A DNA stretch of 43,151 bases from Acidobacteriaceae bacterium (lineage in GTDB: Bacteria > Acidobacteriota > Terriglobia > Terriglobales > Acidobacteriaceae): positions 1 to 43,151 of the forward strand of contig PKUV01000070.1 in the NCBI GenBank assembly GCA_003131315.1. Reading direction: 5' to 3'. A program made the translations under genes and the position numbers. Position 1 is the stretch's first letter, and each line of letters opens with the position of its first letter. This document shows positions 1-43,151 of the stretch, piece by piece. Below the pieces are notes generated by a model. It made no database searches. It was not told the DNA's origin and saw only the letters and a list, made by a program, of their open reading frames with translations.

Positions 1-112
1 ACTATACGGTCAGAGACCTAGTCAGCAGGCCACGTCGGTGGGCCTCAGCTTTTGGTTCAGTACGCGATAGCATCTTTGGAAAGTACCAATGTCTGGATGT
101 CTTGGTTTGATA

Positions 113-133
113 AGTATGTCGTAACACGATAGA
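113..133. promoter_or_regulatory. possible MarR operator (imperfect palindrome)
   Basis: Upstream of the MarR gene there is a short imperfect inverted repeat, TCGT-AAC-ACGA at 119-129, in AT-richer flanks. MarR proteins usually repress their own promoter by binding such a site. The arms are only 4-5 bp, so this is a weak inference. Confidence 0.2.
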
Positions 134-155
134 CTTCGGGGAAGAATCAGTCGGC

Positions 156-629
156 ATGAAAACAACACTCACATCTTGTGACTATCGGGCGCTTGCCGAA
201 CTACGACATCAAATCCGGCTCTTCCTGCACTTCAGCGAGCAGGCGGCGCGCTCCGCTGGACTCAATCCGCGTCAGCATCAACTCATGTTGGCGTTGAAAG
301 GTCTGCCGTCGCATATTCGCCCAAGCATTGGGGAACTAGCCAAACGGCTTCAGGTCCAGCATCACAGCACGGTGGAACTGGTGAATCGCCTTGTCCGAGG
401 TGGATACGTGCGCCGCCGGCGCGGAGGGAAGGACCGGCGCGAAGTCCTGCTCTCACTCACGCCTAAAGGAGAGAGGGTGTTGCGGGAGCTTTCGTTGCAT
501 CACCGGACAGAGCTTCGCAAAGCAGGTCCCGCCTTGATTGACGCGCTGCGGGGCGTGATGCGGGGAACAAGGAATTCGGGTTCCTCGGATGAAAAGGCTG
601 GAACGAGCAAGAACAGGAGAGCAGTATAA
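156..629 (+). CDS. MarR family transcriptional regulator
   Basis: A 157-residue winged-helix DNA-binding protein. The recognisable block is at about residues 55-110: a helix-turn-helix (SIGELAKRLQVQHHSTVELV) followed by an Arg-rich wing with KDRREVLLSLTPKGE, the MarR wing signature. N- and C-terminal helices would form the dimer interface. The last 20 residues are polar and probably disordered. The ATG start is in a clean context and the length is normal for MarR proteins. The stop lies 2 bp before the ATG of the ClC channel gene, so the two are almost certainly co-transcribed. MarR repressors typically respond to small phenolic or oxidant ligands and repress their own operon. Here the regulated function would be anion transport, which is inference. 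Confidence 0.9.
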   Translation: MKTTLTSCDYRALAELRHQIRLFLHFSEQAARSAGLNPRQHQLMLALKGLPSHIRPSIGELAKRLQVQHHSTVELVNRLVRGGYVRRRRGGKDRREVLLSLTPKGERVLRELSLHHRTELRKAGPALIDALRGVMRGTRNSGSSDEKAGTSKNRRAV

Positions 630-631
630 GC

Positions 632-2530
632 ATGCAAGATAGCAAAGACCGGAAGGCAGTCAACGCAGACTTGAGCAATGGCCAGGATGTCAAGGATGCG
701 ATGTCCGGAGAACGGCTCGCAGTCACGCCGACGGGCGAGTTGGTAACTACTCCTCTCGCGCAGTTTCGGATGGTGCTTATTTCGTTTCTAGCTGCCGGTA
801 TTGGGCTCGTCGCCGGATGCATAGCCTTTCTGCTCTATAGGCTTATCGGGCTCTTCACAAACATCTTCTTCTTTCACCGTTTCTCCGCCGATTTCACTAG
901 CGCACGCCTCAACCACCTGGGACCCTGGGTCATCGTCACGCCGGTCATCGGGGGCATCATAGTTGGTTTCATGGCAAAGTATGGCTCATCAAAGATCAAG
1001 GGCCATGGAATTCCGGAAGCGATGGAGGCGGTGCTCGCCAACCGCAGCCGTATCGAGCCCAAGGTCGCAATCCTGAAGCCGATCTCCGCAGCAATCGCAA
1101 TCGGGACGGGCGGCCCTTTTGGCGCCGAGGGTCCAATTATCCAAACCGGTGGGGCGATCGGATCCCTCGTGGGGCAGGTTCTTCACACGACAGCGTCAGA
1201 GCGCAAGGTGCTGCTGGCTTGCGGCGCAGCGGCGGGAATGTCGGCTACGTTCAACACGCCGATCGCAGGAGTGATCCTCGCCATCGAGCTTCTTCTTTTT
1301 GAATTCAAGTCCCGTTCGTTTATTCCCCTGGTCGTTGCCAGCACCCTGGCAACTGCCGTACACGTTCGACTATTGGGAGGCGGGCCAATGTTTTCTGTTG
1401 CGCCCGTCGACTTCGGAATTCCAAGGGCGCTGCCATTCTACTTAGTACTCGGGGTTATCTGCGGACTGGCCGCAGTTGGGTTCAGCAAGCTGCTGTACTG
1501 GGTGGAAGATCAGTTCGACAAGTTGCCCATCGACGAACTCTGGTGGCCGGCGATCGGCGCTCTGGGACTGGGCATTATTGGATATTTTGTGCCTCGCGTT
1601 CTAGGCGTCGGGTACGACACGATCGGCGATATTCTAAACTCGAATCTCGCGCTGAAGTTGCTCCTGGTTGTGATGGTGGCGAAAGCCGTTGCTCTAGTGG
1701 TTTCTCTCGGATCAGGGACATCGGGAGGCTTACTGGCGCCGATGTTCATGTCAAGCGCAGCACTGGGTGCCGCTTACGCAATGGTGATCGATCGCGTGTA
1801 TCCATGTGCCCAGCTCGCTGCAGGTGCTTTTGCACTTGTAGCGATGGGGGCCGTGTTCGGAGCAGCATCTCGCGCCACATTTACGTTCATCATTTTTGCA
1901 TTCGAAATCACGCGCGATTACAACTCGGTGCTGCCGCTGATGCTGGTCAGCGTCATAGCAGACGGGATGGCGATGTGGCTCATGCCGAAGTCGTCGATCA
2001 TGACAGAGAAGTTGGCGCGTCGCGGTATGCGTGTTCATGCCGAATACGAAACCGATGTGCTCCAGCAGGTATCGGTAGGAGAGATGATGGACCGTGAATT
2101 ACCTGCGATTTCCAGCGACATGTCCGTGGGAGAACTAGCGGAGAGAATCGCGCGCCGAGATCCTGCGGTGAGTAAACACGAGGGTCTGTTGATCCTGGAT
2201 ACTACTGGAACCCTCGAAGGCATCATCACTCGCAGCGATATCTTGCGAGCGTTTGAAAAAGACAACGACGGCAAGATGAGCGTACTGGACGCGGGGACGC
2301 GCGATGTTGTGGTGACACACCCGGAGGAACTGCTGCATGATGCAGCAGCAAAGATGCTCAGGCGCAATATAGGTCGATTGCCGGTTGTGGAACGCACGCA
2401 GCCGACGCGAGTAGTGGGGTACTTGGGGCGCGAGGGAATTATGGCGGCTCGTCTGCGGCGTCTGGACGAAGAGCACGTTCGGGAACTGGGTTGGGCGAGT
2501 CTGTTTTCCAGACGGCGTCCAGTACCGTGA
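632..2530 (+). CDS. ClC family chloride channel/transporter with C-terminal CBS domains
   Basis: A 632-residue ClC anion channel or H+/Cl- exchanger. After a polar N-terminus of about 45 residues come the ClC helices. They carry the first selectivity-filter motif GHGIPE (about 124-129, Ser of the classic GSGIP replaced by His), the second motif GAEGP with gating Glu166, and GSGTSGGLLAPM further on. The position matching the internal proton-transfer Glu203 of E. coli ClC is Leu220 (AIELLLFEF; Glu202 equivalent is Glu219), so coupling may differ from the classic exchanger. Two CBS domains fill about 475-610 and probably bind adenine nucleotides. An AGGAGA ribosome site precedes the ATG. It directly follows the MarR gene. 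Channel versus exchanger cannot be settled from sequence. Confidence 0.93.
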   Translation: MQDSKDRKAVNADLSNGQDVKDAMSGERLAVTPTGELVTTPLAQFRMVLISFLAAGIGLVAGCIAFLLYRLIGLFTNIFFFHRFSADFTSARLNHLGPWVIVTPVIGGIIVGFMAKYGSSKIKGHGIPEAMEAVLANRSRIEPKVAILKPISAAIAIGTGGPFGAEGPIIQTGGAIGSLVGQVLHTTASERKVLLACGAAAGMSATFNTPIAGVILAIELLLFEFKSRSFIPLVVASTLATAVHVRLLGGGPMFSVAPVDFGIPRALPFYLVLGVICGLAAVGFSKLLYWVEDQFDKLPIDELWWPAIGALGLGIIGYFVPRVLGVGYDTIGDILNSNLALKLLLVVMVAKAVALVVSLGSGTSGGLLAPMFMSSAALGAAYAMVIDRVYPCAQLAAGAFALVAMGAVFGAASRATFTFIIFAFEITRDYNSVLPLMLVSVIADGMAMWLMPKSSIMTEKLARRGMRVHAEYETDVLQQVSVGEMMDRELPAISSDMSVGELAERIARRDPAVSKHEGLLILDTTGTLEGIITRSDILRAFEKDNDGKMSVLDAGTRDVVVTHPEELLHDAAAKMLRRNIGRLPVVERTQPTRVVGYLGREGIMAARLRRLDEEHVRELGWASLFSRRRPVP

Positions 2531-2612
2531 TCAGCGTGTGATCGGACCTACGTTTTGTATCGAGAGAAAAGGCACTCACGGACCCGCAGAAAGGGTATAA
2601 GAAGTTGTGCGT

Positions 2613-2695
2613 GTTCCGAAAGAACGGACTGTAAGGTCGTGTAAGCGCCGTTCTTTCACGGCGGTAACGCGGGCCCAATCCCGTCGGGGATGCCA
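2613..2695 (+). pseudogene. degenerate tRNA-Glu(TTC)-like sequence
   Basis: The anticodon loop CTTTCAC (2653-2659) sits in a stem CCGTT/GGCGG (two G-U pairs) and is followed by TAAC and a T-arm GCGGG/CCCGT. The end reads CGGGGAT-G-CCA, with G discriminator and encoded CCA at 2693-2695, all typical of tRNA-Glu(TTC). The T-loop lacks the TTCGA core and is one base short. The acceptor 5' strand is only partly complementary and the D-arm is too long. I read it as a decayed tRNA gene or an element-borne tRNA mimic, not a functional tRNA. Confidence 0.4.
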
Positions 2696-2798
2696 ATCGA
2701 AACGGCATCATCTCAAATTGTCGCAACGCGGGCTTTCAAGTGTGACAGTGAAAGGGGCCGATCCCCCACGATTCAGCCCCGAACCCACTTGCCATGTT

Positions 2799-2820
2799 TT
2801 GGTAGCAATTTGGTAGCAAA
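2799..2820 (+). repeat. tandem 11-bp direct repeat TTGGTAGCAAW
   Basis: Two adjacent copies, TTGGTAGCAAT and TTGGTAGCAAA, about 75 bp before the tRNA-Val fragment. They could be arm-type sites of a lost integrase or simple duplication; nothing in the sequence decides. Confidence 0.5.
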
Positions 2821-2896
2821 TTGCGCCGAGTATTACGGTTCTGCCGGTTCCTCCGGTTATTAACCCCTTTTGGATCAATCACCGGCTGCCGCACCG

Positions 2897-2946
2897 CTAC
2901 CTTGACACGGTAGAGGTCGCTGGTTCGAGTCCAGTCGTGCCTACCA
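2897..2946 (+). pseudogene. 3' half of tRNA-Val(GAC), 5' half absent
   Basis: A perfect anticodon arm CTACC-TTGACAC-GGTAG (2897-2913, anticodon GAC) is followed by variable loop AGGTC, T-arm GCTGG-TTCGAGT-CCAGT and acceptor CGTGCCT-A-CCA (2936-2946). The matching 5' acceptor strand AGGCACG and a D-arm are missing upstream. An intact anticodon-to-CCA segment with a foreign 5' side is what a tyrosine-integrase attachment site in a tRNA leaves behind. It cannot fold as a full tRNA. Confidence 0.7.
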
Positions 2947-2955
2947 TTTATCTCA

Positions 2956-3273
2956 TTGAATCCGCTCAATCGCGAGCGGCAGCTTTTCCCTGAGTTGGCC
3001 AACTCATCACCACTGGTCACCAAATCCGCGAGGTTTTCGACTGCCTTCCGCTGTGCTGCGGGAATGGATAGTGCGTGTGTACGAAAACTAGGCATCCAGA
3101 TTCCCGCGGTGATCGATGAATTCGGCAACTCGACCGAGCAAGCCTACACGGGCTGGCCCGATCGTCTTTACCTGATCGACGCAAAGGGCCGTGTCGCCTA
3201 CAAGGCCAAGTCGGATCTGCTCGGCTTTAAGTCGGAGGAATTGCGCGCGGCGCTGGGGAGGTTAGTAAATTAA
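2956..3273 (+). pseudogene. truncated iodothyronine deiodinase-like/redoxin C-terminal fragment
   Basis: A 105-residue frame whose last 65 residues (from CVRKLGIQIPAVIDEFGN onward) resemble the C-terminal half of bacterial iodothyronine deiodinase-like thioredoxin-fold proteins, with AYTGWPDRLYLIDAKGRVAY and LLGFKSEELRAAL. The catalytic N-terminal half and its redox centre are absent. The first 35-40 residues do not match the family and look like junction sequence starting 10 bp after the tRNA-Val fragment. I read it as a gene cut by recombination at the tRNA site. It may still be transcribed into the kinase gene 10 bp downstream, but a function is unlikely. Confidence 0.5.
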
Positions 3274-3283
3274 GCCGTCCGCG

Positions 3284-4642
3284 TTGTATTCTCGGGGCGT
3301 GCTACGTTCGCCTGCGCCCCATCGGTCTCCAACTCCCGGATTATTTTTAGGGCTGATCATCACCCTGGCGGCCGTGGTTGCATACTCGGGATACATCACG
3401 CGGCAGATCTCCGGCTTGCGCGAACTGCAGAACAATCTGGTGGACCGCAACCGGAAAGACTCTCTGCAGTTGCTTCGCATTCAGAACGATTTAAACTCGC
3501 TGGCTCTGGCGATGCGTGACATGCTGGACAACGATGAGCCCTACCCGCTGACGGCGTGGTCCGCGCAGTTCCAGCGCGTTCGCACGGATCTGGACGACGC
3601 GCTGCGTCGCGAGCAGCAGGTTGCCCCGGTGAATCGGACTCCCGAACAAAAGCAATACCTGGAGAATTCGGTCACGCAGTTCTGGGACGCCGTGGATCGA
3701 ACCTTTGCACTGGCGCGCGACCCCAACCAGGCGGAAGCAAGGACGCAGATTCGAATCTCGCTGCGAGCCCGGCAGGAAGCACTGAGCACGGCCGTGTCCC
3801 GGCTGCTGGTGCAGAACAATGAAAGCGAAGAGCAAGCTGCGTTGCGCATTGGGCAAATTTATGACCGCGTTCAGCGGCAGGTGTATCTGTTCCTGACAGC
3901 GACTTTGATTGCCATTCTCTTTACCAGCCTTTACTTGATCCGCTCGAATCGGCGATTGTTCGCACAACTCGCGGCGCTCTCCGAACAGCGCAGCGAACTT
4001 GCTCAGAAGCTCATTTCAACCCAGGAATCCACCTTGCGTCACATCTCACGCGAATTGCACGATGAGTTCGGACAGATTCTGACTGCCGTAGGAGCCATGC
4101 TTTCGCGCGCGGGAAATCAGGCTCCCGAGAAATCGGAGCTGCGCGCCGAACTGCGTGAAGTCTGTGAGATTACGCAAAGCACGCTGGACAAAGTGCGCAG
4201 CCTTTCGCAGGCCTTGCATCCCGTGATGCTCGAAGAAACCGGACTGGAGAGTACGCTCGACTGGTATTTGCCGGTGGTGGAAAGGCAGGCTGGGATTCGC
4301 GTATTCTATGAGAAATCGGGCGACCCCTTTCCTGTTGATGGCAACGCCGCCATTCATGTGTATCGCGTGGTGCAGGAAGCTTTGAATAACCTGACCCGGC
4401 ATTCGGGAGCCAGAGAATCCTGGGTGCGTCTGCGATTTCTGCCGCAAGCTTTGGAAGTCGAAGTGGAAGATCACGGCAGGGGCTTTGAAGCGCAGGCCGC
4501 AAAGCAGGGAATTGGACTGGTGGCGATGCGGGAACGCGCGGAGTTGCTGGGCGGCATCGTTGAATTTGTGCGGCCCGCGCAAGGCGGAACGTTGGTTCGA
4601 TTGAGAGTCCCAAGAGAGAAGCTTGATTCGTATGCCGGATAA
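3284..4642 (+). CDS. membrane sensor histidine kinase (NarL-type, HisKA_3)
   Basis: A 452-residue kinase. One membrane helix (about 19-36), a helical extracytoplasmic sensor of about 160 residues and a second helix (about 200-219) precede a coiled linker. The dimerisation/phosphoacceptor helix carries His259 in RELHDEFGQ. The ATPase domain shows the N-box EALNNLTRHS (365-374), G1 box DHGRG (396-400) and GIGLVAMRERAELLGG. This is the HisKA_3 architecture that pairs with LuxR/NarL-type regulators, and such a regulator follows with an 11-bp overlap. The start is TTG at 3284; GTG at 3299 is an alternative, and neither has a strong ribosome site. The sensed signal is unknown; the sensor resembles four-helix bundles. 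Confidence 0.9.
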   Translation: MYSRGVLRSPAPHRSPTPGLFLGLIITLAAVVAYSGYITRQISGLRELQNNLVDRNRKDSLQLLRIQNDLNSLALAMRDMLDNDEPYPLTAWSAQFQRVRTDLDDALRREQQVAPVNRTPEQKQYLENSVTQFWDAVDRTFALARDPNQAEARTQIRISLRARQEALSTAVSRLLVQNNESEEQAALRIGQIYDRVQRQVYLFLTATLIAILFTSLYLIRSNRRLFAQLAALSEQRSELAQKLISTQESTLRHISRELHDEFGQILTAVGAMLSRAGNQAPEKSELRAELREVCEITQSTLDKVRSLSQALHPVMLEETGLESTLDWYLPVVERQAGIRVFYEKSGDPFPVDGNAAIHVYRVVQEALNNLTRHSGARESWVRLRFLPQALEVEVEDHGRGFEAQAAKQGIGLVAMRERAELLGGIVEFVRPAQGGTLVRLRVPREKLDSYAG

Positions 4643-5261
4643 GATTTCAGTTTTGCTGGTTGACGACCATACCCTGGTGCGGCGAGGATTCCGGCGCATT
4701 CTGGAGGATGAGCCGGACATCAAAGTTGCCGGCGAGGCTGGCGACGGCCTTGAAGCAATCAGACTCGCGGATGAGCTTCGTCCGAAAGTGATTGTCATGG
4801 ATTGCGCCATGCCCGGGATGAACGGGTTAGAAGCCACGCGGCAGATTATTGGAAAGCATCCGCAGGCTTTGGTGCTCATGCTCAGCATGCATCCGGAGGA
4901 GACTCTGGTGCGGCAGGCGCTCGATGCCGGCGCGCGCGGCTATGTCCTGAAAAACGCAGTGGACCTGGAGTTGGGTGCTGCCATTCGCCGAGTAGCGAAC
5001 GGCGAAACTGTGCTCGATTCCCAGCTTAAGCGCCCGGAAGCGCTCAAAGGCAAGCGCCACGCGGCTCTTACCCCGCGCGAACTCGAAGTCCTGCAAATGA
5101 TCGTGGACGGTAAATCCAACAAGCAGATTGCGGCCGCGCTCGACCTCAGCGCCAACACAATCGCCGTCCATCGTGCCAACATGATGGACGCTTTGGGAAC
5201 CCACAAGACCGCCGAGTTGGTCGTCTACGCGATCCGCAACGGGCTGGTTGATCTCCCGTGA
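4632..5261 (+). CDS. NarL/LuxR family response regulator
   Basis: About 209 residues from the ATG at 4632 (a TTG nine bases earlier is possible). The receiver domain has the acidic pair in LLVDDHTLVRRGF and the phosphoacceptor Asp57 in VMDCAMPGMNG. The C-terminal LuxR helix-turn-helix runs from TPRELEVLQMIVDGKSNKQI to the end, with ANTIAVHRANMM as recognition helix. It is the cognate partner of the overlapping kinase. Its stop TGA overlaps the GTG start of the next gene (GTGA), so the downstream exported protein is translationally coupled and may belong to the same response. DNA targets are not evident. Confidence 0.93.
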   Translation: MPDKISVLLVDDHTLVRRGFRRILEDEPDIKVAGEAGDGLEAIRLADELRPKVIVMDCAMPGMNGLEATRQIIGKHPQALVLMLSMHPEETLVRQALDAGARGYVLKNAVDLELGAAIRRVANGETVLDSQLKRPEALKGKRHAALTPRELEVLQMIVDGKSNKQIAAALDLSANTIAVHRANMMDALGTHKTAELVVYAIRNGLVDLP

Positions 5262-6985
5262 ATCGTCCTGCCGTGAATCGCCGGTCGTTTCTCTGGGGAA
5301 TGGCAGGCTTGGCGTCGACATCGGGCTTGCTGTTGGACGCGTTCGCAGTTTCTCCCTCGCCAGCCCCTGATCCCGGTTTCCGGTTGGTGGACGTGACTGC
5401 CCAGGCTGGAATTCGGTTTCGACACAACAGCGGCGCCTACGGCGGGAAGCTGCTGCCGGAAACACTCGGCGCCGGTTGCGCGTTCCTCGACTACGACCGC
5501 GACGGCTGGCAGGACATTCTTCTGGTGAACGGCGTCGATTGGCCCGGACACAAACGGGGGCCTAAGTCGGAGCCCAGCACGCTGAAGCTCTATCGCAACA
5601 ATCGTAACGGCACGTTTTCCGACGTGACCCACAGCGCCGGGCTCGACGTCGAGATGTACGGCATGGGGGTTGCGATCGGAGATTACGACAACGACGGCTA
5701 TCCTGACATCCTCATTACCTGCGTTGGCCAGAACCGGCTGTTCAGGAACACCGGCAAGGGGACGTTCGTCGATGTAACCAAGTCGAGCGGACTGGGCGGC
5801 CGGCAGGCCTTGAGCACGTCCGCTCTATGGTTTGATTTCGACCGGGACGGACTGCTGGATCTGTTTGTCTGCAACTATGTCAAGTGGTCCCCCGAGCACG
5901 ATGTGTTTTGCAGCCTCGACGGCAAGCACAAATCCTATTGCACCCCCGAAGCCTACCGCGGAGAGACTTGCTGGCTGTTTCGCAATCGCGGCAATGGAAC
6001 CTTTGAGGATGTCACGGCCACGAGCGGAATTTTCGACAGCAGTTCGAAGTCGCTGGGCGTGGCTATGCTCGACTACGATCACGATGGCTGGCCCGATTTG
6101 CTGGTGACCAATGACACGCAGCCCAACAAGCTTTATCGGAATCAGCGCAACGGTACATTTAAGGACGTAGCCGTGGAGGCCGGCATCGCCTTTTCCGCCG
6201 AGGGCAGGGCCCGCGCCGGAATGGGCGTGGACGTGGCCGACTTCGATAATTCGGGAAACTCGGGCGTGGCTATCACGAATTTCGATAACGAAATGACGGG
6301 ACTCTACCGGCTTTCCGAAGGCGGCAGTTATGTTGACGTGGCAATGCAGAGCGGAGTGGGGCTGGCATCGAAAGACAAACTGGGATTCGGATGCGTGTTT
6401 CTCGATGCCGATCTGGATGGCACACTCGATCTGGCGGTTGTGAACGGGCACATCGACGACACGGTGCGCAATGTCAGCGGCGTCGGGTACGCGCAGCCAC
6501 CGCAACTTTTCCTGAACACCGGAAAGGGAACGTTTCTCGACGTGGCCGCTGAAATCGGCGGCGGCTTCAGTCAACCCAAGGTCGGACGAGGTTTGGCCTA
6601 CGGCGACTTCGATCGGGACGGCGATCTTGATCTGCTGATCACCACCAACAACGGTCCAGCCTATCTCTACCGCACCGACCAGACTGCCGGAAACCGGAGC
6701 CTCCGGATTCGCCTGGTCGGGACGAAGTCCAATCGCGATGCCATCGGGGCTTCACTAAAGATCTTTCACGGAGCGTCGAGCCAATCACGCCTGGTTAAGG
6801 GCGGGTCCAGTTATCTGTCGCAGTCGGAACTGCCCGTAACCTTCGGGCTCGGGAAGCGAGACAAGATCGATCGTCTGGTGATCCAATGGCCCAGCGGAAG
6901 AACGGAAGAATACAAGAACCTCGCAGCCGGCCGCGCCTATGAGTGCGTGGAATCAAAAGGAATCACCGCTCTGCCGGGCTTCTAG
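5258..6985 (+). CDS. Tat-exported CRTAC1-like FG-GAP/VCBS repeat protein with ASPIC/UnbV domain
   Basis: A 575-residue exported protein. The N-terminus has a twin-arginine signal (NRRSFLWG followed by a hydrophobic stretch and AFA cleavage region). The body has repeated FG-GAP/VCBS calcium-binding units such as FLDYDRDGWQDIL, IGDYDNDGYPDIL, FDFDRDGLLDLFV, LDYDHDGWPDLLV and YGDFDRDGDLDLLI, predicting a seven-bladed beta-propeller. The C-terminus (about 485-560) is the ASPIC/UnbV domain (SYLSQSELPVTFGLG, VIQWPSGRTEEY). Such proteins are common in Acidobacteriota and Planctomycetota; no enzymatic role is established. The GTG start overlaps the regulator's stop, which makes this the third gene of a kinase-regulator-effector operon. 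The role is probably extracytoplasmic adhesion or ligand binding (inference). Confidence 0.9.
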   Translation: MNRPAVNRRSFLWGMAGLASTSGLLLDAFAVSPSPAPDPGFRLVDVTAQAGIRFRHNSGAYGGKLLPETLGAGCAFLDYDRDGWQDILLVNGVDWPGHKRGPKSEPSTLKLYRNNRNGTFSDVTHSAGLDVEMYGMGVAIGDYDNDGYPDILITCVGQNRLFRNTGKGTFVDVTKSSGLGGRQALSTSALWFDFDRDGLLDLFVCNYVKWSPEHDVFCSLDGKHKSYCTPEAYRGETCWLFRNRGNGTFEDVTATSGIFDSSSKSLGVAMLDYDHDGWPDLLVTNDTQPNKLYRNQRNGTFKDVAVEAGIAFSAEGRARAGMGVDVADFDNSGNSGVAITNFDNEMTGLYRLSEGGSYVDVAMQSGVGLASKDKLGFGCVFLDADLDGTLDLAVVNGHIDDTVRNVSGVGYAQPPQLFLNTGKGTFLDVAAEIGGGFSQPKVGRGLAYGDFDRDGDLDLLITTNNGPAYLYRTDQTAGNRSLRIRLVGTKSNRDAIGASLKIFHGASSQSRLVKGGSSYLSQSELPVTFGLGKRDKIDRLVIQWPSGRTEEYKNLAAGRAYECVESKGITALPGF

Positions 6986-7028
6986 AAGTCGTTATACGTG
7001 GCAGTTGTGGAGCAATGTCCTCTTCGCT

Positions 7029-10000
7029 CTACACCTGCAGAACGTCGCCCTCGCGGGCAACCATCTCGTACAACACGGGATTGACGAAGAAGCCAATAAA
7101 GAGCCTGGAGATCAGGCCCGCCACGATGACTATCGCGAAGGGTCTTTGCGTATCCGATCCAATGCCGGTGGAAAGGGCCGCAGGCAGCAATCCGAGGCAT
7201 GCAACCAGCGCCGTCATCATGATGGGACGGAGCCGAAGCAGCGAAGCTTCCCGCGTGGCCGCGCGAATGCCCATTCCCTCCTGGCGCAACTTGTTGATGT
7301 AGGAAACGAGAATGACGGCCGTCTCCACTGAAACCCCAAGCAATGCCAGAAGGCCCAGCACTGAGGAAACGCTGAAGGGAGTGTGAGTGAGTTTCAGCGC
7401 AACCAGCGCTCCCACCGGTTCCGTCATAATTACTCCCAGGGCAATGGTGACCGGGAATTTGAAATTTCCGTAGAGCGCAAACAAGATCATGAAAATCAGC
7501 ACTACGGCAAGTGGACCAATAAAGTACATCTGCGATTTGGCCTCGAGAAACTGGCTGTATTCACCGCCCCACGACATCGTGTAACCCTGCGGAAGGTTTA
7601 CGGCCTTCTTCACGGCCGCCTGCCCATCTCGCACCGCCCGCTCCAAATCACGCCCTTCGATGCTGTACTGCACGCCGATGTAGCGGGAGTTATTTTCGCG
7701 ATAAATAAAGGACGCACCATTCCCCTGATTAATATTGGCGAGCTGACTTAGCGGGATCTGCTGCCCATCGGGTGTGCCCACCAATAAGTTTCCAATCTCA
7801 TGTGCGTTGCTGCGGAATTGGGGTTGCATTCGGACAACCAGATCGAACAGCTTTTCCCCTTGAATGACCTGGGTGACCGCCTGCCCTCCGACTGCGGCCG
7901 AAATCACAGCTTCTACGTCCGCAACGTTGATCCCATACCGTGCGATCTTGTCCCGATCGACATCGACAAGCAGGCTGGGCTGGCCGAGTTCGCGCACAAC
8001 GGTAAGCTCGGTGAACCCGGGTACCTTGGACAGAGCATTCTTGATCTGGATCGCTTTGTCCTGAAGCACGTTCAGGTCTTCTCCATATATCTTGACCGCC
8101 AAAGAACTCTTGAGGCCAGTGAGCGCTTCGTCCACAGCATCTTCCGCGGGCTGGGTATAGTTGAAAATGATCCCGGGAAAGGCAGTAAGTCTCTTGTTTA
8201 TCGATTCGATCAGTTGTTTTTTATCACCGATCTCGCCGGTCCACGATTTGTCCTTATACGGTTTCAGGCCAACGTAGAACTCGCAATTAAAGAAGCCCGT
8301 GGGATCGGTGCCGTCGTCGGGCCGTCCTAACTCTGAACCCACGACAGTAACCTGCGGATAAGACATCAGAATGTCGCGTATCTGAGGAGCGATCTTGCTG
8401 GCCTCCTCAAAAGAAATGGTGTACGGCATCGTCGCCCGGACCCAGAGCGCGCCCTCGTCGAGGTGAGGCATAAACTCGCCGCCGATGAAGGGCACCAGCA
8501 GTAGGGTCGCTAGGAAGATCAGGGTTGCGATCAACATGGTTGTCTTGGGCCGGTTGAGCGCCCAATCCAGCTGAACTGCGTATTTCCGCTTCATCCATTC
8601 AAATGCGCGATTCGGTTTCTCGTGCACGCCCTTCTTGAACCAGTAGGAGGCGAGCACGGGTATCAACGTGAGCGTCAGGATGAGCGCGCCGACCAGTGCA
8701 AACGACATGGTCTCGGCCATGGGGTGGAACAGTTTGCCCGAGGCTCCGGTCAGCGCATAAATCGGCAGATACCCGGCGAGGATGACGGCCACCGAATAGA
8801 AAATCGGGCGATCCACATCTTTCGCAGCCGCCAGAATCACTTCGTTCAGGTTGTACTGCTGCCCCTCCCGCAGTGCCAGCTCGCGGTAGATGTTTTCAAT
8901 CATGACCACGGTGCCATCGATGACAATTCCGAAATCAATCGCGCCGATGGAGAGCAAATTTGCGGCAACGTCGTGCGCATGGAGCACGATGAAGGCAAAC
9001 AGAAGCGAGAGTGGAATGGTGAGGGCAACAATGACCGCAGCCCGGAAACTGACCAGGAAGAAGATCAGCACGATTAAAACCAGCACCATGCCGCGAAGCA
9101 GGTTCACCTCCACCGTGTCCGTAGTCAGGCCCACGAGTTCGCTGCGATCGTAATAAGGATGAATCTTGACGTCAGGCGGCAGGATCTGGCGGTTCAGTTC
9201 CTCCGTTTTTGCCTCAACTGCTTTCAGAACGTTCTGAGTCTGCTCCCCACGCAGCATCAGAATGACGCCCTCCACAGCATCGTCATTCTTCTGGAAGCCG
9301 AATTCGCCCAGGCGCGGTGCGTGCCCGATCGTTACATCTCCTATATCGCGCACTCGGATCGGCACACCTTTGTTGGCGCCAACCACGATGTTTCCAATGT
9401 CATCGGTGTTGCGTACCAGTCCGATGCCGCGCACGTAGTAGAACTGTCCGCCCTGAGAATAGAATCCGCCGCCGGCATTCGAGTTATTAGCGGCGAGCGC
9501 CGTCACCACTTGCGGAATGGTCAGGTGATATCCGTAGATGCGCGCCGGGTCGAGCAACACCTGGTATTGCATCACCGTTCCGCCAAGGCCCGAGTCGTCG
9601 GCTACGCCGGGCACAGATCGATACGCCCGCTGCACCACCCAGTCCTCAATCGTCTTTAACTCCTGCGGTGTGCGGTCGGGACTTTCCAGCACATAGCGAT
9701 ACACCAGACCGCTGGGGCTGAACAGAGGCGCGAGGCCCGGAGTTACTCCCGTGGGCAGGCTGGCTTGCGCGAGCCTTTCAAACACGATTTGCCGCGCAAA
9801 ATAGCTGTCGGTGCTCTCTTCGAAGGTGAGGATCACATCGGACAAACCGTAAAGCGATTTGGAACGCATCACTACCATGCGCGGAACGCCATTCATCACG
9901 AGTTCAAGAGGAAGCGTGACCAACCGTTCGACCTCTTCGGCGGCATGGTCCGGCCACTGGGTGATGATTTCGACCTGCGGAGGCGAAAGGTCGGGATAGG

Positions 10001-10112
10001 CGTCCACGGGCATCCGCTCAAACGAGATGATTCCCCCGACCGTGATGAACGCGGTCAGCATCAGTACCAGAAACTTTTGACGCAGCGCCGCTTGGACTAT
10101 TCGGTGGATCAT
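7029..10112 (-). CDS. heavy-metal-type RND efflux pump inner-membrane subunit (CzcA/CusA family)
   Basis: A 1027-residue RND transporter of normal length, with a first helix at about 12-30, two large periplasmic loops and two six-helix bundles. The proton-relay motif in the fourth helix reads DFGIVIDGTVVMIEN (393-407), with Asp393, Asp399 and Glu406 spaced exactly as in CzcA, which supports the heavy-metal-efflux class. The porter domain has GRPDDGTDPTGFFN, seen in environmental members. The Met triad of CusA is not obvious, so metal specificity (Cu/Ag versus Co/Zn/Cd) is left open. It is the last gene of a minus-strand operon after the adaptor (72-bp gap) and outer-membrane channel. The driving force is the proton gradient and the substrate is taken from the periplasm. 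Confidence 0.93.
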   Translation of the reverse strand: MIHRIVQAALRQKFLVLMLTAFITVGGIISFERMPVDAYPDLSPPQVEIITQWPDHAAEEVERLVTLPLELVMNGVPRMVVMRSKSLYGLSDVILTFEESTDSYFARQIVFERLAQASLPTGVTPGLAPLFSPSGLVYRYVLESPDRTPQELKTIEDWVVQRAYRSVPGVADDSGLGGTVMQYQVLLDPARIYGYHLTIPQVVTALAANNSNAGGGFYSQGGQFYYVRGIGLVRNTDDIGNIVVGANKGVPIRVRDIGDVTIGHAPRLGEFGFQKNDDAVEGVILMLRGEQTQNVLKAVEAKTEELNRQILPPDVKIHPYYDRSELVGLTTDTVEVNLLRGMVLVLIVLIFFLVSFRAAVIVALTIPLSLLFAFIVLHAHDVAANLLSIGAIDFGIVIDGTVVMIENIYRELALREGQQYNLNEVILAAAKDVDRPIFYSVAVILAGYLPIYALTGASGKLFHPMAETMSFALVGALILTLTLIPVLASYWFKKGVHEKPNRAFEWMKRKYAVQLDWALNRPKTTMLIATLIFLATLLLVPFIGGEFMPHLDEGALWVRATMPYTISFEEASKIAPQIRDILMSYPQVTVVGSELGRPDDGTDPTGFFNCEFYVGLKPYKDKSWTGEIGDKKQLIESINKRLTAFPGIIFNYTQPAEDAVDEALTGLKSSLAVKIYGEDLNVLQDKAIQIKNALSKVPGFTELTVVRELGQPSLLVDVDRDKIARYGINVADVEAVISAAVGGQAVTQVIQGEKLFDLVVRMQPQFRSNAHEIGNLLVGTPDGQQIPLSQLANINQGNGASFIYRENNSRYIGVQYSIEGRDLERAVRDGQAAVKKAVNLPQGYTMSWGGEYSQFLEAKSQMYFIGPLAVVLIFMILFALYGNFKFPVTIALGVIMTEPVGALVALKLTHTPFSVSSVLGLLALLGVSVETAVILVSYINKLRQEGMGIRAATREASLLRLRPIMMTALVACLGLLPAALSTGIGSDTQRPFAIVIVAGLISRLFIGFFVNPVLYEMVAREGDVLQV

Positions 10113-10184
10113 TCCGTTGTGGTGGACACTATCCTTATATTTGCCAGAGTTGTTGTAACTTTTCTCAAAGCCTGCGCAATCCTG

Positions 10185-11354
10185 CTAGCGCTGCAGCGAG
10201 TTCGCAAACTGCAGGAACAAGCTGCCATTTCCGACGACTTGGTCACCAGCTTTCAGCCCGCTGGTAATCTCCGTCTTTCCGTTCAGGCTCTCTCCGAGCG
10301 TGACGGCGCGTCGGCCAAACTGGTTCGAACCCGCCGCAGCATAAACAAACGGCTGGTTCTCGCTATCGCGCAGGACAGCGGCATCCGGGAGCGCAATGGC
10401 ATTTGGGATCGTGCCCGCGTTTACGGTCGCAACCACGTACATATCTTTCTTCAGTTTCTCGCCCGGATTGTTCGTCTCGATGCGCGCCTGCAGCGTGCGC
10501 GTGTTCGGATCGAGCGATGCCGCGACGTAGGAAATGTGGCCGTGGAAGACTTCAGGATAAGTATCCGTCTGAATTGTGACCGTATTTCCAACGCGCACGT
10601 GGGGCAAATCCTTCTGATAGACATTGACCAGCACCCAGACGCTGCCGGTATCCGAAATCATGAAACATTGAGTGGTACCTGGTTGGATGAGCTGCCCGGC
10701 AGACACATTCTGCTCGACGACCTCGCCGGTGATTGGCGCTCTCACGGGAACTTCAAAAGAAGGCGGACCTTGCATGAGGGCGTCGGGGTCCGTAATTCCC
10801 ATCACTTTCAATGCGGCTTGCGCCGATGCCAGGTCACCGCTCGCTTGTATCTCGGCCGATTGCGCCTGCTCCAGGTTTTGCTCGGCGATCGCTTTGTGCT
10901 CATACAAGTCACGAGCGCGAGCATAGGCCCTTTGTACCAGAGCATAGGCGGCCTTGGCTTTTAGATAATTGGTGCGGAGTTGCGAATAATCCGGACTCGC
11001 CACGTACAACATGGGCTCGCCCTTGTGTACCTTCTGACCGGGGACGACCACCACCCTGCTTACCGGTCCGCTCACCGGCGTGATGACAGGCGTCGTGCGA
11101 AAACTGTTGTAAGCCACGGCCCCCGTTAGCCGGAGAGTTCGAGGCAGCGTCGTGGGTTGAACCGTCAGCACCTGCACATGCGCCATCTGCTCTTGGGGGA
11201 TGGTGAACAGTTCTGCATTGTCGGAGTTCTTCGCGCTGCTCGAATTAGCGGAGGTATTCGCCCCGGACCCTCCGCAGCCGGCAAACACCAGCATGATCGC
11301 CGACGCGGCAGCGAGTGCAGCTAGCCATCGACAGCGATCCGCGCGAACATTCAT
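10185..11354 (-). CDS. RND efflux periplasmic adaptor lipoprotein (CusB/CzcB/HlyD type)
   Basis: A 389-residue membrane-fusion protein. The N-terminus is a lipoprotein signal with lipobox VFAGC (Cys26), followed by a Gly/Ser/Asn linker. Then come a beta-barrel/lipoyl segment (VVVVPGQKVHKGEPMLYV), a helical hairpin rich in Ala and Gln (about 150-200), the second lipoyl half (VRAPITGEVVEQNVSAGQLI) and a C-terminal membrane-proximal domain. This order is diagnostic of the HlyD/CusB family. It links the RND pump to the TolC-like channel. It lies 10 bp after the channel gene and before the pump gene, so all three are one transcript. No His- or Met-rich metal-binding N-terminus is seen. Confidence 0.92.
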   Translation of the reverse strand: MNVRADRCRWLAALAAASAIMLVFAGCGGSGANTSANSSSAKNSDNAELFTIPQEQMAHVQVLTVQPTTLPRTLRLTGAVAYNSFRTTPVITPVSGPVSRVVVVPGQKVHKGEPMLYVASPDYSQLRTNYLKAKAAYALVQRAYARARDLYEHKAIAEQNLEQAQSAEIQASGDLASAQAALKVMGITDPDALMQGPPSFEVPVRAPITGEVVEQNVSAGQLIQPGTTQCFMISDTGSVWVLVNVYQKDLPHVRVGNTVTIQTDTYPEVFHGHISYVAASLDPNTRTLQARIETNNPGEKLKKDMYVVATVNAGTIPNAIALPDAAVLRDSENQPFVYAAAGSNQFGRRAVTLGESLNGKTEITSGLKAGDQVVGNGSLFLQFANSLQR

Positions 11355-11364
11355 GGCAGTTTCC

Positions 11365-12645
11365 TCATGGCAAGTTCCTCGTTCCTTCCGCTTCCTTCAA
11401 TTGCTCCAGCGCGGTCATATAAGAAGCCAACGCCTGGCGATAGGCCAGTTGAACAGACCGGTAGCTGCGCTCGGCATCCAGAAAATCCAGGAGACTGGCG
11501 GTGCCGCGCTTGTAAGCATACTCACTGATGTCGCGCGAGTCCTGCGCCTGTTTGAGGTAGCCGGAGGTGTAAAGTTGCACCACTTCTTCATTGCTCCTGA
11601 CCGCCTCATAGGCATTGGTAACGTCGGAAAGAACCGTATCGCTGGACGATTGCTGCTGCTCCTGCGCCTGCGTGAGCGCATAGCCGGTACGCGCGATCTC
11701 TCCTTGATTGCGGTTGAAGATCGGCAACTGAAAATTAGCGAAGATGGAAGCAGTGTTCTCCCCAGAAACGTGGTCGAAATCATAGGTGCCGTTTACGTCG
11801 ACCTTGGCATTCGCTTTGGCCAGGAGGATTTGACTCTGTGCGGCGGTGATCCCCAATTCAGCGGCACGGAAGTCGGGCCGTTCCCGCAGCGCCCTCGCCT
11901 GCAAGTCTTCGAGGTTCCCTTTGAGCGGCTGATACGCCAGATCGCCCACTACGTCGAAGTTGGCCGGTACCGCGCTGTAGCCCAGGAACCCATGCAGGCC
12001 GACAAGTGCCTGCACTCTCGCGAGGCGGGCAGAAGAGACGTCGGTCTGAAACTGCAGAAGCTGGAGCTTGATCTTCAGATAATCGCCTTCACCAATGTAT
12101 CCCGCCTTGAGTTGCGTCTCGCTGATATCGACCGTCTGCTGAAAATCTTTCAGATCCTCGAGCGCAAACTGGAGCGTCGATTCCGCCAGCAAAACGCTGA
12201 CGAACTGCTGGCCTACATTAAACGCCAGTGTGCGCTCGGCGTCGGCAACATGGGCGCGCGTGACGGCCGTCTGATCGCGGGCAGCCTGCAGCCGCCGCTG
12301 CCGCTTGTGGCCGCGTTCGAAGAGGTACCCGACCCCAATATCGAACTGCTGCGTGTTGTTCAGATTGTCGCCAGAAAAGTCTTGTGGACTGAAAAATGGA
12401 ATAAACTGCGTGTCCAACCCCAAAGTCGGATTGGGGCGCAGGTTCGCAGTGATCTCCTGGGCCTGATTCTGAAGGATCAGGGTTCGCGTGGCCTGGAGCG
12501 AATGGTTGTGCGCCAGCGCCAGATCAATGGCCTGATCAAGACTGATCCGCGTCGTATTCTGTCCGCTACCTGCCCCCACCAGCAGGAAAAACATCGCCGC
12601 CGGGGCGAACATTCGACGGAAGACCCGAGAGTACCTGGAGCGCAT
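11365..12645 (-). CDS. TolC/CusC/CzcC family outer-membrane efflux protein
   Basis: I place the start at the ATG at 12645, giving about 426 residues beginning MRSRYSRVFRRMF and a Sec signal ending near VGAGSGQ. An in-frame ATG at 12804 would add 53 residues with no signal character. The mature part has two outer-membrane-efflux repeats: LDQAIDLALAHNHSLQ and LQARALRERPDFRAAELGI, each followed by long coiled helices (for example QEQQQSSSDTVLSDVTNAYE). This fits the trimeric TolC-like tunnel. It is the first gene of the tripartite efflux operon; its promoter should lie in 12646-12810, among repeats. Confidence 0.9.
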   Translation of the reverse strand: MRSRYSRVFRRMFAPAAMFFLLVGAGSGQNTTRISLDQAIDLALAHNHSLQATRTLILQNQAQEITANLRPNPTLGLDTQFIPFFSPQDFSGDNLNNTQQFDIGVGYLFERGHKRQRRLQAARDQTAVTRAHVADAERTLAFNVGQQFVSVLLAESTLQFALEDLKDFQQTVDISETQLKAGYIGEGDYLKIKLQLLQFQTDVSSARLARVQALVGLHGFLGYSAVPANFDVVGDLAYQPLKGNLEDLQARALRERPDFRAAELGITAAQSQILLAKANAKVDVNGTYDFDHVSGENTASIFANFQLPIFNRNQGEIARTGYALTQAQEQQQSSSDTVLSDVTNAYEAVRSNEEVVQLYTSGYLKQAQDSRDISEYAYKRGTASLLDFLDAERSYRSVQLAYRQALASYMTALEQLKEAEGTRNLP

Positions 12646-12817
12646 AAGGGTTGAGATCAAAGTGTACTGACGGTGGCCGACAGACCCCACCCGGCATGCT
12701 CGAACCTGCCGGGCACACGCCGAGCTCCGTCGTCCGTATTCTCCTCCTGTCTCTAAGATTGCAACTGACGGCTCAATGGATGCATTGTAATTCACCGCAT
12801 CCACGATTCGCGCCGTA

Positions 12818-12846
12818 CACGTAGGGACGGCCGCCCTCGGCCGTCC
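12818..12846. repeat. GC-rich inverted repeat
   Basis: A near-perfect hairpin with arms GGACGGCCG and CGGCCGTCC around CCCT, preceded by GTAG. It resembles dispersed extragenic hairpins common in environmental genomes. It lies upstream of the efflux operon and is not followed by a T-run, so I do not call it a terminator. Confidence 0.55.
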
Positions 12847-12927
12847 AGCCGAGCGAAGCGCTGCGAGTCATGCGCCGCGCGCGGGCGCGACGCGGTGGCC
12901 GACACAGCGATGGATCGGCATCTAGCC

Positions 12928-13029
12928 CCGGAGGGGCGAACCAGCTTAGCCCAGCGCTTCAGCGCTGGGAAAAGTGGAAGAAATGATTTCAAGTCCCGGA
13001 GGGACGACCCAGTTCTCACGCACACTCTT
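12928..13029. repeat. dispersed repeat unit with CCCAGCGC hairpin
   Basis: Two related CCCGGAGG-GGCGA/GACGA motifs (about 12928 and 13003) flank a perfect hairpin CCCAGCGC-TTCA-GCGCTGGG and an AAAGTGGAAGAAATGA stretch. The modular form, hairpin plus repeated CCCGGAGGGACGA, suggests a REP/MITE-like sequence. Only one copy is in this window, so its dispersed nature is inferred. Confidence 0.45.
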
Positions 13030-13112
13030 CAGGGGCTGGGCATCGAAAATCGACTTTTTCCGCAGCCTGTGAAGGCGTGCCGAAAGCCCTTTAGGATCAC
13101 CGCAGGCTGCTA
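13030..13112 (-). repeat. partial copy of two-hairpin element, supplying the CHAT gene stop
   Basis: This copy has the outer segment GGGGCTGGGCATCGAAAATC, then CGACTTTTTCCGCAGCCTG, and an inverted CGCAGGCTGC at 13101-13110. The same TTTTTCCGCAGCCTG terminus occurs in the other copies in this window. The inverted terminus overlaps the last codons of the CHAT gene and encodes its final Ser-Ser-Leu-Arg-stop. It lacks the central hairpins. Confidence 0.6.
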
Positions 13113-15883
13113 AATGGAACTTCAAATTTCGCGGAACCGCGGGGATTTGTTCGTCCCCATCTCGACCCAGCATAGAGTTGAAACGGCGCCCAGTAAAACG
13201 GATTGTGGAATCCGCTGCCCCGAAGCAATGACAGTTTGGCGGCGCGAAGAGCGGCATCCGGGCCCGCTCCCTTGTCTAGCTCGTCGTAAAACTTATCCAT
13301 GAGTTGCTCGGTGGAAGCGTCCGTCGCTTCCCACAAGGCGGCGACCACGTTGTGGGCGCCGGCTCTGAGGAAAGCCCAGGACAGCCCGACCAGTCCCTCG
13401 CCCGAGTACGCGCGTTCGCCTGCGCCATAGCACGCCGAGATCGTGACCAGATCCGCCCGCAAGGGATGGCGAATGATGTCGCGGGCGTAGAGCTTGAAGG
13501 AGTCGTTTTCGGCGTTGCCTTCCGACGGCACAGTCTTCGACAGCACAATCGCCGAGTCGAGCGGGCTCAGCCGGCTGGCCGTTCCATGCGCCACAAAATG
13601 GATGTAGGAAAACTGCTCTGGACTGCTAGCCAGATACGCTGCCGGCGTCGCCCGCTCGCGCGTGAATATCCGCTGCTCGGCCGCCGGAAAATGTCGGGCA
13701 ACGCTTTCCATCTGGGCTGCGGCTTTCGGAAGCTCGGGATATTTATCGTTCGGCGCGACGCTGTTACCGACGAGAAGCAGGCCGCGGTCGCGCTTCTCTT
13801 TGCCCCCGTGCGACGCGCCGAGCACCCGTAACGAGCTGGCATTCGCAATCGTCACGTCTTCAATCCAATAGTGCAACTTTGCGTCGGACAACTTTGGTCC
13901 GGAGACGAGAAGCGTTTCGAAATTCAGGTTGTTCAGGCTGCCATCCGGAACGACGAAAACCTTCGCACTAGCGTCAAAAAAAGCAGAGTCCGGGAAGGGC
14001 ACGGCTTTAGAGGCTGCGGAAAAACTCGTGTTTCGTATCAGAGCATCGTTTCGTTTCGTATAAGGGCATCGCTTTAGCGATACCGTAAGTTCTTTGCAAT
14101 CAGACGCCCCTTTAGGGCCTGCGCGTCGAATGCCGACTTTCCCCGCAGCCTGTTCAGCCGTGCCACAAGAGCGACAATGCAGGTGGGCTTTAGCCCATGA
14201 GGGCCGCGCTCCAAGCAATGCCTGCGCGGGCACGATCAGAGTGCGATAGAGCCAGCGGCCATCCTGGTCGGCCGATTCGAGAACGTCTTGCGGTCCGCCG
14301 AGAGCCTTGCGATACCGTTGCACGGCCGCATCGATTTCCGAGCCGGGGGGAAGCGTAAGCAAGCTGGTCTTCCGCGGCGTGATCGCCCACAAGTACGACT
14401 GCTTCTCGCCCAGCCAATAAAAAAGAACTGTGCCTTCGGCTCGCCGGGCGATTTGCCGAGGGTTCAATGGCGGAGGCCCAGTTGAAATTCCCTTTGCCAG
14501 CAATCCCAATCCTTCGGCCAGGGTGCGGGCGCGGCTGTAGTCGGCCCAGCGCAGGGCGTCGTCGGTCTTTCCACGTGCCACCAGAAAATGGACGTAGTCG
14601 TCGTAGATGCGGGAGGCGTTGGTAAGGAAAGAAAGTTGGGAGTCTTCATGCCGCACGGTATCGCGAGCCGCTTCGAACGTGGCGAGCGCAGCGCGATATT
14701 CACGGTCCGCAGAATCTGGCTGGTTTTCGTCTTCGTAGAGCCGGGCCAGCGAGTGCTCGGCCTCCCACTTCAGAAAAACGGGACAAACCTTATCCTGCTC
14801 GACATCGTGAAATTTGTGCTCAGCCGCTGCGGCGTCGCCGTGACGGGCAGCAACTTGTCCCTGAACAAGTATTGGATAGAGTTCATCGGCATGGTTCCCG
14901 CTCTCTCTTGCGATGGCCAAAGCTCGCTCGGCATACTGGCTCGCCTTCTCGACGTCGCCGGTTTGCAGGGCAAGCCGCGCCAGCACGCGCAGGGCATTGT
15001 AGATGTCTTGCTTGGCTTTGATTCCCTCCGCAAGACCCAAAGCTCGCTGAAACGACTGAGCGGCCAAGTCAAATTTGCGCGAGTCCATGTAGATGTATCC
15101 GATGTTAGTGAGTTCGTTTTCCTGGTCGAAGATATCGCCCAGTTGAGCTGCTTTCTGCTCCGCCGCCTGAAACACCTCCAACGACTTCTCGGAGTCGCCG
15201 AGCTTGTAATACGCCCAACCCACATTGCCCTGCGCGACCAAGGCAACGTCTCCTGCACCGATAGCACTAGAAACCCGATAGGAAGCCTCGGACGACTCGA
15301 TCGCTTCATCGAAGTGTTCTTGCTTCAGTAATACTGCTCCCAAATTGAGAAGGGATGTGGACTCCAGAAATCTGTCACCATGTGCGCGGGCAAATGACAA
15401 GGAAAGTTCAAACACCTGCCGCGCTTGCACGAGTTGGCCCTTCTCGTTGAACATGAGGCCACGGGCCTGGATCACCTCTCCACAGCTTGGGTCCGCCCAG
15501 CTTGTGCAGATTTGCTCCGCCTCCCTCAGTTTTGCCTCTGCCTCTGGGAATCGTTGCAAGCGGGCGTTAGCGACGGCTTCAAGTGTGAAAATGGGCACGC
15601 TCAGCCCAGGTTCATTGGGAGGTCCAGGCTGGGATGCTAGGAGGTGCAGCACATCTTCATACATTCCTCGCCACAAGACAGCTTTCGCTTCTAGAATTCT
15701 GAACCTCCAAGCCCATTCTGGGTTCGCTTCCCGAAGTCGTTGGTATTCGTCGTCAGATTCGTCTTGACTTTGCCTGAGATTACCGCGCAAGAAAGCCGCT
15801 TGAATACGCTCATAAGCAGTCAGCGCGCTCTCATGACGAGTGCATGAGAGCGCGCTGATGAGAGACGAAGAGAGAAGAACCAG
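13097..15883 (-). CDS. TPR-repeat CHAT-domain (caspase-like peptidase) lipoprotein
   Basis: A large protein with a lipoprotein-type signal (VLVLLSSSLISALSC, Cys in an ALSC lipobox), about ten TPR-like helical repeats (roughly 14600-15700) and a C-terminal CHAT domain. The CHAT catalytic pair is present: His in HFVAHGTAS (codon about 13586-13588) and Cys in TISACYGAGE (codon 13430-13432), 52 residues apart. It ends with the conserved NPFYWAPFQLYAG. The start is uncertain: the frame is open to an ATG at 16171, but that part overlaps the upstream gene. No ATG/GTG/TTG lies near the signal; CTG at 15883 has AAGG 8 bp upstream and is my choice. A 208-bp repeat is inserted in frame before the CHAT core (13998-14205). 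The gene follows sigma, anti-sigma and unknown genes with a 2-bp gap. Function is probably regulated proteolysis (inference). Confidence 0.85.
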   Translation of the reverse strand: MVLLSSSLISALSCTRHESALTAYERIQAAFLRGNLRQSQDESDDEYQRLREANPEWAWRFRILEAKAVLWRGMYEDVLHLLASQPGPPNEPGLSVPIFTLEAVANARLQRFPEAEAKLREAEQICTSWADPSCGEVIQARGLMFNEKGQLVQARQVFELSLSFARAHGDRFLESTSLLNLGAVLLKQEHFDEAIESSEASYRVSSAIGAGDVALVAQGNVGWAYYKLGDSEKSLEVFQAAEQKAAQLGDIFDQENELTNIGYIYMDSRKFDLAAQSFQRALGLAEGIKAKQDIYNALRVLARLALQTGDVEKASQYAERALAIARESGNHADELYPILVQGQVAARHGDAAAAEHKFHDVEQDKVCPVFLKWEAEHSLARLYEDENQPDSADREYRAALATFEAARDTVRHEDSQLSFLTNASRIYDDYVHFLVARGKTDDALRWADYSRARTLAEGLGLLAKGISTGPPPLNPRQIARRAEGTVLFYWLGEKQSYLWAITPRKTSLLTLPPGSEIDAAVQRYRKALGGPQDVLESADQDGRWLYRTLIVPAQALLGARPSWAKAHLHCRSCGTAEQAAGKVGIRRAGPKGASDCKELTVSLKRCPYTKRNDALIRNTSFSAASKAVPFPDSAFFDASAKVFVVPDGSLNNLNFETLLVSGPKLSDAKLHYWIEDVTIANASSLRVLGASHGGKEKRDRGLLLVGNSVAPNDKYPELPKAAAQMESVARHFPAAEQRIFTRERATPAAYLASSPEQFSYIHFVAHGTASRLSPLDSAIVLSKTVPSEGNAENDSFKLYARDIIRHPLRADLVTISACYGAGERAYSGEGLVGLSWAFLRAGAHNVVAALWEATDASTEQLMDKFYDELDKGAGPDAALRAAKLSLLRGSGFHNPFYWAPFQLYAGSRWGRTNPRGSAKFEVPFSSLR
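13998..14205 (-). repeat. two-hairpin element inserted in frame within the CHAT gene
   Basis: It has inverted ends GGCTGCGGAAAAA (14012-14024) and TTTCCCCGCAGCCTG (about 14138-14152), the CCCTAAAGGGG-type hairpin and the GGCATCGC-TTTA-GCGATACC hairpin (14065-14084). An outer GGGCTTTAGCCC hairpin lies at about 14186-14197. A second, decayed copy of the GATACGAAAC segment adds length. The insert is open in the CHAT frame and adds about 69 residues between IVPAQALLGA and KVFVVPDGSL, which are nearly adjacent in ordinary CHAT proteins. Confidence 0.8.
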
Positions 15884-15885
15884 TA

Positions 15886-16866
15886 CTACGGCCTTGTGTG
15901 CCCGTTGGACGTAGCGCTCCCGGCGACCACGTTCCCACCGCCGATGCAGCCCAGGTGCATGTTCAGCATGTTCAGAGTGAAGTAGTTGCTGTCGCTTGGC
16001 TCCAGCGGAGAACCACCCCGCGTCTTGTCCGAAAAGCCATCGTGGCTGGGTTCGATGCCGACCTCGACTTCGGCCAAGGACACGGTCCCAAAGTCCGGGA
16101 TGAAGATGATGTTCCCGAACGTCCGGACTCCCGGAATCGGAATCGGTCCGATGCTTTTGACCAGTGAGCATTCGAGCTTAGAATAGCCGTTCCGCTCCCC
16201 TTTCGCGCGCCCATTGGCACGTTTCTTGAGATCGTCGATGTACGCGATCTTGGCATCGTACTGTTTCTCCAGACCCTCAGGAAGACCCTTGGCGCCGGCG
16301 ATGCTATCGAGTTGACGTTGGACGCGATCGAGGAAGCCGCGGTCTTCCAGATACCGTTTGTCGCCTTCCGGTCTGTCGCCGCAAATTGCGAGATCGAGTT
16401 CCACTTGGACCGGGTATCCGCCAACCCGCAAGTTTTCGAAGCGCGTGCCCAAGAACGTCACCTTGGGAACATGGCCGCTCTTCTCCGCATGCTCGGTGGA
16501 AACCTGCGCCACCATGCGATCGGCCGTGATGACTTCGAATACGTTCAGGCCTTCAATCACCGACGTCGACAGCGTCACCCAGCCAGAATGATCGTTGCCC
16601 CAAAGATCCTTTTTCTCGATCTTGCTGCCGGACGCACGAGTGTGGCCCGCCTTGAAGGAAATCAGGCCTTCCAGGGTAGTCTCCTCCACCGTCTGAGTGA
16701 TGTGGTCAGCGCGGCGGTTCTTCAATACAACGTGCGCATGGTGTTCGATCGGCTGATCGACAGGATGTTTCAAATTGCCACTGAGCACGTGGGCTTCGGC
16801 GTGATACACGTGGTACCGTTCCAGGCTAGGACGCGGCGCCACAGGTGATTTCGGATTTGCGGCCAT
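15886..16866 (-). CDS. conserved protein of unknown function in the ECF-CHAT locus
   Basis: A 326-residue soluble protein I do not recognise with confidence. It has no signal peptide or membrane helix. The N-terminal 180 residues look beta-rich (YHVYHAEAHVLSGNL, GWVTLSTSVIEGLNVFEVITA, PKVTFLGTRFENLRVGGYPV), with possible weak likeness to secreted 'choice-of-anchor' beta-sandwich proteins. A charged helical stretch (DRVQRQLDSIAGAKG to KKRANGRAKGERNGYSK) and a second beta section (ECSLVKSIGPIPIPGVRTF, GTVSLAEVEVGI) follow. It sits 24 bp after the anti-sigma gene and 2 bp before the CHAT gene start, so co-expression is very likely. It could be a substrate or partner of the CHAT peptidase (inference). 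Confidence 0.8.
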   Translation of the reverse strand: MAANPKSPVAPRPSLERYHVYHAEAHVLSGNLKHPVDQPIEHHAHVVLKNRRADHITQTVEETTLEGLISFKAGHTRASGSKIEKKDLWGNDHSGWVTLSTSVIEGLNVFEVITADRMVAQVSTEHAEKSGHVPKVTFLGTRFENLRVGGYPVQVELDLAICGDRPEGDKRYLEDRGFLDRVQRQLDSIAGAKGLPEGLEKQYDAKIAYIDDLKKRANGRAKGERNGYSKLECSLVKSIGPIPIPGVRTFGNIIFIPDFGTVSLAEVEVGIEPSHDGFSDKTRGGSPLEPSDSNYFTLNMLNMHLGCIGGGNVVAGSATSNGHTRP

Positions 16867-16890
16867 GTTGTTAGCTCCTCCCGTGTGAGA

Positions 16891-17586
16891 TTACTTCTGG
16901 ATTTGCAATTCAAATGATGCCCGACCGACTTCCTTACTTTCGCCGGCGCCAGTAATGCCACGCACGGCTAAAATGTAACCGCCCGCTTCCCGATCCGCTC
17001 CCGGTACTTGGACCGGCCACTGATCTTGCGCGGATGTCGCTGGAACCGTGAGCGACCATTCCAGCTTTCCGGCCGGATTATATAAGTCTGTCGTGTAATG
17101 GGAGTAGCCGCTCTCAGGCGGGATCCTCACAAAAAGCAGAAAACCTTTCCCCGGACGCGTCGTAATCACCGGCCCACCAGATCCCCATGTGCCGACATTC
17201 ACCGACGCCCACGGCAACACCTGTGGGCTGTTCAATGCCCGCTGCAGTTGCGGATACGTCACCAGATTCTGATACCCGATCACCGCCAGCAACAAGGCCA
17301 TCACAGGCACGGCAAACACCGGACGCAACTTTGAACGTAACCCGGCGAGCCATCCCGGTTTGACTGCGACCGGGGCGGGTACCGGCAAGCCGGCGGAAAT
17401 CGGCTCAGATTTTTCTGCCAACGCAACCTTGCTCTGCTCCACGAACAAAGCGCCGGTGTGGACGTCGAGCGCGCAATCCGGGCAGTCGAAAAAATGCTCC
17501 TCAAATTCATCCCGTGCCTCGGGATCAAGTTCGCCGAGCAGATATCTTTCCGTCATTTTTTGACGAACCACCACATCGTGGTCCAT
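16891..17586 (-). CDS. zinc-finger anti-sigma factor, membrane-anchored
   Basis: A 231-residue protein. The N-terminal zinc-binding anti-sigma domain (about 10-45) has His31-x3-Cys35-x2-Cys38 in EEHFFDCPDC, the usual zf-HC2 signature, after MTERYLLGELDPEARDEFEE. A Pro/Ala linker leads to one membrane helix (about 90-105, FAVPVMALLLAVIGY). The extracytoplasmic 120 residues are beta-rich (KGFLLFVRIPPESGYSHY) and may sense the signal. It follows the ECF sigma gene by 54 bp, the standard sigma-anti-sigma pair. By family knowledge it would hold the sigma factor inactive at the membrane until the signal arrives. Length is normal. Confidence 0.88.
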   Translation of the reverse strand: MDHDVVVRQKMTERYLLGELDPEARDEFEEHFFDCPDCALDVHTGALFVEQSKVALAEKSEPISAGLPVPAPVAVKPGWLAGLRSKLRPVFAVPVMALLLAVIGYQNLVTYPQLQRALNSPQVLPWASVNVGTWGSGGPVITTRPGKGFLLFVRIPPESGYSHYTTDLYNPAGKLEWSLTVPATSAQDQWPVQVPGADREAGGYILAVRGITGAGESKEVGRASFELQIQK

Positions 17587-17640
17587 TTAATGCCCCCTCA
17601 TATAAATAGTGCGCCGGCGCGACCCGGCGTTTCACAGCCA

Positions 17641-18222
17641 TCAGGCCGGAGTAAACTCCGGCGAATCATTTCCCATATTTTTTAAATACAACGACTTAAA
17701 TGATTGCTTCGCACGGTGCAGCAACACCCGCAGATACTCCCGGTCTACACCGAAGTCACGGCATACCTCGTCTTTGTCCCGCTCTTCGAGGAAAACCTCG
17801 CGCAGCAACCGCCGGTCGCGTTCTGAAAGTTGGTCCAGAATCTCCCGGACTTTCTTTTCCGTTTCTCTGGCGGCGAGGGCGCCCAGCAGATCGATCGCGC
17901 AGGCGCGGAGGTCCTTCTGTTCATCATCGAGCGAACTGTGGCGCGCGGTCGCGCGATAGTGCTCCAGCAAAACATTGTTGCAAATCGAATTCACAAACGA
18001 TCCCAGGCGTTCCGGGTGCAGAATCTTCCCGTCGCGCAGCGCCACGTAAAATCGCGCAAAGGTTTCCTGACGCACATCCTCAATGGCCTCCCGCGACTGC
18101 AGTCGCGAGCGTAATTTCACTTGGATCAGCGTACTGAAATACGCGCCAAAATGCTCTTGCGTGCGGGAGTCTCCTGCCCGCAGACGCTCGACGTAGGCTT
18201 CGTCAAAGGAGTGAAATTGCAA
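17641..18222 (-). CDS. ECF RNA polymerase sigma factor
   Basis: About 193 residues from a TTG at 18222; the open frame extends to 18408 but the added residues lack sigma character. Region 2 is seen in FDEAYVERLRAGDSRTQEHFGAYF and EDVRQETFARFYVALRDG, and region 4 in LDQLSERDRRLLREVFLEERDKDEVCRDFGVDREYLRVLLHRAKQ. Region 3 is absent, as in ECF factors. It heads a four-gene minus-strand locus with a zinc-finger anti-sigma, an unknown protein and a CHAT peptidase-like protein. Related ECF groups are normally autoregulated, but I could not find a convincing ECF promoter upstream of the gene. Confidence 0.9.
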   Translation of the reverse strand: MQFHSFDEAYVERLRAGDSRTQEHFGAYFSTLIQVKLRSRLQSREAIEDVRQETFARFYVALRDGKILHPERLGSFVNSICNNVLLEHYRATARHSSLDDEQKDLRACAIDLLGALAARETEKKVREILDQLSERDRRLLREVFLEERDKDEVCRDFGVDREYLRVLLHRAKQSFKSLYLKNMGNDSPEFTPA

Positions 18223-18711
18223 GAGCTTGCCCCGGGGAGCCGGAAGTGGCAGACAGTGTAGCACTTGCGGTGGCGAGCCGTGGCTGTTTTCCGGGACGAG
18301 TATGAGTGAGGATGACGGACGTTTCAGAGCCGTGTGGCTGCTGCAACGGCGTCCGGTCGGCGAGATGGAGCGGGCGGCGCGCACTGGGAAGAGTGAAACT
18401 CCTGTCACTTCTTAGGGCAGACGAACCGATCTGCTCCCTTTGGAGAAGACTGCGCTGCAGAAGACTGCGCACAAAGCGCCGGAGCCGCTTCCCCGTCGGC
18501 TCCGGCACTTTACTGGATCCCAGCCTGGAGTTTCCAGGCGGGGATCCCAAACTGTGGCTCATCGCCGCACAGCGCGATGTTTTCCACTTATTGGGATAGT
18601 GCAGAAAGCGCGTGGATCGTTTCAAACAATTTTTTGGCACCCGGCGTATCTGGCGATATCGTTGATGTTCACAGGGCTGCGGAAAAGCATTCTTGATCGC
18701 AAACAAAGGAC
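18223..18711. other. intergenic region with a strong hairpin
   Basis: About 490 bp between the sigma factor start and the FmdB stop, both on the minus strand. I see no supported gene. It should hold the promoter of the sigma locus. At 18478-18506 there is a hairpin with perfect 10-bp arms GCCGGAGCCG/CGGCTCCGGC and a 9-base loop. It may end FmdB transcription, although a T-run is lacking. A GGCTGCGGAAAA-like motif at about 18677 recalls the terminus of the dispersed element. Confidence 0.45.
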
Positions 18712-18951
18712 TTAGTCGAGGTTTTTCAGCGAGCAGGCTCCCGGCCCGCGAGCGTTGCCGCACGACCCACATGGTCCCGCCGGCATCGACGGATGGGTCG
18801 CCGCTCCGCCCTTTGCCGACACGGCGAACACTGACAGCTGCGGCTCCAGCTTTTTGCTCTGGCACTTCGGGCACTCGGCTTTTTGTTTACCGAAGACCAG
18901 AGCCTCGAACTCGTGCTGGCATTCCTTGCAGACGTACTCGAAGATGGGCAT
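18712..18951 (-). CDS. FmdB family zinc ribbon protein
   Basis: A 79-residue protein starting MPIFEYVCKECQHEFEAL, the classic FmdB N-terminus. Zinc ligands are two CxxC pairs, Cys8/Cys11 and Cys27/Cys30. A Gly/Ser/Pro-rich tail carries extra cysteines (CGSC at 61-64, Cys73). FmdB was named as a putative regulator of formamidase/methylamidase operons, but most members are of unknown role. It is monocistronic here, divergent from the YheT hydrolase with a 49-bp gap that must hold both promoters. Confidence 0.9.
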   Translation of the reverse strand: MPIFEYVCKECQHEFEALVFGKQKAECPKCQSKKLEPQLSVFAVSAKGGAATHPSMPAGPCGSCGNARGPGACSLKNLD

Positions 18952-19000
18952 GAAGAAAACTCCGCGAAGAAAATTGCTCTCTTCTATTTAAAATCAAAGC

Positions 19001-20044
19001 GTGGGTACTTCGCAAACACACGAGGAGACGCGTCCCTTCACGCCAAGTCGCTGGTTGCGCGGCGGGCACGTGCAAACGGTTGCCAGCTTTTTAATCACGC
19101 GACGTTTCCATCTGCCCGCACCCGAGGAGCGGTTGATCGAAGTTGCACCCGGCATCCAGGTACTTTGTCACTGTCACTGGCAAGCGGATCGAGCGCACGC
19201 GCTGACCGTCATTATTGTGCACGGGCTGGAAGGGTCGAGCGACTCGCAGTACATGCTCGGCGTCACCGAGAAGGCGCTGGCCGCGGGGATGAATGTGATC
19301 CGCTACAACCAGCGCAACTGCGGTGGCACGGACGCGCTCGCCCCGGTGCTCTATCACTCGGGGCTGTCGAATGACGTCGCGGCGGTGGCGCGGGAGGTCA
19401 TCGCGCGCGACGGTGTTTCGCGCCTGGCGCTGGTCGGCTTCTCGATGGGCGGCAACATCGTGCTGAAGTTGGCAGGGGAGTGGGGATCGCAGGCGCCGCC
19501 GCAGTTTCGCGCGGTCGTTGCGGTGTGTCCGGCGATTGATCTGGCGACGTCGGCGGATGCGCTGCACGAACCGGCGAACCGAATTTACGAAAAATATTTT
19601 TTGTGGGCGCTTCGCCGGCGGATGCTTCAGAAGGCGCGGCTCTTTCCCGACCACTTCGACGTGAGCCGCCTGCGTGGCATCCGAAGTCTGCGCGAGTTTG
19701 ATGACAACGTGACGGCTTACTATTGCGGCTTCACGGGCGTCGACGATTACTATGATCGAGCTTCGGCGGCACACGTGGTCGAGTGGATCGCGGTGCCGGC
19801 GCTGGTGTTGCACGCGGCGAATGATCCGTTCGTGCACATCACGGCGGAGACGCGGCGGAAGATTTCGTCGAACCAGAACATTACCTTCGTCGAAACGGCC
19901 GATGGCGGGCACTGCGCGTTTATCGGATCGTCTGTCGGGTCACCTGTGGGATCGCCCGCCAGAGTGGGGAATAGCAGTGATGGTCGTTATGACGACGGTT
20001 ATTGGGCGGAGCGTGAAATTGTGAATTTCCTGCGCCGCTTCTGA
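19001..20044 (+). CDS. YheT family alpha/beta-fold hydrolase
   Basis: A 347-residue serine hydrolase. The start is GTG, giving MGTSQTHEETRPFTPSRWLRGG. WLRGGHVQTV near the N-terminus and HGLEGSSDSQY are typical of the YheT/ABHD1-3 family. The catalytic triad is visible: Ser148 in GFSMGG, Asp275 in AANDPF and His304 in GGHC. The oxyanion region is IIVHGLEG. Members are esterases or possibly phospholipid/acyl hydrolases; the substrate is unknown. No signal peptide, so cytoplasmic. A palindromic repeat lies 55 bp after its stop. Confidence 0.9.
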   Translation: MGTSQTHEETRPFTPSRWLRGGHVQTVASFLITRRFHLPAPEERLIEVAPGIQVLCHCHWQADRAHALTVIIVHGLEGSSDSQYMLGVTEKALAAGMNVIRYNQRNCGGTDALAPVLYHSGLSNDVAAVAREVIARDGVSRLALVGFSMGGNIVLKLAGEWGSQAPPQFRAVVAVCPAIDLATSADALHEPANRIYEKYFLWALRRRMLQKARLFPDHFDVSRLRGIRSLREFDDNVTAYYCGFTGVDDYYDRASAAHVVEWIAVPALVLHAANDPFVHITAETRRKISSNQNITFVETADGGHCAFIGSSVGSPVGSPARVGNSSDGRYDDGYWAEREIVNFLRRF

Positions 20045-20098
20045 TGTGACGTGTCAAAAAACGCGGAGCGGAAATCTACATATCCGATCTAAAACCCC

Positions 20099-20181
20099 AT
20101 TGTCATCCTGAGCGAAGCGAAGGACCTGCTTTTCGCAGCGTCAATACAAAGCAGGTCCTTCGCTTCGCTCAGGATGACAAT
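20099..20181. repeat. perfect 34-bp inverted repeat (hairpin)
   Basis: Arms at 20099-20132 and 20148-20181 are exact reverse complements, with a 15-base spacer. The arm sequence contains CATCCTGAGCGAAGCGAAGG. It probably works as a transcription barrier after the YheT gene and is a recognisable dispersed-type repeat, but only this one pair is in the window. Confidence 0.85.
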
Positions 20182-20250
20182 CTATATTTCAAATGACACG
20201 TATATTTATTGTTACTTTGCCGGACACAGACACGCAGAGATGAGGTTCTG

Positions 20251-20826
20251 ATGGATGCTGACTTCTCGATCGAGTTGGGGCGGGAAGATCCGGTGCTGGA
20301 TTTTCCGTGGAAGGATCCGGCGGGCAGGCTTGCTTATGTTGACTTGAAGCGGCGTCCGGAGTTGATGGCGTGGATCGAGGAGGCGGAAGAGTTTCCCGAG
20401 CTGGGAGAATTGTTTCGGGCGATGAACTCGGCGCGGAGCATGGTGGAGACGGCGAAGTGCGATGCGTGGGCGACGAGGGAGCTGAGCGCGGAGGAAGAAG
20501 TTTACGATGCGTCGAACAAGTTCGCGAGTTATGTGGACGTGGTGTTTTCTAATATTGATGCGTGTCTATCTTTCTCCGCTCACGAACAGTTTGCCAGGAA
20601 GCTGGTTGAGTTGCTGCGGCGGACGCCGGAGACTCCGTCGGCGGCGGAGGTGTGCGTGCGGCGGTGTTACTTCGTGGAGGATGGCGGTGTCCGGGAAGGT
20701 TTTTACTGCACCTTGTATGTGAGCGGCTACGGAAACGACGAGGCCAGCGCGCGTCAGAATTGGGGAGTGGGGCTGAAGCTGATGGGGAATGCGATCGTGC
20801 AGTTGTCGGCGGGCGGGGTGGGGTGA
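20251..20826 (+). CDS. conserved hypothetical protein
   Basis: About 191 residues from the ATG at 20251, which has a GAGG ribosome site 6-8 bp upstream; the frame is open to an earlier start at 20209. It is soluble, acidic and alpha/beta in appearance, with VLDFPWKDPAGRLAYVDLKRRPELMAWI, a helical centre (ELGELFRAMNSARSMVETAKCDAW) and a beta-rich C-terminus (CVRRCYFVEDGGVREGFYCTLYVSGYG). It has no signal, no membrane helix and no motif I recognise. Codon use matches its neighbours, which supports a real gene. It stands alone between the hairpin repeat and a 300-bp spacer. Confidence 0.75.
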   Translation: MDADFSIELGREDPVLDFPWKDPAGRLAYVDLKRRPELMAWIEEAEEFPELGELFRAMNSARSMVETAKCDAWATRELSAEEEVYDASNKFASYVDVVFSNIDACLSFSAHEQFARKLVELLRRTPETPSAAEVCVRRCYFVEDGGVREGFYCTLYVSGYGNDEASARQNWGVGLKLMGNAIVQLSAGGVG

Positions 20827-21131
20827 GGGGACGGTGAAAGAGAGTCCTAAGCGGAACGCGGCCGTGGAATCCCCACTCTTGACCCAGAACGTCGAGGGTG
20901 GCGCCCGGCAGGGAACACCGAAGTTTGAAGTTTGTTTTTGGTACTGCGTGGACTGCGGACCTCTTTCCCGCATCTCCCGGTCCCCCAGACGGCACCCCAG
21001 CACCGAACACGTCGGTAACTTGGAACGATTCGGCCTACGAGTAGACAATATAGATTGACGCAACCCCTCTTCTCTCGCGACCGCCAGGGGGGCCGTGCAG
21101 GAAGGTTATGTCCTCACATCAGGTGTAACTC
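20827..21131. other. intergenic spacer, nothing recognised
   Basis: About 305 bp before the small unknown gene at 21132. I see no supported gene, tRNA or strong hairpin. It probably includes the promoter for the small protein and the kinase. An AGGTG ribosome-site-like motif precedes the ATG at 21132. Confidence 0.4.
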
Positions 21132-21395
21132 ATGGCGACAACTAAGATCGAAAGAGCAGGCGTTGGTTTTGGCCTTGGCCGGCAGGGTGGGCCGATCATA
21201 GTCGAAGTTCGCCCCCACCATGACACCATTTCCGCACTCAAAGGCGTTCAGGTTGGCTTCGAACTGCTGAACGGAATCACCCTCGATCAAGCGAAGAAAA
21301 TCCTGGATGTGCTGAACGAGAACATAATCGGCGTGGTTGTCACTACCGCGTCGGACGATAGGTCGGACAACAAGACGGAAGCGGCGTCAGGCTGA
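21132..21395 (+). CDS. small conserved-looking protein upstream of the Ser/Thr kinase
   Basis: An 87-residue protein I do not recognise. It starts MATTKIERAGVGFGLGRQGG and has a central helix (TLDQAKKILDVLNENIIGVVV) and a polar tail (TTASDDRSDNKTEAASG). No signal or membrane segment. The ATG has an AGGTG motif 6-8 bp upstream. It lies 30 bp before the kinase gene in the same direction, so it may be co-transcribed and could be a partner or substrate of the kinase (inference). Confidence 0.65.
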   Translation: MATTKIERAGVGFGLGRQGGPIIVEVRPHHDTISALKGVQVGFELLNGITLDQAKKILDVLNENIIGVVVTTASDDRSDNKTEAASG

Positions 21396-21425
21396 CGAGA
21401 TCACAACGAAACTCTGAAACCGCAG

Positions 21426-23081
21426 ATGACACCTATGGATGATCGCAGGAGCGAACGCTTTGGGCGATACGAGATCCTGGCCGAGCTGGGACGGGGAGCC
21501 ATGGGTGTTGTCTACAAGGCGCGCGATCCCAAGATTAACCGAGTCGTCGCGGTAAAGACCGTTTCGTTGGCTGGCCAAACCCCGGAAGAGGAACGCGAGT
21601 ATCGCGAGCGTTTCTTTCGGGAAGCGGAAGCTGCGGGCCGTCTGTCGCATCCGGGAATCGTAACCATCTTCGATGTGGGCGAGGAACCAGAGACGGGCGC
21701 TCCTTACATCGTAATGGAATTTGTTGGGGGGGAGTCCCTCGACAAGCTGCTGTCGCGGGACGACCACAAGTTACCGCTGGAGACAGCACTACAGCTAACG
21801 CTCGAACTGGCGGAAGCGCTGGATTGCGCGCATGGTCAAGGCGTGGTTCACCGCGATCTGAAGCCCGCGAATATCCTGTTGACCGAAGACGGCCATGCCA
21901 AAATCGCCGACTTTGGAGTGGCTAAACTGAACCTCGCCAACCACACTCTGGCGGGACGTGCGTTAGGCACACCCGCTTATATGTCGCCCGAACAATTGAA
22001 TGGCGAAGCGGTGGATGGGCGGTCGGACTTGTTTTCGCTAGGTGTGATCCTGTACACGGTCCTGACAGGGTACAGGCCGTTTCAAGGCAACAGCGCCGTC
22101 ACGGTCTCGTTCAAGGTAGTTAACCGCGACCCGGTACCGGCGACCCTTCTCGATACTGAGTTGCCGCCGGGACTCGATTACATCATTGCGCGAGCTATGG
22201 CGAAAGATCCCGCCGAACGTTATCAACGCGGCATGGAGATGGTGCTGGACATCCAGCACCTGCAGGAAGGACGAGAGCCGTGGAGCAAGGCAAAGCAGCC
22301 AGGTTCGCCCACGGGCGGGGACGCAGCACAAACGGCGAATGAAGGAACCAATTGGTCCCTGGGCCAACTGGTGATTGGAGCTAAACCCCGGTTAAGCGCG
22401 CGCTCTCTGCCCCTGGAGCACGGTGCAGCGGAGAACCTGCTGGAGCAGATGTGGAAGAAGTCTTTCGCCGGTGCGTTGCTTTTGGTCGGACTTCTCGTCT
22501 TTGGACTCTGGGTCATTTCGTTTGGCTCCCAAGGAGTGCCACCCAGAGCCGCCGAGCCACTTCCACTCGCCCGGGAGGTTGCCCCGGTCAAAACGGCGGC
22601 GACGCCAACGGCGCCAGCCGCGACCGCAGACGCTTCGGTTGCAACAGCGCCGACGCCAATCGCGAAAAAGCTCCCGAAGCCGGTTCCAGCGAGCCGAACC
22701 TATCGGCCCCCTTCGAAAGTGGCCCATGCAAGCTCACCAACAGTTTCTCCAGTAACTTCTCCAGCAACGTTGGAAATCGAGGTGGAGCACAAATTCGCGG
22801 AGGCCCATCTGTCGATCTGGGTGGATGATCGCCTGACTTACACGCACCTGTTGGAAGGAATAGACAAGAAACATCTGGTCGTGTTCCACCATGTCCAGGG
22901 CCATGAATTCCATGCCATGCAGGTGTCACCGGGAAAACATCGTCTCCGGGTGCAGGTGACCTCTGGTGGAGCCACCTATGACCAGTCCGCTACGGTGACG
23001 GGCGAGTTTGCTAGCGGGCAGGAAAACGTGCTACAGATCAGCTTCAATAAACACGGCGAGATGAACCTGAGCCTGCAATAG
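21426..23081 (+). CDS. membrane Ser/Thr protein kinase (PknB-type)
   Basis: A 551-residue kinase with a Hanks-type catalytic domain at about 14-280: P-loop LGRGAMGVVYKA (21-32), Lys44 in VAVK, catalytic HRDLKPAN (142-149, Asp144), DFG (162-164) and GTPAYMSPEQ. A juxtamembrane segment leads to a single helix (about 346-366). Outside lies a Pro/Ala/Thr-rich linker and a beta-rich domain (LEIEVEHKFAEAHLSIWVDD, HRLRVQVTSGGATYDQSATV) with no PASTA repeats. The start may be ATG 21426 or 21435. Its stop touches the stop of the convergent acyltransferase gene with no spacer. Confidence 0.93.
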   Translation: MTPMDDRRSERFGRYEILAELGRGAMGVVYKARDPKINRVVAVKTVSLAGQTPEEEREYRERFFREAEAAGRLSHPGIVTIFDVGEEPETGAPYIVMEFVGGESLDKLLSRDDHKLPLETALQLTLELAEALDCAHGQGVVHRDLKPANILLTEDGHAKIADFGVAKLNLANHTLAGRALGTPAYMSPEQLNGEAVDGRSDLFSLGVILYTVLTGYRPFQGNSAVTVSFKVVNRDPVPATLLDTELPPGLDYIIARAMAKDPAERYQRGMEMVLDIQHLQEGREPWSKAKQPGSPTGGDAAQTANEGTNWSLGQLVIGAKPRLSARSLPLEHGAAENLLEQMWKKSFAGALLLVGLLVFGLWVISFGSQGVPPRAAEPLPLAREVAPVKTAATPTAPAATADASVATAPTPIAKKLPKPVPASRTYRPPSKVAHASSPTVSPVTSPATLEIEVEHKFAEAHLSIWVDDRLTYTHLLEGIDKKHLVVFHHVQGHEFHAMQVSPGKHRLRVQVTSGGATYDQSATVTGEFASGQENVLQISFNKHGEMNLSLQ

Positions 23082-24440
23082 TTAGAGGTTTGCCGCACCC
23101 CGACAGTGCCAGAACCGCGAAGATTCTCGGCCCGCTGTATTGAATGCTTCTGCGACTAGCTCCTTACCTCTATCAGCCAAATCCAGAAGTCGCGCCCCAT
23201 CCTTCTTTCGCGCGGAAGAGACCCGATCCAGGCCGTCGCGGGCGGGGATGCGGGGCATCTTTTTCCAGTTGATCTTCTTCCAGTCAATTCTTTTCCAGTC
23301 GATTCTCGTGCGGAGAAGGGAGAGGATCAGCATGAACAGACAAATTTCCAGCAATCCTCGCGAAGCGGTGGGGATGGTTTCGGCTCGTTTGGGGAGCAGG
23401 GAGTAGCGTCCATAGACGAATTCTATGTGGACCCAGTAGACGAGGAGGGACGTCTGGCCTAGTTGAATTAGTGGGCTAAAGACGCGAGTTGCCAGGCCCC
23501 AGCGGCACCATGCGTAACTCAGGAAAGCGATCACTAACAAGATGCCAACCCGCGTGAAGAGGAAGTTGGGACTGGTGTGCCAGTAATCGTAGACGGAGTA
23601 AAGATGGAAGGAAGAGTAGTCGAGTTGGCGAGCTGCCAGGATTGCGACGGCTCCGGCGGCGGCGAAGAGCGCGAGAGTTTCGGCGGTGTGGTTGCGGGCT
23701 CGGTCGCTGAAGAGGATGAGTCCGGCGGCCAGGCCGGCGAAGGCGAAGGCGGCCCAGGGGAAGATGGAGAAGAGCCAGGGCTGGGGAGCGCCGAGGTTGT
23801 GGCATCCGTCGATGTAGGACTCCAGCGGCCAGGGGAGCCAGGTTGGTCGCCAGGTGGTGTAGAGGGGCGGAGTTAGCAGGGCGATTAGAGACGCGGCGGC
23901 GATGGCGGCAGCGACTAATGTAGAACGGCAGCGGCTAAAGCCGGACCCATTTTTAGCGACTTGCGGTATGCCTGAAGGCATACCCTGATACGAATCGCGC
24001 GTTTTTCCGCAGGCTGTCAGGGTGATGCCACAGGTTAGCGCCATCAGAATCATGGATAGGCCGATGATGTTTAGGACATCCACGCGGAGTAAGTCGGACC
24101 AGGGGGCCCATCCCCAGGCGATGAGAAATTCTTGCAGGCGGAAGAGGAGTCCGAAGGCGAAGATTTCGGCGCCGCGGCGGACCATGGCGCGGGTGATTTC
24201 GGAGGGGCTCAGGTTCTTGCGGATGAGTTTGTCGGTGACTAAGGCGAAAGAAACTCCGGCCAGAAAAAGAAAGAGGGGCGCGGGCAACGTGCCCAGAAGT
24301 TGCGATCCTTTGAGGAAGCGAGTGTTGCGGGCGTCGCCGCCTAGCCAGGAGTCGTAACAGTGCGTCTGGAACATCAGGACGCAGGCCAGGCCGCGCATCC
24401 AGTCGATCCAGGCGAAACGGGAAGAAGGGGCCGAGGTCAC
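23082..24440 (-). CDS. HGSNAT-like membrane acyltransferase (DUF1624 type) with in-frame repeat insertion
   Basis: A 452-residue polytopic protein, GTG start. The N-terminus RFAWIDWMRGLACVLMFQTH and PLFLFLAGVSFALV match the heparan-alpha-glucosaminide N-acetyltransferase-like/acyltransferase family, with about 10 helices. Between a helix ending LTCGITL and one starting TLVAAAIAAAS, about 30 residues are encoded by a dispersed repeat (23930-24018). The C-terminus has a triple pentapeptide RIDWK-RIDWK-KINWK from a 15-bp tandem repeat, then a 50-residue polar tail unlike the family. The function is probably transfer of an acyl group to an extracytoplasmic glycan; the donor and acceptor are unknown. 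It abuts the kinase gene convergently. Confidence 0.8.
   Translation of the reverse strand: MTSAPSSRFAWIDWMRGLACVLMFQTHCYDSWLGGDARNTRFLKGSQLLGTLPAPLFLFLAGVSFALVTDKLIRKNLSPSEITRAMVRRGAEIFAFGLLFRLQEFLIAWGWAPWSDLLRVDVLNIIGLSMILMALTCGITLTACGKTRDSYQGMPSGIPQVAKNGSGFSRCRSTLVAAAIAAASLIALLTPPLYTTWRPTWLPWPLESYIDGCHNLGAPQPWLFSIFPWAAFAFAGLAAGLILFSDRARNHTAETLALFAAAGAVAILAARQLDYSSFHLYSVYDYWHTSPNFLFTRVGILLVIAFLSYAWCRWGLATRVFSPLIQLGQTSLLVYWVHIEFVYGRYSLLPKRAETIPTASRGLLEICLFMLILSLLRTRIDWKRIDWKKINWKKMPRIPARDGLDRVSSARKKDGARLLDLADRGKELVAEAFNTAGRESSRFWHCRGAANL
23261..23305 (-). repeat. three tandem 15-bp repeats in coding DNA
   Basis: Copies TTTTCCAGTTGATCT, TCTTCCAGTCAATTC and TTTTCCAGTCGATTC are back to back and encode the pentapeptides near the acyltransferase C-terminus. 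Divergence of 2-3 bases per copy with conserved frame shows they are retained as protein sequence. Confidence 0.8.
23930..24018 (-). repeat. two-hairpin element fragment inserted in frame in the acyltransferase gene
   Basis: It contains GGTATGCC-TGAA-GGCATACC (23965-23984), CCCTGATACGAAT (about 23983-23995) and the terminus TTTTTCCGCAGGCTG (24002-24016), plus a GGCTAAAGCC segment at the other end. Compared with the copies at 27.1 and 29.8 kb, the stem differs at several positions but pairing is kept on both sides, i.e. compensatory changes. Confidence 0.75.
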
Positions 24441-24487
24441 GGGCGAGAGTGTAACCTGAGAGCCGGGGTGGGGCCAAGGTGAAAGGC

Positions 24488-24507
24488 GACGGGCGAGGAC
24501 GCCCGTC
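24488..24507 (-). terminator. hairpin downstream of the cytochrome c gene
   Basis: Arms GACGGGCG and CGCCCGTC around AGGA. It lies 14 bp past the cytochrome stop in the direction of transcription. No T-run follows, so it is either a weak terminator or a repeat. Confidence 0.35.
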
Positions 24508-24521
24508 TCTCCATCGGCTAT

Positions 24522-24863
24522 TCATTTCTTGTTCAGGGCTTTGATTTGCTGGGCTTTGATCTGCTGGACCAGCGTGTCGATTTCTTCCGATGTTAGTTTG
24601 CTGGCGTACTTGGGCATGCGGCCTTTGCCGTTGGCGATGATGTTGCGCAGGTTGTCGGCGGAGGTGGCGGCGGTTTTTTCGGAGATGAGCGATGGTCTGC
24701 CGAAGTGGCGGCCCTCGGCGGTTTTGCCGTGACACTTCGCGCAGCTTTTCTGGAAGACGGGGTTCGCGGTCAGGGTCGCGTCAGACGGCGGGGTCTGGGC
24801 GGAGACTGCAGTGAGTGCGAATAACAAGGCACAAACGGCGATGATGAGTTGGGATATTTTCAA
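24522..24863 (-). CDS. small exported c-type cytochrome
   Basis: About 113 residues from a TTG at 24863 with a GAGG motif upstream; the open frame continues to 25046 but that part lacks signal features. The Sec signal is MKISQLIIAVCALLFALTAVSAQ. The mature protein is a single-haem class I cytochrome: CAKCH (41-45) and probable distal Met83 in GRMPKYAS, after a conserved GRxSLI-type segment. The Lys-rich tail QIKAQQIKALNKK has a small duplication. It would carry electrons in the periplasm; partner unknown. Transcribed alone, divergent from the DUF1570 gene. Confidence 0.87.
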   Translation of the reverse strand: MKISQLIIAVCALLFALTAVSAQTPPSDATLTANPVFQKSCAKCHGKTAEGRHFGRPSLISEKTAATSADNLRNIIANGKGRMPKYASKLTSEEIDTLVQQIKAQQIKALNKK

Positions 24864-25105
24864 GTTGGACCTCGTCGATGTTGATTGGGGTAAAGACTTT
24901 GGATGCGTTAAGAGGGCTCCGGGGGTGTCTGCGAACGGGAAGGTTGTGTCAAGAGACGTGGGAACGGAAACAATTGGTGCGGGCATACCACTCTGACGCT
25001 GGCCGTCCGGCGGCCCACTTCCCGAAAAGCGCGAGAAGTGGGGCACCCTCGTTGTGCACCCGTCGAAGAGAGGCGTGCTAGCATTTTGGGGGGAAGGAAT
25101 TCACC

Positions 25106-27100
25106 GTGAAGCGCTGGTTCGGTATCGGCACCGTTGTTTTGAGTCTGCTGATCGCGGGTTGTTTCTCGCGGCTTGCATTCGCCAAGGATGAGCCCAAGTG
25201 GATCGAAGTGCATACCGCGCATTTCTCGGTGCTCACGGATGCGGGCGACAAACGCGGGCGGGAAGTTGCGCTGCGGATGGAGCAGATGCGGGCGGTTTTT
25301 GGACAACTACTTCTGAAAGACAAGTTGAAAATGCCGGTGCCTATCACCGTCATCGCTCTCAAGAACGACAAGCAGTACGGCATGGTTGCTCCGGCGAAAC
25401 AGAGCATGGCGGGCGGGTTTTATGTGCCGGGGTCGGATCGGGTTTATATCGTCCTGAATCTTTTTGAAACCGATCCGTGGCGAGCGGTGGCGCATCCGCT
25501 GGCGCATTATCTTTTGAATTCCAACTATCCTCCGGCGCAGGGTTGGTTCGACGAAGGGCTGGCGGAATACTTTGGGTCGATCCAGATCGGGAAGCAAGTG
25601 GAGATCGGAGGCGATCCGGAGCTGGCGCCGGAATGGCACGAGGACATCTTCGATGAACTGCGGCGGGATCCGAATGTGCCACAGTCGCTGACGCAGTTGG
25701 TGAGTTCGCCGGTATGGCTGTCGATGGTGGACCTGTTCACGATGAAGCATGACGGTTCGGGGACGCGCGAGGGGACGCACAACACTCTGTACTACGCCCA
25801 GTCGTGGATGGTGGCCCACTATCTGGTGAACAAGAACAAGATGCCGGAGGCGGGGACGTATTTCGATCTGGTGCTGAACCAGAAAGTGCCGGTGGAGAAG
25901 GCGATGGTGCAGGCGTTTGATATGTCGCCGGAGCAGATGGAAGACGCGGTGAAGGCCTATTTCAAATCGCTGAGCGGGTTGGGCATTGCGCTCGATCAGG
26001 CGAAGAAGCCGATTGCAGATCCGGCGGACATTCAGCAGCCGGTTCATTTCGCTCTTCCGTTTGACGCGGTTGACATCGGGATGGCGGTCACTTCGGTTAA
26101 GGATGAGGAAGCGAGAGCGGTGATTGGCGACGTGATGGCGCGCATTCCGGCGCATCGCGATCAGGCGCTGCATGATTTGCAGCAGCTGACGGCGGATCCA
26201 AAAGATAATGAGGCGGCGCATCGCGGGTTCGCCTGGGACGATATTCACCAGAAGCGGTTCGACGCGGCCGCCGACGAACTGGACAAGGCGACGGAGTTGA
26301 ATCCGCGGGACCCGTGGATTTGGTATTACCGCTCGGTGCTGAAGTATCAGAAGGCGCAGGCGACGCGGCAAGAGATGCAGGGGCTGGCGAACATGATGCA
26401 GGATCTGCGGGCGGTCGCGGATTGGTATCCGGAGTTAGCCGACGCTTATAACATGCTGGGAATGGCGCGAGTGGAGGGGGGCGGATTCAACTCGGCGCTG
26501 GAGGCGCAACGGCAGGCGATCGCGCTGGCGCCGCGGAATGTGGAGTACCAGTTCAACCTGGGGCAGATTTATGTTGCGGGAAAGAAGTGGGATCTGGCGC
26601 GGGAAGTGTTTACGCGGTTGAAGGCGGGACCGGATCGGGCGGCGGCAGCGGCGGCGAAGCAGCAATTGGACGACTTAGAGACGCTGCAGAAGTATGGAGT
26701 GCGTCCGCAGCGAGCGGGGGAAAGCGCGGTGCCAGCGGGCGCGGCGAGCACTCCTGCGGCGGGGACGACGGCGCCTGCGGTGGCCGCGAGTTCAGCGCAA
26801 GATCAAGATGAGGAGGCTGATGCGGCGCCGAAACCAGCGCCCGTCAAGCCGGGGACGACCGGGCCGGTGCAATTTCTGAAAGGCAAGATCGTGAGTAGTG
26901 ACTGCTCGAAGCCTCCCGAGGCGACGGTTACGATCTTGAGCGGGATGGCGACTTACAAGCTGCATGCTTCGGATTACAAGTCGTTGCTGGTGATTGGAGA
27001 GGATCAGTTTTCCTGCGATTGGAAGAACCGAGTCGTGTCGGTGAACTACCGTGCGGTGGGGAAGCACGAAGGAGAATTGGTGTCGATTGAAATGCACTAA
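25106..27100 (+). CDS. DUF1570/peptidase-MA-like protein with TPRs and HPxxH in place of HExxH
   Basis: A 664-residue exported protein, GTG start with AAGGA 7 bp upstream. The signal may be cleaved as a lipoprotein (LLIAGC, Cys19) or after AFA. The gluzincin-like domain has FSVLTDAG, ITVIALKN and the metal region AHPLAHYLL with downstream WFDEGLAEYFG (Glu150). The catalytic Glu expected in HExxH is Pro131, so zinc binding (His130, His134, Glu150) may remain but hydrolysis should be lost. TPR-like repeats occupy about 355-515. After a Pro/Ala linker comes a beta-rich C-terminal domain (about 590-660). The role may be a binding scaffold (inference). Confidence 0.85.
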   Translation: MKRWFGIGTVVLSLLIAGCFSRLAFAKDEPKWIEVHTAHFSVLTDAGDKRGREVALRMEQMRAVFGQLLLKDKLKMPVPITVIALKNDKQYGMVAPAKQSMAGGFYVPGSDRVYIVLNLFETDPWRAVAHPLAHYLLNSNYPPAQGWFDEGLAEYFGSIQIGKQVEIGGDPELAPEWHEDIFDELRRDPNVPQSLTQLVSSPVWLSMVDLFTMKHDGSGTREGTHNTLYYAQSWMVAHYLVNKNKMPEAGTYFDLVLNQKVPVEKAMVQAFDMSPEQMEDAVKAYFKSLSGLGIALDQAKKPIADPADIQQPVHFALPFDAVDIGMAVTSVKDEEARAVIGDVMARIPAHRDQALHDLQQLTADPKDNEAAHRGFAWDDIHQKRFDAAADELDKATELNPRDPWIWYYRSVLKYQKAQATRQEMQGLANMMQDLRAVADWYPELADAYNMLGMARVEGGGFNSALEAQRQAIALAPRNVEYQFNLGQIYVAGKKWDLAREVFTRLKAGPDRAAAAAAKQQLDDLETLQKYGVRPQRAGESAVPAGAASTPAAGTTAPAVAASSAQDQDEEADAAPKPAPVKPGTTGPVQFLKGKIVSSDCSKPPEATVTILSGMATYKLHASDYKSLLVIGEDQFSCDWKNRVVSVNYRAVGKHEGELVSIEMH

Positions 27101-27103
27101 GGA

Positions 27104-27198
27104 TTGCGGAAAAAGTTGAGTCTCGACGCTCAGCCCCTAAAGGGGCGTCTGATTTCGAGGAACTTCGGCATCGCTGAAGCGATGCCCTGATACGAACC
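27104..27198 (+). repeat. two-hairpin dispersed element, copy
   Basis: TTGCGGAAAAAG terminus, then CAGCCCCTAAAGGGGCGTC with the CCCCTAAAGGGG hairpin, and GGCATCGC-TGAA-GCGATGCC (27167-27186), ending CCCTGATACGAACCC. It fills nearly all of the gap between the DUF1570 gene and the convergent YCF48-like gene. Confidence 0.85.
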
Positions 27199-27230
27199 CT
27201 TTCCCTAAGCACGACTTGCTGCACCCAGCT

Positions 27231-28253
27231 TCATGGCAAATGTGGGTGGAAGCGCGCGATGGTGCCTTTCGGGCCGACGGCCCAGCCGTGGGTGGCGGCA
27301 AAGCTGGCGGCGTTCAGGTTCAGCGCGTCCGTGTGGGTCCAGTGAACGCCCGCATCGTGGCTGATGTCGGTACCGTTTGGGCCGATGGCTGCTAAATCGT
27401 CATCGGAAAGAAATACAACTCCTGAGCGGTAGCCTCCGGGTTGCTGCTCGGCGAGGCGCCAGGTCGCGCCGGAATCGTTCGACCAGACGGCCACTTTGCT
27501 CGCGCCAACTGGTTCTTTGTAATCGCCGCCGACCGCTACGATGGAGCGGCGACGGCAGGCGATGCTGAAAATTCCGCTCGAAGCGTTGCCGCTGGCCATG
27601 GGAGTTTCAACCGCGGTCCAGGAGCGTCCGTGATCGGCCGAGTGAAAGACGCGGGCTGCGGGGCCACCGGTGCCGAAGTAGATATCCTTGTCGTTGCAGA
27701 GTGCGATGGAGGTTCCGCTGGCGGCGAATGCGCCCTCGGTGGGAAGGGCGGCGGGCATCTTATCGCGCGGCCGTTCCTTCCAATGTTGGCCGTCGTCGGT
27801 GGTCAAGACCAGGAACTTGCCATCGACCGGATCGCTCAGCGCAAGGCAATGCGTTTTCGAATCGCAGGCGAGCGAATCAAGAAAGAAGCCGGGGCGCTTG
27901 TCGGTGTACTGAAGCGCCCACGACGTGCCGCCGTCTGTAGTTTTGTAGATGCGGGACTTCTCGCCATTGCCGCTCGACATGACATAGGCGGTATCCGCGT
28001 CGAACGCTTTGATATCGCGGAAGTCGAGATCAGCTCCGCCGCCGACCTTGAGATGCTTCCATGATTTGCCTTCGTCGAGTGAGCGCAGAACTGTTCCTTT
28101 TGTGCCGGAAGCCCACACGGCGTATTTTCCGGTGCGCGTCTGACTGACGCTGATGCCGCGCAGGTTGGTGTCGAGGCCGCTGGTCTCGACTTGCCACCAG
28201 GGAGCGGGGTCAGAGAGAGCAAGAGCAAGAAGAATGAAGATCAGCACCCGCAC
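27231..28253 (-). CDS. exported YCF48/BNR-type beta-propeller protein
   Basis: About 340 residues from a GTG at 28253, which puts a Sec signal (MRVLIFILLALALSDPAP) at the N-terminus; the open frame runs on to 28373. The mature part has repeated blades with the Asp-box-like pattern SLDEGKSWKHL, TTDGGTSWALQ, TTDDGQHWKE, SADHGRSWTAV, SNDSGATWRLA and SHDAGVHWTH. These are typical of YCF48/photosystem-assembly-like and sialidase-like propellers. Catalytic sialidase residues are not apparent, so a binding or scaffold function is more likely. It stands alone. Confidence 0.85.
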   Translation of the reverse strand: MRVLIFILLALALSDPAPWWQVETSGLDTNLRGISVSQTRTGKYAVWASGTKGTVLRSLDEGKSWKHLKVGGGADLDFRDIKAFDADTAYVMSSGNGEKSRIYKTTDGGTSWALQYTDKRPGFFLDSLACDSKTHCLALSDPVDGKFLVLTTDDGQHWKERPRDKMPAALPTEGAFAASGTSIALCNDKDIYFGTGGPAARVFHSADHGRSWTAVETPMASGNASSGIFSIACRRRSIVAVGGDYKEPVGASKVAVWSNDSGATWRLAEQQPGGYRSGVVFLSDDDLAAIGPNGTDISHDAGVHWTHTDALNLNAASFAATHGWAVGPKGTIARFHPHLP

Positions 28254-28358
28254 GGGTGGATTGTAGTGGATGAGAACAAGGAAAAGAGCAGGGAATTGTG
28301 ACCTGATGGAGACGAGGCTCACCGAGAGCAGAATATGCGAAGATGACGTTGCTTTCCC

Positions 28359-28386
28359 GTAGAGACGGGGCAAGCCCCGTCTCTAC
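28359..28386. repeat. perfect 13-bp inverted repeat
   Basis: Arms GTAGAGACGGGGC and GCCCCGTCTCTAC with a 2-base spacer, between the divergent YCF48-like and MFS genes. It resembles dispersed hairpins of environmental genomes; a regulatory role is not shown. Confidence 0.75.
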
Positions 28387-28464
28387 ACGCGGAAGAACCT
28401 ACGGCATCGCTCAGGCGAAAACCGAATTCGTTTATAGTAATCGCCGCGGCAAAAAGGAGAAAAC

Positions 28465-29709
28465 TTGAGCGCCCCAGCGGATTCGACCGTGCCGGAAGAC
28501 TGCGTGGCCCCGCCGGCCACTCCGCCGGCCAAAGGTGGCCACGGTGCAGCCGTACTCGCCGGCTTCCTCGGGTGGACGCTTGATGCCTTCGACTTCTTTT
28601 TGGTCGTCTTCTCGCTGACGGCCATCGCTCAGGAATTTCACCGGTCCGACGCAGAGATTGCTCTCTCCATCACGCTTACCCTGATGTTCCGTCCGGTGGG
28701 CGCGTTCATCTTTGGACTGATGGCTGATCGCTACGGGCGCCGCCTCCCCTTGATGATCGACCTCGTCTTCTACTCCGTGGTCGAGGTGTTGACTGGTTTC
28801 GCTCATAGTTTCACTGCTTTCCTGGTTCTGCGGGCGCTGTTTGGCATCGGCATGGGCGGAGAGTGGGGCGTAGGCGCCTCTCTCGCCATGGAAAAAGTTC
28901 CACCCAGACTGCGCGGGTTTCTTTCCGGGATGCTCCAGCAAGGATACGCTCTGGGCTACCTGCTGGCGGCGATCTGTTTCTACTTCGTGTTCCCTCGCTG
29001 GGGATGGCGGCCGATGTTTTTTATCGGAGGACTACCCGCCCTGCTGGGGCTTTTCGTCCGCTTCAGGGTGAAGGAATCAGAGGTGTGGAAGAAGACTCGT
29101 CACACGAGCTGGAGCAGTCTGGGCCGCGAGATATGCTCCCACTGGAAGTTGTTTCTCTATTTGACCCTCTTAATGATGATGATGAACTTTACCTCGCACG
29201 GCACGCAGGATATGTTCCCAACCTTCCTCCAGCGCCAGTGGCGCATGGGTCCGACCCAGCGCGCGGCGATCACTGCGATCTCCATGGTGGGAGCGATCCT
29301 CGGAGGCCTGCTGTTCGGCTTTTTGTCCGACCGCTTCGGACGGCGCCGGGCGATGGTCACCGCACTCGTCAGTGCGGTCGCGTTGGTTCCGCTGTGGGCC
29401 TACGCCCCGTCTCTGACATTGCTGGTCGTCGGAGCTTTCCTGATCCAGTTCATGGTGCAGGGAGCGTGGGGCATCATTCCGGCGCACCTCTCGGAATTGT
29501 CGCCCGACTCGGTACGAGGATTTCTTCCCGGATTCGCTTACCAGTGTGGAGTGCTTCTGGCCGGCTCGGTCGCTTATGTGGAGGCAATTCTGGCCCAGCG
29601 TACCAGCTACGCAAACGCCATGGCTCTGACTGCGTTTGTGGTGTTCACACTGGCGGCGGTGGTGGTAGCTCTGGGGCGCGAGCAGAAAGGCATTCAATTC
29701 GGCTCGTAG
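28465..29709 (+). CDS. MFS transporter, organic-acid/sialate H+ symporter type
   Basis: A 414-residue, 12-helix major facilitator. TTG start with AAGGAG 6-8 bp upstream. Helix 1 reads GFLGWTLDAFDFFLVVF, typical of lactate/pyruvate (SHS) and sialate (NanT) symporters. MFS loop motif A occurs twice, GLMADRYGRR and GFLSDRFGRR. Helix 4 region has RALFGIGMGGEWGVGASLAME. The substrate is probably a monocarboxylate or related organic acid, brought in with protons (family knowledge plus inference). No catabolic gene is adjacent, so the substrate cannot be read from context. A repeat element follows the stop. Confidence 0.88.
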   Translation: MSAPADSTVPEDCVAPPATPPAKGGHGAAVLAGFLGWTLDAFDFFLVVFSLTAIAQEFHRSDAEIALSITLTLMFRPVGAFIFGLMADRYGRRLPLMIDLVFYSVVEVLTGFAHSFTAFLVLRALFGIGMGGEWGVGASLAMEKVPPRLRGFLSGMLQQGYALGYLLAAICFYFVFPRWGWRPMFFIGGLPALLGLFVRFRVKESEVWKKTRHTSWSSLGREICSHWKLFLYLTLLMMMMNFTSHGTQDMFPTFLQRQWRMGPTQRAAITAISMVGAILGGLLFGFLSDRFGRRRAMVTALVSAVALVPLWAYAPSLTLLVVGAFLIQFMVQGAWGIIPAHLSELSPDSVRGFLPGFAYQCGVLLAGSVAYVEAILAQRTSYANAMALTAFVVFTLAAVVVALGREQKGIQFGS

Positions 29710-29774
29710 GATCTCGGTTGCACATTGCCATGCCTCATGGGCAGTGCGCAGCGTTCTGGCGTATTCGGATTCCC

Positions 29775-29900
29775 AGCCGGCTGCGGAAAAAGTCGATATT
29801 CGATGCCCCAGCCCCTAAAGGGGGCGTCTGATTTCGAAGAACTTTCGGCATCGCTAAAGCGATGCCCTGATACGAACCTGAATTTTTCAACAACCTGCTA
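29775..29900 (+). repeat. two-hairpin dispersed element, copy
   Basis: The most complete intergenic copy: GGCTGCGGAAAAAG terminus, GCCCCTAAAGGGGGC hairpin, GGCATCGC-TAAA-GCGATGCC (29847-29866), CCCTGATACGAACC, and an opposite end TTTTTCAACAACCTGC. It lies between the MFS gene and the convergent RsbRD_N-like gene. Confidence 0.85.
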
Positions 29901-29919
29901 ATACATCCCACGATCTCAA

Positions 29920-30426
29920 CTATCCGGCCTTTCGTATCTTGCTTTCTGCTTGGGCATTCGCTTCCGCCGCCCACTCATAGCCCACGGCAGCAGCGTAAAT
30001 TGCCCAATCAAAGAACTGGTCGAGCAACTGCAACAATTCCTGTTTTCCGAAGATCTCTACTGGGCGGTCCGGATACGACTCATTAAGGATGAACTCCCAA
30101 AGATTGTCTTTGGTCAAAGTGATGGCCCAGATCACTTGGCTCAGCGGCACGCCCTGTTCGGCGCGGCGAGTGCCAATTTTCGTATAGCGCTGCTCGATAT
30201 CGCTCTCACTCTTGTCCAGCAGCCACTCACCCATGTGGCGATAGATTTCGTATACCCGCTGCATAAGTTCGTCTGGCGGAACTTTACGGTAGGCCTCGGT
30301 ACGGGCGGACCGCTGAACCTTGTGCAGGAGGCCGCTGGCCAGGGCGTCAGAGCGGTCCTCAATGAGACGGACGAACCTGTGGCTGAGCATCATTACCGCG
30401 TCCCTTCCCAACGTTGCTGTTTTCAT
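29920..30426 (-). CDS. RsbRD_N-like single-domain protein
   Basis: A 168-residue all-helical soluble protein resembling the N-terminal sensory domain of RsbR/RsbT-co-antagonist proteins (RsbRD_N): FVRLIEDRSDALASGLLHKV near the N-terminus, PPDELMQRVYEIYRHMGEWL in the middle, and GVPLSQVIWAITLTKDNLWEFIL. There is no STAS domain, so it is not a full stressosome protein. It is divergent from the carbamoyl-phosphate operon, and its start is 75 bp from a CRP/FNR-type palindrome that sits at the class II position for a CATAAT -10 box. A small sensor or modulator acting in energy or oxygen stress is a reasonable guess, not shown. Confidence 0.65.
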   Translation of the reverse strand: MKTATLGRDAVMMLSHRFVRLIEDRSDALASGLLHKVQRSARTEAYRKVPPDELMQRVYEIYRHMGEWLLDKSESDIEQRYTKIGTRRAEQGVPLSQVIWAITLTKDNLWEFILNESYPDRPVEIFGKQELLQLLDQFFDWAIYAAAVGYEWAAEANAQAESKIRKAG

Positions 30427-30473
30427 ACCTCTCCTTCCCCCGGGTCGGGGGCGAGTCCCCGCTTTCCGATCAG

Positions 30474-30516
30474 ATTATGACCTTACGTTCCAATGAGTTA
30501 TGTGACGCTGGTCACG
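30474..30516 (-). promoter_or_regulatory. CRP/FNR-type operator and class II promoter for the RsbRD_N-like gene
   Basis: TGTGA-CGCTGG-TCACG (30501-30516) matches the CRP half-site spacing TGTGA-N6-TCACA at 9 of 10 conserved positions. On the minus strand a CATAAT box (30479-30474) places the predicted start of transcription near 30467. This centres the palindrome at -41.5, the class II activator position. The same site also lies 164 bp before the ATG of the plus-strand GTPase operon, where a weaker TAAACA box at 30571 is possible. Binding is inferred. Confidence 0.6.
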
Positions 30517-30679
30517 TCATATCACTGTGCTTGTTGGTGGAGAACAGGGCGTCCCCGCCCGTCCCTCCACTAAACATCGGTGCGCGGAATCACACGGGGC
30601 GGTGATAAGCAGCACTGCCGCGCTTCCCTGCCACGCGAGAACATACAAAGTTAAGTGTGGGTCTGGCAGGGAGAAGGCC

Positions 30680-32011
30680 ATGAAAAGAATCCTCATTTTA
30701 GGTGCGGCTGGCAGGGACTTTCATAATTTCAACGTAGTTTTTCGCAACAATCCCGACTACCAGGTAGTTGCCTTCACCGCCACGCAAATCCCCGACATTG
30801 CAAACCGCCGATACCCGCCGGAGCTGGCAGGCAGTTTGCAGTATCCTGAGGGGATACCGATTTTTGAAGAGAAGGACCTGGAAAAACTGATTATCGACGA
30901 ACGGGTGGATGCGGTGGTGTTCGCCTACAGCGATATCTCCCACCAGAACTTGATGCATCTCGCGTCGCGCGTTGTGGCTGCCGACGCGGACTTTTGGTTA
31001 TTGGGGACCGAGCGTACTCAACTCAAGTCGTCAGCCCCAGTGGTTTCTATTTGCGCGGTACGAACCGGCTGCGGCAAGAGTCCGCTGTCGAGACTGGTGG
31101 CCTCCGAGTTGCGGCGCCAGGGCTGGAAGCCAGTAGTGATCCGCCATCCCATGCCCTACGGTGACCTTGCGGCACAGGCGGTGCAGCGCTTTGCCACCGT
31201 GGACGATCTGGATTTGCAGCAATGCACCATCGAAGAGCGCGAGGAGTACGAACCGCACATCCGCCAGGGAACAGTCGTGTATGCGGGCGTGGATTACGAG
31301 AAGATCCTGCGCCAGGCGGAGAAGGAAGCGGACATCATTCTATGGGATGGAGGGAATAACGATACGCCGTTCTACAAGTCCGATCTGGAAATTGTGGTGG
31401 TCGACCCGCTCCGCCCCGGACACGAATTGTCGTACTTTCCCGGAGAGGTAAACCTGCGGCGCGCCGACGTGGTGGTCATCAACAAAGTAGATACTGCCGC
31501 GCAGCAGGACATCGAGACCGTCCGGCACAATATCCACATAAGCAATCCCAAAGCCAGAATTGTCGAAACCGCCTGCCGGGTGTCCGCGCCCACGCCTGAA
31601 CTAGTGAAGGGAAGGCGTGTGCTGGTGGTGGAAGATGGCCCGACCCTGACCCACGGCGAAATGCCCTATGGCGCCGGAGTCGTGGCCGCGCGGAATTGGG
31701 GAGTGGCAGAGTTGGTGTGCCCGAAGCCTTATGCGGTCGGCTCCATTCGCAGCACTTTTGACCGCTACCCACACCTAACCAATCTTCTGCCTGCGATGGG
31801 CTACAGCGTTATGCAACGGCATGAACTGGAAGAGACCATCAACCGCGTGCCGTGCGACTTGGTTTTGATCGCTACGCCGATTGACCTGGCGCGAGTCATC
31901 AAGATCGACAAACCCAGTTTGCGGGTTACTTACGAGGTGGAAGAGCTCACTCATCCAGGACTGGCTGAGATCCTCGCGCAATTAGAAGTGCCGGCGGGGG
32001 CGGGACGATGA
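30680..32011 (+). CDS. P-loop GTPase, cyclic 2,3-diphosphoglycerate synthetase-like
   Basis: A 443-residue cytoplasmic protein; the ATG at 30680 has GAGAAGG 3-9 bp upstream, so earlier in-frame starts are unneeded. The N-terminal 115 residues are Rossmann-like (RILILGAAGRDFHNFN). A phosphate loop AVRTGCGKSPLSR (126-138), WDGGNND (222-228) and the guanine-specificity motif NKVD (268-271) show a nucleotide-binding core. The architecture matches proteins annotated as cyclic 2,3-diphosphoglycerate synthetase-like. That activity is known from methanogens and may not apply here. It is the first gene of the operon and overlaps the next gene by 4 bp (ATGA). Its link to carbamoyl-phosphate metabolism is unknown; it could be a ligase forming an acyl-phosphate or a regulator. 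Confidence 0.8.
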   Translation: MKRILILGAAGRDFHNFNVVFRNNPDYQVVAFTATQIPDIANRRYPPELAGSLQYPEGIPIFEEKDLEKLIIDERVDAVVFAYSDISHQNLMHLASRVVAADADFWLLGTERTQLKSSAPVVSICAVRTGCGKSPLSRLVASELRRQGWKPVVIRHPMPYGDLAAQAVQRFATVDDLDLQQCTIEEREEYEPHIRQGTVVYAGVDYEKILRQAEKEADIILWDGGNNDTPFYKSDLEIVVVDPLRPGHELSYFPGEVNLRRADVVVINKVDTAAQQDIETVRHNIHISNPKARIVETACRVSAPTPELVKGRRVLVVEDGPTLTHGEMPYGAGVVAARNWGVAELVCPKPYAVGSIRSTFDRYPHLTNLLPAMGYSVMQRHELEETINRVPCDLVLIATPIDLARVIKIDKPSLRVTYEVEELTHPGLAEILAQLEVPAGAGR

Positions 32012-32979
32012 ACAGCAAAGACTTTGTTTCGATCAGAGACTTCTCACCGTCGGAGATTCAAGACCTCTTGCTGCTGGGCCGGCAGATCAAAGCCTACCCT
32101 GATGTTTACAGCGAAGCACTCAGAGGAAAAACTCTGGCCATGGTTTTCGAAAAGCCTTCGTTGCGGACGCGGGTGACTTTTGATGTCGGCATCCAGCAAC
32201 TGGGCGGCTTTTCACTCTACCTCTCTCCTGCGGAGATCAACCTCGGCAAGCGCGAATCAGTGTATGACGTGGCCAAGAACCTGGAACGTATGGTGCAGGG
32301 CATCATGATCCGGACCTTCGCTCACACAATCGTTGAACAGATGGCAGAGTATGCCGGGATTCCGGTGATCAACGGGCTGACCGACTACAGCCATCCCTGC
32401 CAGGCGATGGCGGACTTCCTGACAATGTTGGAGGTCAAAGGCAGGCTCGATGAGCTGAAGGTCGCATTCGTCGGCGATGGAAACAACGTCGCGCACTCGC
32501 TCATGTTCGCAGGCGCCCAACTTGGGGCGGAAGTTTTCGTGGCAACGCCTCCGGGCCATGAGCCGCAAGCGGATGCGATCGCCTGGGCCTCGGAGCGGGC
32601 CAGAGAGACAGGAGGCAGTTGCCGGATCACGAACAATGCGAAAGAAGCGGTTTCGGCGGCGGATGTGGTTTACACCGATGTGTGGACGAGCATGGGGCAG
32701 GAGGCCGAAGCAGACAAGCGGCTCAACGCTTTCCGGAACTATCGGGTAAATTCGGAGCTTTTCGCTTACGCGAAACGTGATGCCATCTTTATGCACTGCC
32801 TGCCGGCACATCGCGGTGAGGAAGTGACCAATGACGTGATTGATTCGCCGCGCTCGGTTGTCTTCCAGCAGGCGGAAAACCGGCTGCATGTCCAAAAGGC
32901 GATCATGCTGGAACTGATGAAGGACGTGCCCGTGGGGCCTGTGCGTCCGGCAACAGTGCCGGAACTGGCGCACGCGTAA
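32008..32979 (+). CDS. argF: ornithine carbamoyltransferase
   Basis: A 323-residue enzyme that interconverts ornithine plus carbamoyl phosphate with citrulline plus phosphate. The carbamoyl-phosphate motif is FEKPSLRTR (47-55), with HPCQ at 129-132, the ornithine loop DVWTSMGQE and the catalytic Cys in HCLPAHRGEEV. These residues fit a true OTCase rather than acetyl-, succinyl- or YgeW-type enzymes. It overlaps the GTPase stop by 4 bp and is followed 11 bp later by carbamate kinase. That pairing suggests the catabolic direction (ArcB role, citrulline to carbamoyl phosphate to ATP), but arginine deiminase is absent, so biosynthesis cannot be excluded. Confidence 0.93.
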   Translation: MNSKDFVSIRDFSPSEIQDLLLLGRQIKAYPDVYSEALRGKTLAMVFEKPSLRTRVTFDVGIQQLGGFSLYLSPAEINLGKRESVYDVAKNLERMVQGIMIRTFAHTIVEQMAEYAGIPVINGLTDYSHPCQAMADFLTMLEVKGRLDELKVAFVGDGNNVAHSLMFAGAQLGAEVFVATPPGHEPQADAIAWASERARETGGSCRITNNAKEAVSAADVVYTDVWTSMGQEAEADKRLNAFRNYRVNSELFAYAKRDAIFMHCLPAHRGEEVTNDVIDSPRSVVFQQAENRLHVQKAIMLELMKDVPVGPVRPATVPELAHA

Positions 32980-32990
32980 CAGGAGCAGCC

Positions 32991-33986
32991 ATGAAAACCA
33001 TGCTGCTGGCAGTAGGCGGGAACTCGCTGATTCGCGCAGGCCAAAAAGGCACGATCGCCGAGCAGCTGGTGAACGCCCGGCGTACGGCGGCAGAAATCGC
33101 CAAGCTGGTGTGTGACGGCTACCGCATCGTTCTCACCCACGGCAATGGGCCGCAGGTAGGAGCGGCACTCTTGCGCTCCGAACGGGGAGCGAGCCAGGTC
33201 CCGGGACAACCGCTCGATGTCTGTGACGCCTCCACGCAGGGCGAAATCGGCTACCTCTTGCAGCAATCCCTCGATACCGAACTTAGGCTGGCGGGTTTGC
33301 ACGTGTCGGTGGTGACGGTGCTGACCCAGGTCGTGGTCTCGCTGGACGATCCGGCCATGAGGCGGCCGAGCAAGCCGATTGGTCCGTTCTACTCCCGCGC
33401 CGATGCTGAGGAACGCAAGCGTCTGTTGGGCTGGGAGATAATAGAAGATGCGGGGCGCGGCTATCGGCGGGTTGTGCCCTCGCCCGATCCGCTGGACATC
33501 ATAGAACTCGAAGTCATCCGCGATCTGATTGAACGGAACGTGCTGGTAATCGCCTGCGGGGGGGGTGGCATCCCCGTGGCGTGGCATGAGGGGAGATTGC
33601 AGGGTGTCGAAGCGGTGATTGACAAGGACCGCGCTTCCGCGCTGCTGGCATCGCGTCTGGGGGTGAGCCTGTTCGTCATTTCTACCGACACGGACTATGT
33701 GTATCTGGATTACAAGAAGCCAACGCAAAGGGCGTTGCACCTCGTTGGCTGCAGCGAGTTGCAGGAGTATGCCGATGCCGGACACTTTCCGCCCGGCAAC
33801 ATGGGACCTAAAGTCGAATCGGTATTGCGGTTCCTGATGCCGGGAGGGCGCGAGGCAATCATTACATCGTGCGAAAACCTGTGTTCAGCCGTGTCTGGAC
33901 CGGTGGGCACTCATATTGTGTTGGATCGGGGACTCGCCGCGCTTGACGCCCGGGTGCAGAGTGAGTTGCCGGTGGGAGGCAGGTAA
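32991..33986 (+). CDS. arcC: carbamate kinase
   Basis: A 331-residue amino-acid-kinase-fold enzyme that moves phosphate between carbamoyl phosphate and ADP, giving ATP, ammonia and CO2. Signatures are LLAVGGNSLIRAGQKGT at the N-terminus, THGNGPQVGAALLRSE (about 43-58), VIACGGGGIPV and VIDKDRASALLA. Slightly longer than the usual 310 residues because of a C-terminal extension (ALDARVQSELPVGGR). It sits between two carbamoyltransferases in the operon, with an 11-bp gap before it and 3 bp after it. In this context it most likely makes ATP from carbamoyl phosphate released by one or both transferases. Confidence 0.95.
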   Translation: MKTMLLAVGGNSLIRAGQKGTIAEQLVNARRTAAEIAKLVCDGYRIVLTHGNGPQVGAALLRSERGASQVPGQPLDVCDASTQGEIGYLLQQSLDTELRLAGLHVSVVTVLTQVVVSLDDPAMRRPSKPIGPFYSRADAEERKRLLGWEIIEDAGRGYRRVVPSPDPLDIIELEVIRDLIERNVLVIACGGGGIPVAWHEGRLQGVEAVIDKDRASALLASRLGVSLFVISTDTDYVYLDYKKPTQRALHLVGCSELQEYADAGHFPPGNMGPKVESVLRFLMPGGREAIITSCENLCSAVSGPVGTHIVLDRGLAALDARVQSELPVGGR

Positions 33987-33989
33987 TCC

Positions 33990-34970
33990 ATGGAAGACCA
34001 GGTTTTCACTCCGGACGCGCAAAGAAGCGGAAGCGCAGAGACCAAGGACAAGCGCAACGGGAAGCTGAAGCACGTCATCGAGTCGCAGCAGTTCACGGTG
34101 CCGTTGCTGATGGAGCTCTTCGAACGTTCACGCGGCATGGAGCGGGTGGTGGCCCGCGGAGGATCGCTCGACTATCAGAACCGCATCATGGCGACGTTGT
34201 TTTACACGCCTTCGACCCGTACCCGGCTTTCGTTCGAAGCCGCCATGCAGAGGCTGGGAGGCAGGGTCTTGTCTACCGAGCATGCGCGAGAGTTTTCCTC
34301 CGAGATTGAGGGAGAGAACGTCGAGGACACGATCCACATCATCGGCAGCTACTCGGATGTGATCGTAATCCGGCACCACGAGGAAGGCGGCGCCAAACGG
34401 GCTGCACAGGTTTCTCAGGTACCGGTCATCAATGCCGGAGATGGCGATGGCGGGCAGCATCCCACGCAGGCGTTGCTTGATTTGTACACCATCTACCGCG
34501 AGCGTCCGCTCGATGGCTTGAGCGTCGCCATGATCGGAGAACTTGACAAAGGACGCACAGCGCGTTCGCTCGCATATCTGTTGGCAAAGTTCGAACGGGT
34601 AAAGATTTGTTTTGTCAGCCCGCCCGAGATGCAGATGAAGCCCGACATCCTCGACTATCTCGACGCGCACGGAGTGCGTTACGAACTTGAGCCGGACATT
34701 GACCGGATCATCGGAGAAGTGGATGTGGTGTATCAAACCCGCATACGGCCTGAGCGCATGACCGGTCTGAGAAGCCCGCAACAGTACGCGATCAACTCGG
34801 CGGTCTTGCGGAAAATGAAGCCGGACGCGCTCATCCTGCACCCTTTGCCGCGAACCGTGGAACTCGACAAGTCAGTGGATGAAGATCCGCGGGCGCTGTA
34901 TTTCCGCCAGGCGATGAATGGACTGTACGTGCGCATGGCGCTGCTAACCATGCTGCTGGAGAAGGAGTGA
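33990..34970 (+). CDS. pyrB: aspartate carbamoyltransferase homolog with altered 80s loop
   Basis: A 326-residue PyrB-family protein. It has the carbamoyl-phosphate motif STRTRLSFEAAMQRLGG, IRHHEEG, GDGDGGQHPTQALLDLYTI, YQTRIRPERM and HPLPR. The 80s loop reads SSEIEGENVEDTI: where E. coli ATCase has Lys83-Lys84-Gly-Glu, this protein has Ile-Glu-Gly-Glu. Lys84 comes from the neighbouring subunit and is essential in classic ATCase. Gln231 is also Arg here, while Arg229 is kept. So it could use another acceptor, or be non-catalytic. A 25-residue polar N-terminal extension precedes the fold. No pyrimidine gene is nearby. It is 3 bp after carbamate kinase. The symbol marks the family, not a proven activity. 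Confidence 0.85.
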   Translation: MEDQVFTPDAQRSGSAETKDKRNGKLKHVIESQQFTVPLLMELFERSRGMERVVARGGSLDYQNRIMATLFYTPSTRTRLSFEAAMQRLGGRVLSTEHAREFSSEIEGENVEDTIHIIGSYSDVIVIRHHEEGGAKRAAQVSQVPVINAGDGDGGQHPTQALLDLYTIYRERPLDGLSVAMIGELDKGRTARSLAYLLAKFERVKICFVSPPEMQMKPDILDYLDAHGVRYELEPDIDRIIGEVDVVYQTRIRPERMTGLRSPQQYAINSAVLRKMKPDALILHPLPRTVELDKSVDEDPRALYFRQAMNGLYVRMALLTMLLEKE

Positions 34971-34985
34971 GGTAAGGAGACATGT

Positions 34986-36239
34986 ATGCTTAGTGGACTC
35001 ATGACGGAAGAACATCTGCGCACGCGCGATCTTATTGAACTGGAAAACCAGTATGGCGCCCACAACTACCATCCTCTGGATGTCGTGATCGAACGGGCGG
35101 AGGGCGTCTGGGTCTACGACGTCGAAGGCAAGCGCTATCTCGACTGCCTGGCGGCGTATTCCGCGGTCAATCAGGGGCACTGCCATCCCAAAATTCTCCA
35201 GGCGCTGATCGAGCAGGCGCATAAGGTGACGTTGACCTCGCGGGCTTTCCGCAATGACCAACTCCCGCTTTTTTACAAAGAACTTCACGAACTGACCGGG
35301 TATGACATGGCGCTGCCCATGAACACCGGAGCGGAAGCGGTGGAAACCGCCATCAAAACCGCCCGCAAGTGGGGATACAAGATCAAAGGTATTCCCGAGG
35401 ACAAAGCGGAAGTCATCGTCTGCGCCAATAATTTCCACGGGCGGACCATCACGCAAGTGAGTTTCTCGACGGACGCTCAGTATCGCGACGGCTTCGGGCC
35501 GTTTACGCCCGGCTTCAAAGTCATTCCCTTTGGAGATGTGCAGGCTCTGGAGGACGCCATCACTCCGAACACTTGCGCCTTCCTCGTCGAACCCATTCAG
35601 GGAGAGGCGGGTATCGTCATTCCCCCACCCGGATTCCTGAAGCAGGCCGCCGATATCTGCCGCCAGAACCGCGTTCTTCTGATGACCGACGAGATTCAGT
35701 CCGGCCTTGGCCGCACGGGCAAACTTTTCGCTCACATGCACGAGGGAATCAGGCCGGATGTAGTGATCGTGGGCAAGGCGCTCTCGGGCGGCTTCTACCC
35801 GGTTTCCGCCGTGCTCTCCTCATCGGAAATCATGGGCATCTTTAAGCCCGGAGACCACGGCAGCACCTTCGGCGGCAATCCCCTGGGCTGCGCCGTGGCG
35901 CGCGCCGCGCTGCGGGTGCTGACGCAGGAGAAGCTGGTCGAACGCTCCGCCGAACTTGGCGCTTACTTTCTCGGATTGCTGCAGACACTCCGTAGCCCCG
36001 ATCTGAAGGAAGTCCGTGGCAAGGGGCTATGGATCGGAATCGAGTTGCACAGTCCGGCGCGGGCCTACTGCGAAGCGTTGAAGGAAGAAGGAATCCTGTG
36101 CAAAGAAACCCACGACCGGGTGATTCGGATCGCGCCGCCGCTGGTCATCCAGCGGGAGGAGATTGACTGGGCCTTTGAGCGCATCCGGAAGGTGATTGAG
36201 AAACCCGTCGTCAAATCCGTTGTTGAAACCAATTGCTGA
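34986..36239 (+). CDS. rocD: ornithine aminotransferase
   Basis: A 417-residue class III PLP aminotransferase making glutamate 5-semialdehyde and glutamate from ornithine and 2-oxoglutarate. Motifs: [52 protein letters not shown], Asp235 in [12 protein letters not shown] and PLP-binding Lys264 in [13 protein letters not shown]. The N-terminal Tyr (AHNYHP) and LAAYSA are typical of OAT rather than acetylornithine enzymes. TAAGGAG lies about 7 bp before the ATG. With ornithine carbamoyltransferase in the same operon, ornithine from citrulline would be fed to glutamate or proline. The next gene begins 7 bp after its stop. Confidence 0.94.
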
Positions 36240-36246
36240 GGTGCTC

Positions 36247-37140
36247 TTGTTCAATATTGTCCACGCCGAATTTCTTGCCCCGGGTATCAAGCGGTTCCTC
36301 ATTCAGGCGCCGCGCATTGCGCGCAAACAGAAACCCGGCCAGTTCGTCATAGTGCGCATCTACGAGGAAGGCGAGCGCGTCCCGCTCACCATCGAGAATT
36401 CCGATCCTCAGAAGGGAACCATCAGTATCGTGGTGCAGTCGTTGGGCAAGACCACCAGCCTGCTCAATTCGCTCGGTACCGGAGACCACATTCTGGACGT
36501 GGTTGGACCTCTGGGGAAGCCGTCGGAAATAAAAAAGTTCGGCACGGTGGTAGTGATGGGTGGAGGCGTGGGGACTGCGATGACGTATCCCACCGCGGCG
36601 GCTTTGAAGCAGGCCGGGAACCGGATCATTTCGATTGTGGGAGCGCGCAACAAGGAACTGGTCATCCTCGAGAACGAGATGCGCGCGGTCAGCGATGTGC
36701 TGATGATCACGACTGACGACGGAAGCTATGCGGACAAAGGGTTCGTTACCGACAAGCTTCGCCAATTGATTCAGAACGGCGTACCTATTGACCTGGTGCT
36801 GGCAGTCGGTCCCATTCCCATGATGAGGGCCGTAGCGGACATGACGCGCGGCGAGCGCATTCGTACTCTCGTGAGCCTCAATCCCATCATGATTGACGGC
36901 ACCGGCATGTGCGGTGGCTGCCGCGTGCTGGTGGACGGCAAGAGCCAGTTTGCCTGTGTGGATGGACCCGAGTTCGATGCGCACCAGGTGAACTTCGACG
37001 TGCTGGTTCAGCGCAATGGGGCGTATCGCAGTCAAGAGCGGCAATCCATGGCCGAATATCGGCGTGAACTGGAGTCGCAACTCAAAAGCACGGAAGCCGA
37101 GGGAAACGGCGTCTGTGTCGTGAAAGGATCGACACTATGA
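36247..37140 (+). CDS. Nfn/Sud-type FAD, [2Fe-2S] oxidoreductase small subunit
   Basis: About 297 residues from a TTG at 36247 with GAGG 6 bp upstream; this gives MFNIVHAEFLAPGIKRF, the normal family start (upstream GTG 36241 is possible). The ferredoxin-reductase fold has FAD motif RVPLTI (45-50), NAD(P) loop GGGVGTA (105-111) and a [2Fe-2S] site with Cys222, Cys225 and Cys237 (GMCGGCRV, FACVDGPEFD). The Nfn small subunit is known to use an Asp as fourth ligand. It is the partner of the next gene, overlapping by 4 bp (ATGA). Together they are annotated as sulfide dehydrogenase or NADH-dependent ferredoxin:NADP oxidoreductase; which activity applies here is not determined. Confidence 0.9.
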   Translation: MFNIVHAEFLAPGIKRFLIQAPRIARKQKPGQFVIVRIYEEGERVPLTIENSDPQKGTISIVVQSLGKTTSLLNSLGTGDHILDVVGPLGKPSEIKKFGTVVVMGGGVGTAMTYPTAAALKQAGNRIISIVGARNKELVILENEMRAVSDVLMITTDDGSYADKGFVTDKLRQLIQNGVPIDLVLAVGPIPMMRAVADMTRGERIRTLVSLNPIMIDGTGMCGGCRVLVDGKSQFACVDGPEFDAHQVNFDVLVQRNGAYRSQERQSMAEYRRELESQLKSTEAEGNGVCVVKGSTL

Positions 37141-38585
37141 CCGCGCCTCCCAAGCCCTCGCTGAATCCGGTGCCCGTCAAGGAACGCATGAAGATGCCTC
37201 GGCAGCAGATGCCGGAGCAGGCAGCCGAACTCCGCGCCGCAAATTTCACCGAAGTGAATCTCGGCTATAGCGAGGAACTTGCCCGGCAGGAAGCCCTTCG
37301 CTGTATAGAGTGCGCCAAGCCGGCGTGTACGAAGGACTGTCCAGTCGGCGTCAAGGTCTATGAATTCGTGCAGTTGATCGTGGCGGGCGATTTCGCGGGC
37401 GCTGCCGCCAAGATCCGCGAAGACAACGTTCTGCCGGCGATCACCGGCCGCGTCTGTCCGCAGGAGGACCATTGCGAGGGCGGTTGCTTGATGGGGAAGA
37501 AAGTTAAGCCGCTCGGGATCGGCTACCTGGAACGCTTCGTTGCGGATTACGAGCAGCGCATGGGTGTTCGCAACCTGCCGAATGTTCCTCCGAGTGGGAA
37601 AAAAGTTGCTGTCGTCGGCAGTGGTCCGTCCGGGCTAACGGTTGCTGGCGATCTGGTGCAGAAGGGACACAAGGTCCGCGTGTTCGAGGCGCTGCACGAA
37701 CTCGGCGGCGTGCTGGTGTATGGCATTCCTGAGTTTCGCCTGCCCAAGCAGATCATCCGGGAACAACTCGACTATATGCGCGACATGGGAGTCGAGTTCG
37801 AGACCGATGTAGTCGTGGGAAGAACCGTCGCCATTGATGAACTTCTGGAAGAAGAAGGCTACGACGCAGTGTTTATCGGGACGGGTGCCGGGCTGCCGGT
37901 CTTCATGAACATTCCGGGCGAGCACCTGAACGGCGTCTATTCCGCGAATGAATTTCTGACCCGCATCAACTTAATGAAAGCTTACAAGTTCCCGGCTTAC
38001 GACGAGCCGATGCTCGACCTGCACGGAAAAGACGTAGCCGTAATCGGCGGCGGGAACACTGCGCTTGACGCCATTCGCTCCGCGTTACGCCTGGGAGCGC
38101 GCAAAGCCTATGTGCTCTACCGCCGCAGCGAAACGGAGATGCCAGCGCGGGCGGAAGAAGTGAAGCATGCGCGTGAAGAAGGGATTGAGTTTCACATGCT
38201 GACCAGTCCGGTCGAATTTCTGCCTGATGGTGTTGGCTGGCTGGGCGCAGTCCGCTGCGTGCGCATGGAACTGGGAGAACCCGACGCATCAGGACGGAGG
38301 CGGCCTGTGCCTGTGGCCGGGTCGGAGTTTGAAATTCCCCTGTCGGTTGCTGTAATCGCGATCGGCACCAGCGCTAACCCCATTGTCCAGAGCACAACTC
38401 CTGGTTTGGGCACGGACAAACGGGGGTACATCCAGGCCGATCCGGAGACTCAGCGTACCTCGAGGAAAGGTGTGTTTGCCGGAGGCGATATCGTTACTGG
38501 AAGCGCCACCGTAATCCTGGCCATGGGGGCGGGACGGCGGGCGGCCAAGTCCATTCAGGAGTACCTGACCACCGGCGAATGGTGA
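37137..38585 (+). CDS. NADPH-dependent glutamate synthase-like/Nfn large subunit (GltD-type Fe-S flavoprotein)
   Basis: A 482-residue flavoprotein. N-terminal Fe-S cysteines are Cys56, 59, 64 and 68 (CIECAKPACTKDC) and Cys107, 113 and 117 (CPQEDHCEGGC), seven in all; in Nfn one cluster uses a non-Cys ligand. An FAD motif VAVVGSGPSGLTVAG and an NADPH motif VAVIGGGNTALDAIR follow, then GVFAGGDIVTGSATVILAMGAGR. It is close to GltA/SudA/NfnB proteins and to part of E. coli YgfK. Without a GltB partner it is not a complete glutamate synthase. With the preceding gene it probably transfers electrons between NADH, NADPH and ferredoxin, balancing the catabolic operon. Its stop is 7 bp from the convergent DUF2339 gene. 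Confidence 0.92.
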   Translation: MTAPPKPSLNPVPVKERMKMPRQQMPEQAAELRAANFTEVNLGYSEELARQEALRCIECAKPACTKDCPVGVKVYEFVQLIVAGDFAGAAAKIREDNVLPAITGRVCPQEDHCEGGCLMGKKVKPLGIGYLERFVADYEQRMGVRNLPNVPPSGKKVAVVGSGPSGLTVAGDLVQKGHKVRVFEALHELGGVLVYGIPEFRLPKQIIREQLDYMRDMGVEFETDVVVGRTVAIDELLEEEGYDAVFIGTGAGLPVFMNIPGEHLNGVYSANEFLTRINLMKAYKFPAYDEPMLDLHGKDVAVIGGGNTALDAIRSALRLGARKAYVLYRRSETEMPARAEEVKHAREEGIEFHMLTSPVEFLPDGVGWLGAVRCVRMELGEPDASGRRRPVPVAGSEFEIPLSVAVIAIGTSANPIVQSTTPGLGTDKRGYIQADPETQRTSRKGVFAGGDIVTGSATVILAMGAGRRAAKSIQEYLTTGEW

Positions 38586-38592
38586 GCCGAGA

Positions 38593-40329
38593 TCAGGACC
38601 CGTCGCGGCCAAATCGTGTTAGCCGCGGGATCAGGATCAAGATCAAACCGTAGAACAAAAGCGATGCCACCAGCGACGCGGCGTTGCCGAAACGAAGGTC
38701 TTCGAACAGCAGCTTGAACGTGCCAAATGCTATGGCTACATACGCAACCCACAGTAGTTCCGCGCGTTTCAATCGCGAGCCGCTGAAGCTGAGGATGAGA
38801 GCGACCGAGCAAGTCACCACTGTCCGGACCACCGAGAGACGCGAAGCATTCAGCATCCCGCTCGCCGAACCGAGCCTCACACTCACCATCACTGCCAGCG
38901 CCGCTCCCACGCCAGCCACCAGCACGCAGGGGACGATCCAGAGCAGTCGCTGTTTCCATTGATCGGTCGAATGCGCGGTCGCAGCACGCGATCCGATTAG
39001 GTAGCAGAGACCGGCCGAGACTGCGACCACCCATGCGCCTGCGTCCAGGGCCGGCGGCACGATTCCAGCCAGAGCGTTCCCCGCGAGATTCAGAAGGCCG
39101 GAGAGGATCGCGGCCGCTGCCAGATAGAAGGACACGTGCATGCCAAGGCTGAGCTTGCCGGTACGCATGTACAAGAAAGCCGCCGTCACGGCAGCCATGC
39201 ACAAGAACGGCGACTGGAAGCCGGCGGGAAAAAGCAGCAAGCTCCCCGCCAGCAGAAGTGCGACCGCGTAGGTCGCGCACACCCGGCGATTTCGAGTTTG
39301 TTCGTCGGCGGTGAACCGCGACAGCGCGCCCCAGTAGCACACCGCCGCAACCAGTAGGAAAAAGACGCCGAGCGCCCCGGCAGAGCCAGGACTTGCGCGC
39401 AGCGTCCCAAAAGTCGCAAGCACAAACACCACAACTCCCTGCGCGATTTCAAAGATCGTCAGGCGGTGGCGCAACCCAAAGCTGCGCATGCCAATGCTTC
39501 CGCCGTAGATCGCAAGCAGCGCCAGGCACAGCACCGTGATCGTAGTTGCACCTATGGGCCGATATTCCGGCGGAACGCCCTCGGGAGAAGTCATCACATA
39601 GACGAGCAACCACACGGCAAAATCCGCTGCAATCGCCGGGACCGCTCTCACACTGAGCCGGTGTCCGAGGCAAACAACCACCTCGGCAGCCAGGGCCACA
39701 GCCAGCAATCCAGCCGTAAACGGCACCAGCTCGCGCGTCGCGACGATGAGCGCCAGAGCCGTGGCCACCGCCGCCAGAGTCGCCACCCACGGAATCGCCT
39801 GCAGGTTTTGCCGCCATGCCAGTGCCAAGGCAAGCACCACGAACGCAACCAGCACCGCCGCCGTGAAAGCCGGCCACAAGACCTGAAAGCGCACTGTAGA
39901 TTCCCACAGCAGAGGCGAGAGGATCAGTGCCGCCGTGATTGCGTAGGTGACGCTGGCAAAGCGATTGGCGGCGTGAGTCCTGACTGCCCAGACCAGCCAC
40001 ATGCCCGCGTACACGATGGCTACCATCAGCACGGGCAACTGCGGGACGGTTCCCGACTCAGCGACCGCGCGCAGCAGGTACGCCCCCGCGATTCCCAGAA
40101 CTGCCTTGCCGAACACCGGCACCGCCCCGGCGGGCACGTTCGACGCCGGGAAGCCCCGCCACGTCTCGGGAGGCTGCGATTTCGGCAGCGCAACGCTCCC
40201 AGATGCAGGCGGGGCGGGAGTCTCAATCTCTGGCTGGCCCTCCAATGCGGAAACGCGCCGTTCCAGCTCCCGCAGCCGTTCGCTGAGTTGCTCCACATCC
40301 GATGCGATTCCGTCGAAAGCTTGTGCCAT
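38593..40329 (-). CDS. DUF2339 family polytopic membrane protein
   Basis: A 578-residue protein with an N-terminal coiled coil (VEQLSERLRELERRVSALEG), a Pro-rich linker (about 32-60) and about 16-18 hydrophobic segments to the end. This is the DUF2339 layout. The function of the family is unknown. It is the last gene of the cytochrome/Fe-S/NrfD operon, 34 bp after nrfD, which hints at a role in the assembly or membrane environment of that complex (inference). It may also simply ride on the transcript. Confidence 0.8.
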   Translation of the reverse strand: MAQAFDGIASDVEQLSERLRELERRVSALEGQPEIETPAPPASGSVALPKSQPPETWRGFPASNVPAGAVPVFGKAVLGIAGAYLLRAVAESGTVPQLPVLMVAIVYAGMWLVWAVRTHAANRFASVTYAITAALILSPLLWESTVRFQVLWPAFTAAVLVAFVVLALALAWRQNLQAIPWVATLAAVATALALIVATRELVPFTAGLLAVALAAEVVVCLGHRLSVRAVPAIAADFAVWLLVYVMTSPEGVPPEYRPIGATTITVLCLALLAIYGGSIGMRSFGLRHRLTIFEIAQGVVVFVLATFGTLRASPGSAGALGVFFLLVAAVCYWGALSRFTADEQTRNRRVCATYAVALLLAGSLLLFPAGFQSPFLCMAAVTAAFLYMRTGKLSLGMHVSFYLAAAAILSGLLNLAGNALAGIVPPALDAGAWVVAVSAGLCYLIGSRAATAHSTDQWKQRLLWIVPCVLVAGVGAALAVMVSVRLGSASGMLNASRLSVVRTVVTCSVALILSFSGSRLKRAELLWVAYVAIAFGTFKLLFEDLRFGNAASLVASLLFYGLILILIPRLTRFGRDGS

Positions 40330-40363
40330 TCGCTTCTCCGCATCTGCCTCGATGAGGCGGGAC

Positions 40364-41563
40364 CTAGCTGGCTCCGTGTGCCGGAGCGGCGCCGGAGCCG
40401 GGCAAGGAGGCTGACTCCGGCCAAGGTGGCAGGAGTTTCACCAGAACCCACAGAATGACGAAAGGAAGAATCATGAGCGCGATCGCGGTTAACAACCCTT
40501 CCCGCGTGGCGAAACTCATCTTGTACGTGGTGTAGCCGAGGAAGCTCTTGGAGAAGAGCTGGCCGCCGATCACCACATTCCAGCGCATCGCAAAAATGCC
40601 GATCATCGTCAGACATCCGGCGAGTACGTAGATTCCTTTCCGTGCCAGGTCACTGAACCTCAGAAACTGGGTCAGGCCCAGCAGCGCGATAGGCGCCACC
40701 GTGCCCAGCAGGATCTGGACGATGACCTGGGACATCCACAGGCGCGTGTGCACCATGAAATCCAGGCTGCGGAACGATTCATCGGCTTCGTAGATTCGAT
40801 GTATCAGATCCAGCATCTCCAGGCTGAAGTCGATGATGAAGGTGTAGAGCAGATACCGCGCGATCGTATCCACGCAGCGCATGTCGATTTCTCTTCGGCG
40901 CAGCCGCGTCGAGAACATATAAAGCAACATCACCGCGGAGATGCCCGACACCATTGCCGAGAATATGAACACGATCGGCATCAGCGGCGATGACCACCAG
41001 GGGTTTGCCTTGACCGAGCCAAAAATGAAGCCGACATATCCGTGCAGAAGAAACGCCGAGGGAATTCCAATCAGCGTGATGAAATACCCGAGTCTCTCAT
41101 CGATACGCAGCGCGCGTTCACTGACGTTGCTGGATCCTAGAGTCAGGACACGATAGACCAGACGCTTCCAGCCCCTCTCGGTCTGGGACAGCACAACAAT
41201 GTCATGCCGGTAGTCGAGCCAGATCTCCAAGAGCAGCACCGCCATCAGGTACCAGAGATAGACAAAGCCGAACATCGCCATAGCGGAGGAACGGTGCGGC
41301 GTCAGATACATCTCGAGCGAGCGCTCCGGATGTCCCAGGTGCAATTGCAGCGGCAGCGGAGCCACCAGCATGAAGGCGAGTGCTGTGAGCAGGGCCAGCC
41401 GGTAGGTTGGCTTCACCGCCTCCACCCGGAACACACGTTCGAGCGAAGCCAGAATGAACGCACCCGCCACCAGTCCCGTGATGAAGGGGTAAAGAACGAT
41501 CAGGACGCTCCACTGGAGCTCCACTTCGTTCGGGTACATGAATCCTTCCACGGGTATCTGCAC
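40364..41563 (-). CDS. nrfD: NrfD/PsrC-type quinol-reactive membrane subunit
   Basis: A 399-residue integral membrane protein with about 9-10 helices, starting MQIPVEGFMYPNEVELQWSV. PLPLQLHLGHPERSLEMYL and FGFVYLWYLMAVLLLEIWLDY are characteristic of the NrfD/PsrC family. Such subunits bind menaquinol and pass electrons to a periplasmic Fe-S protein. The Fe-S protein gene is just upstream (8-bp gap), preceded by the tetraheme cytochrome. No molybdopterin or pentahaem catalytic subunit is in the window. The complex may connect quinol to cytochrome c or to an enzyme elsewhere. The symbol denotes the family. Confidence 0.9.
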   Translation of the reverse strand: MQIPVEGFMYPNEVELQWSVLIVLYPFITGLVAGAFILASLERVFRVEAVKPTYRLALLTALAFMLVAPLPLQLHLGHPERSLEMYLTPHRSSAMAMFGFVYLWYLMAVLLLEIWLDYRHDIVVLSQTERGWKRLVYRVLTLGSSNVSERALRIDERLGYFITLIGIPSAFLLHGYVGFIFGSVKANPWWSSPLMPIVFIFSAMVSGISAVMLLYMFSTRLRRREIDMRCVDTIARYLLYTFIIDFSLEMLDLIHRIYEADESFRSLDFMVHTRLWMSQVIVQILLGTVAPIALLGLTQFLRFSDLARKGIYVLAGCLTMIGIFAMRWNVVIGGQLFSKSFLGYTTYKMSFATREGLLTAIALMILPFVILWVLVKLLPPWPESASLPGSGAAPAHGAS

Positions 41564-41571
41564 GAGCCTCC

Positions 41572-42303
41572 TTACCGCACCGAACCGTCCATGCCGTTGT
41601 AAAAAACCTTTGCCCCAGTCGCCATGTGCGGTTTCAGAACCTGAACCGCGTGCGTCCTCAAAAACTCATGAATCGGATCTTTGGGATTCTTCAAGTCGGC
41701 CAACTGCCGCGCGCCCGTGGGGCAGACCTCGCAGCACGCGGTCGTCAGTCCCTTGGTGATCCGGTGATAGCACAGCGAGCATTTCTCCGCAGTGTTGGTC
41801 CTGGGATTGAGGAAGCGGCACCCGTAGGGGCACGCCTGGATGCAATAGCGGCAGCCCAGGCAGTAGGTCTTGTCCACCAGCACGACTCCATCCGGCGTGA
41901 TGAACGTCGCACCCACCGGACAAACCTGCGTGCAGGGAGAATCCGCACAGTGATTGCAGAGCTTGGGAACGAAGAAGTTCTTGCCGCCGTCGTCGGCATG
42001 TGGTGGGAAGCCGTTCTTGCCGCCATCCGGCGATTCCACCTCCGGCCGTTCAATCCGCCAGTCGGACACGTGGTAGCGCTCAATCCAGGTACGATAATAG
42101 CCTTGCGGAACGTCGTTTTCCTCTGCGCAGGCGCGCACACAGCTGCCACAACCGATGCACTTGGGGATGTCGATCAGCATGCTCCACCAGTGCTCGGTCA
42201 GCTGGTAGTTAGGCGAAGCCTCCGGGGTTCCCGCGAGAACGTACTTCCACGCCACGGCAGCTGCGGGCAACAGCACCAGCAATCGACGGCGGGTGATTTC
42301 CAT
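41572..42303 (-). CDS. Tat-exported 4x[4Fe-4S] electron-transfer protein (NrfC/HybA/DmsB type)
   Basis: A 243-residue protein. A twin-arginine-like signal ITRRRLLVLLPAAAVAWKYVLA begins it. Four cluster motifs follow: Cys49/52/55/59 (CIGCGSCVRAC), Cys116/119/124/128 (CNHCADSPCTQVC), Cys148/151/154/158 (CLGCRYCIQAC) and Cys175/178 with 190-194 (CSLCYH, ACCEVC). This set is the ferredoxin-like subunit of quinol oxidoreductase complexes. It would take electrons from NrfD on the periplasmic side. The ATG overlaps the cytochrome stop by one base (TAATG). A 30-residue insertion (about 80-110, ESPDGGKNGFPPHADDGGK) between clusters is unusual but in frame. Confidence 0.93.
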   Translation of the reverse strand: MEITRRRLLVLLPAAAVAWKYVLAGTPEASPNYQLTEHWWSMLIDIPKCIGCGSCVRACAEENDVPQGYYRTWIERYHVSDWRIERPEVESPDGGKNGFPPHADDGGKNFFVPKLCNHCADSPCTQVCPVGATFITPDGVVLVDKTYCLGCRYCIQACPYGCRFLNPRTNTAEKCSLCYHRITKGLTTACCEVCPTGARQLADLKNPKDPIHEFLRTHAVQVLKPHMATGAKVFYNGMDGSVR

Positions 42304-42770
42304 TATTTCTTCCCTTCCGTCTCAATTTTCGGGCGGTGTGGCTGATGACAGGTGTCGCAGGCGAGCCCTCCGGCGTGATCCGCCGTGGCAACTTGCGGAA
42401 AGCCCTTCGGTTTGGCACTGTTGGCTTCGTGACAGCGGGCACACACGACGGCTGTGTCCAGCTTCCCGGGTTGCACCGAACCGGGATCGTCCGCGTGCTT
42501 GGCCAGGGCCCCGTGGCAAGCCTCGCAAGCGACAACCACATGCTTGCCAAGCTTTTTCTGATCCACGACGTCGGTATGGCAGGCCTCGCAGGTGTCGTGC
42601 CCGGCAAACGCAACCGGTCGGGACGCGATCTCGCCGATCGCCGCGCCTCGATAGTGGCCATACTGCCCAAAACTGTGCGGTACGACAGCGGCCCGCAGGA
42701 TCACGAATGCCACCAGCGCTATTGCGATGACGACGGCCAGCCGAATCAGGTGTTCGATGTCCTTAAACAA
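42303..42770 (-). CDS. membrane-anchored tetraheme cytochrome c
   Basis: About 155 residues from a TTG at 42770 (MFKDIEHLIRLAVVIAIALV) with AGGG about 9 bp upstream; an in-frame ATG at 42815 would add 15 residues. One N-terminal membrane helix (about 10-30) anchors a periplasmic domain with four haem motifs: CEACH (61-65), CEACH (82-86), CARCH (110-114) and CDTCH (138-142). Additional His residues (His58, His77, His92, His132) can be distal ligands. It resembles cytochrome c3/c7- or NapC-like domains and would exchange electrons with the Fe-S/NrfD module. It is the first gene of the operon, about 110 bp downstream of a CRP/FNR-type site. Confidence 0.9.
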   Translation of the reverse strand: MFKDIEHLIRLAVVIAIALVAFVILRAAVVPHSFGQYGHYRGAAIGEIASRPVAFAGHDTCEACHTDVVDQKKLGKHVVVACEACHGALAKHADDPGSVQPGKLDTAVVCARCHEANSAKPKGFPQVATADHAGGLACDTCHQPHRPKIETEGKK

Positions 42771-43151
42771 GTTCGCGTTCCCTGCGCCACACTGCCCGGC
42801 GCGATCTGTACCCAAAATTGCGCAATGTACTTAAATACCCGAGATTCTTCTCGGGAGCGATGATCGGAGTCACAGGAAGTTGTGATGATGGTCACCCGGG
42901 TTCCATGCTTCTGAGTCGCTTTCGTGATTCGCTCATCGGGGCACTGCGCTCGCAAGATTGTCTCGCGGGAGCATCGGAGAAATGATTTGTCGAAGCTTCG
43001 GCACAGGCTGCGGGAGTGTCCAGAATTGTTTGCGGAGAATCCGCATCTTGGAAATGATTCTTGCCCCAAGGGCCGGGAAGACTCCGGCGACAGGTACTAC
43101 TGCCGCGACCGCGTGAGTGTTACTGCCGTCGATCCAAGCTTGCTGGTGGAG
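42771..43151. other. upstream region at the window end, no gene recognised
   Basis: The first 125 bp hold the operon promoter and two palindromes. From about 42900 to the end I see no ORF with credible codon use, RNA gene or repeat; the next gene probably starts beyond the window. Confidence 0.4.
42824..42896 (-). promoter_or_regulatory. promoter region of the cytochrome-NrfD operon with CRP/FNR-type site
   Basis: TGTGA-TGATGG-TCACC (42881-42896) is almost the same as the site at 30501 (TGTGA-CGCTGG-TCACG). On the minus strand TACATT (42829-42824) is the best -10 candidate, giving a start near 42817 and placing the palindrome at about -71.5, a class I position. A second palindrome, CCCGAGA-TTCT-TCTCGGG (42838-42855), lies between, covering the -35 area, and may bind another regulator. 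Activity is inferred. Confidence 0.55.

Follow-up and report, generated by a model that had tools for sequence, protein, structure and literature searches.

A palindromic repeat nested in frame in an acidobacterial CHAT gene is probably composite selfish DNA

Introduction

We describe a protease-like CHAT gene of an acidobacterium, probably Ca. Sulfotelmatobacter or a neighbour of it, in which a palindromic insert is open in the reading frame and itself hosts a second palindromic element. We consider it likely that this insert is composite selfish DNA, where a palindrome came to lie in the CHAT linker and an IS5-like MITE bearing two REP-like hairpins later came to lie in the loop of that palindrome. 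Sequence comparison supports the composite anatomy of the repeat, its nesting, a candidate parent insertion sequence (IS), a Y1 transposase gene flanked by REPs in the own genome and the presence of in-frame palindromes of different families in a single linker. Our reading is that the repeat is selfish DNA tolerated in loops. The window is the whole stretch of 43,151 nucleotides that was analysed, and positions refer to it.

Results

The host gene and its insert

The insert is hosted by a TPR-CHAT gene at 13097-16171 on the minus strand, an open frame of 1024 codons which contains no internal stop when read over its whole length. A Pfam search of this ORF matched the CHAT model (PF12770, E 7e-49) as well as TPR models, the TPR repeats preceding the CHAT domain. 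It was aligned with 24 other orthologous rows, and in the 25 rows H862 and C914, presumably the catalytic histidine and cysteine, are invariant. The first ~95 codons (15886-16171) are shared with ORF 15886-16866 on the minus strand and residues 1-97 have very low pLDDT; the true start may be farther downstream, ahead of a lipoprotein-like signal (LISALSC), although several orthologs align from residue 1. Directly after the stop codon of the gene there is an element fragment (13027-13070, minus strand, 98% over 44 nt in blastn against the consensus).

The ortholog alignment places the in-frame insert at residues 654-736 (13964-14212, minus strand). Between QALL and KVF there are 83 residues, against four in the sister G020 (QALL-KTDP-KVF), which shares 86% identity over residues 1-657. 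A preliminary description of this DNA, made from the sequence alone, had proposed that a palindromic repeat lies in frame in the CHAT gene exactly between two conserved blocks, and both statements hold, as the frame has no internal stop and the bounding blocks, ...LYRTLIxPAQALL and KVFVIPDGSLNNLNFETLL, are kept in orthologs. Its estimate of about 69 added residues is what the 208 bp of the element encode, while the net excess over G020 is 79. The comparison with orthologs that it had suggested reveals a short linker (4-12 residues) at the same codon in 19 of 25 rows, G020 included, and a long one in the other six. A CHAT ortholog from Edaphobacter (L239) has the short linker. The supposed acidobacterial setting agrees with the origin of 20 orthologous loci, which belong to Terriglobia, Acidobacteria, Acidobacteriaceae, two Ca. 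Sulfotelmatobacter and one Edaphobacter.

In the predicted structure of the CHAT protein (mean pLDDT 69.7, alignment of 25 sequences), residues 656-734 lack secondary structure and stay below a pLDDT of 50, with a helix (647-652) before the insert and a strand (737-741) after it; the low pLDDT may derive in part from the thin alignment or missing homologs. The insert is an insertion into a loop within the N-terminal part of the CHAT region, and the protein would, according to this model, carry an extra floppy loop.

Anatomy and nesting of the insert

Taken as coding-strand RNA, 13998-14205 has a more stable fold than 200 of 200 dinucleotide shuffles (z -4.2). The first palindromic element consists, on the coding strand, of the hairpins GGGCTAAAGCCC and GGCACGGC..GCCGTGCC, and the loop of the second one holds a 143-bp element. 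The GGGCTAAAGCCC hairpin (14185-14196, minus strand) is found in the CHAT gene of the relative G001 and also beside two copies in the own genome (L003 and L016). The arms of the outer hairpin lie at 13998-14005 (GCCGTGCC) and 14157-14164 (GGCACGGC), both on the minus strand, and in the G001 gene the first element is present with this hairpin empty of the MITE. In the window copy 147 bp, target-site duplication included, separate the arms of this hairpin, which in G001 is undivided. These extra 147 bp are the 143 bp plus a 4-bp duplication (TGAA/TAAA; on the plus strand TTCA at 14153-14156 and TTTA at 14006-14009), whose two sides agree at only three of four bases, which counts against the proposed reading. 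Since 147 bp were gained, the frame was preserved; the 120-bp consensus element plus 4 would break it, and the CHAT copy is in frame only through 23 extra bases.

The nested MITE (14010-14152, minus strand) has the ends CAGGCTGCGG... and contains two hairpins plus a partial third unit. One is a REP-like hairpin, GGTATCGCTAAAGCGATGCC, with the tail CTTATACGAA (consensus CTGATACGAA; 14065-14084, minus strand), and the other is the first core hairpin, GGCCCTAAAGGGGC (consensus GCCCCTAAAGGGGC; 14106-14119, minus strand). The insert had been described as a two-hairpin element; that is correct for the MITE, but the outer hairpin and the one at 14185-14196 come in addition.

An order of events that would produce this arrangement starts with an earlier palindromic insert entering the CHAT linker in frame. 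A MITE with IS5-like ends and two REP-like hairpins would then have inserted in the loop of the palindrome with a 4-bp target duplication, and its 147 bp would have left the frame intact. It could be argued that the nested structure is an artefact of assembly or binning, as the genome is a draft of 194 contigs and repeats provoke misassembly. We regard this as very improbable, given that the frame runs on across both sides of the junction, inside a 67-kb contig, and that palindromic inserts occupy the same linker in G001, G003, G009 and G010.

A repeat family of the genus

A covariance model (R1) was built from 22 copies, leaving out the CHAT copy and including the one at 29.8 kb. Its search of the own genome gave 151 matches among the best 150 candidates scored, from which a 32-base row was dropped, so that copy number is a lower bound, with at least 149 full-length copies among the matches listed. 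R1 recognizes the CHAT copy (14009-14154, E 2.5e-23) together with a second window copy at 27098-27219 (plus strand, E 9e-25) and a third at 29775-29898 (plus strand, E 2e-32, one of the 22 in the model). The proposed identity of the CHAT insert with the elements at 27.1 and 29.8 kb is in this way confirmed, and the search for further copies that had been advised adds 146 full-length places among the matches listed. These two copies had been called intergenic, which is right for the first, beginning at the stop codon of ORF 25106-27100, and only likely for the second, which overlaps the end of the candidate ORF 28863-29831. Copies seem to lie mostly between genes, and those that are in frame within genes are exceptional.

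The family is genus-wide. Among relatives, where the 87 best candidates were scored per genome and copy numbers are again lower bounds, the R1 DNA model has matches in 23 of the 24 genus members and in one of 17 others. Because of this distribution and of the short linker in Edaphobacter, the sequences give no sign that the insert is an old conserved protein segment. In agreement, the protein comparison had no insert matches outside the genus among the matches listed. Among the papers listed in our literature searches we met no description of these repeats.

MITE arms and a candidate parent insertion sequence

Target-site duplications were evaluated in 144 copies, 53 of which have both ends and 50 of these enough flank. 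Exact 4-bp duplications, with the consensus YTAR, occur in 13 of these 50 (mean of 200 shuffles 3.9, maximum 10); in the same copies there is no excess at 2, 3 or 6-9 bp, and at 5 bp one duplication was counted against 0.2. For at least eight of the 50 the insertion site is the loop of a hairpin resembling GGCACGGC or GGCACGCC, the stem being imperfect in some.

The own genome also contains a 1313-bp element (G000:C21:18120-19432) with CTAG on both sides and the same ends as the MITE, the terminal inverted repeat test giving CAGGCTGCGGAAAAA as the ends common to both. It encodes a 365-aa frame with PF05598 and PF01609, i.e. a DUF772/DDE_Tnp_1 transposase, and a second transposase-bearing element is found on contig C28. 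We take the family to be IS5-like, as against IS1182. By its sequence the 1313-bp element is a candidate parent IS of the MITE, and the most fitting name for the repeat is an IS5-like MITE with REP-like hairpins. The transposase would act on the MITE in trans. Among same-strand gene pairs, the upstream stop codon is at most 3 bases from the element edge in 9 of 31, as would be expected if YTAR targets include stop codons. Insertions may persist mostly outside genes or at stop codons.

REP-like hairpins and a Y1 transposase gene

The unit ending in GCGATRCCCTGATACGAA (up to 1 mismatch) has 181 matches in the own genome. It is present in all 24 genus genomes and in none of 17 others. Hairpins with the tail CTGATACGAA flank, in inverted pairs, a Y1 gene in the own genome (G000), G009, G015 and G013 (L357, L358, L359 and L370), that is at four of 19 homologous loci, and are missing at the remaining 15. 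The tail is constant across these four loci and the stems differ in G015 and G013; as background, the tail motif has 9 matches in 210,661 bases of partly overlapping loci. A GTAG or GTGG tag was not found beside the hairpin, and because the neighbour of the stem reads TTCGTATCAG we name it REP-like rather than a GTAG REP. The arrangement of hairpin and Y1 gene appears REPtron-like, without the GTAG tag. The own genome has 11 matches to Y1_Tnp (PF01797), and L036 is the only one of the ten loci read (L031-L040) with the flanking REP tail motif.

Different palindromic families at one linker

The six long linkers are those of the own gene, G009, G003, G001, G010 and SRVP_32, and three types can be distinguished. 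The GGCACGGC element is present in the own gene and G001, with its left part in G009; the core is present in the own gene, G003 and G009; and a GTAG-type hairpin is present in G010, SRVP_32 resembling by eye a decayed version of it. While the GGCACGGC element and the core may be related REP-like kinds, the GTAG-type hairpin has by eye no likeness to either. The hairpin of the G010 linker has 46 matches in G010, counting that in CHAT, 40 in G001, 10 in G003 and zero in the own genome. As judged from these sequences, the palindromic inserts in this linker would represent at least two unrelated families.

A tree of the CHAT proteins without the linker, made by a quick method and leaving out L044 (truncated), L055 (partial), seven duplicates and L240 (motif missing), implies four or more switches between short and long linkers. 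The sisters G010 and G001 carry different insert types, and the first-step insert begins alike in the own gene, G009 and G001, which are not neighbours on the tree; recombination, or ancestral presence followed by losses, is a possible explanation. The in-frame cores of G003, G009 and of a sulfatase gene of the own genome are without MITE arms, which may mean that the core has another way of moving or of being trimmed.

A second CHAT linker, after SSLRVL, contains a GTAG-type hairpin with in-frame DGASPVSTG in L043 (G009), L046 (G004) and L048 (G003), and 25-mers similar to it, allowing 3 mismatches, occur 37 times in 580 kb of own-genome sequence. A further inverted repeat in the window, at 20099-20181, has perfectly matching arms of 34 bp, ATTGTCATCCTGAGCGAAGCGAAGGACCTGCTTT, and a loop of 15 bases.

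The presence in the first linker of palindromes from two or more unrelated families, in six of 25 orthologs, together with the hairpins in the second linker of G003, G004 and G009, might suggest that palindromes supply variable CHAT loops which selection keeps because they are useful. However, the insert is unstructured in the predicted model, no peptide is conserved across all six long linkers and 19 of 25 orthologs do with a short one, so that a tolerant site is the simplest reading and a useful insert is, in our estimation, improbable. Most likely the extra CHAT peptide has no selected function.

Copies in genes and their reading frame

Codon scores were trained on long ORFs of the analysed regions and used to class 144 copies, and five more were scored later, none of which has an open frame through it. 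An open frame of at least 150 codons, with at least 40 on each side, traverses 12 of the 144. Supported in-frame genic copies amount to three of 149 listed, in CHAT, in the gene of a PMT_2-type membrane protein (C161) and in that of a sulfatase-TPR protein (C46). The first two passed the strict codon score and the sulfatase only a lower bar (0.12), its case resting on its ortholog alignment; in the alignments of C161 and C46 the copies are inserts in variable loops. The PMT_2-type insert is found at the same site in G003 and G018, the G018 gene being split over frames near an unread base and excluded as intact. In the orthologs from G014 and G004 (L314 and L315) the same loop holds a different shared insert, WGRAPSPVQAE.

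Other candidates were set aside. The element is, in our reading, upstream of the likely start codon at C148:60045, C64:275 and C4:11756, as it is in a relative (G008:C68). At C180:8985 the frame opposes the better-scoring strand, and at C155:47356, C98:66493, C32:31312 and C90:23223 one or both flanks are non-coding by score in the open frame. L281, L263 and L337 in relatives and L115 in the own genome look antisense by eye. C27:28112 is a borderline candidate, outside the three, with a weak S24-peptidase-like match below the cut-off and the element near the C-terminus. Several copies are flanked on either side by sequence that scores as coding in one frame, with a stop inside the element, and adjacent same-frame genes would also fit these.

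The preliminary description compared the insert with the coding palindromes of Rickettsia and supposed that tolerance of translation lets the element spread into genes. Such an element would have a conserved open frame adapted to translation. All three own-genome cases do use one frame, reading variants of APKGASDFEELTASLKRCPDTK, which recur in inserts of relatives (CHAT in G003 and G009, PMT_2-type in G003 and G018), and the inserts sit in loops between conserved blocks. Nevertheless, relatives were searched in the APKGASDFEELTASLKRCPDTK frame alone and agreement there is biased, and in G004 (L281, judged antisense) the other frame is open with coding-like flanks. Furthermore, the consensus element is open in two of six frames, which 44% of shuffles reach, and among 130 other core copies a stop interrupts the coding frame in 61 and the other open frame in 35, indel shifts included. 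Given this chance-level openness and the stops in the cores, the sequences bear no sign of an element shaped for translation. With so few genic copies as well, the idea that tolerance drives its spread into genes is not borne out, and a repeat adapted to coding is unlikely. The resemblance to Rickettsia stands insofar as a repeat lies in frame in genes whose orthologs lack it, and fails on the small genic share and the chance openness. Frame use looks like survivorship: the few insertions within genes would survive where the frame is kept and the loop is flexible.

Discussion

Rickettsia palindromic elements (RPEs) are described in a review (PMC10969869) as palindromic repeats of ~150 bp, translated in frame within otherwise normal genes, with nearly half of those of R. 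conorii inside genes. The acidobacterial repeat is alike in its size of ~150 bp and its in-frame position in normal genes with orthologs that lack it (CHAT, PMT_2-type and sulfatase). It differs in the share of copies in genes, three of 149 listed against that near half (PMC10969869), in the phylum, and in being made of parts that correspond to an IS5-like MITE and to REP-like units, the comparison being one of descriptions. By analogy, the insert would work like an RPE insertion; we do not class it as an RPE because the genic share of copies is too small.

Intragenic REPs are reported from several bacteria outside Rickettsia, two Xanthomonas recB genes bear REPs of different kinds at nearly the same position, and Acidobacteria have Y1 transposases with terminal repeats, according to Di Nocera 2013 (PMC3733652). 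The inverted hairpin pairs around a Y1 gene and the presence of hairpins within ORFs agree with REP/RAYT systems as outlined there (PMC3733652), whereas TTCGTATCAG takes the place beside the stem which GTAG has in REPs (PMC3733652). Also unlike those systems, the core is here borne by an IS5-like MITE, and one linker contains several families across related species. With IS5-like elements and their MITEs the repeat shares terminal repeats, 4-bp YTAR duplications and larger DUF772/DDE_Tnp_1 copies in the own genome; it differs in having REP-like hairpins as cargo and in that at least eight of 50 copies lie in hairpin loops. In the portions of the REP and RPE literature available to us, we found no description of a nested in-frame insertion with a surviving intermediate, nor of several families sharing a single linker in related species.

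Rickettsia is the best-known source of translated palindromic repeats. In the acidobacterial genus, the parts of the insert have counterparts in a candidate parent IS and in a transposase gene flanked by REPs, a relative still has an intermediate state, and several families occur in one linker. A more speculative reading, to which we give a limited chance, is that some linkers of this genus are recurrent landing sites where unrelated selfish palindromes are repeatedly domesticated as coding sequence, even nested in one another. If this were true, selfish hairpins would keep supplying conserved proteins with new loop peptides. In this sense, the passage from selfish DNA to protein becomes countable within one genus, in the number of insertions, their frames and their fate.
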